From assembly GCF_013394795.1 (NCBI RefSeq), contig NZ_JABXYU010000001.1, positions 1,674,001 to 1,738,000 on the forward strand: a DNA stretch of 64,000 nucleotides, given 5' to 3'. Origin of the DNA: Leptotrichia sp. oral taxon 223. Lineage in GTDB: Bacteria; Fusobacteriota; Fusobacteriia; Fusobacteriales; Leptotrichiaceae. Both the position numbers and the translations under genes were made by a program. The notes under the pieces were generated by a model. It was not told the origin of the DNA. It saw nothing but the letters and a program-made list of their open reading frames with translations, and made no database searches. This document shows, piece by piece, positions 1-64,000 of the stretch; positions within the stretch are counted from its first letter, which is position 1, and every line of letters begins with the position of its first letter.

Positions 1-1101
1 CATAATTCCAAACACGACGTGAGTTTTTTTGTAATTATAAGGTTCACCCAGCAATTCTCCAATTTCAAAAATTTGCTTGAAGTGATTCTGCTGCCTGTCA
101 TCAGTCAGATAAACAGCTTCGTCTACATTTAATTCATCCCTTCTGAATTTCATTGTAGCCAGATCAGAAGTTGTGTACAAGAAACTTCCGTCTTTTTTCT
201 GCACAATCGCAGGCGGCAGCTTGTCATTTTCAAAAAACACAACCAATGCTCCTTGATCTTCACGTGCAATACCTTTTTTCTTTAATTCTTCCAGTACAGA
301 TGGCATCAGATTATTATAAAATGATTCGCCGTAATAGTAGTCAAAGTTCACGCCAAGCCTGCTGTAGATTTTATTATATTCCTTCAGTGAAATATCAATA
401 AATTCCTTCCACAATTTTTGATTATGCTCATTTCCCAGCTGCAATTTTTTCAGCTCTTCACGTGCTTCATCCTCCAAAGCAGGATTTTTTTTCGATTCTT
501 CAGAAAACAGCACATAAATTCTTTCCAGTTCTCCAATCGGATCTTCTGCATAAGCTTTTTTGTTCAGCCAATTCTTATAGGCCACAATAAGCTTTCCAAA
601 CTGCGTCCCCCAATCCCCAATATGGTTATCAGCAAGCGTATGAAATCCCAAAAACTGTAAAATTCTTTTTATGGAATCCCCAATAATCGTGCTCCTCAAA
701 TGTCCAATGTGCATTCTCTTGGCAATATTGGGAGAGGAATAGTCGATAATTACAGTTTTATCTGTATTCAAGAAGGAAAAATCATATTTTTCGTTTTCCA
801 CTTTTTTTATTTCTTCATTTAAAAAGTTATTTTTCAAATAAATATTAATAAATCCTGGACCTGCAATTTCCAGCTTTTCGATAATATCATTTTCTGCAAA
901 ATTATCTACAAGTGTATTTGCAATCTCTCGTGGATTTTTTCCAATTAATTTTGAACTGACCATCGCAAAATTCGTCTGAAAATCTCCAAATTCCTTTTTC
1001 GTGGAATTCTGAATATCAACTTTTTGCGCATAATCAGCACCAAAAATATTATTTATATTTTTTGAAAACAATTTTTTTAATTTAATTGTCAATAATTCCA
1101 T
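1..1101 (-). CDS. argS: Arginyl-tRNA synthetase, C-terminal part outside window
   Basis: Charges tRNA-Arg with arginine in the cytoplasm. The reverse strand from 1101 is open for 367 codons to the window edge, so the C-terminal third (rest of the catalytic core and the DALR anticodon-binding domain) is missing. Residues 1 to about 110 look like the N-terminal Add-1 domain (GDFQTNFAM, GPGFINIYL). A class I HIGH signature follows at about residues 131-134 within SPNIAKRMHIGHLRST, then ADNHIGDWGTQFGKL, typical of ArgRS. A GGAAAGGA ribosome-binding site lies just upstream of the ATG. A likely promoter on the same strand has TATAAT at 1195-1200 and TTCAAA at 1218-1223 with a 17-base spacer. The gene is divergent from the autotransporter. 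Identity is secure. Confidence 0.97.
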   Translation of the reverse strand, partial: MELLTIKLKKLFSKNINNIFGADYAQKVDIQNSTKKEFGDFQTNFAMVSSKLIGKNPREIANTLVDNFAENDIIEKLEIAGPGFINIYLKNNFLNEEIKKVENEKYDFSFLNTDKTVIIDYSSPNIAKRMHIGHLRSTIIGDSIKRILQFLGFHTLADNHIGDWGTQFGKLIVAYKNWLNKKAYAEDPIGELERIYVLFSEESKKNPALEDEAREELKKLQLGNEHNQKLWKEFIDISLKEYNKIYSRLGVNFDYYYGESFYNNLMPSVLEELKKKGIAREDQGALVVFFENDKLPPAIVQKKDGSFLYTTSDLATMKFRRDELNVDEAVYLTDDRQQNHFKQIFEIGELLGEPYNYKKTHVVFGIM

Positions 1102-1375
1102 TATTTTAAAGTTTTTATCCTTTCCTTTCACAAAATTTACGTTAATTAAGGGATAACGCATAATCCTTTTTTTCTAAAAAATATTTCCTTGCATATTATA
1201 TAATAAATTTAATAAAATTTGAAGTGTTTATTTGTTATTTGGCTGAATAAAAATGTTAAATTTTTTTAATCAACTAATTTTATTTTTTTCATATTTGAAG
1301 GTTGTTTATTAACTATATTCAAATAAAAACTATGAAATATATGTAAGTATTTTTAACATATTATGAAAGTAAAAA

Positions 1376-1404
1376 TTGACAAAAAAAATAAAAAATGTTA
1401 TTAT
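1376..1404 (+). promoter_or_regulatory. Strong sigma-70 promoter of the autotransporter gene
   Basis: TTGACA at 1376-1381, a 17-base spacer and TATTAT at 1399-1404, with a TG at 1396-1397 giving an extended -10. It sits about 50 bases before the ribosome-binding site of the autotransporter. The rest of the 1102-1467 gap is AT-rich; apart from this promoter and the argS promoter on the other strand I see nothing in it. Confidence 0.75.
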
Positions 1405-1467
1405 GTTGTAAATTTTATAAACATAATTTAATACTTCAAAAAAAAATAAATAAGGAGAGAGAGCATA

Positions 1468-3922
1468 CTGTTTAAAGAAACGGAAAGATTTTTAAAAAGA
1501 ATCTTAAAGAAAAAATACAAATATACAAAAATGCTGTTAATAACATTTTTAATGACAGGTGGACTGGGAATGGCAGTGCCAATAACCCCAAATGCAAATG
1601 GAGAATACATTGTAAATTCAGGTACAGGAGATGGAGAAATTTTAGACTTTTCTAATTCATACAATTCACATGGAGTATTTAGGATTAGTGAAGGTAAAAA
1701 ATTTACTTTAAAAGGATATGGAGATATTGATTCGACGACACAGGCACCATTGTTTACACCTAGAACTGCAATAACAGTTACAAATTCAAATACAGAATTT
1801 GAGGCAACAGGTACAGGTTTAGGAGGGGATTCCGTTGAAATATCTGTTCTTCCATCAAAAGAAGCAATTTTATATACAGTAACAGATCCGATTACTGGTG
1901 CAAGTTCCAGTGCTGCAAATCAGAAAGTAACTTTAAAAGATGTATTTATATGGGCACCAAGAAATTCAGCAGAATCCACTGTGAAAGTTGAAGCAAGAAA
2001 TGGGCACGGCATAAAAAATGCGGAACTTAATTTAATTGGCAGTAATGGTTTTAAATCGCAAATTCATTCAAATAATAATGGATGGGTAGTTGAAGTTGAA
2101 GTCGATGAAACAAACGGCGTTTATTCAGAATTAACAGTTAATGGAATAGATAATGGCACTGAAGGTGATGGTGGAACACAAATATTAGGTTTGATGACAA
2201 AACATGGAAAATCTGTTTTAAATGTAAATTTAATAGGCGGAGCATACTGGGGATTAAGTAAAAATAATTCACTTTCTGAACAAAGAACAACACTTAATTC
2301 ATTAAATATAGGTAATAAGTCCTTTATATCATTTGATGAAAATAATGTGACAGAAAGTGACGGAGTAACTTCAATTTATTACATAAAATTGACATCTGAC
2401 GGAATTACTAATGATGGAACTTTAAATAACAGTGGATTAATTCAGCTAACAAACGATTCCAGTAAAGATAAACTTATTTATAGAAGGAAATTATCATGGA
2501 AATAACGGTACTATTGAAATGAATACCGTCTGGAATGCTCCAGGAGATGAAAATGGATCAAATTCAGAATCAGATTTAGTTTACATTACAGGAAATGCAA
2601 CTGGAACAACAAAAGTAGTACCACTTTATATTGACGATACTCCACAAGAAAATGAATTTGAAAATTATATTCCTGGAAATGTACAGCAATTATCACAAAG
2701 GATAAACAGTGTACCAGTTGTAAAAGTAGCTGGAAATTCTACACCGACTACATTTATTGGAACTGCAAGAACGGCTGGAGCGGCAGAGGCTCAACTTACC
2801 AGCAGACAAGTCAATGGTATTTGGGAATATTATTGGACTATTGCACCTCTTGGTAGATCTGGAGCCACTGCTGGAGTGATTGGCGGGGCTGGAAGCGCTG
2901 TTGGTGCTGGTGGTTCAGGTTCGAGTCATCCAATCTATATTATGGCACAGCCGGTGTCAGCTTATGTGTTAATGCCGAAGGTGAATATGGAAATGGGGTA
3001 TTCTTCTGTTGGAACTTTACATGAAAGAAGAGGAGAGAATCGAATATTAGATCTGGAAAATATGACGGCTGATAAAGGGCAGTTGTGGACAAGAGTTTAT
3101 GGCAGCGGTGTGAATGAAAAAGGCAAGGAAAGATTTGAGCGTGAAAGTAATCTTTATGGAGTGCAACTGGGGCATGACTTTAAAATAAATAAGGATAAAA
3201 ATGGAAACAACCATTTATTAGGCGGATATATTTCATATAACAGGGCAAGTTCAGATTTTTTTGACAGATACCGTGCGGAAAATGGAAGAATTTCCGATGA
3301 TAAATATACAGGGAAAGGAAAAGCGGAAAGCATCTCATTAGGAATCACAAAAACAAAATACACAGAAAATGGTTCATATTATGATTTGGTGGGACAAGTT
3401 TCATATTTACAAAATAAATATAAATCAAGAGATGACTATGATGCAAAACAAAGAGGATATGGACTATTATTTTCAGGGGAAATTGGAAAATCAATTGGAA
3501 TTGGAAAAGCTGGGACATTGGCAATTAAGCCGCAGGCACAGTTAATATATCAATATTTGAACACAAAATCATTTAATGACGGGTTGAGAAAGGTAAGCCA
3601 GGATAACAGAAATGGATTACGTGGAAGAACAGGAATCAAACTTTCTTATAATGGAAATTCAGATGAAGGGCGAACAAATACATATTATGCTGTAGCAAAT
3701 GTCTGGCATGACTTTACAAAATATGAAAATAAATACACAAACATAGGTTCTGACAAAGTAACTGAGAAACTTGGCACAACCTGGGGAGAAATCGGTTTGG
3801 GAGCACAAGCGCCATTAGGACAAAAAAGCAATTTATACATCGACACAAGATATGAGCAGTCGTTTGGTAATTCAAGACGTTCTGGATTCAGAGGAACAAT
3901 TGGATTTAAACATACTTTTTAA
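1468..3922 (+). pseudogene. Autotransporter (type V secretion) broken by one frameshift
   Basis: Outer-membrane autotransporter, seen as two reading frames. The first carries the N-terminus and passenger (to 2505). The second carries passenger end, linker and a C-terminal beta-barrel of about 280 residues with alternating aromatic strands, ending in GTIGFKHTF with the terminal Phe typical of barrel proteins. The frame changes by one base between about 2462 and 2480: the first frame ends in YRRKLSWK, while the second reads upstream as FIEGNYHGNNGTIEMNTVW, the usual fusobacterial wording. Removing one base gives about 817 residues. The first ATG (1531) lies inside the signal region. An in-frame CTG at 1468 sits 7 bases after AGGAGAGAG and adds a basic stretch (FKETERFLKRILKKKYK) before the hydrophobic signal, so CTG is the likely start. 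There is no long homopolymer at the shift, so it may be true decay or a sequence error. Confidence 0.82.
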
Positions 3923-3936
3923 TTAAAAAAATTTAG

Positions 3937-3965
3937 TTGATTTAAAGTAAGTTATGTGATATAAT
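3937..3965 (+). promoter_or_regulatory. Antisense RNA promoter, toxin-antitoxin locus 1
   Basis: TTGATT at 3937-3942, a 17-base spacer and TATAAT at 3960-3965 preceded by TG at 3957-3958 (extended -10). No gene follows: transcription would begin near 3972 and meet a terminator hairpin within 30 bases. It therefore appears to drive only a short RNA opposed to the small toxin-like gene at 4032-4112. Confidence 0.65.
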
Positions 3966-3971
3966 GAATTT

Positions 3972-4033
3972 GTAAAACTAACTAACATTGAGGGATAAAA
4001 AAAGAGAGTGGTGCTACACTCTCTTTTCCTTTT
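3972..4033 (+). ncRNA. Putative antisense RNA (antitoxin) of locus 1
   Basis: Predicted transcript of about 60 bases from the 3937-3965 promoter to the terminator at 4000-4027. It carries AACATTGAGGGATAA (3984-3998). The same 15 bases recur with one change at 4128-4142, on the strand complementary to the toxin mRNA leader, so this RNA could pair with that leader directly beside the ribosome-binding site. Its hairpin is also fully complementary to the 3' end of the toxin mRNA. The layout copies RNA II of the par/Fst type I toxin-antitoxin family. Existence of the RNA is inferred from promoter and terminator signals only. Confidence 0.6.
4000..4027. terminator. Bidirectional terminator shared by the locus 1 RNAs
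   Basis: An 11-base stem (AAAAGAGAGTG with CACTCTCTTTT) closes a 6-base loop (4011-4016). T-runs follow on both sides: TTTTCCTTTT on the plus strand and seven T on the minus strand. It would end both the antisense RNA and the toxin mRNA. Confidence 0.85.
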
Positions 4034-4112
4034 ACAGGAATTTTTCAATTAAGTATCTTAATACTTCCAGTAAAATTAGTAAAAGAATTTTGATAGTTTC
4101 TCTTACTCTCAT
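4032..4112 (-). CDS. Small hydrophobic peptide, putative type I toxin (26 aa)
   Basis: 26-codon ORF, too short for routine calling. The peptide starts MRVRETIKILLLILLEVL and ends with a charged LIEKFL-type tail, giving one predicted membrane helix at about residues 7-22. GGGAGGTG (4120-4127) precedes the ATG, with 9 bases between GGAGG and ATG. An extended -10 (TGTTATAAT, 4146-4154 on the minus strand) would start transcription about 27 bases before the ATG, and the terminator at 4000-4027 follows the stop directly. The peptide aligns with the 26-aa product at 52447-52527 (shared IKIL, ILL, LI and terminal F positions). It is downstream of cobC but has its own promoter. A membrane-acting toxin is inferred by analogy with Fst and Ibs; I know no exact family. 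Confidence 0.7.
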   Translation of the reverse strand: MRVRETIKILLLILLEVLRYLIEKFL

Positions 4113-4145
4113 TAAATTTCACCTCCCAACATTGAAGGATAATAT

Positions 4146-4154
4146 ATTATAACA
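4146..4154 (-). promoter_or_regulatory. Extended -10 promoter of the locus 1 toxin mRNA
   Basis: On the minus strand TGTTATAAT reads from 4154 to 4146. The -35 region (4169-4174, TTTTAA) is weak, unlike the opposing antisense promoter. Antisense favoured over toxin is the expected imbalance in type I systems. Confidence 0.55.
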
Positions 4155-4225
4155 TAAATTTTAATCATTTAAAATATATTTTTAATAAAAAATTATAAAT
4201 ATTAAAAATATATGAAAACAATATT

Positions 4226-4825
4226 TTATTTATTAATATAATTAAAATAAATAAAGCCATCACTCATAACCGTCATCTTTGTAATGCTCCCATTATCCAG
4301 CTTGAATTGCCAATAGCCGTCAAGATTATTGAATAAATAATAACTGATTAAGGATTGAATAACACCAGCATGAACTACGACAAGTATTTTTTTATTTTTA
4401 TGTTCATTCTTTATTTTATTAATTTCTGTTACACTTCGTTTTTGCAAATCAGAAAGGCTTTCTCCACCTTCTGCCTTAAAATTTCTCCAGTTATTTTTCA
4501 TTTCATTGACATAATGTGGAAACTGGTTTTCAATTTCTTTGTAAGTTTTTCCTTCAAGTATCCCAAAATTCAGTTCTCTCAGGTTTTCAGAAAAATGCTG
4601 TTTTATATTTTTGTCAATTCCTAAAAGTTCCAGACTTTCCCGACATCTTTTCAAGTCGCTTGAAAATACTATGTCAATTTTTTCATTCATTTTTTCAAGT
4701 TTTTTTTTCGTATTTTTTAGCTGGCTTATTCCAGTTTTATTTAAACTTGGATTTAAATGTCCGTAGTATAGATGTTTTTTGTTGCAATCTGTCTCACCGT
4801 GCCTTATAAATAAAATTTCTGTCAT
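4226..4825 (-). CDS. cobC: Alpha-ribazole phosphatase (histidine phosphatase family)
   Basis: Histidine phosphatase of 199 residues. LFIRHGETDCN near the N-terminus holds the catalytic RHG, FSSDLKRCRES carries the second conserved Arg, ELNFGILEGKTY follows, and VVVHAGVIQSL holds the second catalytic His. The general family also includes phosphoglycerate mutases. The adjacent cobS on the same strand, 48 bases upstream, points to removal of the phosphate from alpha-ribazole-5'-phosphate in the nucleotide-loop step of cobalamin synthesis. Soluble, no signal peptide. Specific substrate is inferred from context; the fold is certain. Confidence 0.88.
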   Translation of the reverse strand: MTEILFIRHGETDCNKKHLYYGHLNPSLNKTGISQLKNTKKKLEKMNEKIDIVFSSDLKRCRESLELLGIDKNIKQHFSENLRELNFGILEGKTYKEIENQFPHYVNEMKNNWRNFKAEGGESLSDLQKRSVTEINKIKNEHKNKKILVVVHAGVIQSLISYYLFNNLDGYWQFKLDNGSITKMTVMSDGFIYFNYINK

Positions 4826-4873
4826 TTATTTACCCTTTCCTTTTTGTTTCAAGTCTCGTTTTATTTTATTTGG

Positions 4874-5641
4874 CTATCTCAGAATAATTCCTAGGAACAG
4901 CACTAAAATTGAAGTTAATTCTAGAGAGGCTCCCATTGTGTCGCCAGTTATCCCTCCAATTTTTTTCCGTACGTTTAACATAAGCAGAATTATAAATAGA
5001 AGCGCAATAAATACAGTGATGGTTCCTTTTGCGCCAATTATAAGAAATACTAGGATATTTGTTAAAACAAGTGAAAAAACTGCTTCAAAAATACCATTTT
5101 CAGAAATTATGTCGTTGCTCATCCCAGATTTTCTGGCATAGTCGGAAAGTCCAGCGTTTATGGAAGTTGAAAGTCTGGCGATAATTGGAGAAATTATGAG
5201 ATATTTTGGGTTTACTGTAATTATTTCTGAAATAAGCATGATTTTTGTGATGAAATATAGAATTAGAGCGACAGTTCCGTTTGCACCGATTCTTGAATCT
5301 TTCATAATTTCCAGCATCCTTTCTTTCTTAGCATAGCTGAAAAGACCGTCAAAAGTGTCGGCTAGCCCGTCAATATGAATTATTCCGACAGTCAGAATTT
5401 CTACAATTGTTAAGAATATAGCAATTATTGTCTTGCTGTAAAGAATGTCTTTTAAATATGCTGCAATTAAAACGTGTGTACAGTATAGAATTAATCCAAT
5501 AATCAATCCAACAAGAGGGAAAAATTTAATTGATTTTCCCAATTTTTTTTCGCTGTAGTCAACTTTTAGTGGGATTGGGATACGAGTCATAAATTGGATT
5601 AGAATAATAAATTGTTCAAAAAAATTTTTTATGTATTTCAT
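4874..5641 (-). CDS. cobS: Adenosylcobinamide-GDP ribazoletransferase
   Basis: Integral membrane enzyme that joins adenosylcobinamide-GDP and alpha-ribazole (or its phosphate) in the last steps of cobalamin synthesis. About 255 residues and 6-7 hydrophobic segments. Family signatures are FMTRIPIPL near the N-terminus, HIDGLADTFDG with its acidic metal-binding motif, MKDSRIGANG, and GDTMGASLELT near the C-terminus. The ORF opens at 5689, but the ATG at 5641 has GGAGAG just upstream and starts at the usual family position, so 5641 is preferred. It precedes cobC in an apparent two-gene operon and diverges from the Met8-like gene at 5819; no cobalamin riboswitch fits in the short gap. Confidence 0.92.
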   Translation of the reverse strand: MKYIKNFFEQFIILIQFMTRIPIPLKVDYSEKKLGKSIKFFPLVGLIIGLILYCTHVLIAAYLKDILYSKTIIAIFLTIVEILTVGIIHIDGLADTFDGLFSYAKKERMLEIMKDSRIGANGTVALILYFITKIMLISEIITVNPKYLIISPIIARLSTSINAGLSDYARKSGMSNDIISENGIFEAVFSLVLTNILVFLIIGAKGTITVFIALLFIILLMLNVRKKIGGITGDTMGASLELTSILVLFLGIILR

Positions 5642-5818
5642 AAGGCTCTCCATTTTTTGTTTTTTATAAAATTTTCTATATTTTATCATTTTTGTAAAAA
5701 AAAATCACGCAATTTTTATATTTTTAGCGAAAAAAATATTATGTCTTAAATCTCTTGTTTTTATAGTTATAATATGGTATTCTATTGTCATCAGACAGAA
5801 AGTGAAAGGAGCATTAAA

Positions 5819-6289
5819 ATGTGGTTTCCATTGTTTATAAATTTGGAAAATAAAAAAGTTCTTGTAATTGGCGGAGGGAAAATTGCAGCCAAGAAAATCA
5901 GGAAAATTTTGGAATATGGAGCGGATATTACGGTTGTGACTGAGGATGTTGCGGAAAAGGGGCTGTTACAGCTGGAAAATATTAAAATTGAAAGTAATAG
6001 GAAAATCGAAAATGATAAAAGCAAAATTGAAAAACTTGTAAAGGGGTATTTTTTGGTGATTGCGGCTACAGACGATGAAGAATTGAACGAAAATGTGGCA
6101 AGAATCTGTGATTCCAATGGGATACTGATTAATAATGTATCTTCAAAGATTAAGATGAATGCAATGTTTGGAGGAATTGTGAAAAATGATGAGTTTCAGA
6201 TTGCAGTTTCTACAGGCGGGAAAAACTGCAAGCGTTCACGTGCTATGAAAAGTGAGATTCAGAAGATTCTTGATAAAATAGAAAAATAA
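5819..6289 (+). CDS. Precorrin-2 dehydrogenase (Met8/CysG N-terminal type)
   Basis: NAD-dependent oxidation of precorrin-2 to sirohydrochlorin, the step towards siroheme and cobalamin. 156 residues from the ATG at 5819, which has AAAGGAG 7 bases upstream; the upstream in-frame start at 5774 lacks one. VLVIGGGKIAAKKI is the Rossmann loop, LVIAATDDEELN the second conserved strand, and INNVSSK and AVSTGGKNCKRSRAMK are typical of the family. It lacks the SUMT methyltransferase half of full CysG, so it is the short Met8-like form. A possible TATAAT lies at 5768-5773. It is followed by hemB at a 58-base gap and diverges from cobS, making a tetrapyrrole locus. A chelatase role is possible but not shown. 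Confidence 0.88.
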   Translation: MWFPLFINLENKKVLVIGGGKIAAKKIRKILEYGADITVVTEDVAEKGLLQLENIKIESNRKIENDKSKIEKLVKGYFLVIAATDDEELNENVARICDSNGILINNVSSKIKMNAMFGGIVKNDEFQIAVSTGGKNCKRSRAMKSEIQKILDKIEK

Positions 6290-6347
6290 GTATTCAAATT
6301 TAGAAATGATAGCTGGAAATAATAAAATGAAAAAAGGTGAAGGAAAA

Positions 6348-7315
6348 ATGTTTAAAAGACATAGAAATTTACGAAAAAATGAAGTTATAAGAAATCTTGT
6401 GAAAGATGTGTATGTTACAAAGGAGGACTTGATTTATCCGATTTTTATTGAGGAAGGGGAAAATATTAAAAGTGAAATTCCGTCAATGCCGGGGATTTTT
6501 AGATATTCGATTGATAGGCTTTCAGAGGAATTAGATGAACTGGTAAAATTAGGGATAAATTCGATTTTACTTTTTGGAATTCCGAAAAACAAGGATGCCT
6601 GTGCGACAGAGGCGTATAATGAGAATGGTGTGATTCAGAATGCAGTCCGGTTTATAAAGGAAAATTATGATAATTTTCTTGTAATCTGCGATATTTGCTG
6701 CTGCGAGTACACAAATCACGGACACTGCGGAATACTTGACGAGAATGGATATGTTAAAAATGATGAAACATTGGAAGTCTTGGCAAAAATAGCACTTTCA
6801 TATGCAGAAGCGGGAGCTGACATTGTGGCGCCTTCTGATATGATGGACGGACGTGTGGAAAAAATTTGTGAAGTTCTGGCTGAAAATAATTTTGAAACTG
6901 TTCCAGTAATGGCGTATTCAGTAAAGTATTCGTCAGCATTTTACGGGCCTTTCAGAGATGCAGCGGACTCGGCTCCTCAGTTTGGCGACAGAAAATCTTA
7001 TCAGATGAACTTTCAGTATTCAAAGGACGCAATAGATGAAGTTGCCGAAGATTTACGACAGGGGCAGATATTATAATTGTAAAGCCTGCGATGGCATATC
7101 TTGATGTAATAAAAAAGGTAAGTGATAAATTTGAAGTTCCGATTGTAGCTTACAGTGTTTCAGGCGAGTATTCGATGGTAAAGGCGGCGGCTCAGAACGG
7201 CTGGATTGACGAAATGAAAATTGTAATGGAACAGATGTATGCGATGAAAAGGGCTGGAGCGGATGCCATTATTACTTATTATGCAAAAAAAGTTGCGAAA
7301 TACCTGGAAAAATAA
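6348..7315 (+). pseudogene. hemB: Porphobilinogen synthase, interrupted by one-base frameshift
   Basis: Condenses two 5-aminolevulinates to porphobilinogen. The frame from the ATG at 6348 gives RHRNLRKNEVIRNLV, a Zn-type cysteine cluster in CDICCCEYTNHGHCG, and AYSVKYSSAFYGPFRDA with the first active-site Lys, then ends at 7076. The rest ([42 protein letters not shown]) is in another frame to 7315. Adding one G to the G4 tract at 7061-7064 restores [19 protein letters not shown] and a normal 322-residue protein. As written, the first fragment lacks the Schiff-base Lys encoded at 7082-7084 and would be inactive. The ORF opens at 6306, but 6348 has the better ribosome-binding site (GAAGGA). Sequence error in a homopolymer or true decay cannot be told apart here. 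Confidence 0.9.
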
Positions 7316-7342
7316 AAAATAAAAAAAGAGAGAGTATAGAGT

Positions 7343-8701
7343 ATGAAAATAGTTATAGCGGGAGCTGGTGTCGTTGGTGAATCGCTTTGCAGTGAATTAT
7401 CAGAAGAAGGGAACGATGTCATCTTAATTGAAAAGGAAGAAAAAGTATTAAATAAGATTATGGAAACCTATGATATAACGGGAATGGTTGGAAATGGGGC
7501 TTCGTATGCAACTTTGCTTGAAGCTGGCGCAGACAGTGCCGATATTTTTATTGCAGCAACAGAGTCGGATGAGTTAAATATAATTTCCTCAATTATTGCA
7601 AAAAAAATTGGAGCAAAATTTACGATAGCAAGGGTAAGAAATCCTGAGTACAGTTCAAATATGCAGTTTGTAAGGAAAGATCTGGGAATTTCGCTTATGC
7701 TGAATCCTGAATTTGAATCGGCGAAAAATATCGCAAATAAACTGATGTTTCCAGTAGCACTGAGTGTAGAAAACTTTTTTGGGCAAAAAGCGAATTTTAT
7801 TTCAATAAGAGTCGAAAAACATAGTTTTTTGAATGGGACACAGTTAAAAAATTTGGAATTTGATTCACAGGACAAAATAATAATCTGCACTGTTAAAAGA
7901 GGCAAGGAGATATTTATACCAAGCGGAGATTTTACAATCCTGGAAGATGATATTATCTATATTGCCGGATCTATTGACGCAGTACGTAAATTTTATGATA
8001 AAGTTGAACAAAGTAATTTAAAAATAAAGTCAACAATGCTTATTGGCGGCGGAACAATTACTCATTATCTGATTGGAAAATTACTGGAAAATAAAAATAA
8101 AGTCAAGGTTATTGAAAATGAATGGGAACGGGCTGAAAAATTAAGCGAGGCATATTCAAAAGCCATTGTAATAAAAGGGGATGAAGCGGATCAGGAATTT
8201 TTGATTCAGGAAGGCATAAAAAATTATGACGCTGTTGTGGTTCTTACAGACAGTGATGAGGAGAATGCCGTTATTTCAATGTTTGCAAATTCCATAACAG
8301 ATGCCAAGCTGATTACAAAGATGAACAGGACATTGCTGCTCCCAATATTGGAAAAAAGCACTGGTACATCAACCGTCGTGCCGAAAAAAGTTATTTCTGA
8401 CATGATAATCAGCGTTGTAAGATCAAGGACTGATATGCGAGGCTCTACAATGAGTTTGCTATACAGGCTTGAAAATCAGGTGGAATTTATCACTTTTGAA
8501 ATTAATGAAAACAGCGCTGCCATTGATGTGCCGCTAAAGGAATTGAAAATAAAAAAAGGAACATTGATTGCAAGCATATTGAGAAATGGGAAAATGATTT
8601 TCCCAGGCGGAAATGACATGATAAAAATTAGCGATAGTGTGATGATAGTTTCAACAATTCCTTCAATAGAAGATTTTGACGACATACTTGAGCGAATTTA
8701 A
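7343..8701 (+). CDS. trkA: Trk potassium uptake regulatory protein
   Basis: Cytoplasmic NAD(H)-binding gating subunit of the Trk potassium transporter, 452 residues. Two tandem RCK units are visible. The first Rossmann domain has VIAGAGVVGESLCSEL at residues 3-18 and an acidic strand end (VILIEKEE); the second starts near residue 230 with LIGGGTITHYLIGKL. Each is followed by a C-terminal RCK_C-like domain (residues about 135-220 and 365-452). The length is usual for the double-RCK form. trkH begins 9 bases after the stop, so the two are almost certainly one transcript and one complex. hemB ends 27 bases upstream. Confidence 0.96.
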   Translation: MKIVIAGAGVVGESLCSELSEEGNDVILIEKEEKVLNKIMETYDITGMVGNGASYATLLEAGADSADIFIAATESDELNIISSIIAKKIGAKFTIARVRNPEYSSNMQFVRKDLGISLMLNPEFESAKNIANKLMFPVALSVENFFGQKANFISIRVEKHSFLNGTQLKNLEFDSQDKIIICTVKRGKEIFIPSGDFTILEDDIIYIAGSIDAVRKFYDKVEQSNLKIKSTMLIGGGTITHYLIGKLLENKNKVKVIENEWERAEKLSEAYSKAIVIKGDEADQEFLIQEGIKNYDAVVVLTDSDEENAVISMFANSITDAKLITKMNRTLLLPILEKSTGTSTVVPKKVISDMIISVVRSRTDMRGSTMSLLYRLENQVEFITFEINENSAAIDVPLKELKIKKGTLIASILRNGKMIFPGGNDMIKISDSVMIVSTIPSIEDFDDILERI

Positions 8702-8710
8702 GGAGTAAAA

Positions 8711-10156
8711 ATGAATAAAAAAATGATAGGTTACATAATTGGAAAAATACTTATACTTGAAGCTGGATTAATGGTTTTACCCCTAATCATAAGTTTTTTA
8801 TACAATGAAAGTACAAAATATAAAATTGCTTATGGTTCTGTAATATTACTTCTTTTGGCAACTGGTTTTCTGCTTTCAATGAAACTTCCCAGAGACGAAC
8901 GTATTCAGGGGAGAGAAGGCTATATCATCGTTTCATTGTCCTGGATTCTGATGTCCATGTTTGGAGCATTGCCATTTGTAATTACAAAGGAAATACCTTC
9001 ATTTATAGATGCTTTTTTTGAGATTGTAAGCGGCTTTACAACAACAGGTTCAAGTATAATAACAGATCTTAGCAAAATTAGCCATTCTAATTTATTTTGG
9101 CGGAGTTTTACCCATTTTGTAGGAGGAATGGGGGTGCTGGTTCTGGCGCTTGCAATTTTCCCAAGCTCTGCGACTTCAGTTCACGTAATGAAAGCCGAAG
9201 TCCCGGGGCCAACATTTGGGAAATTGGTCTCAAAATTATCAACAACGGCGAGAATGCTTTATAAAATTTATATTGTAATGACAATTGCTGTAATAATTTT
9301 ATTAATGTTTGGAGGGCTGGATTTGTTTGAATCTTCGCTTCTTGCATTTGGTACGGCTGGAACAGGTGGCTTTGGAGTAAGAAATGGAAGTATATTGCCA
9401 TACAATAATCCATATGTTGAAATTGTTTTAGGAATTGGAATGCTAGTTTTTGGAGTAAACTTCAATATTTATTATTTTATTTTAATTGGAAAAGTAAAAG
9501 ATGTCTTTAAAAATGAAGAACTAAAATATTATTTGCTAATAGTTTTTGGAGCAATTGCATTAATAGTTTTTAATATATATCAAACATATGGCTCAATCTG
9601 GAACTGCATAAGAGATGTATTTTTTTCTGTTTCATCAGTTATAACGACAACGGGATATTCTACAGCTGACTTTGGAAAATGGCCGTTATTTTCACAAGCC
9701 ATATTGCTAATTTTAATGTTTTTTGGAGGCTGTGCAGGTTCTACAGCTGGAGGGCTGAAAATATCAAGAGTAGTGCTGATGGTAAAAATCTACTTTGCAG
9801 AAATAGTCCAAATGATAAGCCCAAACCGTGTAGTTACAGTAAAATACGACGATAAGGCAGTAAATGTGAAAATGCAAAAAAGCATCGCGGTATATTTTTT
9901 AGTATATGCGCTTGTATTTGGAGGAATTTTACTAATGATCTCCTATTCAGTGGATGATTTTATGACAGCATTCAGTGCCGTTGCAGCCACATTCAACAAT
10001 ATCGGTCCAGGACTAGGAAAAGTAGGTCCAGCATTCAGCTTTGCTGAACTGAACAATTTTTCAAAAGTAATCTTAAGTTTTGGAATGCTGGCAGGAAGGC
10101 TGGAAATTTTCCCGATGTTAATATTATTTTCCCCAACAGCATGGAAATTAAAATAA
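8711..10156 (+). CDS. trkH: Trk potassium transporter, membrane pore subunit
   Basis: Membrane pore of the potassium uptake system, 481 residues with about ten hydrophobic helices. The four pseudo-repeated selectivity-filter loops can be seen: SGFTTTGSSII, GTAGTGGFGVRN, ITTTGYSTADF and FNNIGPGLG. GGMGVLVLALAIFPS and GGCAGSTAGGLKISR are also family hallmarks. AAGGAG precedes the ATG. It follows trkA directly and needs it for gating. No terminator is obvious in the 138 bases before adhE, which has its own promoter. Confidence 0.96.
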   Translation: MNKKMIGYIIGKILILEAGLMVLPLIISFLYNESTKYKIAYGSVILLLLATGFLLSMKLPRDERIQGREGYIIVSLSWILMSMFGALPFVITKEIPSFIDAFFEIVSGFTTTGSSIITDLSKISHSNLFWRSFTHFVGGMGVLVLALAIFPSSATSVHVMKAEVPGPTFGKLVSKLSTTARMLYKIYIVMTIAVIILLMFGGLDLFESSLLAFGTAGTGGFGVRNGSILPYNNPYVEIVLGIGMLVFGVNFNIYYFILIGKVKDVFKNEELKYYLLIVFGAIALIVFNIYQTYGSIWNCIRDVFFSVSSVITTTGYSTADFGKWPLFSQAILLILMFFGGCAGSTAGGLKISRVVLMVKIYFAEIVQMISPNRVVTVKYDDKAVNVKMQKSIAVYFLVYALVFGGILLMISYSVDDFMTAFSAVAATFNNIGPGLGKVGPAFSFAELNNFSKVILSFGMLAGRLEIFPMLILFSPTAWKLK

Positions 10157-10215
10157 AAAATTATCTTACTTTGTTATACAAATATAAATTAAAATGAGAA
10201 AGTGAAAAAAAAAAC

Positions 10216-10244
10216 TTGAGTTTTTTAACAAAATAGAGTATTAT
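10216..10244 (+). promoter_or_regulatory. adhE promoter
   Basis: TTGAGT at 10216-10221 and TATTAT at 10239-10244, 17 bases apart. A second overlapping -10 (TATAAT, 10244-10249) would have a poor spacer. Transcription would start about 45 bases before the adhE ATG. Confidence 0.6.
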
Positions 10245-10248
10245 ATAA

Positions 10249-10268
10249 TTTGTAAGGAATGTAACAAA
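10249..10268 (+). promoter_or_regulatory. Possible Rex-like redox operator before adhE
   Basis: TTTGT and ACAAA half-sites (10249-10253 and 10264-10268) are inverted and 10 bases apart, the spacing of Rex operators (TTGT-N10-ACAA). The inner bases fit poorly. It overlaps the expected transcription start of adhE, a common Rex target in fermenters. Weak evidence; chance is possible in AT-rich DNA. Confidence 0.3.
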
Positions 10269-10294
10269 ATTATGCTTTATTTATAGGAGGAAAA

Positions 10295-12922
10295 ATGGCA
10301 GTAGTTAAAGATTTGGAAAGTTTGAAGGAACTTATTCAAAGAGTTAAAAAGGCTCAGGAAGAATTTGCGACATTTGATCAGGAAAGAGTCGACAAGATTT
10401 TTAGAAAAGTGGCTCAAAAAATGAATGATGAAAGAATTACATTGGCAAATCTGGCAGTGGCAGAAACTGGAATGGGGATTGTGGAAGATAAAGTAATAAA
10501 AAATCACTTTGCTTCTGAATACATTTACAATAAATACAAAGACGAAAAAACTTGTGGAGTGCTGGAAGACGACAGATCTTATGGAGTTAAAAAAATTGCA
10601 ACTCCAATTGGGATTATTGCAGGGATTGTACCAACAACAAACCCAACGTCAACAGCAATGTTCAAAACATTAATATCATTAAAAACAAGAAACGCAATAA
10701 TATTTTCACCACACCCAAGAGCAAAACAGGCAACAATTGAAACAGCTAAAATTGCATTGGAAACAGCGGTAAAATACGGAGCGCCAAAGGACATAATCGG
10801 ATGGATTGACGAGCCGAGTGTGGAATTGTCAAGAGAACTTATGGCAAGCGCTGACTTGATACTTGCGACAGGAGGGCCGGGAATGGTTAAGGCTGCATAT
10901 TCATCAGGAACTCCTGCAATTGGGGTTGGAGCTGGAAATACGCCAGTTGTAATTGACAAATCGGCAGATATAAAAATGACTGCAAACTATATTTTGATGT
11001 CAAAAACGTTTGACAATGGGGTAATTTGTGCAACAGAGCAGTCTGTAATTATAGATAAGGAAATTTATGACAGAGTTAAAAATGAGTTTTTAAATAGAGG
11101 TGCTTACATTCTTAACGAAGAGGAATTAAACAAGGTAAGGGAAATATTGTTTATAAATGGAAACCTGAATGCTGAAGTAGTTGGAAAAAGTGCATATGTT
11201 ATTGCAGGCATGGCAGGATTTGAAATTCCAAAAAGTTCAAAAGTGTTAATCGGGGAAGTGGAATCTACTGGAACAGAAGAACCTTTTGCACATGAAAAAT
11301 TATCACCAGTGCTTGCAATGTACAAAGCTGAAAATTTTGAAGATGCACTGAAAAAAGCTGATGAGTTGGTAAGACTTGGAGGATTGGGACATACTTCATC
11401 ACTATACATTAATTTAGCGGAAAAAGAAAAAATAGATAAATTTGGAAGACTGATGAAAACAGGACGTACACTAATCAATATGCCGGCATCGCTTGGGGCA
11501 ATCGGAGATGTATTTAACTTTAAATTAGAGCCATCATTAACACTTGGATGTGGTTCATGGGGAGGAAATTCTGTGTCAGAAAATGTAGGAGTAAAACATT
11601 TATTAAATGTAAAAACAATTGCAGAAAGAAGAGAAAATATGTTATGGTTCAAAGTTCCTGGGAAAATTTATTTTAAATACGGATCACTTCCGACAGCTTT
11701 AGAAGAGTTAAAAGGAATCCACAAAAAAGCGTTTATTGTGACAGATAAAGTGTTGGCAGAATTAGGATATGCAGAACACATTACAAAAGTGTTAGAGAAT
11801 ATAAATATTGATTACAGAATATTCTCGGAAGTAAAGGAAGATCCAACATTGAGTTCGGCTCAGGCTGGGGCAAAAGCAATGCTTGAATACAATCCTGACG
11901 TTGTTATCGCTCTTGGTGGAGGATCTGCAATGGATGCCGCTAAAATTATGTGGGTTCTGTATGAACATCCTGAATTGAAATTTAGAGATTTGGCAATGAG
12001 ATTTATGGATATCAGAAAGAGAATCGTCGAATTTCCTGAAATGGGTAAAAAGGCTAAATTTATTGCGGTTGCGACATCATCTGGAACTGGTTCGGAAGTA
12101 ACGCCATTTTCTGTAATTACAGATGATGAAACTGGAATTAAATATCCTCTTGCAGATTACGCATTGACGCCGCACGTGGCAATTAATGATCCTGAACTTA
12201 TGCTTACAATGCCAAAAGGGCTTACAATAGCATCTGGAATTGACGTATTTACGCATGCGCTTGAATCTTATGTTTCAATTATGGCAACAGAATATACAAA
12301 ACCATATTCAAAGGAAGCGGCAAGACTTGTATTTAAATATTTGCCAGACTCAGTAGATTTAGGTTCAAAAGCAATCAAGGCAAAAGAAAAAATGGCAAAT
12401 GCCTCTTGTCTTGCAGGAATGGCTTTCGCAAACGCATTCTTAGGAATAAATCACTCGCTTGCACATAAACTTGGAGGAAAATTCCACGTTCCGCATGGTA
12501 TCGCAAATGCGATGCTTCTTGAAGAAGTTATCCGTTTCAACGCAGTTGAGGCGCCAACAAAGATGGGACTGTTCCCTCAATACAGATATCCTGACGCAAT
12601 GCAAAGATATGCTGAAATGAATGATTATCTAGGATTTGGCGGAAACACTAAGGAAGAAAAAGTGGAAAATTTAATTAAGGGAATTAATGAATTAAATAGA
12701 AGAATTGGAATTCCAGCAAGCATTAAGGAATGGGGAGTGCCTGAAAAAGACTTCCTGGAAGCAGTAGACGAAATGTCGCTAGATGCCTTCGATGACCAAT
12801 GTACGCCAGCTAACCCAAGATATCCGCTAATGGAAGAATTAAGAGAAATTTACTTGAAATCTTACTATGGAAAAGAATGGGAAAATGAAAAGGAAAGAGT
12901 GGCAAAAATTTTAGGTTTTTAA
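10295..12922 (+). CDS. adhE: Bifunctional acetaldehyde-CoA / alcohol dehydrogenase
   Basis: Reduces acetyl-CoA through acetaldehyde to ethanol with two NADH, a main electron sink of fermentation. 875 residues, the full family length. The aldehyde dehydrogenase half (about 1-440) contains ATGGPGMVKAAYSSG for nucleotide binding and the catalytic Cys245 in GVICATEQS. The iron-dependent alcohol dehydrogenase half (about 450-875) has GGGSAMDAAKIMW, SSGTGSEVTPFSV, and metal-ligand His residues in GIDVFTHALES and GINHSLAHKLGGKFHVPHG. The enzyme forms spirosomes in other bacteria. AGGAGG lies 6 bases before the ATG. Monocistronic: own promoter, and a bidirectional terminator follows at 13056-13087. 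Confidence 0.98.
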   Translation: MAVVKDLESLKELIQRVKKAQEEFATFDQERVDKIFRKVAQKMNDERITLANLAVAETGMGIVEDKVIKNHFASEYIYNKYKDEKTCGVLEDDRSYGVKKIATPIGIIAGIVPTTNPTSTAMFKTLISLKTRNAIIFSPHPRAKQATIETAKIALETAVKYGAPKDIIGWIDEPSVELSRELMASADLILATGGPGMVKAAYSSGTPAIGVGAGNTPVVIDKSADIKMTANYILMSKTFDNGVICATEQSVIIDKEIYDRVKNEFLNRGAYILNEEELNKVREILFINGNLNAEVVGKSAYVIAGMAGFEIPKSSKVLIGEVESTGTEEPFAHEKLSPVLAMYKAENFEDALKKADELVRLGGLGHTSSLYINLAEKEKIDKFGRLMKTGRTLINMPASLGAIGDVFNFKLEPSLTLGCGSWGGNSVSENVGVKHLLNVKTIAERRENMLWFKVPGKIYFKYGSLPTALEELKGIHKKAFIVTDKVLAELGYAEHITKVLENINIDYRIFSEVKEDPTLSSAQAGAKAMLEYNPDVVIALGGGSAMDAAKIMWVLYEHPELKFRDLAMRFMDIRKRIVEFPEMGKKAKFIAVATSSGTGSEVTPFSVITDDETGIKYPLADYALTPHVAINDPELMLTMPKGLTIASGIDVFTHALESYVSIMATEYTKPYSKEAARLVFKYLPDSVDLGSKAIKAKEKMANASCLAGMAFANAFLGINHSLAHKLGGKFHVPHGIANAMLLEEVIRFNAVEAPTKMGLFPQYRYPDAMQRYAEMNDYLGFGGNTKEEKVENLIKGINELNRRIGIPASIKEWGVPEKDFLEAVDEMSLDAFDDQCTPANPRYPLMEELREIYLKSYYGKEWENEKERVAKILGF

Positions 12923-12947
12923 TCTAAGTTTCTGAAATATACTCACC

Positions 12948-13045
12948 TATTTAAAATTAAACTGCTAAAAATTATATAAATTTAGGGTTTGAGTAAAATC
13001 ATAACTTTTTAGTTCGGGTTTAAAACAGTTTTACTATAAAATAAA
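12948..13045 (+). repeat. Dispersed intergenic element, copy A
   Basis: About 95 bases shared with copies at 43797-43892 and 47113-47205, all on the plus strand and all intergenic. The best-kept part is 13006-13045 against 43853-43892 (35 of 40 identical, differences mostly transitions). The 5' part (TTAAAATTAAACTG) matches copy C at the same distance from the core. Nature unknown; see findings. Confidence 0.5.
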
Positions 13046-13055
13046 GTGAAAAAAT

Positions 13056-13087
13056 AAGGGATTTTCTCAAAATAGAGATTATCCCTT
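13056..13087. terminator. Bidirectional terminator between adhE and the histidine kinase
   Basis: AAGGGAT (13056-13062) pairs with ATCCCTT (13081-13087), and inner TCTC with GAGA. A- and T-rich flanks serve both convergent genes. Confidence 0.75.
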
Positions 13088-13093
13088 TTAAAA

Positions 13094-14446
13094 TTAATTA
13101 ATTCTTATAAATTTAACGACAAATTTTGTCCCTTCATTCAGTTCACTTTCAACTTCAATACTTGCGTTATGCTGCTCAATAATTTTAGAAACTAGGAAAA
13201 GTCCTAGCCCAAAACCTTTGTTTATCTTTTTGTTTCGTGAGCTGTTTACTTGGTAAAATCTGCCCCAGATAAGTTTTTTATCATCTTCGGACATTCCAAT
13301 TCCGTTGTCTTCAATTTCCAAAATACAGCTTTTATTTTCTGAATATAGCTTTACACTTATTTTGTCCTTCGTAAATTTCATTGCATTATTAAGCAAATTG
13401 TCAAGCAGCCTTTCCATCATTACTTTATCAGCGTTTATAAATATGTCTTGTTCAACAGCTTTTGAAATTTTTATATTTTTTTCACCCAGCAGATTTTTAC
13501 AGTCTTCCAGTATTTTTTCCATTGTTTCTGAAAAATTTATTTTTTGTAATTCAACTGCTGTCTGCTTTTCTATTTTGGAAAGTTCCATTATTTGATTTAT
13601 TAGCTCTGAGATTCTTTTGGCTTGACGCTGAATAACAGAAAAAGAGTCTTTTGCCTCTTCTAAAGTATCTGCATATTCCAGCGAATATTGGCTTTCTGTA
13701 AGTATAACGCTCACAGGTGTCCGAAGTTCATGTGAAACGTCTGAACTGAACTGTTTTTCACGTATGTAGGAATTTTCAAGCGAGTTTAGCATTTCATTAA
13801 AGGCATTTGCCATCTTGTGTATTTCATCTTTTCCTTCATCAATTTCAATTCTTTTGGAAAAATCGCCGTTTTTTTGAATTTCTGAGGCTGTATCTGATAT
13901 TTTGGCTACGGGATTTAAGGCTTTTTTTATAATTTTATATCCGCCATAAATTATTATTAGCAGTAATAACGGACTTGAAATTAAAATTATTAAAAGCATT
14001 CTATTTACTTCATTTGTCAACTTGCTTACTGGGATAATTCCCCTGATCCATTCCCCTCCGGGAGCATTTATTTTTTTATCAAAATAATAGTATTTCCCTC
14101 CATTTTTTTCATAAATTCTGACTGTGTTTTCTGCAAAATTTAACGTCAAGTCAAAGCCTCTTGGCGACATTCCAGCCATTTCTATCCCGGCACTATTATA
14201 CTTCACAAAATAAATCCCGTCATCAAAGTCATCAAACTCATCAGGATTGGAAACCATCTCAGAAGCCATCTCAACTACTGAATCCATAAGCTCCCTTTGA
14301 TTCAAGTCCCCAGTCATTTTGTCTGCAATAGTAAAAGACACGGCTAGCATAACCGATATTAAAATTACGATAAAAGCGGTGTACCAGAGGGTTATTTTTA
14401 CAGTTACAGGGAAATTTTCCCAAATTTTATTTGTCTTATTTTTCAA
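13094..14446 (-). CDS. Two-component sensor histidine kinase
   Basis: Membrane sensor of 450 residues. TM1 is at about residues 17-40, an extracytoplasmic sensor stretch at about 40-148, TM2 at about 150-172 and a HAMP linker near 173-225. The kinase core has the phospho-acceptor His in FSSDVSHELRTPVSV, the N box in NLLNNAMKFTKD, and G boxes in EIEDNGIGMSEDD and KGFGLGLFLVSKII. It lies 37 bases downstream of an OmpR-type response regulator on the same strand, its presumed partner. A PepSY protein lies just upstream of that regulator, which suggests a cell-envelope or metal signal. Ligand unknown. Confidence 0.93.
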   Translation of the reverse strand: MKNKTNKIWENFPVTVKITLWYTAFIVILISVMLAVSFTIADKMTGDLNQRELMDSVVEMASEMVSNPDEFDDFDDGIYFVKYNSAGIEMAGMSPRGFDLTLNFAENTVRIYEKNGGKYYYFDKKINAPGGEWIRGIIPVSKLTNEVNRMLLIILISSPLLLLIIIYGGYKIIKKALNPVAKISDTASEIQKNGDFSKRIEIDEGKDEIHKMANAFNEMLNSLENSYIREKQFSSDVSHELRTPVSVILTESQYSLEYADTLEEAKDSFSVIQRQAKRISELINQIMELSKIEKQTAVELQKINFSETMEKILEDCKNLLGEKNIKISKAVEQDIFINADKVMMERLLDNLLNNAMKFTKDKISVKLYSENKSCILEIEDNGIGMSEDDKKLIWGRFYQVNSSRNKKINKGFGLGLFLVSKIIEQHNASIEVESELNEGTKFVVKFIRIN

Positions 14447-14483
14447 TGTTTTCAGCTATTCCTTTCATTTAACATTTTAAAAT

Positions 14484-15158
14484 TTAATTTTCATCTTTTA
14501 TAACATAGCCAAGCCCTCTTTTTGTAAAAATTATCTGTTTTCCATCTGCTATATTTATTTTTTTTCTAATATTTTTTATCAGAACGTCAATTATATTAGA
14601 ATCCCCTTCATAATCATAGCTCCAAACATGCTGCTTAATCTGCTCCCTGCTCAAAACCCTGTTTTTATTCTGCATAAGATATTCCAGAACCTCATATTCC
14701 TTTCCTGTTAATTCTATCTGCTTTCCATCCCTTGTTACTGACTTTTCAGAAATATCAAGAACTAAATCTCCTGTCACAAGTTTATTCGAACTGTTGCCGT
14801 ATTTTCTTCTCATAACTGCTCTGATTCTTGCCATAAGCTCATTAAAGTCAAATGGTTTCACAATATAGTCGTCCGCTCCCAAATCTAGCCCTGTTACCTT
14901 GTCATCTGAGCTGTTTCTCGCAGTAAGTACAAGAATAGCGGTATTATTTCCTTTATCTCTAAGTTTTTTTATAACTTCAAAGCCATTTACTTTCGGCATC
15001 ATAATATCCAGAATTACCAGATCGTATTCGCTGTATTTTAAATAATCCAAGGTTTCTTCTCCATCAAAAACACTGTCTACACTGTAACCATTTTTTTTAA
15101 GATATTTTGTAACAATATTATTCAAGTCTATCTCATCCTCTGCCAGCAAAATTTTCAT
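14484..15158 (-). CDS. OmpR-family response regulator
   Basis: DNA-binding response regulator, 224 residues. The receiver (1-120) has the acidic pocket in LLAEDEIDL, the phospho-acceptor Asp in DLVILDIMMPKVNG, and Lys in DDYIVKPFDFNEL. The winged helix (about 128-222) ends in IDVLIKNIRKKI and KRGLGYVI. The ORF opens at 15176, but MKILLAEDE at 15158 is the family-consistent start, with AAAGGAA upstream. Operon with the kinase at 13094-14446. Confidence 0.95.
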   Translation of the reverse strand: MKILLAEDEIDLNNIVTKYLKKNGYSVDSVFDGEETLDYLKYSEYDLVILDIMMPKVNGFEVIKKLRDKGNNTAILVLTARNSSDDKVTGLDLGADDYIVKPFDFNELMARIRAVMRRKYGNSSNKLVTGDLVLDISEKSVTRDGKQIELTGKEYEVLEYLMQNKNRVLSREQIKQHVWSYDYEGDSNIIDVLIKNIRKKINIADGKQIIFTKRGLGYVIKDEN

Positions 15159-15216
15159 TTTAAATATTCCTTTCAACTGTATTTTTTGAGTATATCATAA
15201 ATTTAATAAATAAAAA

Positions 15217-15258
15217 AGAGAGTAAACTGAAAAATAATAAATTTCCAATTAACCCTCT
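15217..15258 (-). terminator. Terminator after the PepSY gene
   Basis: On the minus strand AGAGGGTTAATTG (15258-15246) pairs with CAGTTTACTCTCT (15229-15217) at 12 of 13 positions counting G-T pairs, followed by six T. It would end the PepSY transcript before the response regulator. Confidence 0.7.
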
Positions 15259-15283
15259 AAAGACATTTTTTAACATAGTTTTA

Positions 15284-15607
15284 TTAATCTCTGTCTGCTT
15301 TCCATTTTACAATAGCGCCAGTTACAGCATCAATGTCAAATTCGTATTCCCATCCGTTGTAGTAAATTTCTCCTTCATAAACCATTCTTCCATTTTCTCT
15401 GTCCAAGTGGATTTCCTTCACGTGGGAACTGTTCGCTCCTGAAACTTTTTTCAATGCAATGTTCTTTGCCCTATTTACGCCAATGTAGCTGTTCGAGGAA
15501 ATGTGTCTGCTATGTTTATGTTCATGTTTGTGTGTGCTTTTTGCGTTTGCTGATACTCCTAGTATCATAATTGATAATAGTGTGATACTTAAAATTTTCT
15601 TTTTCAT
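15284..15607 (-). CDS. Exported PepSY-domain protein
   Basis: 107 residues. A signal peptide covers about residues 1-22 (MKKKILSITLLSIMILGVSA, then NAK). A His-rich stretch, THKHEHKHSRH, follows and could bind metal. A PepSY domain at about 42-104 contains GVNRAKNIALKKVSGA and the strand pattern YEFDIDAVTGAIVKWKAD. PepSY proteins often accompany two-component systems and modulate sensors or peptidases; the neighbouring kinase and regulator fit that. A strong terminator separates it from them, so it is probably transcribed separately. AAAGGAG precedes the ATG. Confidence 0.9.
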   Translation of the reverse strand: MKKKILSITLLSIMILGVSANAKSTHKHEHKHSRHISSNSYIGVNRAKNIALKKVSGANSSHVKEIHLDRENGRMVYEGEIYYNGWEYEFDIDAVTGAIVKWKADRD

Positions 15608-15710
15608 GGCTTTTCTCCTTTAATATTCATTTTTCGTTATCCTTTATCTTGAATACATTATAGAACAGTTTTATGAATATAAAATGAATGAAGAAAAATT
15701 TTTTAGAAAA

Positions 15711-15748
15711 AAAGGAACAGTCCTAATTTTAATTAGAAATATTCCTTT
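15711..15748 (-). terminator. Terminator after ppc
   Basis: AAAGGAA (15711-15717) pairs with TTCCTTT (15742-15748), with an inner CTAATT/AATTAG hairpin. On the minus strand the stem is followed by a T-run. Confidence 0.75.
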
Positions 15749-15757
15749 AAATTTATA

Positions 15758-18559
15758 TTATCCACTGTTACGAAGTCCAGTTGCCAGTCCGTTTATTGAA
15801 ATATGAATGGCTTTTTTCAGTTCTTCTGAATCATCTCCGGCTCTTGAACGTTTAATTAATTCAATTTGCAAATAGTTCATTGAGTCGAAATACGGCAGAC
15901 GGTTTCGTAAGCTGCTTGCCAGTTCTGGATTGTCCGCCAGCAGGACATTGCTTCCTGTAATTTTTTTCAAAATATCAATTGTTAAAACCCATTCCTTTTC
16001 AATTTCGTTAAAAATTTTCTGGGCTGTTTCCTGATCGCTTGCCAGTTTTACATATTCAGCGAAAATTGATAAATCTGTTTTTGACAGAACCATGTCAACA
16101 TTTGAAATTGTTGAACGGAAGAATGGCCATTGCTTGTACATATTTTGCAGAATTTCAAGCTTTTTACCGTCATTGTCAATCCATTTTGTAAATGCTGTTC
16201 CGACACCGTACCAGCCTGGCAGCATTATTCTGGCCTGAGACCATGAGAATACCCACGGGATTGCTCTTAAGCTTTCCAGCGACTGCGTCTTTTTACGTGA
16301 AGATGGCCTTGAACCGATATTTAGCCCTGCAATAAAGTTTATTGGCGTAACTTCAAAGAAGAAGTCTGAAAATCCCTCTGTATTGTAAACTAAGTTACGG
16401 TAGGCATAATAACTTAATTCTGAAACGCTTTCTATTATTTTTTCATATTCTTCCCAGTTTACATCTTCTACTGTCAATGCGCTCGACTCAAGAGCCGCTG
16501 AAACCAATGCTTCCAAGTTTTTCAGCCCTAAATCTGGATTTCCGTATTTAGCGCCGATTACTTCCCCTTGCTCTGTAAGCCTTATAGTTCCGTCTGTACT
16601 TCCTTCAGGCTGTGCCAAAATGGCTTCATAGCTTGGCCCTCCACCACGTCCGACTGTTCCGCCACGTCCATGGAAGAATGAAATTTCCACGTCAAATTCC
16701 CGTCCTATTGCAGTCAGCTCCTTTTGCGCCTTGTATAAGGACCAGCTTGAACTTAGGTATCCGCCGTCTTTGTTACTGTCTGAATATCCTAGCATAACTT
16801 CCTGTTTTCGCCCTTTTTTATCCATCCATTTTTTCACTAATGGCAAGTTAAACCATTTTCTCAAAATATCAGGAGCTGCAATTAAATCTTCCACCGTTTC
16901 AAAAAGCGGCACAATCTGCAGATCGCAGAATTCATTTCCTTCATTTCCTTTCGCAAGGTTGGCTTCCTTTAGTAAAATGGCTATTTCTAGCATATCTGAA
17001 ACGCTTGTTGCGTGAGAAATCAGATTTTTTTCAATAATTTTATCTCCAAAACGTTCCCTTAAAGATTTTGCCTTTCTGTAAATTGCAAGTTCTGAGGCTA
17101 ATGTTTCACTTTGTGGAATTGTCGGATCGCTTAAAATTCTAGGATCATGTTCCAGTTCACGCAGTAAAATTTCACATCTTGCATCTTCTGACAGGCTCAG
17201 GTAATCTCCTAGAATATTTGCACTTTTCAGAAGTTCTGCAACACATACTTCATGAACGCTGGAATCCTGTCTTAAATCAATTGTCGCAAGATGGAATCCA
17301 AATATTTTTGTGGCACTGATTAAATTGTTTAATGTTCCTTGTGCCAGAAATTCGCTGTTATTCTTTTTAAGAGATTCTGCCACGATTACAAGATCATATG
17401 TAAATTCACTGGCTGATTTGTAGGGAATGTCAATCCCATTTTTTCTTTTTGGTGGCAGCAGATCACGGTTATAATCACATAGATTGTAGGCTGTGGCAAG
17501 TAGCCTGTCTGTTATTGTTGTCAATGCACGGCGGTATGGCTCATGTGTACGGTGCGGCGAAACTTCTCCAGAGGCATCAGCCAGTTTTTGTAGTTCCTCA
17601 GTCACGTTTGTCATAGAGATTGACATTGACAAGTCCCTGTAAATTTCACGGACTACGTCCAAATAGTGCTGAAATAATTTTATAGCCTGCTCCTGTGCCG
17701 ACTGCTCCAGCGTATTTACCGTAACATAAGGGTTTCCGTCCCTATCTCCACCAATCCACATTCCCATTGTAAGCGGAAGCAGAGCCTGGGATTTTAATTC
17801 AGAATTTCCCAATGTTTTTGAAATTTCCTGAAATTTATTCATAAGTCTTGGGATTTCATTGAAAAATGTAATGTTATAGTAACTTAAGGCATTGCTAATT
17901 TCATCTGTCACACGCAATTTTGCAGCCCGCAGCATTGCAGTTTGCCACCAGATCTGAATACCGCGGTTCAAGTCATTCAGCCATTCGTTTTCATCAATCT
18001 GATGAGATTTTACATTTTCATATTTATCCAGAATATCAGTTAATTTCTTTGTCAAGTCCAGAATACTTTTTCTTTGAACCTGTGTCGGATGTGCTGTCAA
18101 AACTGGAACAATTGAAACCCTTTCCATAGCCTTCAATATTTTTTCCTGGCTAATTCCCTTTTTCTTTAAATTTTTTAACGATTTTTCGAGAGATCCAATC
18201 TGCAGCTTGTTTGAAATTTTTGCATATCGCTGCTCATGAGTTTGATACACATCTTCAGCAATATTCGCAAGTGCCGAAAAAATCGAAAAGCCTCTTATCA
18301 CACGTAGAATTTCCGCATCAGTAAGTTCTGAACAGAAAGACGATAAATTTTTTCTGGCTTCCTGTTTTTGCGTCTTATAATATTTGCTTGAAGCCGCCTT
18401 CAATTTTTCAGTAACCTCATAAATATGTAAGCCCGCATATCTAAAAATTGTTTCTCCCAGAAGAGTTGCAAAAAGTTCATTATGAACGAGCAAATCCTCC
18501 TGATGCTCATCAAGTTTCACTGACGGCAAGGGAGTTATCGGTAAATTTTTTAAATCCAT
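15758..18559 (-). CDS. ppc: Phosphoenolpyruvate carboxylase
   Basis: Carboxylates phosphoenolpyruvate to oxaloacetate, the anaplerotic entry to aspartate and succinate. 933 residues, full length. Signatures are VLTAHPTQVQRKS with the catalytic His, MGMWIGGDRDGNPYVT, GYSDSNKDGGYLSSSW, and the loop FHGRGGTVGRGGGPSY. The protein ends GLRNSG, close to the family's C-terminal motif that enters the active site. A promoter with an extended -10 (TGATATAAT, 18644-18636) lies upstream, and its own terminator follows. Divergent from mutS2 across an 817-base gap. Confidence 0.97.
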   Translation of the reverse strand: MDLKNLPITPLPSVKLDEHQEDLLVHNELFATLLGETIFRYAGLHIYEVTEKLKAASSKYYKTQKQEARKNLSSFCSELTDAEILRVIRGFSIFSALANIAEDVYQTHEQRYAKISNKLQIGSLEKSLKNLKKKGISQEKILKAMERVSIVPVLTAHPTQVQRKSILDLTKKLTDILDKYENVKSHQIDENEWLNDLNRGIQIWWQTAMLRAAKLRVTDEISNALSYYNITFFNEIPRLMNKFQEISKTLGNSELKSQALLPLTMGMWIGGDRDGNPYVTVNTLEQSAQEQAIKLFQHYLDVVREIYRDLSMSISMTNVTEELQKLADASGEVSPHRTHEPYRRALTTITDRLLATAYNLCDYNRDLLPPKRKNGIDIPYKSASEFTYDLVIVAESLKKNNSEFLAQGTLNNLISATKIFGFHLATIDLRQDSSVHEVCVAELLKSANILGDYLSLSEDARCEILLRELEHDPRILSDPTIPQSETLASELAIYRKAKSLRERFGDKIIEKNLISHATSVSDMLEIAILLKEANLAKGNEGNEFCDLQIVPLFETVEDLIAAPDILRKWFNLPLVKKWMDKKGRKQEVMLGYSDSNKDGGYLSSSWSLYKAQKELTAIGREFDVEISFFHGRGGTVGRGGGPSYEAILAQPEGSTDGTIRLTEQGEVIGAKYGNPDLGLKNLEALVSAALESSALTVEDVNWEEYEKIIESVSELSYYAYRNLVYNTEGFSDFFFEVTPINFIAGLNIGSRPSSRKKTQSLESLRAIPWVFSWSQARIMLPGWYGVGTAFTKWIDNDGKKLEILQNMYKQWPFFRSTISNVDMVLSKTDLSIFAEYVKLASDQETAQKIFNEIEKEWVLTIDILKKITGSNVLLADNPELASSLRNRLPYFDSMNYLQIELIKRSRAGDDSEELKKAIHISINGLATGLRNSG

Positions 18560-18635
18560 TTATTTCACGCTCTCTTTCTTTTATGGTAATTGTATTTATT
18601 GTTTATATTATTTATTTAAGTATTTTACCTTTTAA

Positions 18636-18664
18636 ATTATATCACAAAAACGTTTCGTATTAAA
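18636..18664 (-). promoter_or_regulatory. ppc promoter with extended -10
   Basis: On the minus strand TATAAT at 18641-18636 is preceded by TGA. A weak -35 (TTTAAT, 18664-18659) is 17 bases upstream. The leader is about 70 bases. Confidence 0.55.
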
Positions 18665-18699
18665 TAGCGATTTTAAATTATTACAAAATGTGCTATAAT

Positions 18700-19260
18700 T
18701 TTAACAAAATATAAAAAATTTACAAAAAATATTTTTTAAAAATAAATTTTTTATTTTAGTTAACTTAAAGTGGACTTATTTACATAGTGAATTTTTTTAA
18801 TTTTTATTATTTAAATTATTTTAAGCAGGGAGATCAGATGCCATCTTTCCTGTTTCGCAATAACAGTTATTTTAGCATAATTAACTAGTTAACACTTAAT
18901 AATGTTTGCGAAAGTTCTACGAACTACCCACGCTTTACGTAAAACTTTCTTATAGAAAAAATAGAACTTGCTTTTGAATATAGATTATTTCATCATAAAT
19001 AACTATATATAATTCAAAATTTATTTTAGAAGCTCAAACAGCTATTTTTCTTCTAACGAAATTTTGCTTATTATTTGTTTTAGTTAAATTAACTGTTGTA
19101 ATTAAATTAAAATTGTCGTGATTTTTTTGTAATGAAAATGATTGTTTGAGCGAAGTTTTACGTAGCGAGTTTCATTTTTATTTCAAAAAAATGCTTAGAC
19201 GAGCGGGGATTGCAAAGGGGATGGCGACTGTTCCCCTTTGCTTTATAAAAAAGAAAAAGC
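18700..19260. other. Structured non-coding stretch between ppc and mutS2
   Basis: No credible ORF. Several hairpins stand out: CAGGGAGAT with ATCTTTCCTG near 18827-18852; the perfect palindrome TTAACTAGTTAA at 18881-18892; an 11-of-12 stem GAAAGTTCTACG/CGTAAAACTTTC at 18910-18949; and a GC-rich perfect 10-base stem GCAAAGGGGA/TCCCCTTTGC at 19212-19241. GCGAAGTTTTACG near 19150 echoes GCGAAAGTTCTACG at 18908. A possible extended -10 (TGCTATAAT, 18691-18699) points into the stretch. It could be a non-coding RNA or a decayed repeat element; I cannot name a family. Confidence 0.4.
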
Positions 19261-19376
19261 ATAAAATTATCAGGAAAAATCTTTATTAACAATAATTTGT
19301 TTCATATAATTTAAATAAGAATATAGGATTTTTAAAATATTAAATAAAAGAAAAAAAGAATGTTGAGGGAAAGAAA

Positions 19377-21716
19377 ATGGAAAAAAATTATGATGTATTG
19401 GAATTTTATAAGATAATTAACGAACTTATTGATTTATCAAGATTGGAAAAGACGAAAGAAAAGTTTCTGGATATTGATATTATAAAGGAAAAGTCGGTTT
19501 TGGACAGGGAGCTTATGCTCATGAAAGAGATGATTGACTTTTATAAATATGATGACGGACTGGAACTTGTGGGGCTTGCGGATATTACTAAGATGATGAA
19601 TTCTATTGATATTATTGGATCTTATTTGAGTGCTGAGGATTTGGCGGTTTTGAAGAAAAATTTGACAATTTTTAGGATTTCTAAGAGCAGAGCTAAGAAT
19701 GTCAGGGATAAATATAGAACAATTTGGAATTTGTTTAGTGATGTTGAAGAAGTTAAGGATATTGAGAATTTTATTTCAGAAGCGATTAACGATGAAGGAG
19801 TGTTAAAGGATGATGCTTCAATTGGACTGAGAGATGTGAGAAGGCAGAAGCAGAATATTAATGCAAATATTAAAGAGAAATTTGATGAGCTGATTTCTAA
19901 TAAAAGTACGCAAAATGCCATTCAGGAAAGAATAATAACTCAGAGAAATGACAGATATGTAATTGCTGTAAAGACTGATTTTAAAGGGCTTATAAAAGGA
20001 ATAGAACATGACAGGTCTGCAACAGGAAGTACGGTTTACATTGAGCCTTTAAATGTTGTTTCATTAAATAACAAATTACGTGAATATGAGGCTCGTGAGC
20101 GTGAGGAAATTAGAAAAATACTGCTTAGAATTACAGAACTTGTAAAAACGAAAAAGGAAGAAATTCTGGAAATTAAGGAAATTTTGGAAAGACTGGACTT
20201 CATTGATGCGAAAACGACTTATTCGGTTAATAAGAAATGTATTGTTCCAAAAATTATTAACAAGGAATATTTGAAACTGGTTGAAGCAAGACATCCATTG
20301 ATTGATGAAAATGCGGTTGTGCCGATTAACTTTGAACTTGGGAATCCTGAGAATATAATGCTTATTACAGGGCCTAATACTGGTGGGAAAACGGTAACAT
20401 TGAAAGTGGCTGGACTTCTTACAATTATGGCTTTATCTGGTATCCCAATTCCTGCGAATGAAAAAACTGAAATTGGATATTTTCACAATGTATTGGCTGA
20501 TATTGGGGACGAACAAAGTCTGGAACAAAATTTATCCTCATTTTCAGGGCATGTTAGCAAGATAAAAGATATAATTGAACATGCAAACGGTAAATCACTT
20601 GTATTAATGGACGAATTAGGAAGTGGAACTGATCCGATGGAAGGAGCGGCTTTTGCAATGGCAATTATTGATTATCTAAATAAAAAGCACGTAACTTCAA
20701 TAATTACAACCCATTACAGCGAAGTAAAAGCATACGCCTTTAATACAACAGGAATTAAAAGTGCTTCAATGGAATTTAACGTAGAAACGTTATCTCCAAC
20801 GTACAGACTGCTGGAAGGAATACCAGGGGAAAGTAACGCCCTTATAATTGCAAGAAAATATGGGATTAGTGAAGAAGTAATTGAAAATGCAAAAAGTTAC
20901 ATAAGTGAAGACAATCAGCGTGTTGAAGAAATGCTAAAATCAATAAAGGAAAAAAATGACGAGCTGGAAACAATGCAGGCACAATTGGAAGCAACAAGAA
21001 CGGAACTTGACAAGCAAAAGACTATTTATGAAGAAAAAATGATAAAACTTGAAAATGAAAAAAATGAAATTATAAAACGTGCCTACGAGGAAGCCGATAA
21101 TTACTTGAAAAATATGCAGGCAAAAGCCAAAAACCTGATTGACAAAATTAACAGCGAGGAATCTAAGAAAGAAGATGCAAAAAATGCTCAAAGAAGCCTG
21201 AATATGCTACGTGAATCATTTATTACGGATAAAAAGAAAAATGTAAAGGAAAAGAAAGTTGTTACTCAAAATACGGATTTTTCCGTTGGAGAAGAAGTGC
21301 TTGTAAAAACAATGAACCAAAATGGAAAAATTTTGAAAATAATGTCAAACAACCGTATCCAAGTCCAAACTGGAATATTAAAGCTGGTTGTATCAACTGA
21401 CGATATTGTAAAAATTCAGAAGAGAAAAACAAATAAATTCAAAAACTTCGCCTCATTAAAACGAACTTCCCAAGTACGAGGAGAAATCGACTTGCGTGGA
21501 ATGAACGCCGATGAAGCAATCGCTGAACTTGAAACATACATGGACAGAGCAATGCTCACAGGCTACCACGAAATCTACATAATTCACGGAAAAGGAACAA
21601 TGGTTCTAAGAAAAAAAATCCACGAATACTTAAGAACTTCAAAATATGTAACAGAATTTAAGGATGCCAATCAGAATGAAGGTGGAATTGGGTGTACGGT
21701 GGCTACTTTGAAGTAG
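19377..21716 (+). CDS. mutS2: Endonuclease MutS2
   Basis: MutS-family ATPase with a C-terminal Smr nuclease domain, acting on branched DNA (suppression of recombination) or stalled ribosomes, depending on species. 779 residues. The core and clamp occupy about 1-310. Walker A is LITGPNTGGKTVTLK at about residue 330, Walker B SLVLMDELGSGTDPMEGAA, then ITTHYSEVKAYA. A long coiled coil spans about 500-620, and the Smr domain (from about 690) has EIDLRGMNADEA and YIIHGKGTMVLRKKI. Full length. AGGGAAAG lies before the ATG. The ptuA-like gene starts 30 bases after the stop, so read-through is likely. Confidence 0.96.
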   Translation: MEKNYDVLEFYKIINELIDLSRLEKTKEKFLDIDIIKEKSVLDRELMLMKEMIDFYKYDDGLELVGLADITKMMNSIDIIGSYLSAEDLAVLKKNLTIFRISKSRAKNVRDKYRTIWNLFSDVEEVKDIENFISEAINDEGVLKDDASIGLRDVRRQKQNINANIKEKFDELISNKSTQNAIQERIITQRNDRYVIAVKTDFKGLIKGIEHDRSATGSTVYIEPLNVVSLNNKLREYEAREREEIRKILLRITELVKTKKEEILEIKEILERLDFIDAKTTYSVNKKCIVPKIINKEYLKLVEARHPLIDENAVVPINFELGNPENIMLITGPNTGGKTVTLKVAGLLTIMALSGIPIPANEKTEIGYFHNVLADIGDEQSLEQNLSSFSGHVSKIKDIIEHANGKSLVLMDELGSGTDPMEGAAFAMAIIDYLNKKHVTSIITTHYSEVKAYAFNTTGIKSASMEFNVETLSPTYRLLEGIPGESNALIIARKYGISEEVIENAKSYISEDNQRVEEMLKSIKEKNDELETMQAQLEATRTELDKQKTIYEEKMIKLENEKNEIIKRAYEEADNYLKNMQAKAKNLIDKINSEESKKEDAKNAQRSLNMLRESFITDKKKNVKEKKVVTQNTDFSVGEEVLVKTMNQNGKILKIMSNNRIQVQTGILKLVVSTDDIVKIQKRKTNKFKNFASLKRTSQVRGEIDLRGMNADEAIAELETYMDRAMLTGYHEIYIIHGKGTMVLRKKIHEYLRTSKYVTEFKDANQNEGGIGCTVATLK

Positions 21717-21746
21717 GACATTTGATTTAAAGGAGAATGAAAATTT

Positions 21747-22946
21747 ATGAAAATAAAAAATCTTCATATAAAAGAATTTAAAGGATTGAGAGATATATCT
21801 ATAAATTTTGAAAAAAATGATGAACTGTTAGATTTATTAGTTTTAGCAGGTTCAAATGGAAGTGGAAAAACTAGAGTTTTGGAAAGTATTTTAAAATATT
21901 TTCAAGATTATCTTGATTATAAACAGAATAATATTGAAGTAGGAATATTTTATGAAGAAAAAGAAAAAAATTGTATAAGTAATGTTCAAAATTTTTTTTA
22001 CGGATTAAAAAATTTTAGTTATCATGAAGTTAATAATCCATTATATGAAATACATATTGAAATAAAAAATAAATTAGATATTTTACCTAAAATAATTTAT
22101 GTTCCAACAGAAATAAATTTTCAAAAAATGAATGTAGCTTCGACTACTTTAGTTCAAGAATATAAATTTATTAATATTGTGAATACAAATTTAATAAAAG
22201 ATATTCCGTCTTACATAGCTACAAAAATGATTTCAGCAATGCTCAAAAATAAAAATGAAAAAGTTGGAGACGTACAAAAAAAAGTTTTTAATGAAATAAA
22301 TGAAATATTTGAAAATTTAAGTATAGATGTAAAAGTTGAAGATATTTCACAAGATGGTAGAAATATTACACTTTTCACAAATTCTTCAGGAGATGAATTT
22401 GATATAAACGAATTATCGTCTGGTGAAAAACAGTTATTTTTACGGACTTTGGCTATAAAAATGTTAAATCCTGAAAATTCAATTATTTTGATCGATGAGC
22501 CAGAACTTTCATTGCATCCGAGATGGCAGCAAAGAATTGTCGATGTTTATAGAAAAATTGGAAAAAACAATCAGATAATTATTGCAACACATTCGCCACA
22601 TATTTTAGGAAGTGTGAAAAAAGAAAATATTATGTTGCTGGATAAGGATGATGAAGGGAAAATTGTGGTTAAAACTGGGGATGAATTGTATGATTCTTAT
22701 GGACAGCCGACAGAGAGAATATTAGAAGATATAATGGGGCTTAAAACAACTAGAAATCAGGAAATATTTGATAAATTGGAAAAAATTAGAGAAATGGTTA
22801 ATGAGGATAAGTATGAAACTGATGATTTTAAAAAAGAATATGGTGATTTAAAGGAAATATTGGGGACAATGGACGAGGACATTATGCTTATAGATATGGA
22901 AATTCAAATCAGAAGGAAAGGGTTGAAGAATGTTAAAAATAAATAA
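21747..22946 (+). CDS. ptuA: PtuA-like AAA ATPase of a Septu-type defence pair
   Basis: ABC/SMC-like AAA ATPase of 399 residues. Walker A is at about 34-42 (AGSNGSGKT), the ABC signature at 221-228 (ELSSGEKQ), Walker B at 245-250 followed by the D-loop (IILIDEPELSLHPRWQ), and the switch His in ATHSPH at 279-284. The insert between is short and helical. The next gene overlaps it by 17 bases and encodes an HNH nuclease, the two-gene arrangement of Septu, an anti-phage system; in some retrons the same pair acts as effector. No reverse transcriptase is present. It sits between housekeeping genes mutS2 and cysS. AAAGGAG precedes the ATG. The name is a family-level call. Confidence 0.82.
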   Translation: MKIKNLHIKEFKGLRDISINFEKNDELLDLLVLAGSNGSGKTRVLESILKYFQDYLDYKQNNIEVGIFYEEKEKNCISNVQNFFYGLKNFSYHEVNNPLYEIHIEIKNKLDILPKIIYVPTEINFQKMNVASTTLVQEYKFINIVNTNLIKDIPSYIATKMISAMLKNKNEKVGDVQKKVFNEINEIFENLSIDVKVEDISQDGRNITLFTNSSGDEFDINELSSGEKQLFLRTLAIKMLNPENSIILIDEPELSLHPRWQQRIVDVYRKIGKNNQIIIATHSPHILGSVKKENIMLLDKDDEGKIVVKTGDELYDSYGQPTERILEDIMGLKTTRNQEIFDKLEKIREMVNEDKYETDDFKKEYGDLKEILGTMDEDIMLIDMEIQIRRKGLKNVKNK

Positions 22947-23541
22947 AACTTCAGAGCCAAACTTTTTGAAAGAATTTAAGAAAAAAGAAAAACCAAAAAA
23001 TTGGAAAGATTTTGATTTTGAAATAAAAAAAGAATTAAAAAATTATATGTTGGAAAATGAACAGAAAATCGGAAATAATAGTTATTGTCCTTATTGTGAA
23101 AGAAAAATAATTGCAAGTAAAAATAGTCAGATAGAACATATTAAACCTAAAGATAGATTTCCAGAATTATTTTTGGATTATAAAAATTTTATTACAGGAT
23201 GTCTTAATATTGAGAGCTGTGGCTCAAAGAAAAGCAACAAATGGAGCGATTTGTTTATAAATCCAGTAATTGACAATCCAGAGAAATATTTTTCATATAA
23301 CAGAATGACGGGAGAAATAATTCCAAGAAAAGATATTTCAGAAAAAGAATTGGAAAAAGTTGAGTACACGATTAAAATATTGAATTTGAATGGTGATAAA
23401 AGATTGTTAAAGGGAAGAAAAAGTGTAATAAAAATGATTGAGAATTATCAAAAAACTTACGATGATGAAATATTGAGAGAAATATCTGAAGATTTAGATT
23501 TTCCAACATTGAGAAATTTTTTAATTGAGAGTTTTAAATAA
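22930..23541 (+). CDS. ptuB: PtuB-like HNH endonuclease of a Septu-type defence pair
   Basis: 203-residue HNH nuclease of the PtuB / retron-associated HNH type. A CPYC zinc motif lies at 53-56, the catalytic EH at 69-70 in QIEHIKPK, Asn in YKNFITGC at 86, and a second Cys pair at 91 and 97. The C-terminal half is helical and charged. It begins inside ptuA in another frame, with GGAAAGGG upstream, a sign of translational coupling. In Septu systems the nuclease is held by the ATPase and degrades nucleic acid on infection; that function is known for the family, not shown here. All visible key residues are intact. Confidence 0.84.
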   Translation: MLKINKTSEPNFLKEFKKKEKPKNWKDFDFEIKKELKNYMLENEQKIGNNSYCPYCERKIIASKNSQIEHIKPKDRFPELFLDYKNFITGCLNIESCGSKKSNKWSDLFINPVIDNPEKYFSYNRMTGEIIPRKDISEKELEKVEYTIKILNLNGDKRLLKGRKSVIKMIENYQKTYDDEILREISEDLDFPTLRNFLIESFK

Positions 23542-23562
23542 TGTAAAAATCGAGGTTTAATT

Positions 23563-24057
23563 ATGGGAAAAGTAACTATAATATTTTTATTATTTGGAAC
23601 ATTGCTTTTTTCAGCAAATTATCCAAAAGAAAAAATAATACGAATTATCGAAAAAAATGAAAAATATGAATGTATTCCTGATAAAAAAGTAAGGAAAATT
23701 GGATGGGAATTAAATGGACAGTCTTTTATTGGGCATTTGGATGAAAATGGGGAACGATATGGGGAGTTTAGGGAAATAGATGACGATACTCTTAGAGAAT
23801 GCTATTTAGAAGATGAATATATTAATTATTATAAAAATCGATATTTTTATAAGGAAAATAAAAAAATATCGTTAATTGTCAGTTATGGTGAGAAAAAAGA
23901 TAATATTCAATTAATATTAAAAAATGTAAAAGGTATAAGAAGAGCATATTTTTTTGAGCGAAAAGGTAAGAAATATAAAAGGAAAAATTTGATAATGACA
24001 TTTGATCCAGCTATTATTTTTTATCCTAGTGGTTTAATAAAAGAAAAATTGGAATAA
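23563..24057 (+). CDS. Exported protein of unknown function
   Basis: 164 residues with a short signal peptide (MGKVTIIFLLFGTLLFSANY; cleavage after about residue 18). The mature part is charged, with many Lys and Glu. The segment GHLDENGERYGEFREIDDD resembles one MORN-like strand pair, too little for a domain call. It starts 21 bases after ptuB, which suggests co-transcription, although an exported protein is not a usual Septu partner. I do not recognise a family. Confidence 0.7.
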   Translation: MGKVTIIFLLFGTLLFSANYPKEKIIRIIEKNEKYECIPDKKVRKIGWELNGQSFIGHLDENGERYGEFREIDDDTLRECYLEDEYINYYKNRYFYKENKKISLIVSYGEKKDNIQLILKNVKGIRRAYFFERKGKKYKRKNLIMTFDPAIIFYPSGLIKEKLE

Positions 24058-24114
24058 CTAAAATTAAATGAACCAAAATAAATTAAAAGTTTTCAAAAGT
24101 AGGGAGAATAAAAA

Positions 24115-25566
24115 ATGAAACTTTACAACACAATGACGAATAAAGTCGAAGAATTTAAGACAATAGAAGAAAATAAGGTAAAAATGTATGTTTGTGGGCC
24201 TACGGTTTATAACTACATACATTTGGGAAATGCACGTCCGATTGTGGTTTTTGATACGTTGGCACGATATTTTAAATATAAAGGGATGGAAGTTAATTAC
24301 GTACAGAATTTTACGGATGTGGATGATAAGATTATAAATAAATCAATTGAAGAAGGAATTTCTGCAAGTGAAGTTTCAGAAAAATATATAAAGTGTTTTT
24401 TTGAAGATATTAACAGGCTAAATATTCTTGAGAGTGTGAAAAGACCTAAGGTTACTGAGAATATGGCAGAAATTATTGAGATTATTCAAAAATTAATTGA
24501 TAATGGGTTTGCTTATGAGAAAGACGGGGATGTTTATTTTGAGGTGAAAAAATATAAGGATTATGGGAAATTGTCAAATCAGAAAATTGAGGAGCTGGAA
24601 CTTGGGGCTAGGATTGATGTGTCAGAAATTAAGAAAAATCCAGTAGACTTTGCACTTTGGAAGAAAAAGAAGGATGGAGAGCCGTTTTGGGAATCGCCTT
24701 GGGGACAGGGGCGTCCTGGATGGCATATAGAATGTAGTGCCATGGCAAAAAAATATCTTGGGGATACATTTGATATTCACGGCGGTGGACAGGATTTAGT
24801 TTTTCCGCATCACGAAAATGAGATTGCCCAAAGCAAGTGTGCTTATCACGGAAACTTTGCAAATTACTGGCTTCACAACGGATTTATTCAGATAAATGGT
24901 GACAAGATGTCAAAATCGCTAGGAAATTTCTTTTTGCTTCGTGAAATACTTGAAAAATTCTCTGGGAATGTAGTAAGGCTTTTTATTCTAAGTACGCATT
25001 ACAGAAAGCCAATTAACTTTTCATTTGAGAATATGGAGGATACGAAAAAAGCGTTGCAAAATATTATAAAATCAATGAATAAATTTGAGAATATTGTTGA
25101 AAAATATAAAAATGAAAAAATAGAAAATGTTAAAATTTCAGAATTTTCTCAAAGAATTGATGAATTTAATAAAAAATTTGAAGAGGCAATGGATGAGGAT
25201 ATGAACACACCGCAAGCACTAGCGACTATTTTTGATCAGATTAGGGAAACAAATAAATTTATTTCCACAAATGAAAATGAGTTTTCCACAATTTATTATG
25301 AAATAAAAAAATCTTACGATTCTTTGAAGAAGAAAATAGAAAATGTATTTGGAATAGCACTTGAAGCGGAAAATGCTGTGAAGGAGGAAGATGGAGAGAA
25401 TATGGAATTGACAAAAAAATTAATTGAATTGTTGATAAAATTACGAAGTGAGGCAAGAAGCGAGAAAAATTTCAAGTTATCTGATGAAATTCGGGATGAA
25501 TTGAAGGCACTTGGGGTAGAAATTAAGGATAATAAGGATGGAAGTACAGATTATAATTTATTGTAA
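24115..25566 (+). CDS. cysS: Cysteinyl-tRNA synthetase
   Basis: Charges tRNA-Cys; class I, 483 residues. C27 in YVCGPTVYNYIHLGNARP is the first zinc ligand, with the HIGH-type motif at 36-39. Further zinc ligands lie in GWHIECSAMA and FPHHENEIAQS. KMSKS is at 264-268 in GDKMSKSLGNF. The C-terminal anticodon-binding helices include RSEARSEKNFKLSDEIRDEL. Full length. AGGGAG precedes the ATG; coaBC follows after 25 bases. Confidence 0.98.
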   Translation: MKLYNTMTNKVEEFKTIEENKVKMYVCGPTVYNYIHLGNARPIVVFDTLARYFKYKGMEVNYVQNFTDVDDKIINKSIEEGISASEVSEKYIKCFFEDINRLNILESVKRPKVTENMAEIIEIIQKLIDNGFAYEKDGDVYFEVKKYKDYGKLSNQKIEELELGARIDVSEIKKNPVDFALWKKKKDGEPFWESPWGQGRPGWHIECSAMAKKYLGDTFDIHGGGQDLVFPHHENEIAQSKCAYHGNFANYWLHNGFIQINGDKMSKSLGNFFLLREILEKFSGNVVRLFILSTHYRKPINFSFENMEDTKKALQNIIKSMNKFENIVEKYKNEKIENVKISEFSQRIDEFNKKFEEAMDEDMNTPQALATIFDQIRETNKFISTNENEFSTIYYEIKKSYDSLKKKIENVFGIALEAENAVKEEDGENMELTKKLIELLIKLRSEARSEKNFKLSDEIRDELKALGVEIKDNKDGSTDYNLL

Positions 25567-25591
25567 TTTTTGATTTAAAAAGAGGGAAAAA

Positions 25592-26797
25592 ATGAAAAAT
25601 ATTTTAGTAGGAGTTACAGGGGGAATTGCGGCATATAAATCAGCTGGGATTGTATCGCTTTTGAAAAAGAAAGGATATAATGTGAAAGTTGTGATGACTG
25701 AAAATGCTACAAAAATCATTGGACCTTTGACTCTTGAAACTTTATCAAGAAATAGGATTTATGTGGATATGTGGGATAGTAATCCGCATTATGAGGTGGA
25801 GCATATTTCACTTGCGAATTGGGCGGATGTGGTTTTGATTGCACCTGCGACTTATAATATAATTGGGAAAGTGGCAAATGGGATTGCAGATGATATGCTT
25901 ACGACGATCCTTTCTGCTGTTTCGGTAAGAAAGCCAGTATTTTTTGCTTTGGCAATGAATGTGAATATGTATGAAAATCCGATTTTAAAAGAAAATATTA
26001 ATAAGCTGAAATCTTTTGGATATAGGTTTATTGATGCAGAAGAAGGCTTGCTTGCCTGCAATTATAGTGCGAAGGGGAGAATGAGCGAGCCAGAAGATAT
26101 TGTCGATGAAATAGAAAGATACAGTATTTTTTCAAAAATAGAAAATTTTGATACTGCATTAAAAGGCAAACAAATTCTTATAACAAGCGGACGAACAAAG
26201 GAAAATATTGATCCTGTCAGATATTTGTCAAATAATTCAAGTGGGAAAATGGGGTATTCACTTGCTCAGGCAGCTGCTGATTTAGGAGCAGAAGTAACAT
26301 TAATTAGCGGGCCTACGGATTTGAAAGTTCCAAATGGGCTTGAAAACTTTATTTCTGTAGAATCAGCACTTGAAATGTATGAAAAAGTGAAAGAATATTT
26401 TGAAGATACTGATATTTTTATAGCTTGTGCCGCAGTTGCTGATTATAGAGCGAAGGGATACAAAAACGAAAAAATAAAGAAATCTGATTCAGATTTGGTT
26501 ATAGAATTAGTTAGAAACCCTGATATTTTGCTAGAGATGAGCAGGAAGAAGGAAAAACAGCTATTAGTTGGATTTGCGGCAGAAACTAACGATATAAGGG
26601 AAAATGCCTTGAAAAAGCTGGAAAAGAAAAATTTGGATATTATAGTGGCAAATAATGCGTCTGTAATGGGCAGCGATGAAAATGTGATTGAGATTATTAA
26701 AAAAGATAGGACTTCGGTGGAAATTAGTCAGAAAAGTAAGGTGGAGCTGGCTTATGATATTTTGAGAGAAGTTATTTTTGAGTTGAAAAAGAGATAA
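25592..26797 (+). CDS. coaBC: Phosphopantothenoylcysteine synthetase/decarboxylase
   Basis: Bifunctional enzyme of coenzyme A synthesis that couples cysteine to 4'-phosphopantothenate and then decarboxylates it. 401 residues. The N-terminal flavoprotein CoaC (about 1-185) has GVTGGIAAYKSAG, FALAMNVNMYENP and the catalytic Cys in EGLLACNYSAKGRM. The C-terminal CoaB (about 190-400) begins LITSGRTKENIDPVRYLSNN and has SSGKMGYSLAQAAADLGAEV, CAAVADYRAK and GFAAETND. AGAGGG precedes the ATG. Likely operon with cysS. Confidence 0.97.
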   Translation: MKNILVGVTGGIAAYKSAGIVSLLKKKGYNVKVVMTENATKIIGPLTLETLSRNRIYVDMWDSNPHYEVEHISLANWADVVLIAPATYNIIGKVANGIADDMLTTILSAVSVRKPVFFALAMNVNMYENPILKENINKLKSFGYRFIDAEEGLLACNYSAKGRMSEPEDIVDEIERYSIFSKIENFDTALKGKQILITSGRTKENIDPVRYLSNNSSGKMGYSLAQAAADLGAEVTLISGPTDLKVPNGLENFISVESALEMYEKVKEYFEDTDIFIACAAVADYRAKGYKNEKIKKSDSDLVIELVRNPDILLEMSRKKEKQLLVGFAAETNDIRENALKKLEKKNLDIIVANNASVMGSDENVIEIIKKDRTSVEISQKSKVELAYDILREVIFELKKR

Positions 26798-26865
26798 AGT
26801 TTTTTGAAATTATGAATGTGTTGATTTTTATAAGTTCATTGATTTTGTAAAAGGGAGAATAAATT

Positions 26866-27099
26866 ATGAAATCTGAAAAACAAAAGATAAAAAAAGTATA
26901 CATGCTGTATCATAGAGATGAAAAGGATGACGATAAATTAATAGGATTTTTTTCAACAAAGGAAAAGGCATTGGAAATTGTTGATAAATGGAAAGAAATG
27001 AAAGGTTTTAGGGATTTTCCTGAAGGATTTAAAATTAGAACCATGATAATTGGGAAAGATTACTACACAAAAGGGTTTAAATCTAAAAGCCTTAAATAA
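26866..27099 (+). CDS. Small protein with one copy of a repeated domain
   Basis: 77 residues, soluble. KKVYMLYHRDEKDD, then a GFFSTKEKALEIVDKWKEMKGFRDFPEGF segment (key residues FFSTKEKA and KGF), matches the domain that occurs twice in the next gene, so the two are paralogous. The pattern resembles the short DUF7336-type domain, though I cannot confirm the number. GGGAG precedes the ATG, and the next gene starts 12 bases after the stop. Function unknown. Confidence 0.75.
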   Translation: MKSEKQKIKKVYMLYHRDEKDDDKLIGFFSTKEKALEIVDKWKEMKGFRDFPEGFKIRTMIIGKDYYTKGFKSKSLK

Positions 27100-27111
27100 T
27101 TAGGAGAAACT

Positions 27112-27582
27112 ATGGAAATATGGATTTTATCACATGGATATGATTATGGAGATGTCTATGATAAATATAAGTGGAATGACGAAGCAAGGTTTTTAGGTGC
27201 CTATTATACAAAGGAAGAAGGATTGAAAGCACTGGAAAAATATAAAAAAATCAAAGGATTTTGTTCACATTTGGATGGGTTCTGGCTAGAAAAGCATCAT
27301 TTGGATAAATATACTGGATGGGAAGGTGGTTATGTTACTTATTATAAAGAAGATGAGGTAAAAATTGATAATTCAAAAAATCAAAAATTATATGTACTTT
27401 CTCATTTTTATTATACTGATAAAGATAAAATAAAAGAAAAACATCGAATTTTATCAGTATGTTTGTCAAAATTAGAAGCTAGGAAGAAAATAAAGGAATA
27501 TCAGAAAATAGAAGGATTTTCTTCACATATTTCTAATTTTTACATTGAAGAATATATTTTGGATGAAGAAAAAAATAAATAA
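27112..27582 (+). CDS. Small protein with two copies of the same repeated domain
   Basis: 156 residues. Repeat one (about 1-67) reads IWILSHGYDYGD, then GAYYTKEEGLKALEKYK and KGFCSHLDGFWLEKHHLD. Repeat two (about 90-152) reads LYVLSHFYYTD, then KLEARKKIKEYQKIEGF and SSHISNFYIEEYILD. The shared plan is a strand ending LSH, a helix with Ala/Glu/Lys, a GF(C/S)SH turn and a final strand. Soluble, no signal peptide. Operon-like with the preceding one-repeat paralogue (12-base gap, AGGAG). Function unknown; no catalytic pattern is evident. Confidence 0.78.
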   Translation: MEIWILSHGYDYGDVYDKYKWNDEARFLGAYYTKEEGLKALEKYKKIKGFCSHLDGFWLEKHHLDKYTGWEGGYVTYYKEDEVKIDNSKNQKLYVLSHFYYTDKDKIKEKHRILSVCLSKLEARKKIKEYQKIEGFSSHISNFYIEEYILDEEKNK

Positions 27583-27621
27583 AAGAAGGAGAGGCTATAC
27601 AAATTTAGCAAATTGATTATT

Positions 27622-28581
27622 ATGGAAAATGAAAATAAAAACGTAGATGAGATTTTGGATGAAAAAAAAGAAGAAAAAGCAGGAAAGGAAAATCCAAAAT
27701 CTGGCAAGAAAACAGGGGTAATTTTGGGGATAACGGCTTTATTAATTTTAGGAATTATAATTTTTGGAATGATATTTAACAGGAAAAATGTTAATTCTGG
27801 AAATAATGTCGTGAATGAAGAAGAGGATGATAAGATTTTCAGGATTGATCCGATAAAGAATCCGCAAGTTACCTATTATAATTTTCGTGGGGAAGTTTAT
27901 CCTGACTGGGCTAAATTTGGGCTGACTCGAAGCAATGGAGCGAGAGGTCATCAAGGAATTGATATTTTTGCGTTGCCAGGAACGGATGTTTATGCTGTGC
28001 TGGATGGGAAAATTGTGGATATGTATGTGGATAAAACAGGGTATGGATTAAATTTTTACTTGGAAGTTAATCCAAAGGAACTTGAAAAAATAAAAAGAAA
28101 AAATTACAAGCCTAAAGAAAGTGCAAGAGAATGGGCATACAGCCCAAATTATGATCCGAATACAATGCAAATAAAATACATCAGATATTGCCATTTAAGT
28201 GAAGTGAATGTAAAAATCGGAGATACAGTAAAGGCTGGACAAGTAATAGCTAAATCAGGTACAACTGGAAATGCAAGTGGAACACATGCTCCTCATCTAC
28301 ATTTTGAGATAGCTTTTGAAATGAGAGGAAAAGGACTTATAAACAGAGTTGATCCAGAAATGTACTTTAAAATAAAAAATGGGGATAAAATGACGAAACA
28401 AGAGATAAAAGCTCAAACTGAAGCGGCTAAAACAGAGTGGTTTGAAACAAAGGGCTATGATGCCGGCTTTAGAGATAAGAGCATATTTGTAGAAAAAAAG
28501 GAGAATCCAGATGGAAGTAAGATGGGAAAAAATATGAATAAAGTTGGCAATTTAAAAAGTAAGAAAATTAGAAAAAAATAA
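27622..28581 (+). CDS. Membrane-anchored M23 metallopeptidase
   Basis: Zinc peptidase acting on peptidoglycan cross-links. About 319 residues. A charged cytoplasmic N-terminus is followed by one membrane anchor (TGVILGITALLILGIIIFGM, about 32-51). The M23 domain (about 95-250) has the first zinc ligands in GHQGIDIFALPGTDVYA and the HLHFE-type motif in HAPHLHFEIAF. The C-terminal 60 residues are charged and extra to the domain. The start is uncertain: the only good ribosome-binding site (AAGGAGAGG, 27586-27594) lies about 30 bases before this ATG, and a TTG at 27613 is also in frame. Confidence 0.88.
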   Translation: MENENKNVDEILDEKKEEKAGKENPKSGKKTGVILGITALLILGIIIFGMIFNRKNVNSGNNVVNEEEDDKIFRIDPIKNPQVTYYNFRGEVYPDWAKFGLTRSNGARGHQGIDIFALPGTDVYAVLDGKIVDMYVDKTGYGLNFYLEVNPKELEKIKRKNYKPKESAREWAYSPNYDPNTMQIKYIRYCHLSEVNVKIGDTVKAGQVIAKSGTTGNASGTHAPHLHFEIAFEMRGKGLINRVDPEMYFKIKNGDKMTKQEIKAQTEAAKTEWFETKGYDAGFRDKSIFVEKKENPDGSKMGKNMNKVGNLKSKKIRKK

Positions 28582-28622
28582 TTTTTTTAATTAGCAATGA
28601 TGACACTTAGGAGGAAATTTTT

Positions 28623-29303
28623 ATGGAATTATTTAATAAATTATTTAAGAAAGAAAATGAAAAAGAGAATGATGCTGAAACAGTTTCTGAAGAAATAAAT
28701 ATAGATGGCTGGGATGCTATTACAGAAACTTTTAATAAACTTTATCCAGACCAGAAAAATCCATTGCATTATGCGGCAATGATAAAATGGAGATTTGGTG
28801 GAAATGATCCTTTGGATGGTATTAGTATTTATGATGGAGGAGATTATTGGCACTTTGTTACTTATGGATTGTCTGAACTGCATGAAAAAGTAAGTGAAAA
28901 TGCAGAATATAGCGGTTATGGAATGGAATTTACATTAAAATTAAAAAAAGATAATTATGCTGATGAGGAAGCTGAATTAAAGGGAATTTGTGGAATTTTG
29001 CAAACAATTGCAAGAGCGACATTTTCTAGTGGAGAAATATTTAGACCGTATGAATATTTATACACAGGGCAAACGGAAGGAATGGATGTAAATAAAAAAT
29101 CAAATATTACAGGATTTATTACTATTCCTGATGAAAAAGCTGGAATAATTGATACAGTTAACGGAAAAGTGGAATTTATACAATTTATCGGAGTAACTGA
29201 TAATGAACTGAAAGCAATTCAAAATAAAGAGACAACTGTTAAAGAATTATATGAAAAATTAAACAGCGATGTAACAAACTATAGTAGAAAATCAGTATTT
29301 TAA
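28623..29303 (+). CDS. Suppressor-of-fused domain protein
   Basis: 226 residues with a bacterial SUFU domain at about 25-200, seen in WDAITETFNKLYPDQKNPLHYA, FGGNDPLDGISIYDGGDYWHFVTYGLSEL and SGYGMEFTLKLK. In bacteria such proteins often serve as immunity proteins to polymorphic toxins or as stand-alone proteins of unknown role; no toxin lies beside it here. No signal peptide. AGGAGG precedes the ATG. It ends at a strong bidirectional terminator. Confidence 0.87.
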   Translation: MELFNKLFKKENEKENDAETVSEEINIDGWDAITETFNKLYPDQKNPLHYAAMIKWRFGGNDPLDGISIYDGGDYWHFVTYGLSELHEKVSENAEYSGYGMEFTLKLKKDNYADEEAELKGICGILQTIARATFSSGEIFRPYEYLYTGQTEGMDVNKKSNITGFITIPDEKAGIIDTVNGKVEFIQFIGVTDNELKAIQNKETTVKELYEKLNSDVTNYSRKSVF

Positions 29304-29307
29304 ATAA

Positions 29308-29348
29308 AAAAGAGAGTATAAAGGACAAATTCCTAAATATTCTCTTTT
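29308..29348. terminator. Bidirectional terminator between the SUFU gene and ahpF-like gene
   Basis: AAAAGAGA (29308-29315) pairs with TCTCTTTT (29341-29348), extended by four more pairs, with an inner AGGA/TCCT (29322-29325, 29331-29334). A- and T-runs flank both sides of the convergent genes. Confidence 0.85.
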
Positions 29349-29428
29349 CTTCATTCACAAGTTTTATTTTTTCTTTCAAATTTTTAGATAAATCAAGTTT
29401 CTTTATTTTATTTTTATATTTTGCATAA

Positions 29429-30061
29429 TTATGCGTTGGTAACAAGCGTTATTAATTCTTCAATAGTTTTTGCACCAACTGATTTTTGCTCTCCATTTAT
29501 AAATACAACTGGTACTGCCTGAATATCTTTTTCTTTTGCTTCTTCAAAAAATACTGCACTGTCTACCATTGTTGCTGTGATGTTTTTATTATTTGTTGAA
29601 ATTAGATTTAAGGCTTGAACTACGTCTGGACAATGTGTGCAAGATAACGAAACAAACGTTTCGATATTTACAGGCTTATTAACTGATTCAACTTTTGAAA
29701 GCTGTTCCCCTTCCAGTTTTTTTCCAAGTCCCGCAAGTCCTAAAACTGCTAGAATAAAGCTGTTAAATTCATGTCCTCCAGGAATACCTGAAAAATTAAT
29801 TCCAGTATTTTCTCCATCTTTTAAAATTGTAAAAGATGTTGGACGAGTAAGATTTGCTTTTTCCAAATCAGCCTTATCATTGTCAAATGATTTTTTTACA
29901 TAGTTCACTTTTCCAGAAATTGCATCAACTTCTTGTAAAAAGCTATCTAATTCAGCTGATTTTTCGCTATTATTCAAAAATGCAACTAATTCAATGTTTC
30001 CATTAATTTTATCAAAATAACCTTTTAACTGTTCTACAATATTGTTATCTAATAAAGCCAT
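29429..30061 (-). CDS. Stand-alone AhpF N-terminal (thioredoxin-like) domain protein
   Basis: 210 residues matching only the N-terminal double-thioredoxin-fold domain of AhpF. It has the first fold's FLNNSEKSAELDSF, then GIPGGHEFNSFILAVLG, and the redox CxxC at 141-144 in SLSCTHCPDVVQALN. The cis-Pro loop AVPVVFING follows. The flavin/NADH reductase part (about 300 residues) of a normal AhpF is absent, and the gene ends with a clean stop. It lies 34 bases downstream of ahpC on the same strand, so it probably reduces AhpC and is itself reduced by a thioredoxin reductase encoded elsewhere. Good AGGAGGG site upstream. Confidence 0.88.
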   Translation of the reverse strand: MALLDNNIVEQLKGYFDKINGNIELVAFLNNSEKSAELDSFLQEVDAISGKVNYVKKSFDNDKADLEKANLTRPTSFTILKDGENTGINFSGIPGGHEFNSFILAVLGLAGLGKKLEGEQLSKVESVNKPVNIETFVSLSCTHCPDVVQALNLISTNNKNITATMVDSAVFFEEAKEKDIQAVPVVFINGEQKSVGAKTIEELITLVTNA

Positions 30062-30095
30062 TTTCCCTCCTTCTGATTTATTAAGTTTAAAATTA

Positions 30096-30662
30096 TTAGA
30101 TTTTACCTACTAAATCTAATCCTGGTTTTAAAGTAGCTTCTCCTTCTTTCCATTTTGCCGGACAAACTAATCCTGGATTGTCAGCTACGAATTTTGCAGC
30201 TTTTGCTCTTCTTACTAATTCTGATGCATCTCTTCCGATTCCTTCGTCATTTACTTCGTAAGCAACAATTTTTCCTTCAGGATTTACAACGAAAGTCCCT
30301 CTGTAAGCTAGCCCGCTTTCTTCATTCAATACTTCAAATTCTCTTGAAATAGCTTTTGTTGGATCTCCAATCATTGTGTATTTAACTTTTCCGATTGCTT
30401 CTGAGTGATCGTGCCACGCTTTGTGGGTAAAATGAGTATCTGTACTTACTGAATAAACGTTAAATCCTAATTTTTCCAATTCTTCCCTGTGATCTTCCAG
30501 ATCTTCCAATTCAGTTGGGCACACAAATGTAAAATCAGCTGGATAAAATACGAAAATATTCCATTTCCCTAACATATCCTTTTCAAAGTTCACTTCTCTG
30601 AATTCTTTGTTTTGATAAGCCTGAGCTGTAAAATTTTCAATTTTTTTTCCTATTAAAGACAT
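30096..30662 (-). CDS. ahpC: Peroxiredoxin, alkyl hydroperoxide reductase C
   Basis: Typical two-Cys peroxiredoxin of 188 residues that reduces hydrogen and organic peroxides. The peroxidatic Cys48 is in [16 protein letters not shown] and the resolving Cys166 in [17 protein letters not shown]. It begins [16 protein letters not shown], as AhpC does. AGGAGG lies before the ATG. The strong promoter at 30730-30757 and a perfect 14-base AT palindrome at 30678-30691, just upstream of the ribosome-binding site, suggest regulation; PerR (encoded at 62098) is a natural candidate but the palindrome is not a canonical PerR box. Confidence 0.97.
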
Positions 30663-30729
30663 AATTTCCTCCTAATTTAATAATATTATTATTTTTAATT
30701 TGAAATGATTACAAATATTTCTTGGTTAC

Positions 30730-30757
30730 ATTATACCATAAAAAATTATTTTGTCAA
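30730..30757 (-). promoter_or_regulatory. ahpC promoter
   Basis: On the minus strand TTGACA (30757-30752), a 16-base spacer and TATAAT (30735-30730), the latter preceded by TGG (extended -10). This is one of the strongest promoters in the window. Confidence 0.75.
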
Positions 30758-30900
30758 ATAAAATTTATATTTATATTTCAAAGAAATTGTGATAAAATTT
30801 TATTATGTATTTAAGGCTATTAAAATTCGAGGCACATTGGAAAATATATAATTTTAATTTAAAAAAGATTTTATGATAATAGAAAAAAGGGAGAATAAAT

Positions 30901-31590
30901 ATGTATAAAGTATTAATTGCTGACGATAATAAGCAAATTGCGTCAATACTGGCGGAATATTGCAAGAAAAATAAATTTATTGTGAATACTGTTTTTAATG
31001 GGGAAGATGCTTTGAAGGAAATTAAGGAAAATGAGTTTGATATAGTGCTGCTGGATGTAATGATGCCAAAAAAGGACGGTTTTGATGTATGCAGGGAAGT
31101 GCGTACTTTTTCAAATGTTCCGATTATAATGATTACGGCACGGGGAGAGGACTATGAGAAAATAATGGGGCTGGAAATAGGGGCAGATGACTACATTGTG
31201 AAGCCGTTTTCACCAGGAGAGATTATAGCTAGAATAAATGCAATTTTACGTAGAATAACACCTAAAAATGATGAAAGTGCAAAAACTTTCACATTTGACA
31301 ATCTTGAGATCGATTTAAATAATTTTACGGTAAAGATAAATGATGAAATAATTTCGTTAACTAAGAAAGAAATAGAGATTTTATGGACTCTTGCAACAAA
31401 TCAGAACAAAGTTTTTACAAGAGAAAATTTGCTGGATTTAATTTGGGGATTTGACTATTTTGGAGAAAGCCGTACTGTTGATACACATATAAAAAGGCTT
31501 CGTGCAAAACTGGACAATTATAAGCACGAGAACTGGAATATTAAGACAATTTGGGGAGTTGGCTACAAATTTGATATTTTGGAAAAATAA
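30901..31590 (+). CDS. OmpR-family response regulator without adjacent kinase
   Basis: 229 residues. The receiver (1-118) has LIADDNKQIASIL, the phospho-acceptor Asp in DIVLLDVMMPKKDGFD, Thr in IMITARGEDY and Lys in IVKPFSPGEI. The winged helix (about 130-227) contains WTLATNQNKVFTRENLLD and RTVDTHIKRLRAKLD. GGGAG precedes the ATG. No histidine kinase is adjacent; the next gene encodes a YoaK-type membrane protein. The kinase at 60191-61897 also lacks a partner, but pairing is speculation. Confidence 0.94.
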   Translation: MYKVLIADDNKQIASILAEYCKKNKFIVNTVFNGEDALKEIKENEFDIVLLDVMMPKKDGFDVCREVRTFSNVPIIMITARGEDYEKIMGLEIGADDYIVKPFSPGEIIARINAILRRITPKNDESAKTFTFDNLEIDLNNFTVKINDEIISLTKKEIEILWTLATNQNKVFTRENLLDLIWGFDYFGESRTVDTHIKRLRAKLDNYKHENWNIKTIWGVGYKFDILEK

Positions 31591-31612
31591 AAAAAGGGAG
31601 TGAATTTTTTAG

Positions 31613-32302
31613 ATGAGTAAAAAAATTAGAAAAATTCTGTTTAATGGAGAGGAGTATCCGCCAGAAACATTTCGGTTGGGAATGATGCTGTGCATGGTTG
31701 GAGGATTTATGGACGCATACACATTTATTACCCGTGGAAAAGTCCTTGCTAATGCACAGACTGGGAACATTGTTTATTTAGCGATAAATTTAGGAAAAGG
31801 GGAGCTTGGAAAATCCTTCTATTATTTTATGCCAATTTTATTTTTTGCGTTGGGAATACTGTTTACTGAACTTATCAAAACAAGATTTGAAAAGCATAAA
31901 ATTTTTAGATGGCAGCAAATTGTAATAATTTATCAAATCATAATAATGTTTTTTATTTCTTTTGTTCCAAGCGGAAACTGGAACATCGTTGTAAATATAA
32001 TTATGTCCTTTATTGCTGCAATTCAATATCAGTGCTTTAGAAAAATTAGAGGATTAGCAGGAGCGACAACAATGTGTACAGGAAATTTGCGAAGCGGAAT
32101 GGATAATTTAGTTAAATATATCAAAACTGAGGACAAATCACATTTAGAAAGTTTCTGGATATATTTAGGATTAGACGGCTTCTTCCTTATCGGATCATTA
32201 CTTTGCGTAATTTTAGTAAATATATTTGGAATAACCTCTCTGCTAGTTTGCTGTATTTTATTAGTTTTTGTATTTGCGATAATGTTTAAGGAAACTATTT
32301 AG
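31613..32302 (+). CDS. YoaK family (DUF1275) membrane protein
   Basis: 229 residues with about six hydrophobic helices. MVGGFMDAYTFITRGKVLANAQTGN (key GGFMDAYTF and AQTGN) is the family signature, and TTMCTGNLRSGM is the second conserved loop. Function of the family is unknown; a small-molecule permease is often suggested. It starts 22 bases after the orphan response regulator, so they are probably co-transcribed. Confidence 0.88.
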   Translation: MSKKIRKILFNGEEYPPETFRLGMMLCMVGGFMDAYTFITRGKVLANAQTGNIVYLAINLGKGELGKSFYYFMPILFFALGILFTELIKTRFEKHKIFRWQQIVIIYQIIIMFFISFVPSGNWNIVVNIIMSFIAAIQYQCFRKIRGLAGATTMCTGNLRSGMDNLVKYIKTEDKSHLESFWIYLGLDGFFLIGSLLCVILVNIFGITSLLVCCILLVFVFAIMFKETI

Positions 32303-32324
32303 AAAATTTATTAAAAGGAAATAT

Positions 32325-33089
32325 ATGGATAAAAATAAATTAAAAGAAGAGTGGCTGAAAGAAGAAAAAATGGCACATATACACGGCTGGGATTTTTCTC
32401 ATATTTATGGACGTTATTCAGAAGAGGAAAATTTACCTTGGGATTTTAGAACAATCATAAATAAGTATTTGAAAGATAATATGAAATTGCTGGATATGGA
32501 AACAGGCGGTGGAGAGTTTTTGCTTTCATTAAATCATCCAAAACATAACACATCAGCAATTGAAGGTTATCAGCCAAATGTTGAACTGTGTAAAAAAGTA
32601 TTGCTTCCATTGGGAATAGATTTTAAAGAAGCGGATGGAGATGAAAAACTCCCTTTTGAAAATGAATATTTTGACATAATTACCAATCGGCATGGGGCTT
32701 ATAATGTTACAGAATTAAAAAGAGTCTTGAAAAAAGATGGAATTTTTATTACACAGCAGGTAGGGGCAGAAAATGATAGGGAACTTGTTGAAATATTACT
32801 ACCTAAATATAAAGATTTACCGTACGCTGAGCATTATCTCAATATTAAACAGCAGGAAATTTCTGAACAAGGATTTGAAATATTAGAAAGTGGGGAAACA
32901 TTTCAACCAATAAAGTTTTTTGATACAGGAGCTCTTGTATGGTTTGCGAAAATTATCGAATGGGAATTTCCAAATTTTTCAGTCGAAAGTCATCTTGACA
33001 ATTTGTATAAAGTACAGGAAATAATTGAGTCAAATGGAGCAGTGGAAGGAAGGATTCATAGATTTTATATTGTGGGTAAGAAGATTTGA
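32325..33089 (+). CDS. Class I SAM-dependent methyltransferase
   Basis: 254 residues, soluble. The Rossmann core has motif I LLDMETGGGEFLLSL at about residues 53-67, an acidic residue after the second strand (AIEGYQPN), LPFENEYFDIITNRHGAYN as motif IV, and LKRVLKKDGIFITQQVG as the following strand. The N-terminal helices (KEEWLKEEKMAHIHGWDFSHIYGRY) match small methyltransferases found in many Firmicutes. Substrate unknown. It follows the YoaK gene by 22 bases. Confidence 0.87.
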   Translation: MDKNKLKEEWLKEEKMAHIHGWDFSHIYGRYSEEENLPWDFRTIINKYLKDNMKLLDMETGGGEFLLSLNHPKHNTSAIEGYQPNVELCKKVLLPLGIDFKEADGDEKLPFENEYFDIITNRHGAYNVTELKRVLKKDGIFITQQVGAENDRELVEILLPKYKDLPYAEHYLNIKQQEISEQGFEILESGETFQPIKFFDTGALVWFAKIIEWEFPNFSVESHLDNLYKVQEIIESNGAVEGRIHRFYIVGKKI

Positions 33090-33144
33090 TTTGTTGTTGT
33101 AATTTAATTGGAAAAAATTCTAGAAAAATAGGAGGTATTTAAAA

Positions 33145-34179
33145 TTGAATAATTACAATCCGCCTTTTCAAATAACTGAAAAAATGACAGTATTAATAGG
33201 TGAAATAAGTGAAGAAATAGGGAGAATGTCTATTTTTCAGGAAAAAATTTCAAATCCACATTTAAGGAGAGAAAACAGAATAAAAACAATTCATTCTTCA
33301 CTTGCTATTGAACATAATTCTCTCTCGCTGGAACAAGTTACAGCCATATTAGACGGAAAAAGAGTTTTAGGAAATCCTAATGAAATAAAAGAAGTAAAGA
33401 ATGCTTATGAAGCGTATGAACTATTAACTAAGTTAAATCCATTTTCAGTAAAGGATTTATTGAATGCTCACAGATTGATGATGAATGGGCTGGTTAAGGA
33501 AAACGGTAAATTTCGTTCTCAAGGGGTTGGTATTTTTGCTGGAAGAAAAGTAGTACATATTGCTCCGCCAGCAGATTTAGTGCCTAAGCATATAAGCAGT
33601 TTAATTTCATGGTACAAGACTTCTTCTGTACATCCATTGATTAAAGGTGCTGTTTTTCATTATGAATTTGAATTTATCCATCCATTTTCAGATGGAAATG
33701 GTCGTATTGGAAGAATGTGGCATACTTTACTGCTTGGGAAATGGAAAAAAATATTTTTTTGGCTTCCAATAGAGGAATTGATAAAAAAAGAACAGAAAGA
33801 ATATTATGATACTCTTGCAATAGCTGATAAAGAAGGTGAGAGTACAATATTTGTAGAGTTCATGCTTAAAATTATAAACGATAGTTTAAAAGAAATTAAA
33901 ACTTCTGAAAGAATAACCGACCAAGATAACGACCAAGTAACCGTACAAGATAGTGACCAGGATAAAAATCCAGTTGAAAAATTACTTAGTGTCCTTGGAG
34001 ATAATGTTTTATCAGCAACAGAAATTATGAAAAAATTAAATTTAGTACATAAACCTACTTTTAGAAAAAATTATTTAAATCCTGCCTTAGAGGCAAAATT
34101 GATTGAAAGGACAATTCCCGACAAACCTAACAGTAAAAATCAGAAATACAGGAAATCAGAAAAAATTATTAAAAGATAA
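33145..34179 (+). CDS. Fic family protein (predicted AMP transferase)
   Basis: 344 residues. The Fic motif HPFSDGNGRIGR is at 179-190, the flap region GVGIFAGRKVVHIAPP lies before it, and an N-terminal inhibitory-helix region sits near 50-60 (HSSLAIEHNSL). Fic proteins transfer AMP or other nucleotide parts to target hydroxyls. The C-terminal 60 residues look like a winged helix (NVLSATEIMKKLNL, FRKNYLNPAL), joined by the repetitive linker DQDNDQVTVQDSDQD encoded by a 12-base tandem repeat. The start is TTG (33145) after GGAGG. Targets unknown; a toxin or a regulator are both possible. Confidence 0.92.
   Translation: MNNYNPPFQITEKMTVLIGEISEEIGRMSIFQEKISNPHLRRENRIKTIHSSLAIEHNSLSLEQVTAILDGKRVLGNPNEIKEVKNAYEAYELLTKLNPFSVKDLLNAHRLMMNGLVKENGKFRSQGVGIFAGRKVVHIAPPADLVPKHISSLISWYKTSSVHPLIKGAVFHYEFEFIHPFSDGNGRIGRMWHTLLLGKWKKIFFWLPIEELIKKEQKEYYDTLAIADKEGESTIFVEFMLKIINDSLKEIKTSERITDQDNDQVTVQDSDQDKNPVEKLLSVLGDNVLSATEIMKKLNLVHKPTFRKNYLNPALEAKLIERTIPDKPNSKNQKYRKSEKIIKR
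33919..33966 (+). repeat. Four 12-base tandem repeats inside the Fic gene
   Basis: GACCAAGATAAC, GACCAAGTAACC, GTACAAGATAGT and GACCAGGATAAA follow one another and encode DQDN-DQVT-VQDS-DQDK, the linker between the Fic and winged-helix parts. Degenerate units of the same repeat occur outside genes at 35396-35419 and about 40459-40482. Confidence 0.75.
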
Positions 34180-34205
34180 AAGGGATTGGAAAGGCGGTAA
34201 AAATA

Positions 34206-35367
34206 ATGAATCTTATAGATAAAAATACCAAAGTTTACTGTATAAGCACCTTTTTACTATTTTTAGCTTCCACAATGCCACATTCTATTTTGACTGTACT
34301 TTTTCTGAAAAAAGGCTTGTTAATGTCGCAGATTGTGCTAATGCAGTCTTTTTTTAACCTTTCAATGATTATTTTTGAGATTCCAAGTGGAGTAATGTCG
34401 GATTTATATTCACGAAAAAAAGTCTATATTTTATCATTGCTTACATTGATTATAACTTTTTTCCTAATTATATTTTCTAAAAGCCTGTTTTGGTTATCAG
34501 TCGCATATACAATATATGGATTGGCAAATGCACTGGAAACTGGAACAATTGATGTAGTTTTAATAAATAGTTTGAAAAATAATGAAACTGGATTGCAAAA
34601 ATTTTTAAAATATCAAAAGCAGATTTCGACTTTTTCTTCTATTTTAGGTTCAGGAATAGGATTTTTACTTTATTTTAAGATAGGTGTAAATATTTATTTT
34701 ATTTCCATTGTTTTAATATTTTTCAATATGTTTCTAATAGCCTTATTTTTTTCAGCTGAGAATAAAAAAGCAAATGAAAATATAAACTTTCAAATTTTTA
34801 AAAGGCATATAGCCGAGTGCATTTCTGAATTGAAAGAAAAAAAAGTGATGAAATATTATTTTATATTTTTTGGAATTATACAAATTTTTATCCAGAGCCA
34901 TTTTCAATTGTGGCAAAAACTTTTTTTAGATAAAGGAATTGGAGAAAAGAATTTTTTTGTAATGTATGTGCTGTTTCAAATAATTGTAATTATTGCATAC
35001 AATACAAATATTCTGCTTATAAATACGAAGAAATTGTATTTATTGTTAATTTTAATATTTTTAATGGCAATAACTGTAATAATATTAAAAAATAATCTAA
35101 TATTTACAGGGATATACCTAATATTATGTACAATTTTTTTCATAATTAACTATTATTTTGAATTTCACTTTAATAAAATCCTGTCAAAGGAAAAAAAAAT
35201 CATTTTTTTCAAGGATTTTTTCATTCGGAACGTTATTTATTTCCAGCTTATTATTAAGAAAAATTAGTGTTGTTAATTTATTTGTGATAAATGTTACAGT
35301 TGTTATTTTTGTGGTTATGTATTTAATTTTTAGAATTAATAAACTGATATTTGCAAGTAAAAATTAA
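34206..35367 (+). pseudogene. MFS transporter, frameshifted at an A9 tract
   Basis: Major facilitator superfamily exporter with 12 expected helices. The N-terminal half is clear: LTVLFLKKGLLMSQIVLMQS, then the loop EIPSGVMSDLYSRKKVYILS with the MFS motif A. The first frame ends at 35267 with an unlikely tail (IIFFKDFFIRNVIY). The +1 frame continues sensibly from KEKKSFFSRIFSFGTLF into a last hydrophobic helix (VVNLFVINVTVVIFVVMYL) to 35367. Removing one A from the A9 run at 35191-35199 gives a 386-residue protein. Long A-tracts slip during replication, so this may be a phase-off state, a true lesion or a sequence error. Substrate unknown. Confidence 0.82.
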
Positions 35368-35393
35368 GCAATATGAATAAAAAGAAAATGTAA

Positions 35394-35440
35394 CCGACTA
35401 GGATAGCGACTAGGTTAATCATACATGGTCGGATATTTTT
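35394..35440 (+). terminator. Terminator after the MFS gene
   Basis: CCGAC (35394-35398) can pair with GTCGG (35428-35432), and eight T follow shortly after. The loop contains two degenerate 12-base units (GACTAGGATAGC, GACTAGGTTAAT) that resemble the Fic linker repeat. Confidence 0.55.
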
Positions 35441-35827
35441 TTTGATGAGAGAATTTTTTTGTATAGTTTTAACTGAAATATCAAGTATAACTTTATTGTT
35501 AATTTATTGTATATTATCAATTCTGACACTTGTGATAATATTTTAAAGAAACTATTTAAAAGATAGAGATTGTAAAAATATTATAATATATTTGAAAATT
35601 TAAAATCTATTGTATTTTTTAAATTTGATTATTTTATAAATTATAAAAATTATAATAAAATCAATATTTATTATTTTTGATTTTAAAAAACTTAATTAAA
35701 ATGGTCAAAACAAACTTAGAAAAAAATTTGTATTTTTTTGAAAATATGGTAAAATAAGTAGGTAAATTTAATATACATAATGTTATCTCAAAATAATATT
35801 ATTTTTTATTATTGACTAGGAGCAAAA
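35441..35827. other. AT-rich gap before the OLD-nuclease island
   Basis: Nearly 390 bases of extreme A+T content without a credible ORF on either strand. It probably contains the promoter of the following operon (several TATAAT-like strings, e.g. TAAAAT near 35750), but no -35/-10 pair stands out. No terminal repeats or integrase remnants are recognisable. Confidence 0.4.
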
Positions 35828-37045
35828 ATGAGAAAATATAAGAAATTAAAAGAAAAAGTAAATAAACAGTTTGAAAATATAATTAGTAAATCAGATGAAG
35901 TTAGTAAAAATATGGAAGAATTTATTGAAATAAATAATAAAATGCTTGATAATTTTGAAAATTTGGATAAAGTTGTAGAAGATATTGATAGAGAATTTGC
36001 TGAAAAAACAGGAATTTTCAACAAAAAAGATCAAATGTTTTTATGGACTGCAGTTGCTTTACATATATCAAGAATTTATATAATAAGCGAAATAACTAAG
36101 ATAGAAAAAGCGGGAGAAGGAAAACTTGAAAAATCTTTAAAAAATTTTCAAAAAGAAATATTTAAAAATTTTGAAAATAAAAACGATAAAATAAATCAAG
36201 AATATAGAGCTTCATTAAAACAAATTTTAACAGACAAAGTACCATATGATGCTACAAAAGGAGGGAGGAAATTTGAAATTTTTAAAGGAGCGAATCATAG
36301 ATTTGCTACGCTTGGCCATGATCCAATTTTAGGATACATATTTGGAACTGCAAATATATTAACAAATACTATAACGACTATTCAAATTCCTTTAATATCA
36401 ACATATCATATTAAATATAATGAGATATATGGAAATCCTCAAATTACTGAATTGGCTTCAACAATATTAATGTTTTCAAAAGTAGGAGAAAGAATAAAAG
36501 AAGATAAAATAGCAGTGGCTTTAGCAGTAATTAAACAGATAATACACATAGGAACAGATTTGTATACACCAAAAGGTATTCAAATTCCAGGTGCTAATTT
36601 AGTTTTATCTAAAAAAAATGCAGAAAATTTGACAAGATATATAAATACAGGAAATATAATAAAAGTTACTTCTTCAGTAATTATAGCAATAGTTATAAAT
36701 TTTATAATTAGTATACTTCATAATTTGTTATATGATGAAAATGATGATACTTCAAGAGATTTATATAATGTAAGAACACAGAAAATAGTAAAAGTTTCTA
36801 ACATAATCGCTAAAGCTCTAAATATAGTATATGTTGGTGCTAATATAGGAATAGGAATGTATAAAGGAAATCCTGCATCAATAAAAGAGGGAGTAAAAAG
36901 AATCGATTTAGGAGGTTACATAGTTGCAGTTCATCAAATTGTGAAAAGTTCTTTGGTACAAGAAAAAATAAGAAGAGAGTATTTGGAAAATAAATTATAT
37001 GATAAATTTTTAGGAGAAAATTATAGTTTTTTAGAGGAGGAATAA
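35828..37045 (+). CDS. Unknown membrane-associated protein, first gene of OLD-nuclease island
   Basis: 405 residues; family not recognised. The N-terminal 60 residues are a charged coiled-coil-like helix. The centre has a distinctive ANHRFATLGHDPILGYIFGTANI segment (key residues NHRF, GHDP, FGT) that looks conserved rather than random. One strong membrane helix follows near residues 277-297 (KVTSSVIIAIVINFIISIL), with a weaker one near 338-352. No signal peptide. AGGAG precedes the ATG, and the next gene starts 5 bases after the stop. Very low GC. Its tight linkage to an OLD-type nuclease suggests a defence role, as inference only. Confidence 0.8.
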   Translation: MRKYKKLKEKVNKQFENIISKSDEVSKNMEEFIEINNKMLDNFENLDKVVEDIDREFAEKTGIFNKKDQMFLWTAVALHISRIYIISEITKIEKAGEGKLEKSLKNFQKEIFKNFENKNDKINQEYRASLKQILTDKVPYDATKGGRKFEIFKGANHRFATLGHDPILGYIFGTANILTNTITTIQIPLISTYHIKYNEIYGNPQITELASTILMFSKVGERIKEDKIAVALAVIKQIIHIGTDLYTPKGIQIPGANLVLSKKNAENLTRYINTGNIIKVTSSVIIAIVINFIISILHNLLYDENDDTSRDLYNVRTQKIVKVSNIIAKALNIVYVGANIGIGMYKGNPASIKEGVKRIDLGGYIVAVHQIVKSSLVQEKIRREYLENKLYDKFLGENYSFLEEE

Positions 37046-37049
37046 GGTA

Positions 37050-38855
37050 ATGTTTGGAAATAAAAAAAGTTTTAATGAAGGAATGAAAAGTGGAATAAGA
37101 CTTTCAGAAGAAATTGTTAAAAGAGATACAAGAGCAATAAACAAACTGTATGAAATACTTAAAAATATAACGGGAGATACAAGAGAATTAAAGGAAACCT
37201 TTGAAGAGGTTATAAAAAGTCTAGAAAACTCAGAAATAGAAAAATTATTTGGCATAGTGAAAACATCAAGTCCAAATGATTTAGAAGAAGAAAAAATAAT
37301 ATTATTACAAATTTTAGTAAATATTTCAAAAAGATATGGAAGTAATAGTAATCAAAAAGAATTTTTAAGAAATTTAACACTTTATTTTGAGATTAATTTT
37401 GAAGATTTGTTAAAGGAAAATAACTTTAAAAAAGCAATAGATAATATTGATAGCAAAAAATCAGAAAAAATAATGTATAAAATTATAAAGGAATATTTAT
37501 ATTTAGAAAATAATACTAATAATTATGGAAATAAATATGATGAATATTTATCATTATTTGTATATGGATTTGCAGATAATAAAAATATAGAAAATGAAGT
37601 TGAGTTTAAAGTTATTATTTTTGGTAAAGAAATTTTGTATCAGCAATTTTCAAAATATAGTTATAATTTTGAAAATACAAAAAAAAATAATTCAGTTGAA
37701 GAAAAAATCAATATAAAAGATTACTACATAGAAACAGAAGAAAAAGAAAAAACAGAAATAACAAAAGAAATTTTTGAATTATATTTAAAGGATTACAATG
37801 ATAATACTGCAAAAAATAAATATTATGAAATTATAAGTTATGATATATATGTAGAAACTACAAATTTTATAGTTTATCCTAAAAATGATAAATTAATTTC
37901 ATTGAATAAAGAAACAAAAGAAAAAACAGATATTGTGTTAAATTTTGAAATATCAAAACAGTATATGACTAATGAACTTTTTAGAAATAAAAAGATAACT
38001 TCATATAATGATATACTGTATATAATAGCTGAAAATAACGAAGTTCATTTTCATAATATAGTTAAAAACAAAACTGGTAAAATTGAACTTCCAAAATCAA
38101 AGTATAAAAAATTTAATATAAAAGTTGATAAAAATATTTTATGTTACTTGAATAATTGTTCAAATATATTTTTAATGGATACAGGAAAGTATTATAAACA
38201 TTTTAGTATAACTGAAAAAATTAATTCTCTTCCCTTTTTTGTAGGATGTGCGGGAATAGAAAAATTTGATATACTATCTAGTTATCCTAATAACATTGTT
38301 TCGGGTATTTCAAGTCCAAAAGAATATTATGTGAAATATTATAAAGAAAATTATATTTGTAAATCAATAGAAAAAAACCATTTTTTTATAATAAAAAATA
38401 AAGATATATATTTTTTATCTGCAGATGATAAAACATGGAAATTAAAAAGATTTAATATTGAAACAGAATTTATGGAAGATTATTCTTTGGAATTTGAAAA
38501 AAAAGATTGGCTTAATAATAAATATAAAATTTTAAAAATAGGAGAATATTTAAATATTATTTATTTAATATTCTATATAAATAAAAGAATCGATATTGTA
38601 AGTATTAATTTAAATAATAAAAAAATTAAAAATTCGTTTTTAGGTATAAAACAAAGTATATTTTGGAATAAAACACAAATAGAAGAATGTAATAATTTTT
38701 TAGTGATGCGTGACATAGAAAATAATAAAATATACATGTATGATTTTGACATGACTAAAGATAAATTAATAATTTCTAGAAATCAAGGAAATTATATAAA
38801 ATTAGGAAAATTTTTAACAACACAGAACAAAGATAAAATTTATGAATTGAAATAA
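37050..38855 (+). CDS. Unknown 601-aa protein, second gene of OLD-nuclease island
   Basis: 601 residues, soluble, no recognised family. The N-terminal 130 residues are helical; LEEEKIILLQILVNIS followed by QKEFLRNLTLYFEI recalls TerB-like helical domains, a weak resemblance. From about residue 270 to the end there are repeated strand-rich units (for example YNDILYIIAENNEVHFHNIV and NKIYMYDFDMTKDKLIIS) that could fold as a beta-propeller. GAGGAG precedes the ATG. It lies between the membrane protein (5-base gap) and the OLD nuclease (23-base gap), so the three look like one operon. It may sense or bind a target for the nuclease; that is conjecture. Confidence 0.8.
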   Translation: MFGNKKSFNEGMKSGIRLSEEIVKRDTRAINKLYEILKNITGDTRELKETFEEVIKSLENSEIEKLFGIVKTSSPNDLEEEKIILLQILVNISKRYGSNSNQKEFLRNLTLYFEINFEDLLKENNFKKAIDNIDSKKSEKIMYKIIKEYLYLENNTNNYGNKYDEYLSLFVYGFADNKNIENEVEFKVIIFGKEILYQQFSKYSYNFENTKKNNSVEEKINIKDYYIETEEKEKTEITKEIFELYLKDYNDNTAKNKYYEIISYDIYVETTNFIVYPKNDKLISLNKETKEKTDIVLNFEISKQYMTNELFRNKKITSYNDILYIIAENNEVHFHNIVKNKTGKIELPKSKYKKFNIKVDKNILCYLNNCSNIFLMDTGKYYKHFSITEKINSLPFFVGCAGIEKFDILSSYPNNIVSGISSPKEYYVKYYKENYICKSIEKNHFFIIKNKDIYFLSADDKTWKLKRFNIETEFMEDYSLEFEKKDWLNNKYKILKIGEYLNIIYLIFYINKRIDIVSINLNNKKIKNSFLGIKQSIFWNKTQIEECNNFLVMRDIENNKIYMYDFDMTKDKLIISRNQGNYIKLGKFLTTQNKDKIYELK

Positions 38856-38878
38856 AAAGTTTAGGAGAAAATATAAAA

Positions 38879-40405
38879 ATGAGTTATTATAAAGAATTAA
38901 AAATATTGGGATTTAGAGGATTTAGTCAAGAAGGTAAAATAGAGTTTGCAATTCCAAATGAAAAAGAAGAAGGAAGCGGATTAACAATACTGATGGGAGA
39001 AAATAATAGTGGTAAAACAAGCATATTAGAAGCTCTAAGAATGATTGACATTGCGAAAAGTAATGGAAACCAAATTGAAATATCTGAAGGGAAAAGGAAT
39101 AGGATAAATGGAAGTTCAGTAAAAATAACTTTGATAACCGAAGAAGAAGAAGAAATAGTTCTTACAACTGAAGATGATTCCCCAAGTGCAAAATTAAAAT
39201 TTGAAAAAGAAAAAATGAATAAAAACAACATATACGCTTTAAAATCTAAACGTGAAATGTCAACTTTTGATTATACTAGTAATGGTCCTTTAAGTAAGAA
39301 ACAAATTAGAGAATATAGTTTAGATAGAGATAGTCATTCTAATAGGGTAAGAGAGATGTTTTGGTCAAGATTAAAAGATATAGAAAAAAAGAACAAGAAA
39401 AAAGAATATTCAGAATTAATTGATGCAATAATAGGGAAAAAATTAGAGTGGGTATTAGAAGTCAATGATGCGGAACAAAATTATATAAAATATAAAATAA
39501 ATGAAAAAGAAAATCATAATAGTGAAGGAATTGGAGATGGTATTATAAATGTATTTTTTTTAGCAGAAAAATTATTCGAGTCTGAAAAGGGAGATTTAAT
39601 AGTTATAGATGAGCCAGAACTATCTTTACATCCTAGTTTGCAGAAAAATGTTTTAAAAAAATTATTGAAATTTTCTAAAGATAGACAAATAATAATTTCA
39701 ACCCATTCTCCTTATTTTATTGATAGTAAAGCAATTATCAATGGTGCAAAATTAATTAGAATTGTTAAAGAAGAGGAAGGAATAGAATGTTATAGTTTAA
39801 ATAATGTAGAGATTTTTAAAAAAAGTACGGAAAATTTTTCAAATCCACATATTTTAGGATTGGTAGCGAAAGAAATATTTTTCTCTGGAGATAAAATAAT
39901 TTTAGTAGAAGGTCAAGAAGATGTAGTTTATTATAAAAAAATATTTGATACGTTTATAAATGTAAATACAGAAAATGATTTAAAAGAAAAAACTGAAAAA
40001 GTAAAGAACTTTCTTTTTGGATGGGGTTGTGGAGGTGCTGAAAATGCAAGAAATATGTTAGAAATGTTTAGAGAATTTGGGTATAAAAAAATATTCTGTA
40101 TATTAGATGGTGATAAAAAAGACAAAATGGAAGAATTAAAAAAAGAATATCCTGAGTATAGATTTACAACAATTTCAAAAGATGATATTAGAGATAAAAA
40201 AGGAAAGCTTAAAAAAAAAGAGATAGAAATAATTTTTGGAATATTTAATTCAGAAAAAGATGAGAACAAAAGAAGAAGATTAGAAGCTTTAGGATCAAAA
40301 GAAGGATTACTAAAAGAAAATGGAGACTTTAAAAATAATGAAAGTAAAAAAGAAATGAAAGAATTAATATTGTGTATGTATGATTATTTTTTTGAAAAAC
40401 AATAG
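38879..40405 (+). CDS. OLD-family ATP-dependent nuclease (ATPase plus TOPRIM)
   Basis: 508 residues. The ABC-type ATPase has Walker A at 40-48 (GENNSGKTS), Walker B and D-loop at about 240-252 (LIVIDEPELSLHP) and the switch His in STHSPYF. The C-terminal TOPRIM has its Glu in ILVEGQEDVVYY (341-352) and the DxD in CILDGDKKDK (410 and 412). OLD proteins are DNA nucleases used in anti-phage systems (P2 Old, GajA of Gabija, retron effectors). Here no UvrD-like helicase or reverse transcriptase is present; two unknown genes precede it instead. AGGAG precedes the ATG, and a terminator follows at 40541-40575. Confidence 0.9.
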   Translation: MSYYKELKILGFRGFSQEGKIEFAIPNEKEEGSGLTILMGENNSGKTSILEALRMIDIAKSNGNQIEISEGKRNRINGSSVKITLITEEEEEIVLTTEDDSPSAKLKFEKEKMNKNNIYALKSKREMSTFDYTSNGPLSKKQIREYSLDRDSHSNRVREMFWSRLKDIEKKNKKKEYSELIDAIIGKKLEWVLEVNDAEQNYIKYKINEKENHNSEGIGDGIINVFFLAEKLFESEKGDLIVIDEPELSLHPSLQKNVLKKLLKFSKDRQIIISTHSPYFIDSKAIINGAKLIRIVKEEEGIECYSLNNVEIFKKSTENFSNPHILGLVAKEIFFSGDKIILVEGQEDVVYYKKIFDTFINVNTENDLKEKTEKVKNFLFGWGCGGAENARNMLEMFREFGYKKIFCILDGDKKDKMEELKKEYPEYRFTTISKDDIRDKKGKLKKKEIEIIFGIFNSEKDENKRRRLEALGSKEGLLKENGDFKNNESKKEMKELILCMYDYFFEKQ

Positions 40406-40458
40406 ATGTCATTTTGTTCTTCTTATATAAGGTTTTAGTACAACTGATTTAAGATAGT

Positions 40459-40482
40459 AACCAAGATATTAACTATGATAAA
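40459..40482 (+). repeat. Degenerate 12-base units after the OLD gene
   Basis: AACCAAGATATT and AACTATGATAAA, preceded by AAGATAGT, match the Fic linker repeat at 33919-33966; AAGATAGT-ACCA-GATA is shared over 19 bases with two transitions. No ORF runs through them. Confidence 0.4.
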
Positions 40483-40540
40483 AAGATTATAGATTATTTT
40501 GGATATATGAAAAATAAGAGATTAATAAGTAAATAAAACT

Positions 40541-40575
40541 GGGAGAAAATTAAAAAGTTTAATAACATTTCTCCC
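40541..40575. terminator. Hairpin between the OLD gene and the ABC ATPase gene
   Basis: GGGAGAAA (40541-40548) and TTTCTCCC (40568-40575) form a perfect 8-base stem between convergent genes. T-tracts are poor on both sides, so efficiency is uncertain. Confidence 0.55.
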
Positions 40576-40617
40576 TAATTTACTTTTATTATTAATTTTT
40601 AAAAACAAATTTCTTGA

Positions 40618-41634
40618 TTAAAAATCACTTTTTAAAATTTCCCCTTTTCTCAAATCACTTCTCATTTTTTGAATAATATCATCCATTTCATCCAGTTTTT
40701 TCAAAATTTTCTTTTCTTCAGGGCTTGTTGTAATAATTTTACTGATTCCTCCATTTTTTATTATAATTCGTTTGTCTGCTATTAGTGCCAATGTTGGGTC
40801 GTGTGTTGCCATTAATACGATTTTGTCAGATGAAACAAGTAATTCCAAGGCTTTTTTCCTGTCAATTCCTGCATTTTCGATTTCGTCAATTAGGACAATT
40901 GGAGATGAACTTAAAATAGCTGTGTCGGCAATCATCAAAGCACGGGATTGTCCACCGCTTAGGGCTGTGATTGCAGTAGTTAAGTCAAATTGCTCTCCAG
41001 CCAGATTGTTTGCAGCAGTAATGATTTTTTCCACAGTTTCGTCAATGTTTTCAATCATTCGGCTTTGAGCGTGCAGTTCCAGAAATTCCTTTACTGATAA
41101 GTCCATAACGAAATTCATGTTTTGTGATAATTGTGCAACTAGTTTGTTGTTTGAGGAATAACGCCATTTTTTGTCTGGAAGTTCACCGTTTATAAGTATT
41201 TGACGCTGTGTTGGAGTATCTTTCTGGGCAGTCCATTCGATGTCGGCAAGAAGTCTTGATTTTCCAGAGCCTGTAGGCCCAACAATGGAAATAATTTCTG
41301 ATTTATGAATATCAAGTCGCTCAAATCCCTCTTTATTCCCAGATTTATCTTGCCCAGCGACAATTGTAAGCATATCAATCGAATTTTCCTCTTCCATTCC
41401 CAAAAAAAGTTTCATCTGTTCAATGTAGTCAACAAGGCTTTCTTCAATTTTTTCCACATCCAGTGCAAAGTCTTCGATTTTATCTTCTGCAAAAGTTACG
41501 ATAAATTCGTGAAATGTCTTATCCTGAAAAGTTTCCACAGGCAAGTGGTTTTCAGTAAAAAAGTTTTCTGCAAAGGGATATTTATTGCTAAGTTCACTAA
41601 TAGTCAATTTATTTATTAAATCGTTATTTTTCAT
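40618..41634 (-). CDS. ABC-type ATPase with N-terminal DUF1858-like domain
   Basis: 338 residues, soluble. Residues about 5-70 (LTISELSNKYPFAENFFTEN) resemble the DUF1858/ScdA_N helical domain. The ATPase follows: Walker A in IVGPTGSGKSRLLADIEW near 120, signature in TALSGGQSRALMIAD, Walker B in SPIVLIDEIENAGID, and His in VLMATHDPTLAL. There is no transmembrane segment and no permease gene nearby. It is last in a minus-strand cassette with a GTPase and a signal-less binding-protein homologue, which points to a cytosolic role such as metal or cofactor handling rather than transport. AAGGAAAAAAT precedes the ATG. Function unknown. Confidence 0.83.
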   Translation of the reverse strand: MKNNDLINKLTISELSNKYPFAENFFTENHLPVETFQDKTFHEFIVTFAEDKIEDFALDVEKIEESLVDYIEQMKLFLGMEEENSIDMLTIVAGQDKSGNKEGFERLDIHKSEIISIVGPTGSGKSRLLADIEWTAQKDTPTQRQILINGELPDKKWRYSSNNKLVAQLSQNMNFVMDLSVKEFLELHAQSRMIENIDETVEKIITAANNLAGEQFDLTTAITALSGGQSRALMIADTAILSSSPIVLIDEIENAGIDRKKALELLVSSDKIVLMATHDPTLALIADKRIIIKNGGISKIITTSPEEKKILKKLDEMDDIIQKMRSDLRKGEILKSDF

Positions 41635-41669
41635 ATTTTTTCCTTTTTTTATTATTTTTATCTATTTTT

Positions 41670-42362
41670 TTATTGCTGTAAATTCATTTTTCGAACATTA
41701 CCCATTTGGTATTTTTCACCAATTCTCTTTTCTCCTAAGCAGTAAGAACAAAGGGCTGATGGCATTGGAAATCTAAGTTCCATTCCTTGAACGCTGTCTA
41801 TTTCCAGTTCTTTCTCATAAAGAAGTGTACTTAATTCGTACGCTCCCTGTCCAGTAAGCCCGTTAACGTGCATTGTTACAGCTTTTGGATTTACAGAGTT
41901 CACACGTGAGGCAAAAACTTCACGTTCAGCTTGTGAAACAATATCTCCTTTTGTAATAATCACAATATCAGCGGCTTTTAATAATGGCCCAATCTTTTTA
42001 GGCGTATTAATTCCTGATAAATTGTCGATTACACAGACTCCCTTAATGTCCTTGATATATGGCGAACATCTGTTGCAAAGTCCTGCCGATTCTGTAATTA
42101 AAATTGAAAGCTCGAGGCTGTTTCCCCATTGCACGACTTCCTCGATATTTGATACGAAGAAATGGTCTGGGCATAAAGCTCCTGAAATTCCTTTTTTTAC
42201 TGGGATTCCTGCTTTTGCGTACAATTTGTCATCATCTGTGTAAAGACAGTCAAATTTTACTACTCCAACTGACATTCCTTGTGATTTTAAGGCTTCTACT
42301 GTTTTTAGAATAACGCTTGTTTTTCCTGATGATGGTGGGCCTGAAAATATTATTAAATTCAT
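41670..42362 (-). CDS. P-loop GTPase with Cys motifs (HypB/CobW-like)
   Basis: 230 residues. Walker A is IIFSGPPSSGKTSVILK at the N-terminus, LITESAGLCNRCSPYIKD carries a CxxC, VVIITKGDIVSQAERE is the guanine-specificity-like (N/T)KxD, and a second CxxC is in SALCSYCLGEKRIG. GTPases of this kind (HypB, UreG, CobW) deliver metal during enzyme maturation, so a metal-chaperone role is plausible but unproven. It lies between the binding-protein homologue (30 bases upstream) and the ATPase (35 bases downstream). GGAGAT precedes the ATG. Confidence 0.84.
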   Translation of the reverse strand: MNLIIFSGPPSSGKTSVILKTVEALKSQGMSVGVVKFDCLYTDDDKLYAKAGIPVKKGISGALCPDHFFVSNIEEVVQWGNSLELSILITESAGLCNRCSPYIKDIKGVCVIDNLSGINTPKKIGPLLKAADIVIITKGDIVSQAEREVFASRVNSVNPKAVTMHVNGLTGQGAYELSTLLYEKELEIDSVQGMELRFPMPSALCSYCLGEKRIGEKYQMGNVRKMNLQQ

Positions 42363-42392
42363 AGTTGATCTCCTTTTTTATTCTTTTAAATT

Positions 42393-43619
42393 TTATTGTG
42401 CAAGGCTTTTTTGTACATCATTATTAAATTCTTCTTCACATTCACGAATAATTTTCCCAATATCATGGCTATAGATATAATCCCAGCCAATCCATTTAAA
42501 ATTCTGATGTTCTTCTAAATGGTTATCCACATTTGGATTTGTTGACGGGAATTTTCCATTTGCAGAAAAAATTGTTCCAATTTCATTTGACATAAATAAG
42601 TCCATAAATGGCTTGATTTTATCTGCCTTAGATTTTTTTGTAATCATAAATATTGGGCTTAGTAAAGCTCCATCTTTTGGCCATACAGCCTCCAAATCTC
42701 CTGTTCTGTCAATCATCTGCGAAAAGAAGTATGGAATAATGCTGACAGCAGGGGCTTCTGGTGTTCGAGTTCTGGCTTTTACCATTTGAGCTGGATGCAG
42801 GCTCTTTTTGTATGAACGTGCCAGTTTATGTATCCCATCCATTCCGAAATCTTTGTAAAGATTTGCAAGAAGGGCATTAAACAAGTCCAAATCAGCCATT
42901 GGCAATGCAACTGAGTCTTCAAATTCTTCATTTAACAAGTCTGCCCAAGTTTCTGGTACTTTTCTGTCACCTAAAGAAGTTTTGTTTACTAAAAATATTG
43001 CTGGCACGACTCCCATTATTGCGTAACGCTTTTTAGGATCCCGCAAGTCAATAGTTTCGTTGCAGAAATCTTTATTCATATTTTCAAGGTGTGTTTCAAA
43101 AATACCATTTTCCATATATTGTCCCATCAAATTCTTATCAAAAAACAGCTCAAATCCAGCCGAAAGCAATATATCCGAAACTTTATCAGGATTACCTGTC
43201 TTAACTTTTTCTACAACCCAGTCGAGTCCTAAATTTGCTGATTTCAGAGTATACGAAATAGTATAATCATTTTTTTCATTTTGCTCATTTACCCAGTCTT
43301 TTATACCTTCTAAAAGTGGTATTCTGATAGGGCAAGGCAGAACTCCTTCAATTATCAAGTCACTATTTTCATCAGCTTTGCTTTCATCCAGTGAAACATC
43401 AATATCTGCATCTTTTTTTAAAAATGTTTCCAGCTTTTCAACAAACAGTTTCTGATTAATTTTTTTTGACATAAGTGCCATTCTTAACTTAATATTTTTC
43501 CCCATAACCTCAAGCATCTGTTTATTTTTCAATTGTTCAAATCCATTTGCAATAAAAAAATCCAAAGCTTCAGGATATTTATTTATAATTTCATAAAGTG
43601 TATCGTCTAAACTAAACAT
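42393..43619 (-). CDS. Substrate-binding-protein homologue without signal peptide
   Basis: 408 residues. The N-terminal 70 residues (LDDTLYEIINKYPEALDFFIANGFEQL) match the DUF1858-like domain also found on the ATPase of this cassette. The rest is a type II periplasmic-binding-protein fold: GVLPCPIRIPLLEGIKDW, MGVVPAIFLVNKTSLG, KVPETWADLLNEEFEDSVALP and GALLSPIFMITKKSKADKIKPF, as in iron-binding proteins. No signal peptide or lipobox exists, so it is cytoplasmic, which is odd for the fold. AAGGAG lies 7 bases before the ATG. A terminator-like hairpin sits in its leader (43651-43697). Confidence 0.84.
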   Translation of the reverse strand: MFSLDDTLYEIINKYPEALDFFIANGFEQLKNKQMLEVMGKNIKLRMALMSKKINQKLFVEKLETFLKKDADIDVSLDESKADENSDLIIEGVLPCPIRIPLLEGIKDWVNEQNEKNDYTISYTLKSANLGLDWVVEKVKTGNPDKVSDILLSAGFELFFDKNLMGQYMENGIFETHLENMNKDFCNETIDLRDPKKRYAIMGVVPAIFLVNKTSLGDRKVPETWADLLNEEFEDSVALPMADLDLFNALLANLYKDFGMDGIHKLARSYKKSLHPAQMVKARTRTPEAPAVSIIPYFFSQMIDRTGDLEAVWPKDGALLSPIFMITKKSKADKIKPFMDLFMSNEIGTIFSANGKFPSTNPNVDNHLEEHQNFKWIGWDYIYSHDIGKIIRECEEEFNNDVQKSLAQ

Positions 43620-43650
43620 ATTAATTTTTCTCCTTGATCTTAAATATTAA

Positions 43651-43738
43651 AAAAAGAGTCTTGTTTGGGAAAATAAAAATATTTTCTGACTCTTTTTAAT
43701 AAGTTTTGTAAAATTGTCCAGCGCAATAGATTATAGCA
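43651..43738 (-). promoter_or_regulatory. Promoter and leader terminator upstream of the cassette
   Basis: On the minus strand an extended -10 (TGCTATAAT, 43738-43730) would start RNA near 43723. After about 25 bases a hairpin forms: AAAAAGAGTC (43697-43688) with GACTCTTTTT (43660-43651), ending in a run of T. The binding-protein gene starts 30 bases further on. This looks like a leader terminator able to control the operon by attenuation, or else a free small RNA. No known riboswitch is recognised. Confidence 0.55.
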
Positions 43739-43796
43739 TAAAAAAAATTATAAAAGTGTAATGTGTGTTACGAAAATAAATAAGAAATATTACATA

Positions 43797-43892
43797 TTCA
43801 AATTTTTGGAAAAATTAAATAATTTTAGGATTTAATCGGAACAACTGCAATTTTTTAGTTTGGTTTTAAAGCGGTTTTATTATAAAATAAAA
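43797..43892 (+). repeat. Dispersed intergenic element, copy B
   Basis: The core at 43853-43892 is 35/40 identical to copy A (13006-13045). The upstream 55 bases also align with copy A (AAAAATTA, TTTTAGG). It lies in the 475-base gap between two divergent genes; apart from this element and the leader signals I see nothing in 43740-44094. Confidence 0.5.
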
Positions 43893-44094
43893 AAATAGAG
43901 AATATCAAAGTTTATACAAAAAAATCCTTGAAATTAAATTGAAAAAATGATATGATTAAATATAATAAATTATATAAAGTTTGTTTAAATAAAGACTTTT
44001 AGAAATAATAAAAAAACGTTTTTTTGGAAAATGTTAATTTATAAATTTTAAAAGTTAAAAAATAAAAAACATATGATTAGATTTAGGAGATAAA

Positions 44095-44793
44095 TTGAGC
44101 TTATTTGTTTTAAAAATAATTGGGTTAATCACAATGTTTTTGGATCATTATCAGTTTATAATTGGTGGAAGTGAGATATTGAGGGTTATTGGAAGGATTG
44201 CCTTTCCAATATTTGCATTTACGCTTAGTGAAGGGTATGTTCATACACGGAATTTGAAAAATTACTTTCTTAGGATATTTGGTTTTGCGGTGGGCATTCA
44301 AGTGCTTTTTACGCTATTTGGGTACGGCTATGCTGTCAATGTATTTTTTACATTGTCTCTTGGGCTTGTTGCGATTTATATTTTGAATTTGAGAAAAAAT
44401 TGGGTAAAAGAGCCTTTCATGAAGATTATAAAGGCCATTTTAACTGCAGCTGTATTATATTTGGCTCAAAAGTTTCAAATGGACTACGGCGCTTATGGGA
44501 TTTTATTAATAATGATTTTTAATATTTTTAGAAATGATAAATTTAAAATATTAATGAATTTTCTTATATTAAATGTTTTGGATATAATTTTTCCAAATGT
44601 TTTTCAAGTTCCTGATATGCAGATGTTTTCACTAATTTCATTGATTTTTATTTTTATGTATAATGGAAAAAAGGGAAGAAGTATGAAATACTTTTTTTAT
44701 TTGTTTTATCCAGTACATTTTTTTATTTTAGGAATAATAAAATTTTTTTTTAGAAAAGAAATGATAACTTTAAATGTGGAAGGATACGTTTGA
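44095..44793 (+). CDS. TraX family membrane protein
   Basis: 232 residues, almost all hydrophobic, with about seven or eight helices. KIIGLITMFLDHYQF at the N-terminus and RVIGRIAFPIFAFTLSEGYVHT are the TraX signatures. TraX acetylates F pilin in conjugative plasmids; chromosomal homologues in Firmicutes and Fusobacteria are common and their substrate is unknown. The start is TTG at 44095, with AGGAGA 6 bases upstream. It is followed closely by nth. Confidence 0.88.
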   Translation: MSLFVLKIIGLITMFLDHYQFIIGGSEILRVIGRIAFPIFAFTLSEGYVHTRNLKNYFLRIFGFAVGIQVLFTLFGYGYAVNVFFTLSLGLVAIYILNLRKNWVKEPFMKIIKAILTAAVLYLAQKFQMDYGAYGILLIMIFNIFRNDKFKILMNFLILNVLDIIFPNVFQVPDMQMFSLISLIFIFMYNGKKGRSMKYFFYLFYPVHFFILGIIKFFFRKEMITLNVEGYV

Positions 44794-44818
44794 CTATATA
44801 AATTTTTGGAGAGGGAAA

Positions 44819-45469
44819 ATGACAAAAAAGGAAAGGTTGAAAAAAGTATTTCCAATATTAGAAAAAAAATTTGGGGTTCCAAGAGCCGCACTGGAGTTTG
44901 AAACGCCTTATCAGCTGATGGTTGCGGTGATTCTGTCGGCTCAGTGCACTGATGCACGTGTAAACATTGTTACAAAGGAGCTGTTTAAAGTTGTGAAAGA
45001 GCCGAAGGACATTAGGAAAATGGATTTGGCAACGCTGGAAAAGTACATAAAATCAACAGGTTTTTATAAAAATAAAGCCAAAAATATAAAATTGAATGCT
45101 GAAATGATGCTTGAAAAATATGGCGATGTGATTCCGAAAGAGCTTGAAAAACTGGTAGAACTGCCAGGAGTAGGGCGAAAAACGGCAAATGTGGTTCTAG
45201 GCGAGCTTTGGAACATTCGTGAAGGAATAGTTGTTGATACGCATGTCAAAAGATTATCAAACAGGATAGGTTTTGTAAAAAATGACAATCCTGAAATTAT
45301 CGAGCGGGAATTAATGAAACTGATTCCAAAAAAGCATTGGTTTGTATATTCGCATTACATGATTTTGCATGGGCGGGATAAGTGTATTGCTAGAAGGCCT
45401 AAATGCGATATATGTGAAATTCGGGATTATTGTAAATATAATCTTGATAATTTAAAAAAAAGGGAATGA
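44819..45469 (+). CDS. nth: Endonuclease III (DNA glycosylase/AP lyase)
   Basis: Removes oxidised pyrimidines in base excision repair. 216 residues from ATG 44819, which has GGAGAGGG upstream; an in-frame ATG at 44774 would overlap traX and lacks a site. SAQCTDARVN is the N-terminal signature. LPGVGRKTANVV is the helix-hairpin-helix with the catalytic Lys, and VDTHVKRLSNR holds the catalytic Asp. The iron-sulfur loop CIARRPKCDICEIRDYC has the C-x6-C-x2-C-x5-C spacing. All key residues are intact. Confidence 0.96.
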   Translation: MTKKERLKKVFPILEKKFGVPRAALEFETPYQLMVAVILSAQCTDARVNIVTKELFKVVKEPKDIRKMDLATLEKYIKSTGFYKNKAKNIKLNAEMMLEKYGDVIPKELEKLVELPGVGRKTANVVLGELWNIREGIVVDTHVKRLSNRIGFVKNDNPEIIERELMKLIPKKHWFVYSHYMILHGRDKCIARRPKCDICEIRDYCKYNLDNLKKRE

Positions 45470-45530
45470 ATAATTAATAAAAATAATTACGATAAATTTT
45501 TAAAATATAAATATTATAGAAAGGAAAAAA

Positions 45531-47000
45531 ATGTATAAGAAAGTAAAAAGAGTTTTGGTTTTGGGAGTGCTGGCATTATTTGCAGCTTTAGTTTATGCGG
45601 AAGGGGAGCAGGAAACAGGTGCCGCACCGAAGGAAAGTCATGTTACCGTCAGGGAAGAAAAGTCTAAAAGTTCGGCTTCAAAAGAAAATAGCGGGTATGA
45701 TGAGATTGAGCAGGCGACAAGAAGGGGACATGAAAAGCATTCTAGACATGGTAAAAAAAGAAAACATTCACAGTTTGAGGAAAATGGTGAAAATGCTGGG
45801 AATCAGGCAGATTTAAAAAATCCTAAGGGAAAAGACGACAGTAAAAACAAGACGGCAAAAAAAGATAATAAAGCAACGCCAAAGAAAAAGCTTGTACAGG
45901 CAGTGGAGCATGAACATGAAGGAGTTTCCCATTATTATGGCGAAGTTATAAAGTTTATTGCAACTACAGACGGAAAAGTTTTAAAGGATAAAATGTCAAG
46001 ACAGAAACATCCGATTGCCTCACTTACAAAAGTTATGAACATTCTTGTGGCACTCGATCAAGTTGACAGAGGAAATGCAAGGCTGGATGACAAAGTGTGT
46101 TTTACGCCTGAAATAGTAAATATGGGCGGAAGTTGGCTAAACGCCAAGGCGGGAGATTGCTACACATTAAAAGACTTGCTTCGTGCAGAGATTATTTATT
46201 CGGCAAACAATGCGGCGTACCTGGTGGCACATCATATTTCAAAAGGGAATATGGATAACTTTGTAAAATTGATGAACGACAAGGCAAGAGAACTTGGAAT
46301 GAATGATACGCATTATTATACTCCAGCGGGACTTCCAACTTCGATGACCCATAAGAACATGGATATTTCAACAGCTTATGATATGTATCTGCTTGGAAGA
46401 AGAGCCATAAGGGATGAAAGATTGAGGGCATGGATGAAAGAATCTGAACTTGTATTGCAAAATTCAGAAGGTGAAGATGTGGTTTATAACAACAGAAACC
46501 ATTTGCTTGATAAATTTGGAATTTATGGATTGAAGACAGGATTTCACGCAGAGGCTGGGTACAATATGATTGTTTCAAGTAAAATTGGGAATCTGGAAAT
46601 TATTTCCGTTACACTTGGAAATAAAAGCGATGATGCAAGAACTGAAGATCAAAAACAGGAATTTACCAAGCTGGAAGAACGAATGATACCAGTTTATAAA
46701 GAAGGGCAGGAAATCGGAAATACATTTAAAGTCAGAAATGCAGAGAAAAAAGAAATAAAAGGCGTTTTATCAAGCAATGTATATCAACTGGACAATACAA
46801 ATTATAAATTTAAGATAAAAGATTTACAAGTTACCGCTGAAAAAGAAGGAATTGCCAAAGGTGATGTGATTGGCAAGCTGGAAGTGCTGTCAAATGATGA
46901 CAAAGTCGTAGGAACAGTTGATATTGTAGCGCAAAATGATTACAAGCAGTTATCGCTGTTTGGAAAAATTTTGAGATTTATAACTTTTGGACTGGTATAG
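45531..47000 (+). CDS. D-alanyl-D-alanine carboxypeptidase (penicillin-binding protein)
   Basis: Serine peptidase trimming peptidoglycan pentapeptides in the periplasm. 489 residues, longer than usual because of an extra N-terminal linker. The signal peptide (VLVLGVLALFAALVYAEG) is followed by about 110 charged residues rich in Lys, Glu and His (HEKHSRHGKKRKH). Active-site motifs are SLTK (in HPIASLTKVMN), SAN (in IYSANNAAYLVA) and KTG (in GLKTGFHAEAGY). The last 100 residues resemble the PBP5 C-terminal beta domain. DacA-like. The basic linker may contact teichoic-acid-like or LPS phosphate, which is conjecture. A terminator follows. Confidence 0.93.
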   Translation: MYKKVKRVLVLGVLALFAALVYAEGEQETGAAPKESHVTVREEKSKSSASKENSGYDEIEQATRRGHEKHSRHGKKRKHSQFEENGENAGNQADLKNPKGKDDSKNKTAKKDNKATPKKKLVQAVEHEHEGVSHYYGEVIKFIATTDGKVLKDKMSRQKHPIASLTKVMNILVALDQVDRGNARLDDKVCFTPEIVNMGGSWLNAKAGDCYTLKDLLRAEIIYSANNAAYLVAHHISKGNMDNFVKLMNDKARELGMNDTHYYTPAGLPTSMTHKNMDISTAYDMYLLGRRAIRDERLRAWMKESELVLQNSEGEDVVYNNRNHLLDKFGIYGLKTGFHAEAGYNMIVSSKIGNLEIISVTLGNKSDDARTEDQKQEFTKLEERMIPVYKEGQEIGNTFKVRNAEKKEIKGVLSSNVYQLDNTNYKFKIKDLQVTAEKEGIAKGDVIGKLEVLSNDDKVVGTVDIVAQNDYKQLSLFGKILRFITFGLV

Positions 47001-47020
47001 AAATTTATAAAAATAAAAAA

Positions 47021-47057
47021 TTGAACTGTTTAGAAAAATTAAATGGTTCTTTTTTTA
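47021..47057 (+). terminator. Terminator after the carboxypeptidase gene
   Basis: GAACTGTTT (47023-47031) pairs with AAATGGTTC (47041-47049) including one G-T pair, followed by eight T. Confidence 0.85.
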
Positions 47058-47112
47058 TTTATCTGACATAATTATAATGTAATTTAAATAAAAATATGGT
47101 AGAATATACACG

Positions 47113-47205
47113 AATCAGTTTAAAATTGAACTGGAAAAAAATTAAGCGAATCTAGATTTGCGCAGCATACCCTTTAAATTTAGTTTTAAATGGTATTACT
47201 GGAAT
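47113..47205 (+). repeat. Dispersed intergenic element, copy C (diverged)
   Basis: TTAAAATTGAACTG lies at the same distance (about 61 bases) from an AGTTTTAAATGGTATTACT core as the corresponding parts of copy A. Identity is lower than between A and B. It sits directly upstream of kdsB and may hold its promoter. Confidence 0.35.
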
Positions 47206-47244
47206 CTGTATGGCTAAAATTGTTAAAAGAGGAGAAATATATTT

Positions 47245-48000
47245 ATGAAAATATTGGGTGTTATACCGGCAAGATATGCGTCCAGCAGGTTTGAGGGAAA
47301 GCCGCTTAAGGATATTTGCGGACATGCTATGATCGAGTGGGTTTATAAAAGGGCAAGAAATGCTGATATTGATGAGATTGTCGTGGCTACTGATAACAAG
47401 AGAATTTTTGAGGTGGTAAAAAAGTTTGGCGGGAATGTGGTTATGACGGCTGAAAATCATCAGAATGGAACTTCCAGGATAATAGAAGTTATAAATAAAG
47501 ATGAGTATAAAAACTATGATTTTATAATAAATATTCAGGGAGATGAGCCGCTAATTGACATTGAGTCAATCAATATTCTGGCAAATAATTACAGAAATGA
47601 AAAATCAGAAATCGTTACATTGAAGCAGGAAATGAAATCCCGAAAGGAAATTGAAAATCCAAATCATGTAAAAGTTGTTACAGACTTTAATGACAATGCC
47701 ATTTATTTTAGCCGTTCGGTAATTCCGTATGAGCGTGATAAAAATAGCAGTGGAAATATCAAGTATTTTAAACATGTTGGAATTTATGGCTATACAGCGA
47801 AGTTTTTAAATGAACTGAAAAGTTTAAGGGAAGGCGTTTTGGAAAAGATAGAGTCGCTTGAGCAGCTTAGATTTATTGAAAATGGCTATAAAATAAAGGT
47901 TTTGGAAACTGATTCAAATGTGATAGGTGTGGATACACAAGAGGATTTGAGGGAAGTTGTTAAATTTATAACAGAAAATGGAATAACATTGAATAAATAA
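47245..48000 (+). CDS. kdsB: 3-deoxy-manno-octulosonate cytidylyltransferase
   Basis: Activates KDO as CMP-KDO for lipopolysaccharide inner core, so the cell is Gram-negative with LPS. 251 residues. The nucleotide-binding start is VIPARYASSRFEGKPLKDI, then VATDNKRIFEVV, VMTAENHQNGTSR, INIQGDEPLI with a metal-binding Asp, and ENPNHVKVV, YFSRSVIPYER, KHVGIYGYT. Full length. AGGAG precedes the ATG. The amylase gene follows after 27 bases. Confidence 0.97.
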   Translation: MKILGVIPARYASSRFEGKPLKDICGHAMIEWVYKRARNADIDEIVVATDNKRIFEVVKKFGGNVVMTAENHQNGTSRIIEVINKDEYKNYDFIINIQGDEPLIDIESINILANNYRNEKSEIVTLKQEMKSRKEIENPNHVKVVTDFNDNAIYFSRSVIPYERDKNSSGNIKYFKHVGIYGYTAKFLNELKSLREGVLEKIESLEQLRFIENGYKIKVLETDSNVIGVDTQEDLREVVKFITENGITLNK

Positions 48001-48027
48001 AAATGTTATAAAAAGGAGAAAATTTTT

Positions 48028-49470
48028 ATGGAAAATGGAGTAATGATACAGTATTTTGAATGGAACTTGCCGAATGATGGGAAACATTGGCAAAGATTAA
48101 AGGATGATGCAAAACATCTAAGTGAAATTGGTGTAAGTGGAGTGTGGATTCCGCCAGCATATAAAGGAACTTCACAATTTGATGTGGGATATGGTGCCTA
48201 TGATTTGTGGGATTTGGGGGAATTTGATCAGAAGGGCACTGTCAGAACGAAATACGGGACAAAGCAAGAACTGATTGAAGCGATAGAGGAACTTCATAAA
48301 TACAATATAAATGTATATCTGGATGCAGTTTTGAATCATAAGGGAGGAGCTGATGAAACAGAGAATTTTTTGGCGATAGAAGTTGATCCGGAAGACAGGA
48401 CTGTGGAAATATCAGAGCCTTTTGAAATAGAAGGCTGGACAAAATTCACCTTTCCAGGAAGAAATGACAAATATTCTGCATTTAAGTGGAATTACAATTT
48501 TTTTGACGGTATAGATTTTGACAATAAAACTGGTAGAACGGCGATTTATAAAATTGTCGGAGAAAATAAGGATTGGGACGAGGGAGTCGATTCGGAGCTT
48601 GGAAATTATGACTACCTGATGAATGCAGATGTTGATTTTTCACATCCTGAAGTGAGAGAGGAAGTAATCAGATGGGGAAAATGGGTTGTAAATGAACTGA
48701 AAATTGATGGATTCAGGATGGATGCGGTAAAACATATAAAAGATGAATTTATAGCGGAATTCTTGACACAAGTAAGAGCAGTATATGGAGAACAGTTTTA
48801 TTCTGTCGGTGAATACTGGCGAAACGACTTGGAAAAATTGAAGGAATATCTGGATAATGTCGGTTATAAGACTGATTTGTTCGATGTCGGACTTCACTTT
48901 AATATGTACGATGCTTCCAAAAAGAAACAAGATTATGATTTAAGAGAAATTTTTGAACATACAATAGTAGCAACAAATCCGATGGCAGCCGTAACATTTG
49001 TAGACAATCATGATTCCCAGAAGGGAAGCGCTTTAGAATCACAAGTTGACAGCTGGTTTATTCCTCATTCATATGCTATAATATTATTGTCAAAAGACGG
49101 CTATCCATGTCTATTTTATGGAGATTATTATGGAGTAGGCGGAGAAAAAAGCCCGCATCAATGGATAATTGATAAACTTTTAGAAGTAAGAAGAGTGCAT
49201 GCTTATGGTGAACAGATAAATCATATGGACAATCCAAATATAATTGCAATTCAAAGGACTGGGCGAGATGAATGGACTGGCTGTGTAGCTGTGCTTTCAA
49301 ATTCTGACGAGGAAGGTGAAATCCAAGTGGAAGTTGGAAAGGAACGGGCTGGACAGGTTTGGCAGGAAGTTACAGGCAGCGGATACGAAGATGTTACAGT
49401 AGACGAGGAAGGAAATGCCAGTTTTAAGGTTGAAGGTGAAAAAATTTCTGTATGGATACGTAAAAGTTAA
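48028..49470 (+). CDS. Cytoplasmic alpha-amylase (GH13)
   Basis: Hydrolyses internal alpha-1,4 links of glycogen or maltodextrins. 480 residues without a signal peptide, close to the cytoplasmic AmyA of enteric bacteria (GH13_5 type). It begins VMIQYFEWNLPNDGKHW. Conserved regions are VYLDAVLNHKGGAD (region I), GFRMDAVKHIK with the nucleophile Asp (II), FYSVGEYWRND with the acid Glu (III) and TFVDNHDSQKG with the third carboxylate (IV). The C-terminal 80 residues form the usual beta domain. AAGGAG precedes the ATG. Full length. Confidence 0.96.
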   Translation: MENGVMIQYFEWNLPNDGKHWQRLKDDAKHLSEIGVSGVWIPPAYKGTSQFDVGYGAYDLWDLGEFDQKGTVRTKYGTKQELIEAIEELHKYNINVYLDAVLNHKGGADETENFLAIEVDPEDRTVEISEPFEIEGWTKFTFPGRNDKYSAFKWNYNFFDGIDFDNKTGRTAIYKIVGENKDWDEGVDSELGNYDYLMNADVDFSHPEVREEVIRWGKWVVNELKIDGFRMDAVKHIKDEFIAEFLTQVRAVYGEQFYSVGEYWRNDLEKLKEYLDNVGYKTDLFDVGLHFNMYDASKKKQDYDLREIFEHTIVATNPMAAVTFVDNHDSQKGSALESQVDSWFIPHSYAIILLSKDGYPCLFYGDYYGVGGEKSPHQWIIDKLLEVRRVHAYGEQINHMDNPNIIAIQRTGRDEWTGCVAVLSNSDEEGEIQVEVGKERAGQVWQEVTGSGYEDVTVDEEGNASFKVEGEKISVWIRKS

Positions 49471-49586
49471 GATTAAAATACCGAAATTATTTATTATTGT
49501 AAAGGAATAAATAAAATTAAAAAGTTAAAATATAGAAAAATTTTTTAGGTTAATTTAGATAAAAACCAGATTGAGAGGTAAGAAAA

Positions 49587-49730
49587 ATGAGAAAAATTAA
49601 AATTACAGGAGCAATAATTGCATTAATGATGAGTTTAAGTTCTTGTACGGCAGTAGCGTTAGGAGCGGGAGCAGTTGCTGGAGGATATACCTGCTTGAAT
49701 ACAAATCTTTGTAATAAATTGAAAAAGTAA
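49587..49730 (+). CDS. Small lipoprotein (47 aa)
   Basis: Short ORF. The signal sequence is MRKIKITGAIIALMMSLSSC, with lipobox LSSC (Cys20), then a glycine-rich stretch TAVALGAGAVAGGYTC, a second Cys pair and a basic end. The mature lipoprotein would have only 28 residues, with a glycine-zipper-like segment able to sit in a membrane. GAGAGGTAAG lies upstream of the ATG. Small entericidin-like lipoproteins look like this, but no family is certain. Apart from this gene and the hairpin at 49743-49770 the 49471-49819 gap is empty. Confidence 0.72.
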   Translation: MRKIKITGAIIALMMSLSSCTAVALGAGAVAGGYTCLNTNLCNKLKK

Positions 49731-49742
49731 ACAGTCAAAATT

Positions 49743-49770
49743 GTAGGGGCATAGGGTTTTATGCCCTTAC
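49743..49770. terminator. Hairpin after the small lipoprotein gene
   Basis: GTAGGGGCATA (49743-49753) pairs with TATGCCCTTAC (49760-49770), 10 of 11 positions, G-rich against the background. No strong T-run follows, so it may stop transcription weakly or protect the mRNA end. Confidence 0.55.
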
Positions 49771-49819
49771 GTTAAAAAATTGAAATACATAAAATGTTAA
49801 ACAGGAGAATGGGAAAAAT

Positions 49820-50962
49820 ATGAGAAATAGTAACGCAAGAGAAGAAATTTTGGAAAATATACAGAGGATAGTTGTAAAGGTGGGAACTTCTACGCTTACT
49901 ACTGAAAACGGGCATCTGGATATTGAAAAAATAAAGGAAATTGTGCTGGAGCTGAGCAATTTGCAGGATAAGGGATATGATGTGATTCTTGTGAGTTCCG
50001 GTGCGGTTGGTGCTGGAATGGGGCTTCTTAATATAAGTGAAAAGCCTAAGACTCTGGCGGAAAAGCAGATGTTGTCAGCAGTTGGACAGGTTTCGCTTAT
50101 GCAAATTTATCAGACGCTTTTTAAGGAGCACGATAAGATAATTGGGCAGCTCTTATTGACAAAAGAGGAATTTTCAAATAGAAAAAGATACTTGAACATG
50201 AGAAACGTCTGTAATGCCTTTCTGAAAAGGAAAATTATTCCGATTATAAATGAAAATGATGCAATCGTGTCTAATGCGCTGAAAATAAAGGTTGGGGACA
50301 ATGATACGATGTCAGCGCTTGTTTCGGGATTGATTGATGCTGATTTATTAATTATTTTATCAGATATTGATGGACTTTATAATAAAAATCCTAGGAAATA
50401 TGAGGATGCGAACCTGATTCATATGGTTGGGGATATTAATGAGGATATAAAGCAGATGGCGGGTGCTGAAGGCTCAAAATTTGGAACTGGCGGAATGATA
50501 ACAAAAATCATTGCTGCGGAAATGGTAACAAAAATCGGGACAAGCCTTGTAATTGCCAGCGGAGATGATCCGAAAAATATAACTAGAATCGTAGAAAAGG
50601 AAAATATAGGAACGCTTTTTGTGAAAAAAAATAAAAAAATCAGCCTAAGAAAATACTGGCTTGCATATGGGCCTAATAAGGAAGGCGCCTTGACAATTGA
50701 CAATGGTGCAAAAGCGGCATTAAAAAGTGGAAACAGCTTATTGTCAGTTGGAATAAAATCTATTGAAGGAAATTTTGATAAAGGGGCAGTTGTCGAAATA
50801 GAGGATTTGGAAGGAAAAGTTGTTGCAACAGGAATTTCAAACTATTCATCAGAGGAAATAAATCTTATAAAAGGCGTAAAAAGTGAAAATATAGAGGAAG
50901 TATTGGGGTACAAATATGATGACGCTGTGATTCATATTGATAATGTTGTCATAAGAAAATAA
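49820..50962 (+). CDS. proB: Glutamate 5-kinase
   Basis: First step of proline synthesis, phosphorylating glutamate. 380 residues. The amino acid kinase domain (about 8-265) contains VVKVGTSTLTTENGHLD, VSSGAVGAGMG, INENDAIVSN, VGDNDTMSALVSGLIDADLLIILSD in parts, and GTGGMITKI. A C-terminal PUA domain (about 285-365) includes GALTIDNGAKAALKSGNSLL. This is the long, PUA-containing form that is feedback-inhibited by proline in other bacteria. AGGAGAATGGG precedes the ATG. proA follows after 68 bases. Confidence 0.97.
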   Translation: MRNSNAREEILENIQRIVVKVGTSTLTTENGHLDIEKIKEIVLELSNLQDKGYDVILVSSGAVGAGMGLLNISEKPKTLAEKQMLSAVGQVSLMQIYQTLFKEHDKIIGQLLLTKEEFSNRKRYLNMRNVCNAFLKRKIIPIINENDAIVSNALKIKVGDNDTMSALVSGLIDADLLIILSDIDGLYNKNPRKYEDANLIHMVGDINEDIKQMAGAEGSKFGTGGMITKIIAAEMVTKIGTSLVIASGDDPKNITRIVEKENIGTLFVKKNKKISLRKYWLAYGPNKEGALTIDNGAKAALKSGNSLLSVGIKSIEGNFDKGAVVEIEDLEGKVVATGISNYSSEEINLIKGVKSENIEEVLGYKYDDAVIHIDNVVIRK

Positions 50963-51030
50963 AACTGTGAAATTGAATGTTTTAGGATATATTTATAAAA
51001 ATTAAAGATAAAAAGAAAATGAGGGAAAAT

Positions 51031-52287
51031 ATGAATTATATAGAAGAACTTGGGAAAAAAGCAAAAGCTGCTTCAAGGGAACTTTTGAAAATAGGTACAA
51101 AAACTAAAAATGAAGCATTATTGGCAATAGCGGATGAACTGATAAATAAAAAAGAAGAAATAAAGGCTGCAAACAGAATAGATATGGAAAATGGTAAAAA
51201 AAATGGAATGGCATTTTCCTTATTAGATAGAATGGAGCTTACAGACAGTAGAATCGAAGGGATGGCTCAAAGTCTGCGTGAAATGGCTATGTTTCTAGAT
51301 CCAATTGGAGAGGTTGTTACAGGCTGGAATCACAAAAATGGAATGAGTATTGCTAAAAAAAGAGTTCCGCTCGGAGTAATCGGAATGATTTACGAATCTC
51401 GTCCAAACGTTACAGTAGATGCGGCAGGACTTGCAATAAAATCTTCAAATGCGATAATTTTACGTGGGTCAGAAGACGCCCTAAATTCGAATATTTATTT
51501 GAATAATTTGTTAAATAGAGTTGCAGATGCTCACGGATTGCCAAAAAATACAGTTCAGCTTGTGGAAAAGCCAGAAAGGGAACTTGTAAGGGATTTAATC
51601 CGTGCAGACAAATATATTGACGTAATTATTCCAAGAGGAGGAAAAGGGTTAAAAAGATTTATCGTAGAAAACGCAACAATCCCAATGATAGAAACAGGTG
51701 CAGGAATCTGTCACATCTTTGTGGACGAAACAGCTGACATAAAACAGGCATTACCAATCATAGAAAATGCCAAAGTCCAACGTCCAAGTGTATGTAACGC
51801 AATCGAAACAACACTTATCCACGAAAATATTGCAAAAGCAATCTTGCCAGAATTAACAGAAATGCTTTTAAAAGACGGTGTAGAGTTAAGATACAGCGAA
51901 GAAGCATTGGAAATTGTTGGAAACAGAAGTGATGTAAAATTAGCAACAGAAGAAGATTTTGGAGCAGAATACCTTGATTTGATTATGTCATTAAAACTGG
52001 TAAAAAACGTAGATGAAGCAATTGAATATATAAACAATCACGGAACACACCATTCTGATTCAATCCTGACAAAATCCATCGAAAATGCTGAAAAATTCCT
52101 AAACGAAGTAGATTCAGCCAACGTTTATTTAAATGCCTCAACAAGATTTTCTGACGGAGGAGAATTCGGCTTTGGTGGAGAAATTGGAATTTCCACACAA
52201 AAACTGCATGCTCGTGGGCCTATGGGAATTAGGGAGTTGACAACGACGAAGTATGTGATTAGAGGAGAAGGGCAGGTTAGAGAATAA
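51031..52287 (+). CDS. proA: Glutamate-5-semialdehyde dehydrogenase (gamma-glutamyl phosphate reductase)
   Basis: Second step of proline synthesis, NADPH-dependent reduction of gamma-glutamyl phosphate. 418 residues from ATG 51031, which has GAGGG 7 bases upstream; an ATG four codons earlier (51019) lacks a site. Signatures are VPLGVIGMIYESRPNVTVDAA, IIPRGGKGLKRFI, the catalytic Cys in ETGAGICHIFVD, KVQRPSVCNAIET, NASTRFSDGGEFGFGGEIGIS in parts, and GPMGIRELTT. Full length; forms proBA with the previous gene. A terminator follows. Confidence 0.97.
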   Translation: MNYIEELGKKAKAASRELLKIGTKTKNEALLAIADELINKKEEIKAANRIDMENGKKNGMAFSLLDRMELTDSRIEGMAQSLREMAMFLDPIGEVVTGWNHKNGMSIAKKRVPLGVIGMIYESRPNVTVDAAGLAIKSSNAIILRGSEDALNSNIYLNNLLNRVADAHGLPKNTVQLVEKPERELVRDLIRADKYIDVIIPRGGKGLKRFIVENATIPMIETGAGICHIFVDETADIKQALPIIENAKVQRPSVCNAIETTLIHENIAKAILPELTEMLLKDGVELRYSEEALEIVGNRSDVKLATEEDFGAEYLDLIMSLKLVKNVDEAIEYINNHGTHHSDSILTKSIENAEKFLNEVDSANVYLNASTRFSDGGEFGFGGEIGISTQKLHARGPMGIRELTTTKYVIRGEGQVRE

Positions 52288-52298
52288 TTTTTTAAAAG

Positions 52299-52341
52299 AG
52301 ATGATAAAGAGCAGTAAAATTGTTCAATATCATCTTTTTTT
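52299..52341 (+). terminator. Terminator after proA
   Basis: AGATGATA (52299-52306) pairs with TATCATCT (52328-52335), followed by seven T. Confidence 0.8.
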
Positions 52342-52384
52342 ATTTATAAAAATTTGTAATTTATTAAAAAAATTAAAAAATAGA

Positions 52385-52413
52385 TATACAAACATTTCAA
52401 AAAATGATATAAT
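52385..52413 (+). promoter_or_regulatory. Toxin promoter, toxin-antitoxin locus 2
   Basis: TATAAT at 52408-52413 is preceded by TGA (extended -10). The -35 (TATACA, 52385-52390) is mediocre with a 17-base spacer. The leader to the ATG at 52447 would be about 28 bases. Confidence 0.6.
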
Positions 52414-52446
52414 TTTAGCAATCCTTGAGAAAGGAGGTGCATTACG

Positions 52447-52527
52447 ATGAGAATGTTATTGATAAAAATCTTAATTGTAATTTTATTACAGATAGTAATA
52501 ATTTTAATTCAAGAATTTTGGAAATAA
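52447..52527 (+). CDS. Small hydrophobic peptide, putative type I toxin (26 aa)
   Basis: 26 codons. The peptide begins MRMLLIKILIVILLQIVI and ends LIQEFWK: one membrane helix with a Trp-Lys end. AGGAGGTG lies upstream with 9 bases between GGAGG and ATG, exactly as in locus 1. With a one-residue offset the two peptides align along their whole length (IKIL, ILL, LI, F). A terminator begins 4 bases after the stop. Size and composition resemble Ibs, TisB and Fst toxins; it lacks the acidic C-terminal tail of Fst. The toxin role is inferred from the antisense gene and repeats around it. Confidence 0.72.
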   Translation: MRMLLIKILIVILLQIVIILIQEFWK

Positions 52528-52531
52528 CTAA

Positions 52532-52566
52532 AAAAGAGAGCTTACTTACCCGGTTAGCTCTCTTTT
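52532..52566. terminator. Bidirectional terminator shared by the locus 2 RNAs
   Basis: AAAAGAGAGCT (52532-52542) and AGCTCTCTTTT (52556-52566) form a perfect 11-base stem with a 13-base loop. The stem resembles that of locus 1 (AAAAGAGAG in both). A-runs and T-runs serve both directions. Confidence 0.87.
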
Positions 52567-52603
52567 GATTTGTACATTACAATGAGAATTTTTATTCTTT
52601 TAC
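52532..52603 (-). ncRNA. Putative antisense RNA (antitoxin) of locus 2
   Basis: Predicted RNA of about 70 bases from the promoter at 52610-52638 to the shared hairpin. It contains the complement of CATTACAATGAGAAT (52575-52589), able to pair at 14 of 15 positions with the toxin start region at 52440-52454, and the full complement of the toxin mRNA 3' hairpin. Inferred from signals only. Confidence 0.62.
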
Positions 52604-52609
52604 ATTCTT

Positions 52610-52638
52610 ATTATAACATTTTATAATAAAAAATTCAA
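52610..52638 (-). promoter_or_regulatory. Antisense RNA promoter, toxin-antitoxin locus 2
   Basis: On the minus strand TTGAAT (52638-52633), a 17-base spacer and TATAAT (52615-52610) preceded by TGT, an extended -10. The -35 is better than that of the opposing toxin promoter, as in locus 1. No protein gene follows. Confidence 0.65.
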
Positions 52639-52692
52639 CTTAATTTAAAATATTTTTTTTAATTTTTTGCAAATAAATAATTAATAAAAAGA

Positions 52693-52917
52693 TTAAGAAA
52701 TTTCTGTAACATCTTTCACTTTATAATGTCCAGCACCATTAATTATATCCGCTATCAGTAAATCGTCAACTTCTTCATTTAAAGTAACTTTTACATTTTT
52801 GTCAGAAAGATTTACTTCCACATTTTCCACTTCTGGCAATCCGTATAAAACATCTTCTACTTTTTTAGCACAGTTTTCGCAGTGCATTCCTTCTATTTCA
52901 ACAAGTTTTTTAATCAT
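52693..52917 (-). CDS. copZ: Copper-chaperone-like heavy-metal-associated protein
   Basis: 74 residues, a single HMA domain. IEGMHCENCAKKVEDVL holds the metal-binding CxxC (Cys13 and Cys16), followed by the beta-alpha-beta pattern VENVEVNLSDKNVKVTLNEEV. It delivers Cu(I) to exporters or regulators in the cytoplasm; no copper ATPase or CsoR/CopY gene is adjacent. The symbol is a family-level call. GGAGG precedes the ATG. Confidence 0.9.
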   Translation of the reverse strand: MIKKLVEIEGMHCENCAKKVEDVLYGLPEVENVEVNLSDKNVKVTLNEEVDDLLIADIINGAGHYKVKDVTEIS

Positions 52918-53131
52918 TTCAAAACCTCCATAAAATTTTATTTTTATTTATACACAAAATTTTAAATTAATAGTTTTGTGTTAAGTTTATTATATAAAAA
53001 AATTTATAAGAATGCAAGAAATTTTGTATATGCAATAATTTTGAAAAAATATTTGTAAGACAAAAAATGGATATGTAATTGTGAAAAATATGTTATAATA
53101 GTAAAAATGAAGAAAATGGGAGAATTTCATA

Positions 53132-54034
53132 ATGAATAAAATAAGTATTTCATACTGGTATTTGGGATATTTGTTATTAATGGGAAAACTCTTTATGTTG
53201 TTGAATAATGGGGAATCGGGAAAACTTACAGGAATATATCTGCTGGTAATTATTACAGGGATATTTTTTCTAATTTGCGTAGATGGCATAAAAATGGAAG
53301 GCAATAAGTACATAACAAGTTTTATTGCCGGTTTTACGATGTTTTTTATAAAATATTCGAGTTATAGGGATTTGAATAAAAGATTTAATATAGCTGTTAT
53401 AACTTATTTGATTTTATTGTTAGCAGTGCAGATGGCAATACTAATTTTTCAGGAAATAAAAAGAAGAAAGTGGAAATCTATTTTTTTTATGATATTAATA
53501 TTTTTTCAATCTGTAAAGTTTGTCAATTTTATGACAATTTATTACTGGGAACCACGTAATATTGTATATAGTTCATATTTTTCCAAGATAAAAGATAAGG
53601 AAGAAATGAAAAAAATAATAAAAAAGTTACCTATGATAGATTCGGTAAGTATTACAGAATTTAAAAAACCAAAACAGTATGATGATGATTTTGATGTAAA
53701 GGAATTTTCTGGTGAAATTGATCAAGTGATTGATATTTCAGTAAAATATTCAGTTAACGGCGAAGGGTTAAACAGTCTAGTTAAACAAGTTAAAAATTAT
53801 TTGAAGTTGGTTGGAGATGAAAAAAAGACAACAAGAATTTATATAACTGATAGATATGCGTATTATAAGCCAATAAGAGTATATGAAATTAAAAATGGCG
53901 TTATAAAAATAAGATATATAAGAGAAAATGTACAGTATACTGATTCATCGTTTACAGATTTATTCTTGGATATAGTAAAAGTATTGAAAGGTAAAAGTGA
54001 TTTTGATAATACAGCAGGGGAGTATTATGAATAA
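53132..54034 (+). CDS. Unknown membrane protein
   Basis: 300 residues. Four hydrophobic helices fall in the first 145 residues (for example LTGIYLLVIITGIFFLICV and VITYLILLLAVQMAILIF). A soluble C-terminal domain of about 150 residues follows, with alternating strands and helices (IDQVIDISVKYSVNGEGLNS, then TTRIYITDRYAYYKPIRVYE). No signal peptide and no recognised family. GGGAG precedes the ATG. The methyltransferase gene starts 62 bases after it. Confidence 0.78.
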   Translation: MNKISISYWYLGYLLLMGKLFMLLNNGESGKLTGIYLLVIITGIFFLICVDGIKMEGNKYITSFIAGFTMFFIKYSSYRDLNKRFNIAVITYLILLLAVQMAILIFQEIKRRKWKSIFFMILIFFQSVKFVNFMTIYYWEPRNIVYSSYFSKIKDKEEMKKIIKKLPMIDSVSITEFKKPKQYDDDFDVKEFSGEIDQVIDISVKYSVNGEGLNSLVKQVKNYLKLVGDEKKTTRIYITDRYAYYKPIRVYEIKNGVIKIRYIRENVQYTDSSFTDLFLDIVKVLKGKSDFDNTAGEYYE

Positions 54035-54096
54035 TTGAGATTCAGTGATAAAATAAACTTAAAATAAAAAATAGAAAAATTAGGAGGAAACTGGTA

Positions 54097-54723
54097 ATGA
54101 GCCATTACTTTTCAGAAAAGCAGGAAGTGAAGTCAGATAGGAAAATAATAAAATACGAAATAGAAAATAAAAAATTTGAATTTGTGACAGATAATGGAGT
54201 ATTTTCAAAGATAAAGGTGGATTTTGGAACAGATGTTATGTTAAAAGTTTTTTTGAGAGAAAATATGAACAAAAAAAATCAAAAATTTGATGTGCTTGAT
54301 ATTGGCTGTGGATACGGGGTTGTATCGGTTGTAATGAAAGCATTTTTCCAAAAAATTAAAACTGTTTCTTCAGATGTGAATGAAAGGGCTTTGGAGCTTA
54401 CAGCAGAAAATCTTTTAAAAAATGAAGTTGTAAAGGATGAAAATGATGAGTTTGGAGTAAGAAAATCTTTTGCATTTGATAATATTTCTGAAAAGTTTGA
54501 TGTGATTTTGTCTAATCCGCCAATTCGGGCTGGAAAGCAGACTATTTTTCAGATTTATGAAAAAAGTTTTGAGCATTTGAATGAAAATGGGGAATTTTAT
54601 TGTGTAATTCAGACAAAGCACGGAGCAAAAAGTACGCAGAAAAAGCTGGAAGAAGTCTTTGGGAATTGTGAAACGTTAGAAATTGATGCAGGGTATAGAA
54701 TTTTTAGAAGTGTTAAGAAATAG
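54097..54723 (+). CDS. RsmC-like class I methyltransferase
   Basis: 208 residues. Motif I is DVLDIGCGYGVVSVVMKAF, an acidic residue in VSSDVNERALELTAEN follows, and the amino-methyltransferase motif is ILSNPPIRAGKQ (NPPI). This matches the small RsmC/RlmG-type domain that methylates guanine N2 in ribosomal RNA; a guanine in 16S rRNA is the likely target, by family. Residues 1-35 are a short lead-in (YFSEKQEVKSDRKIIKYEI) typical of the single-domain form. AGGAGG precedes the ATG. It lies just upstream of the infA operon. Confidence 0.9.
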   Translation: MSHYFSEKQEVKSDRKIIKYEIENKKFEFVTDNGVFSKIKVDFGTDVMLKVFLRENMNKKNQKFDVLDIGCGYGVVSVVMKAFFQKIKTVSSDVNERALELTAENLLKNEVVKDENDEFGVRKSFAFDNISEKFDVILSNPPIRAGKQTIFQIYEKSFEHLNENGEFYCVIQTKHGAKSTQKKLEEVFGNCETLEIDAGYRIFRSVKK

Positions 54724-54759
54724 AAAAAAACTGTAAGAAAAGTTGTAAAATAAAAATAA

Positions 54760-54788
54760 TTGACAAAATGGGATAAATACTGTATTAT
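54760..54788 (+). promoter_or_regulatory. First promoter upstream of the infA operon
   Basis: TTGACA at 54760-54765, a 17-base spacer and TATTAT at 54783-54788 with TG directly before it. Strong match. Its transcript would pass through the inverted repeat at 54850-54880. Confidence 0.75.
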
Positions 54789-54867
54789 GATAAGGTAAAT
54801 AAAAAATATCAGTCATTTTTTTGATTTCTATGTAAAATTAAATATCAAAAAATAAATGTAAAAAAAC

Positions 54868-54896
54868 TGGACATTTATTTACTTTTTTGTTATAAT
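54868..54896 (+). promoter_or_regulatory. Second promoter of the infA operon, overlapping an inverted repeat
   Basis: TGGACA at 54868-54873, a 17-base spacer and TATAAT at 54891-54896 preceded by TGT (extended -10). The -35 overlaps a perfect 10-base inverted repeat, AAATAAATGT (54850-54859) with ACATTTATTT (54871-54880), which could be an operator or an RNA hairpin for the upstream promoter. Confidence 0.7.
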
Positions 54897-54920
54897 AGAA
54901 AGGATCCGAGGTGATTATTT

Positions 54921-55139
54921 ATGGCAAAACAGGATGTTCTTGAGCTGGAAGGCGAAATAATCGAGGCGTTGCCAAATGCGATGTTTCAAGTAAGGCTCGA
55001 AAATGGACACGAAGTTTTAGGACATATCTCAGGAAAAATGAGAATGAACTATATAAAAATTTTGCCAGGAGATAAGGTTACGGTTGAAGTTTCTCCGTAT
55101 GACTTATCAAGAGGTAGAATTGTATATAGAAAAAAATAA
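54921..55139 (+). CDS. infA: Translation initiation factor IF-1
   Basis: 72 residues, the standard length. S1-like OB fold: [37 protein letters not shown] and [16 protein letters not shown], ending GRIVYRKK. Binds the 30S A site during initiation. First gene of a ribosomal cluster, 21 bases before rpmJ. GAGGTG precedes the ATG. Confidence 0.98.
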
Positions 55140-55160
55140 CAGTTGGAAGGAGGGTTTTTA

Positions 55161-55274
55161 GTGAAAGTAAAAGCTTCAGTAAAACCTATTTGTGACAAAT
55201 GTAAAATTGTTAAACGTCACGGAAAAGTAAGAGTAATATGCGAAAACCCTAAACATAAACAAATACAAGGATAG
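55161..55274 (+). CDS. rpmJ: 50S ribosomal protein L36
   Basis: 37 residues with a GTG start after [25 protein letters not shown], then [12 protein letters not shown], has the zinc-ribbon ligands CxxC, Cys and His, so it is the zinc-binding form. Standard position after infA. A 210-base gap follows before rpsM, holding an AT-only inverted repeat (TTTTAAAATA/TATTTTAAAA, 55275-55299) and no ORF; it could be the leader of the rpsM group. Confidence 0.97.
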
Positions 55275-55484
55275 TTTTAAAATATTTTTTATTTTAAAAA
55301 ACAGATTAATAAACCTAATAACATTTTTATTAAAATATATATAGATTAAATAAAAAACAAAATTACTATGGATATTGAAATAAAGATTGTAAAGGTATGT
55401 TTAGCTGTAGGGCTTATTCCTTATATTGTGTATGTGAGGGCATATTGAAGAAGATTAAAAATATCAAAACGAGGAGGAAAAAAT

Positions 55485-55850
55485 TTGGCTAGAATAGCAG
55501 GAGTAGATATTCCAAGAAATAAAAGAGTAGAAGTTTCTTTAACATATATTTTTGGAATCGGTAGAAGCACTTCAAACAAAATTTTAGGAGCAACTGGTAT
55601 CGACAGAGATACAAAAGTGAAAGACTTGACAGAAGAACAAGTGGCAAAAATAAGAGCTGCTGTGGAAGAGTACAAAATTGAAGGAGAGTTAAGAAAAGAA
55701 ATCAGACTTAACATCAAACGTCTGCTTGACATTAAGAGCTACAGAGGATTAAGACATAGAAATGGATTGCCTGTAAGAGGACAAAAAACTAAAACAAATG
55801 CAAGAACTAGAAAAGGGCCAGTTAGAATGGCAATTGCTAAGAAAAAATAA
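55485..55850 (+). CDS. rpsM: 30S ribosomal protein S13
   Basis: 121 residues with a TTG start (55485) after [26 protein letters not shown] and [12 protein letters not shown], then [14 protein letters not shown] and TNARTRKGP, are typical. Binds the 30S head near the P site. Head of the S13-S11-S4-alpha-L17 group. Confidence 0.98.
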
Positions 55851-55881
55851 TAAACTATTAAGTTAAAGGAGGAAACCATAA

Positions 55882-56271
55882 GTGGCAAAAAGACCAGCAA
55901 CTTCAAAAAAGAAAAAATTAAAAAATATTCCTAACGGAATCGCATATATACATTCTACTTTCAACAATACTGTTGTTACTATAACAGATTCAGAAGGTAA
56001 AGTAGTAATCTGGAAATCAGGAGGAACTTCAGGGTTCAAAGGAACTAAAAAAGGAACTCCGTTTGCAGCTCAAATAGCAGCTGAACAAGCGGCTCAAATA
56101 GCAATTGAAAACGGGATGAAACAAATTGAAATCAAAATAAAAGGACCTGGATCTGGAAGAGAAGCTTCTATAAGATCAATACAGGCTACTGGATTAGAAG
56201 TAACAAGAATAGTTGACATAACTCCAGTACCTCATAATGGTGCAAGACCACCTAAAAAGAGAAGACCGTAA
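55882..56271 (+). CDS. rpsK: 30S ribosomal protein S11
   Basis: 129 residues with a GTG start (55882) after [45 protein letters not shown] and [18 protein letters not shown] are the family signatures. Part of the 30S platform. 31 bases after rpsM. Confidence 0.98.
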
Positions 56272-56299
56272 TTTTATAAACTAAGGAGGAAAAAGATAA

Positions 56300-56887
56300 A
56301 TGGCAAGAGATAGACAGCCTGTGTTAAAAAGATGTAGAAATCTTGGTTTAGATCCTATTGTTTTAGGGGTAAACAAAAAATCAAATAGAAATATTAGACC
56401 AAATGCAAATAGAAAATTAACTGAATATGGAACACAACAAAGAGAAAAACAAAAAGTAAAATTTGTTTACGGAGTAATGGAAAAACAATTTTATAAATTA
56501 TATGAAGAAGCAACAAGAAAAGAAGGAGTAACAGGGGAACTTTTACTTCAATATCTTGAAAGAAGATTAGATAACGTAATTTACAGATTAGGATTTGGTG
56601 CTACAAGAAGACAAGCAAGACAAATCGTAAGTCACGGGCATATTTTAATCAATGGAAAAAGAGTAAACATTGCATCATATAGAGTAAAACAAGGTGATGT
56701 AATTACAGTTAAGGAAGATTCTAAGGAATTAGCTTTAATTAAGGAATCTATTGGGCAAAAGGCAATTCCAGGGTGGTTATCACTTGAAGAAAATACTTTA
56801 AAAGCTCAAGTGCTTGAAAATCCAGGAAGAGACGCAGTTGACTTTGAGGTTGACGAAGCGATGATTATCGAGTTCTACTCTAGATAA
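56300..56887 (+). CDS. rpsD: 30S ribosomal protein S4
   Basis: 195 residues. It starts MARDRQPVLKRCRNLGLD, with an S4 RNA-binding domain at about 85-150 (RRLDNVIYRLGFGATRRQAR, SHGHILINGKRVNI), and ends IIEFYSR. The N-terminal region lacks a full zinc-binding Cys set, so it is the zinc-free type. Primary 16S binder; in other bacteria it represses its own operon. AGGAGG precedes the ATG. Confidence 0.98.
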   Translation: MARDRQPVLKRCRNLGLDPIVLGVNKKSNRNIRPNANRKLTEYGTQQREKQKVKFVYGVMEKQFYKLYEEATRKEGVTGELLLQYLERRLDNVIYRLGFGATRRQARQIVSHGHILINGKRVNIASYRVKQGDVITVKEDSKELALIKESIGQKAIPGWLSLEENTLKAQVLENPGRDAVDFEVDEAMIIEFYSR

Positions 56888-56917
56888 TAATATTTTAATC
56901 GGAGGAGATGAATTAGC

Positions 56918-57892
56918 TTGTTAAATATTGAAAAAATAGCTAAAAATGTAAGATTAACTGAAGAAAAAGAAGATAATTATACAGCAAAGTACACACTGGA
57001 GCCTCTGTATAGAGGATACGGAAATACTATTGGAAATGCACTTAGAAGAATATTGCTATCATCAATTCCAGGAACTGCAATAAAAGGAATTAAAATTGAA
57101 GGTGTATTAAATGAATTTTCAACAATTGAAGGTGTAAAAGAAGCAGTCACAGATATTATTTTGAATATAAAAGAAATAGTAGTTGAAGCTGATGAGCCTG
57201 GTGAAAAGAAAATGACACTTTCTGTGAAAGGACCAGCTGTAATTACAGCGGCAGATATCCATGTAGAACCTGGATTAAGAGTTATAAATCCTGAGCAGGT
57301 TATTATGACAGTAACAACTGATAAACAGATTGACATAGAGTTTCTTGTGGATTCTGGAGAAGGGTTTGTAGTTTCTGATGAAATTAATACTGATGGATGG
57401 CCAATAGGATATTTGGCAGTTGATGCGATTTATACGCCTATCAAGAGAGTAAATTATAGTGTTGAGGATACTATGGTTGGACGTGTTACAAATTATGACA
57501 AGTTAATTTTGGAAATTGCGACAGATGGAAGCATTGAAATTAAAGATGCCTTGTCTTATGCAGTTGAATTACTAACTTGGCATTTGGAACCATTTACAAA
57601 TATTGGAAACGGTATGAGCAAATATAGAGATAGCGAAGATGAATTGACAGAAACTGATGCTGAAAATGAAAATAACATTGAAGATATGAAAATCGAAGAG
57701 CTTGACTTTACAGTACGTTCTTATAATTGCTTGAAGAAAGCAGGAGTAAATACAATTTCAGATTTAACTTCAATGACATATAATGAATTATTGAAAATTA
57801 AGAATTTAGGAAAGAAATCACTAAATGAAATTATCGATAAAATGAAGGAACTTGGTTACGATTTAGGTGATAATCCAAGTAATGATGAGTAA
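56918..57892 (+). CDS. rpoA: RNA polymerase alpha subunit
   Basis: 324 residues with a TTG start (56918) after GGAGGAG. The N-terminal dimerisation domain has YGNTIGNALRRILLSSIPG and ATDGSIEIKDALSYAVELL. An acidic linker (about 235-258) leads to the C-terminal domain (about 260-318) with SYNCLKKAGVNTISDLTS and KNLGKKSLNEI, which contacts UP elements and activators. Confidence 0.98.
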   Translation: MLNIEKIAKNVRLTEEKEDNYTAKYTLEPLYRGYGNTIGNALRRILLSSIPGTAIKGIKIEGVLNEFSTIEGVKEAVTDIILNIKEIVVEADEPGEKKMTLSVKGPAVITAADIHVEPGLRVINPEQVIMTVTTDKQIDIEFLVDSGEGFVVSDEINTDGWPIGYLAVDAIYTPIKRVNYSVEDTMVGRVTNYDKLILEIATDGSIEIKDALSYAVELLTWHLEPFTNIGNGMSKYRDSEDELTETDAENENNIEDMKIEELDFTVRSYNCLKKAGVNTISDLTSMTYNELLKIKNLGKKSLNEIIDKMKELGYDLGDNPSNDE

Positions 57893-57946
57893 TCATATAA
57901 AAAATTAAACCAGAATTTAGAATAAAATCTCAAACGAGGAGGGAAA

Positions 57947-58321
57947 ATGAATCATAATAAATCATATAGAAAACTGGGTAGAAGAACAGATCATAGATTA
58001 GCTATGCTTAAAAATATGACAATTTCTTTAGTAGAACATGAGCAAATTGAAACAACAGTAACTCGTGCTAAAGAATTAAGAAAATTTGCTGAAAAAGCAA
58101 TTACTTTAGGGAAAAAATATAATAATTCAACTGATACAGCAAGAAGAGTACATTTAAGAAGACAAGCCTTTGCATTTTTAAGAAATGAAGGAGCAGTTGC
58201 AAAAATCTTTAATGAAATTGCACCTAAATATGCTGAAAGAAATGGTGGTTATACAAGAATCATCAAAACTGCTGTAAGACGTGGAGATTCAGCTGAATTG
58301 GCAATTATTGAATTAGTATAA
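57947..58321 (+). CDS. rplQ: 50S ribosomal protein L17
   Basis: 124 residues. [20 protein letters not shown], then [20 protein letters not shown] and a C-terminal [20 protein letters not shown], all typical. Surrounds the polypeptide exit tunnel. Last gene of the cluster; a terminator follows. Confidence 0.98.
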
Positions 58322-58336
58322 TAATTATAATAGTTA

Positions 58337-58368
58337 AAAGGCATAGGTTTTATACTTATGTCCTTTTT
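58337..58368 (+). terminator. Terminator of the ribosomal cluster
   Basis: AAAGGCATA (from 58337) pairs with TATGTCCTTT (to about 58366) with one bulged base, running into seven T. Confidence 0.75.
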
Positions 58369-58593
58369 TTATTTTGTGTTTATAGTAATTTTCATTTAAA
58401 AAGTTGAAAAGATATTTTATTTATTTTCTGGCAAAGGGTTAAAATTTCTTATTAAATAGGATTTATAATAAATCTAGTACTCTAATGTGAAATATTATAA
58501 AATTTTTGTTAAAAAATAAAATGTAGTAAAAATATAGAATTAATCAGATTTGTAGAATCTTATCAATATTTTTAAAAAATAGAAGGAGAAATT

Positions 58594-60189
58594 ATGAAGA
58601 AAAAATTGATTGTAATGAGTTTATTAATTTCAGTAGCAGTTATGGCTACTGAGATATGTACTATGAAAAGTTTAGATTTTAGCAAAACTCAAAAAAGTGT
58701 AGAAAAGAATGAAGATAAAAAATCACAAATGGGAGTACCTATGAATAAAAAAGTAATAACCGAAGATATGATAACAAATAAAACAGAAAATGGTTACAAC
58801 TTAAATTTTGATGCAAATAAAAATTATACAACAAAAACAGCTACTGTTAATGGAAAAACTGTTACTTATCGTGCCTATGAAAATATAGTTTATGTAGCAA
58901 AACCAATTGATATTGCGTATCAAACTATAAATATCTATATTCCAGAAGAATATTTTAAAAATAAATCAGTTGGAAAATACAATGCAAAAACTGCACCAAT
59001 ATTTTTCCCAAATACAGTTGGAGGATATATGCCTGGAGCCGCTGGAATTCCTGGAAACGGGAGAGACGGAAATCCTGATGCTTCATTAGTTGCACTGTCA
59101 AATGGGTATGTTGTGGCAAGTCCTGGAGCTAGAGGTAGAACTTTGGAAAAGGATGGGAAATATATTGGAAAAGCACCTGCTGTAATTGTAGATTTGAAAG
59201 CAGCTGTAAGATATTTGCATTATAATGATAATAAAATGCCTGGTAGAGCTGACAGAATTATTTCTAATGGGACAAGCGCTGGAGGAGCAGTTTCAGCTCT
59301 GTTAGGTGCAACTGGAAATAGCAAGGATTACGAGCCTTATTTAAAGGAAATTGGTGCATTGAAGGCTAGAGATGATATTTTCGCAGTTTCAGCCTATTGT
59401 CCAATAACTAATTTAGAAAATGCAAATACGGCTTACGAATGGATGTTTAACGATGTGAAAACATATAAAAAAATTGATATTACAATGTTAGATTACAATG
59501 TGGAAAGAAAATACACTGAAGGTACATTGACTGATGATGAAATTTCACGTTCAAATGACTTGAAAAAAATGTTTCCTGATTATGTGAATAGTTTGAAATT
59601 GAAGGACAAAAATGGTAAACTTTTGACATTGGATAAAGATGGAAATGGAAGTTTTAAAAATCAGATTAAACAGTATTATATTGATTCAGCAAATGCGGCT
59701 TTGAAAAAAGGAACTGATTTATCGAAATTTGATTTTTTGACGATAAAAAATGGAAAAGTCATAGATTTGGATTATGATAAATATATTGCCTATATGGGTA
59801 GACAAAAAACGCCTGGAGCCTTTGATAATGTGGATTTGTCAACAGGAGAAAATAATGAGTTTGGAGATGAAACTACGAATAATAAGCATTTTACAGAATA
59901 TATGCTGGAACATTCGACAGTGAACGGAACGATGGCGGATAAGAAAATAATAAAAATGATGAATCCGATGAATTATATTGCAAGTTCAAAAGTAAGATAC
60001 TGGAGAATAAGACACGGAGCAATTGATAAGGATACTTCGCTTGCAATACCTGCGATACTTGCCATAAAATTGGAAAATCTTGGGAAAAAAGTTGATTTTG
60101 CGTCGCCTTGGGCAACTCCACATTCAGGAGACTATGATTTGACAGAACTATTCAAATGGATGGACAAAGTTGTAGCAGAAGGAAGATAG
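58594..60189 (+). CDS. Exported alpha/beta-hydrolase, subtype B tannase-like
   Basis: 531 residues. Signal peptide MKKKLIVMSLLISVAVMATE. The alpha/beta-hydrolase core has SPGARGR (oxyanion region), the nucleophile elbow in SNGTSAGGAVSALLGATGN (GTSAG), AYCPITNLENA, and a C-terminal His in ATPHSGDYDLTELF. This arrangement and size match subtype B tannases, esterases cleaving galloyl esters; the true substrate in this organism is unknown. AGGAG precedes the ATG. The histidine kinase gene begins 1 base after its stop. The 272-base gap upstream holds the terminator of the ribosomal cluster and no ORF. Confidence 0.85.
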   Translation: MKKKLIVMSLLISVAVMATEICTMKSLDFSKTQKSVEKNEDKKSQMGVPMNKKVITEDMITNKTENGYNLNFDANKNYTTKTATVNGKTVTYRAYENIVYVAKPIDIAYQTINIYIPEEYFKNKSVGKYNAKTAPIFFPNTVGGYMPGAAGIPGNGRDGNPDASLVALSNGYVVASPGARGRTLEKDGKYIGKAPAVIVDLKAAVRYLHYNDNKMPGRADRIISNGTSAGGAVSALLGATGNSKDYEPYLKEIGALKARDDIFAVSAYCPITNLENANTAYEWMFNDVKTYKKIDITMLDYNVERKYTEGTLTDDEISRSNDLKKMFPDYVNSLKLKDKNGKLLTLDKDGNGSFKNQIKQYYIDSANAALKKGTDLSKFDFLTIKNGKVIDLDYDKYIAYMGRQKTPGAFDNVDLSTGENNEFGDETTNNKHFTEYMLEHSTVNGTMADKKIIKMMNPMNYIASSKVRYWRIRHGAIDKDTSLAIPAILAIKLENLGKKVDFASPWATPHSGDYDLTELFKWMDKVVAEGR

Positions 60190-60190
60190 T

Positions 60191-61897
60191 GTGAGGATAA
60201 AAGGTATAAAAATTAAAAATAAAATATTCATAAAACTGCTTTCATATTTTGGAGCATCTCTTTTTTTGTTTTCGATCGTAATTGGAAGTATTTTTGGATA
60301 TATTTATATTCAGAATACTGTCAGCCTTCATAAGAAAAACTTGGAGGAAAGGGCTTACAAGATTTCAACGACTCTTTCAAAAATGTGGTTTGAACACGAA
60401 AATGGGAATTCTGAGAATAAAGACAGGCGAAAACAAGATATGCCCCCGCCAAAGGGAGCCAATCTCAATAAGCCATTTAGACGTGAAACAGCTAAAATTA
60501 TAGGAAATATAAATGGAAAAGTTTTTGAAACTAATATTATAGAAAATATACGGGAAGATAAAAAAAATCAAAACGAAAATAATGAAAACAATCATTTTCA
60601 CAAACATAGGCTAGTTGATGAAAAAGATAACAATATAAAAATTTTTAAAAGTATGAGAATGATAGAAGACATTGCAATGGGGGAAGTATGGATTGTGGAT
60701 GCAAAGACTGGAAATATTGTGCAAGGAAGAAGTGACAAAGAGGAGCCATTTTCATATTTAAAATTGCCACCAAATGCAGAAGAAACAATAAAAAAGGCAT
60801 TAAATGGGATAACGACTACAACAGAAAATTTTAATGATTTGTTAAATGAAAATTCGATTACAGTAACGGTTCCAATAAAAAATGGGAACACAATTGAAGG
60901 AGTGGTTTTGCTGCATTCACCAGTAAAATATATGTCATCGGCTCTTGAAAGTGGAATTTATACGCTCATTTTCAGTATTCTAGCAGCTCTCATCCTTGCG
61001 AGTATCAGTGCCGTCTGGCTTTCCATCAGCTTTACAAAGCCACTTAATAAAATTCGTGATACAACAACAGAATTGGCAAAGGGAAATTATGAAGTAATGA
61101 CAAATGTAAATCAGAGCGATGAAATTGGAGAGCTTGCAAAAAGTATTGATAAACTGGCACTTCAGTTGGATAAAAGTTCCAAGGAAAGTGAACGTTTTGA
61201 AAAAATGCGTCAAAATTTTATTGCAAATATTTCTCATGAGCTGCGAACGCCGATAACTGTAATCCGAGGTTCGATGGAAGCGATTTGTGATGGAATTATT
61301 AGCGAGCCTGAGCAATTAAAGGAGTATAATAAGCAGATTTTGTCAGACAGTATCCATTTGCAAAGGCTTGTTAATGACTTGATAGATTTGACAAAACTTC
61401 AGAATACAGATTTTTCTATTGACAAAAGTACAATAAATTTATTTGAAATTATAAATGATGCCGTAAGGAGCATGAAGCAGATTTCGACTAAAAAAAATAT
61501 AAAAATTAATTTTACGGCTAAGAATAGTGCTGAAACTGAAAGTTATCTTTTTACAGGAGATTATCAGAGAATTCGGCAAATGATAATAATTGTGCTGGAT
61601 AACGCTATAAAATTTTCCAATGAAAATCAGAAAATTGACATCTTTTTAAAGAAAGCGGACAAAGGATATGAACTTAAAATTTGTGATAACGGGAAGGGGA
61701 TAAATCCTGAAAATATTGGCAAAATTTTTAACCGTTATCATAAGTCAAATACTGAGGAAAATAAAAATGGAATGGGACTGGGACTTGCAATTGCAAAGGA
61801 AATTGCGATACGGCATAACATTGAAATTTTGGTGGCAAGTAAGCCAGATGTACAAACTGTCTTTACTTTTTTGATTCCTTTTGGTGAGTTATCTTAA
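60191..61897 (+). CDS. Sensor histidine kinase without adjacent regulator
   Basis: 568 residues. TM1 is at about 12-37 and TM2 near 257-280. The extracytoplasmic sensor (about 40-255) includes an Asn/Lys/Glu-rich insert near 115-140. A HAMP domain follows (SFTKPLNKIRDTTTEL). The His is in NISHELRTPITVIRGSME, the N box in VLDNAIKFSNEN, and G boxes in ICDNGKGINPEN and GMGLGLAIAKEIA. The start is GTG at 60191, one base after the tannase-like stop, so the two are translationally coupled. The partner regulator is not adjacent; an orphan one is at 30901-31590. Confidence 0.92.
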   Translation: MRIKGIKIKNKIFIKLLSYFGASLFLFSIVIGSIFGYIYIQNTVSLHKKNLEERAYKISTTLSKMWFEHENGNSENKDRRKQDMPPPKGANLNKPFRRETAKIIGNINGKVFETNIIENIREDKKNQNENNENNHFHKHRLVDEKDNNIKIFKSMRMIEDIAMGEVWIVDAKTGNIVQGRSDKEEPFSYLKLPPNAEETIKKALNGITTTTENFNDLLNENSITVTVPIKNGNTIEGVVLLHSPVKYMSSALESGIYTLIFSILAALILASISAVWLSISFTKPLNKIRDTTTELAKGNYEVMTNVNQSDEIGELAKSIDKLALQLDKSSKESERFEKMRQNFIANISHELRTPITVIRGSMEAICDGIISEPEQLKEYNKQILSDSIHLQRLVNDLIDLTKLQNTDFSIDKSTINLFEIINDAVRSMKQISTKKNIKINFTAKNSAETESYLFTGDYQRIRQMIIIVLDNAIKFSNENQKIDIFLKKADKGYELKICDNGKGINPENIGKIFNRYHKSNTEENKNGMGLGLAIAKEIAIRHNIEILVASKPDVQTVFTFLIPFGELS

Positions 61898-61947
61898 AGT
61901 AAATATAGCAAAAAAATAAATTTTGGTATTAAAAATAAATAAATGTA

Positions 61948-61976
61948 TTGACAAAATTTAGAAAAAGGTATAAAAT
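61948..61976 (+). promoter_or_regulatory. perR promoter
   Basis: TTGACA at 61948-61953, a 17-base spacer and TAAAAT at 61971-61976. A short palindrome ATTATAAT follows (61975-61982) and could belong to an autoregulatory Fur/PerR box. The leader is about 115 bases with no clear structure. Confidence 0.6.
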
Positions 61977-62097
61977 TATAATGGGTACAAAGAGAGAAGT
62001 AAATGTAAAAGTTAATTATTTTACTCAAGCAATATATTTATTTTTACTGTTCAATTGAAATTAAAATATAAATAATAAATGATAATTAGGAGGAAAA

Positions 62098-62514
62098 ATG
62101 CATATAGAAAACGTTGGTGAATATTTGAAGAAGAATGGAATAAAACCTTCAGTACAAAGAATGAAGATATTTCAATATCTACTAGATCATCATACACATC
62201 CAACGGTTGATGATATTTTCCAAAGTTTATCTCCTGAAATGCCGACTTTATCAAAAACTACAGTATATAATACATTAAACATATTCGTCAGTAATAATAT
62301 TATTCAAGAAATCATAATAGAGGAAAATGAAGTGAGATATGATGTAGTTACAGAGGATCATGGACATTTCAAGTGTAAATCTTGTGGAGAAATAATTGAC
62401 TTTGATGTAAATTTATCAGAATTTGATTTGTCAAAATTGGGCAATGTGGAAATTGATGAAATACATTTCTACATAAAAGGTACTTGTGAAAAATGTTTAG
62501 AAAAGAAAAACTAA
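62098..62514 (+). CDS. perR: Fur-family regulator, PerR type
   Basis: 138 residues. The winged helix (about 1-82) has IKPSVQRMKIFQYLLDHHTHP with the conserved His and Arg, and LSKTTVYNTLNIF as recognition helix. The metal-binding dimerisation part has DHGHFKCKSCGEIIDFD and the second pair GTCEKCLEKKN, i.e. the structural CxxC-CxxC zinc site. PerR is favoured over Fur by the short form and by the adjacent ferritin gene, but the distinction is not certain. Senses peroxide through bound iron. AGGAGG precedes the ATG. Confidence 0.87.
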   Translation: MHIENVGEYLKKNGIKPSVQRMKIFQYLLDHHTHPTVDDIFQSLSPEMPTLSKTTVYNTLNIFVSNNIIQEIIIEENEVRYDVVTEDHGHFKCKSCGEIIDFDVNLSEFDLSKLGNVEIDEIHFYIKGTCEKCLEKKN

Positions 62515-62559
62515 GATTAGAAAATAATTATTAAAATAGAATTTGGAAGTGAAGAGAAT

Positions 62560-63057
62560 ATGAAACTAAACAAAGAATTAGAAATCTTGTTAAATAATCA
62601 AATAAATATGGAGCTAGCGGCATCGTATCAATATCAGGCTATGGCTGCATATTTTGATGACAGAGCATTGGAAGGATTTGCCAAATGGATGGATAACCAG
62701 GCAAAAGAGGAAGTTGAACATTCAAGAAAATTTTACAGTTATGTTTTAAAAAGAAATGGAAAAATTGAATTTTTTGGACTGGATAAACCTAAAATGGATT
62801 TTACATCAGTGAAGGAAGTATTTGAAGCTGCTCTTGCACATGAGGAAGCTGTAACAGCCTCTATCGAAAACATTCACAAACTTGCAAGAGAACTGGGAGA
62901 TTATGGAGCAGAAGTGTTCTTGAATGAATTTGCCGAAGAACAGGAAGAAGAGGAGGAACAAGTTCAAAAATTAATTGATAAAATTGTTTCGCTTAATGTT
63001 GATAATAATAGTGCTACATTATATTTATTAGACAAGGAAATGGGAACAAGAGAATAA
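62560..63057 (+). CDS. Non-haem ferritin
   Basis: Iron-storage ferroxidase, 165 residues in a four-helix bundle. INMELAASYQYQAMAAYFD holds the first Glu and Tyr ligands, MDNQAKEEVEHSRKFYSYV the Glu-x-x-His of the dinuclear iron site, and FAEEQEEEEEQVQKLID the last Glu cluster (an unusually acidic stretch). It lies 45 bases after perR and is a plausible PerR target. Full length. Confidence 0.95.
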   Translation: MKLNKELEILLNNQINMELAASYQYQAMAAYFDDRALEGFAKWMDNQAKEEVEHSRKFYSYVLKRNGKIEFFGLDKPKMDFTSVKEVFEAALAHEEAVTASIENIHKLARELGDYGAEVFLNEFAEEQEEEEEQVQKLIDKIVSLNVDNNSATLYLLDKEMGTRE

Positions 63058-63204
63058 GCAGGCGTATAATTTGGCAATTATATAATATAAAGTGGTTTTT
63101 CAAAAATGGCTAAGTATGCACGATTTGAGGAGGGCATGATAAAAGTATTTAGCTGTTTTTTCAAAACTCTAAAAAATTTTAAAATTGACAAAAGTAAAAG
63201 AAAA

Positions 63205-63253
63205 AAACCTATTTACTAAGAATTAAAATAAACTTTAGCAATAGGTTATTTTT
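63205..63253. terminator. Bidirectional terminator between ferritin and nadR
   Basis: AACCTAT (63206-63212) pairs with ATAGGTT (63241-63247), with inner CTAAG/CTTTAG, flanked by seven A on the left and eight T on the right. Serves both convergent genes. Confidence 0.8.
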
Positions 63254-64000
63254 TTATATAAAAGTATCTGCTATTTTCTGAAGCTCAGAGTTATCAGCGC
63301 CATCCAAATATGCCTTTATAATATGTTTACAAGCCAGATATCTTTTTTCATAGCTGCTTGACTTTACTGTAATGTATTGAATGCCGTATTCCTTATACAG
63401 TTCCTTCAGTAAATTCTGAAATTTTCCACGTCTGTCATCATCCCCAATTGAACGCAGCCCATCGTTTACCCAGGCAACATTATTTTCAAGTAAAATTGTC
63501 AAGTCAAATCTGTAATTTTGCACAAATTCACGAACTATAGGATTGTCCCGCTTCTCATAAGTTAGGCAAAAGGCTAGGGTGGCTATATAGTCTGTATCAA
63601 TTAATGCAAATTTATTGGCATTTCTCGCAGCATACAGAACATTTGACTGATGTCCAAAAACGATTTTTTCATAGTCAGAATATTGCAATGATTCTTCATC
63701 CCCGCCCAGTTTTTCAAAAACATATTCACGTCCGTATTCCCAAGCGGAAGTTGTATTGAAAACATTTGCAAGTTTGTCTATCATTACGCTTTTTCCACTG
63801 CTTTCCCCGCCGCAGATTGTAATAATAGGGATTAGATGCTCCCTTACTTCACGTGGCAGAAATTCCCAGTATTTGCTTGGATTTTCCCGTATCTGCTTTG
63901 AATTTACGTTGTATTCAATATAGTTTTTGTCAATTGATTTCGTTTCAGAACCAAAATGCTTTAAATTGTATTCCTTATCTCCATCTCGGTTGCTTATGAA
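63254..64000 (-). CDS. nadR: NadR-type NMN adenylyltransferase / ribosylnicotinamide kinase, N-terminus outside window
   Basis: The reverse strand is open from the right edge (64000) to the stop at 63254, 248 visible residues. The start lies beyond the window; the ATG at 63784 is internal, because it falls just after Walker A. The visible end of the adenylyltransferase domain reads YNVNSKQIRENPSKYWEFLP. The kinase domain follows: ITICGGESSGKSVMIDKLA (P-loop), TTSAWEYGREYVFEKLGG, SDYEKIVFGHQ and ALIDTDYIATLAF. NAD salvage from nicotinamide riboside. Whether an N-terminal repressor helix-turn-helix is present cannot be seen. Confidence 0.93.
   Translation of the reverse strand, partial: FISNRDGDKEYNLKHFGSETKSIDKNYIEYNVNSKQIRENPSKYWEFLPREVREHLIPIITICGGESSGKSVMIDKLANVFNTTSAWEYGREYVFEKLGGDEESLQYSDYEKIVFGHQSNVLYAARNANKFALIDTDYIATLAFCLTYEKRDNPIVREFVQNYRFDLTILLENNVAWVNDGLRSIGDDDRRGKFQNLLKELYKEYGIQYITVKSSSYEKRYLACKHIIKAYLDGADNSELQKIADTFI

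What the first reader, a model, noticed from the sequence alone, without database searches (positions are those of the whole stretch)
43620..43738. Terminator inside the leader of the permease-less cassette
An extended -10 (43738-43730) is followed after about 25 transcribed bases by an intrinsic-terminator hairpin (43697-43651) with a T-run, only 31 bases before the first gene's start codon. Most transcripts should stop there unless a signal prevents it. No known riboswitch fits the short leader, so a protein- or metal-controlled attenuator, or a small RNA, is possible.
Basis: partly seen in the sequence, partly recalled or inferred. Interest (0 to 1): 0.52.

Follow-up and report, generated by a model that had tools for sequence, protein, structure and literature searches.

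The report
Nitric-oxide-type promoter with weak leader hairpin

Summary
The main control element lies just upstream and was missed: GTAACACACATTAC (43771-43758), one mismatch from the published HcpR2 operator GTAACnnnnGTTAC and centred 41.5 bases before the predicted start, the classic position for a CRP/FNR-family activator. The same box, with a -10 20-23 bases downstream, precedes this cassette in 53 of 53 Fusobacteriota genomes that carry it, and an unbiased half-site ranking recovers it upstream of the cassette in other phyla. The window's genome has one CRP-family gene, an HcpR2 type, and no Hcp.

The hairpin occurs in 7 of 13 congeneric genomes and in no other genus examined. Its stem is weaker than the better gene-end terminators of the window, and I found no sensor, antiterminator or conserved leader peptide. 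Best reading: the cassette is switched on at initiation by HcpR2 (NO inferred), and the hairpin at most trims read-through and leaves a ~75-nt RNA. A metal-controlled attenuator is not supported. The link between HcpR2 and the cassette appears unreported in my searches. All evidence is comparative; there are no expression data.

The parts
43758..43771 (-). HcpR2-type operator GTAACACACATTAC (1 mismatch to GTAACnnnnGTTAC), centre 43764.5 = -41.5
   Evidence: published motif seen in PMC1274295 passages
43730..43738 (-). extended -10 TGC-TATAAT, 22 nt from the operator
43722..43724 (-). predicted transcription start (about 43723)
   Evidence: inferred from the -10 position; not measured
43688..43720 (-). 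early transcribed segment TGGACAATTTTACAAAACTTATTAAAAAGAGTC, identical in G000, G009, G010
43651..43697 (-). terminator-like hairpin AAAAAGAGTC / GACTCTTTTT
43649..43655 (-). T7 run after the hairpin
43630..43635 (-). ribosome-binding site AAGGAG
42393..43619 (-). gene 1: DUF1858 + SBP_bac_6; no N-terminal signal helix in the model, SBP part folds like ferric-binding proteins
41670..42362 (-). gene 2: CobW/HypB/UreG-like GTPase with 7 invariant cysteines in 16 sequences
40618..41634 (-). gene 3: ABC-type ATPase

Best explanation
The region is the promoter and leader of a cassette activated by an HcpR2-type CRP/FNR regulator. Shown: the operator sits 41.5 bp upstream of the predicted start, one CRP-family gene with the HcpR2 recognition residues is in the genome, and the arrangement is conserved. 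Inferred: NO-loaded haem-HcpR2 binds the box, contacts RNA polymerase as a class II activator, replaces the missing -35 and switches on the DUF1858-SBP / GTPase / ATPase genes. The hairpin is a clade-specific, weak terminator-like structure in the 5' UTR. At most it ends a fraction of transcripts, leaving a ~75-nt RNA, and it is not the main sensor.
For: Composite pattern GTAAY-N4-RTTAC-N21-23-TATAAT: 1 hit in the whole own genome, this promoter; 9 hits in 13 genus genomes, 7 at the cassette, against 0 for the reversed control; 25 versus 7 in 33 family genomes. Box present in 53 of 53 Fusobacteriota cassette leaders: 52 plus G091; 38 exact, 5 with 1, 9 with 2 and 1 with 3 mismatches. -10 profile over gaps 10-39: 33 of 51 have 5-6 of 6 matches at gap 22, next best 11 at gap 17. 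Unbiased ranking of 1024 half-sites in 80 named loci: GTAAC first with 33, GTTGT second with 20, then TTTTT with 8. G000's single CRP-family protein matches P. gingivalis HcpR 9DAY at 1.2e-19 and 1o5l at 2.8e-26; all of the 30 best homologues carry Arg-Pro in the recognition helix, the HcpR2 signature. hcpR is divergently adjacent to the cassette in 14 of 53 genomes. Co-occurrence in 33 family genomes: 21 both, 10 neither, 1 and 1. Cassette next to hcp and/or an hcpR-like gene in Treponema, Clostridiales, Cloacimonadota and others.
Against: No expression, binding or TSS data. The window's box has one mismatch, and the cassette boxes of this genus are all degenerate (1-3 mismatches in 13 of 13). 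In one search boxes with mismatches were chosen partly by their -10, which favours gaps 19-25 for those rows; exact boxes are hardly affected. NO as signal is inferred from the family. 14 of 64 genomes with an HcpR2-like protein lack the cassette and 3 of 53 cassette genomes lack a strong HcpR2 hit (the p-value there is not corrected for phylogeny). Only 33 of 80 named loci carry the exact box. The weak-hairpin claim rests on energies, which predict terminator efficiency poorly.
Confidence: 0.75

Rival explanations
1. One reading: a true attenuator in which a metal, protein or other signal prevents termination at the hairpin.
For: Hairpin plus U-run in 7 of 7 leaders of one group of congeners although the loop has diverged; pair 4 of the stem is T-A, T-G or C-G in different species; a 33-nt segment before and into the stem is identical in three species.
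Against: Absent or different in 6 of 13 congeners and in all other genera examined; weak stem; MAFFT alignment gives no consensus structure, a hand alignment gives one 6-bp stem; no Rfam match at gathering score; pair 5 is broken (C-A) in two species.
Confidence: 0.12
2. The leader makes an HcpR2-activated small RNA: unpaired conserved 5' segment plus terminator, with read-through giving the mRNA.
For: The 5' segment is the most conserved part in G000, G009 and G010; a second HcpR2-type promoter in 10 of 13 genomes is followed by no clear gene but, in 9 of them, by 137-165 nt ending in a strong terminator hairpin.
Against: No RNA data; an exact 12-nt complement of the 5' segment occurs only once elsewhere in G000, and no conserved target was found.
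Confidence: 0.18
3. The hairpin has no regulatory role, or only stabilises the 5' end of the mRNA; it is a chance structure kept by descent.
For: z -0.72 for the whole leader; about 7% of intergenic T-runs have as strong a stem; not present in G002, G003 and G004.
Against: Stem ends and U-run kept in 7 species while the loop changed length and sequence.
Confidence: 0.3
4. The box is bound by another regulator (for example the DtxR/MntR-like protein), not by HcpR2.
For: A second exact box lies upstream of the DtxR-like gene in 10 of 13 genomes.
Against: Box, recognition residues, hcpR adjacency, hcp promoters with the same box, and co-occurrence all point to HcpR2; the second box also has a -10 at gap 22-23.
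Confidence: 0.05

Closest known systems
HcpR2 regulon (Rodionov et al. 2005, PMC1274295)
   Same: Operator GTAACnnnnGTTAC; CRP/FNR regulator with Pro at position 181; predicted response to nitrogen oxides.
   Different: That paper lists only hcp for Fusobacterium nucleatum (passage seen); here the target is a three-gene cassette, and the window's genome has no Hcp.
Class II CRP/FNR-dependent promoters (recalled from general knowledge)
   Same: Activator site centred at -41.5 with a good -10 and no -35.
   Different: Activation not measured here.
Intrinsic-terminator attenuators (recalled from general knowledge)
   Same: Promoter, short leader, hairpin, U-run, then gene.
   Different: Weak stem, no sensor, no antiterminator found, clade-restricted.
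SnoA RNA at the Bacteroides hcpR-hcp locus (PMC13370916, outline and sections 7 and 8 read)
   Same: A non-coding RNA in the HcpR network.
   Different: SnoA is antisense to the hcp promoter, and its level did not depend on hcpR; here the leader RNA would be sense and start at an HcpR2-type promoter.

Membership tests
HcpR2 regulon | operator GTAACnnnnGTTAC upstream | tested here: met
   1 mismatch in the window; 38 of 53 Fusobacteriota cassette leaders exact
HcpR2 regulon | genome encodes an HcpR2-type regulator (Arg-Pro in the recognition helix) | tested here: met
   L156 is the only CRP-family protein found in G000
HcpR2 regulon | conserved operator-promoter geometry across genomes | tested here: met
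   gap 20-23 in 53 of 53; 22 in 37 of the 52
HcpR2 regulon | haem- and NO-dependent activation by HcpR | not testable with these tools
   reported for P. gingivalis HcpR (PMC12750200 passage)
Intrinsic terminator | stable G+C-rich stem directly followed by a U-run | tested here: inconclusive
   3 G-C pairs, -6.8 kcal/mol without the A/U part, T7
Intrinsic terminator | RNA 3' ends at the U-run | not testable with these tools
   no transcript data
Riboswitch or described leader RNA | match to a curated RNA family | tested here: not met
   no leader match at gathering score; the laxer E-value search was not run
Ligand- or protein-controlled attenuator | mutually exclusive antiterminator structure | tested here: inconclusive
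   only minimum-energy and centroid folds were viewed
Leader-peptide attenuator | conserved short reading frame in the leader | tested here: not met
   NTG near the start in 6 of 7 leaders, lost in G008; no ribosome site before it; lengths differ (sequences, read by eye)

The most novel reading that the evidence does not exclude
A widespread but unstudied cytosolic machine (ferric-binding-protein-like domain fused to DUF1858, a seven-cysteine HypB-like GTPase and an ABC-type ATPase, no permease) is a core output of the NO sensor HcpR2 and repairs or remetallates nitrosylated metal centres. In Leptotrichia it acts without Hcp, together with HcpR2-started small RNAs: the leader RNA, and a second terminator-ended RNA between bioY and the mntR-like gene.
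Probability: 0.2. Interest if true: 0.75.

Novelty: new member of a known kind. Interest (0 to 1): 0.47.

Why it matters
It gives an uncharacterised cassette, found in Fusobacteriota, Clostridia, Bacteroidota, Spirochaetes and others, a predicted signal and regulator. It also suggests what HcpR2 does in genomes without Hcp. Oral and gut anaerobes meet host NO and nitrite, so the prediction can be tested directly by nitrite or NO induction and hcpR deletion. The hairpin itself matters less.

Tried and rejected
Metal riboswitch: no Rfam match in the leader at gathering score. Leader peptide: start lost in one of seven species and no ribosome site (sequences, read by eye). Dispersed repeat or mobile element as source of the leader: in a 13-genome search the leader has one copy in G000; further weak matches in G001, G004, G008, G009 and G011 are short. 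Base-pairing targets of the 5' segment: exact 12-mer search gave 14 hits in 7 of 13 genomes, including the leaders themselves. Consensus structure: MAFFT alignment A2 gave none; my hand alignment gave one 6-bp stem with z about -17.6, a figure that leans on the hand alignment and on shared descent. Metal-regulator (MntR-type) control of the box: not supported. The DUF1858 literature search showed nothing on this cassette in its listing. Papers: PMC1274295, passages; PMC13370916, outline and sections 7 and 8; PMC12915319, passages; PMC12750200, passages; the rest only as search listings.

Full report
What is there. On the minus strand the leader reads: operator-like GTAACACACATTAC at 43771-43758, 22 nt, extended -10 TGC-TATAAT at 43738-43730, predicted start about 43723, about 25 nt, inverted repeat AAAAAGAGTC/GACTCTTTTT at 43697-43651 with a T7 run, ribosome site AAGGAG at 43635-43630, ATG at 43619. 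The three genes behind it are DUF1858-SBP_bac_6, a CobW/HypB/UreG-like GTPase and an ABC-type ATPase.

The promoter. Rodionov et al. 2005 give GTAACnnnnGTTAC as the HcpR2 operator, with Pro at position 181 of the regulator as its correlate, and list only hcp as target in Fusobacterium nucleatum (passages). The window box has one mismatch and its centre falls at -41.5 of the predicted start. A composite pattern (GTAAY-N4-RTTAC, 21-23 nt, TATAAT) has a single hit in the 2.58-Mb own genome, this promoter. In 13 congeneric genomes it has 9 hits, 7 of them at the cassette, and the reversed control has none; in 33 family genomes it has 25 against 7. In one search, 57 of 96 order-level genomes have any match to gene 1 and 53 have the cassette protein itself (G021 split on two contigs; the weak matches in G032, G064, G065 and G067 were set aside). 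All 53 have a box: 52 and G091 (38 exact, 5 with one, 9 with two, 1 with three mismatches), with a -10 20-23 nt downstream. The -10 profile over gaps 10-39 peaks at 22 (33 of 51 with 5-6 matches; next 11 at gap 17). For boxes with mismatches the choice of box used the -10 score, so those rows are not independent evidence.

Beyond the phylum. 80 named loci (254 relatives found, best 80 kept; two of them, L185 and L187, are the same records as G011 and G008) carry gene 1, and nearly all carry genes 2 and 3 behind it. Ranking all 1024 palindromic half-sites with a 4-nt spacer in the 250 nt upstream puts GTAAC first (33 of 80), GTTGT second (20) and TTTTT third with 8. With the post hoc variants GTTGY/TTGCA (22) and GTATC/GTTAC (6), 61 of 80 have an HcpR2-like box. 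The cassette lies beside hcp and/or an hcpR-like gene in several of these loci, for example L246 and L249.

The regulator. Every genome of the genus has one cNMP-domain protein (13 of 13). The one of G000 (L156) is 78% identical to that of G003, matches PDB 1o5l (2.8e-26) and 9DAY (1.2e-19), the latter being P. gingivalis HcpR (passage). The 30 best homologues all have Arg-Pro in the recognition helix. hcpR is divergently adjacent to the cassette in 14 of 53 genomes (coordinates). Over 96 genomes HcpR2-like protein and cassette are both present in 50, cassette only 3, regulator only 14, neither 29; in the family 21, 1, 1, 10 (hand-entered; Fisher p not corrected for phylogeny). Hcp is absent from 10 of 13 genus genomes including G000, so in these genomes the cassette is the best-supported target of HcpR2.

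The hairpin. The whole-leader fold is not better than shuffles (z -0.72). The stem abutting the T-run is: 0 of 60 shuffles as good in G000; in the other six species (G010, G009, G001, G006, G011, G008) 6, 0, 2, 16, 2 and 6 of 60. Among 958 T5+ runs of the window it ranks 81st. Seven of 13 genus genomes have it. G002, G003 and G004 have 57-69-nt leaders without it. G005 and G012 have a different stem with no U-run directly behind it, and G007 has none of note. Outside the genus, none of the 39 leaders has one. Across the seven, GAG and CTCTTTTT are invariant, pair 4 is T-A, T-G or C-G, and pair 5 is C-G, T-G or broken. This is thin covariation. MAFFT gives no consensus structure; a hand alignment gives one stem. 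A 33-nt segment, 43720-43688, is identical in G000, G009 and G010 while the loop differs, which could mark a seed or a promoter-proximal constraint.

Mechanism. I commit to activation at initiation: haem-HcpR2, presumably NO-loaded, binds at -41.5 and recruits polymerase to a promoter that lacks a -35. The hairpin then acts, if at all, as a constant partial terminator. Shown: box, geometry, regulator, conservation. Inferred: NO, activation, partial termination.

The cassette. The AlphaFold model of gene 1 (mean pLDDT 84) resembles periplasmic ferric-binding and related SBPs, yet it begins with DUF1858 and has no signal helix. Gene 2 resembles HypB and UreG and has seven invariant cysteines in 16 sequences. 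A role in handling iron or other metals under nitrosative stress is a reasonable guess, not a result.

Novelty. I found no paper that joins this cassette to HcpR in eight full-text searches, judged from listings and the passages named above; subscription papers and regulon databases were not searchable. The leader is a new member of a known regulon. The hairpin is ordinary unless transcript data say otherwise.

Noticed in passing
L037:1967-1980 (G000:C1:893348-893361), and L041, L042, L044, L047, L050, L052, L053, L320, L321: A second exact HcpR2-type box with a -10 at 22-23 nt lies upstream of the DtxR/MntR-like gene (next to bioY in most) in 10 of 13 genus genomes. In 9 of them it is followed by 137-165 nt starting GGAGA and ending in a strong terminator hairpin whose stem sequence differs between species: a candidate HcpR2-activated small RNA, or the relic of a lost gene. 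In G000 the -10 is degenerate and no such hairpin was found.
   Followed up: partly
window 55387-55452 (+): S4-Fusobacteriales ribosomal protein leader (Rfam RF03133), the only Rfam match in the window at gathering score.
   Followed up: no
L192-L202 and related loci, upstream of gene 1: GTTGTNNNNACAAC palindrome in place of GTAACNNNNGTTAC (20 of 80 loci), possibly the operator of HcpR2 variants with another residue at position 181.
   Followed up: partly
window 41670-42362 (-): The GTPase gene is far more conserved than its neighbours (mean column identity 79% over 16 sequences from several phyla, against 57% for gene 1 over 19 and 67% for gene 3 over 16).
   Followed up: no
window 43693 (+ strand reading of the hairpin): The hairpin is also terminator-like on the plus strand (-8.3 kcal/mol before T5), so it could stop antisense transcription towards the promoter.
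   Followed up: no
L050, L052, L053, L321: The region between the second box and the mntR-like gene is identical or nearly so in congeners whose cassette gene 1 differs strongly (G002 = G003; G005 = G007; G002 and G005 differ little), which suggests recombination.
   Followed up: no
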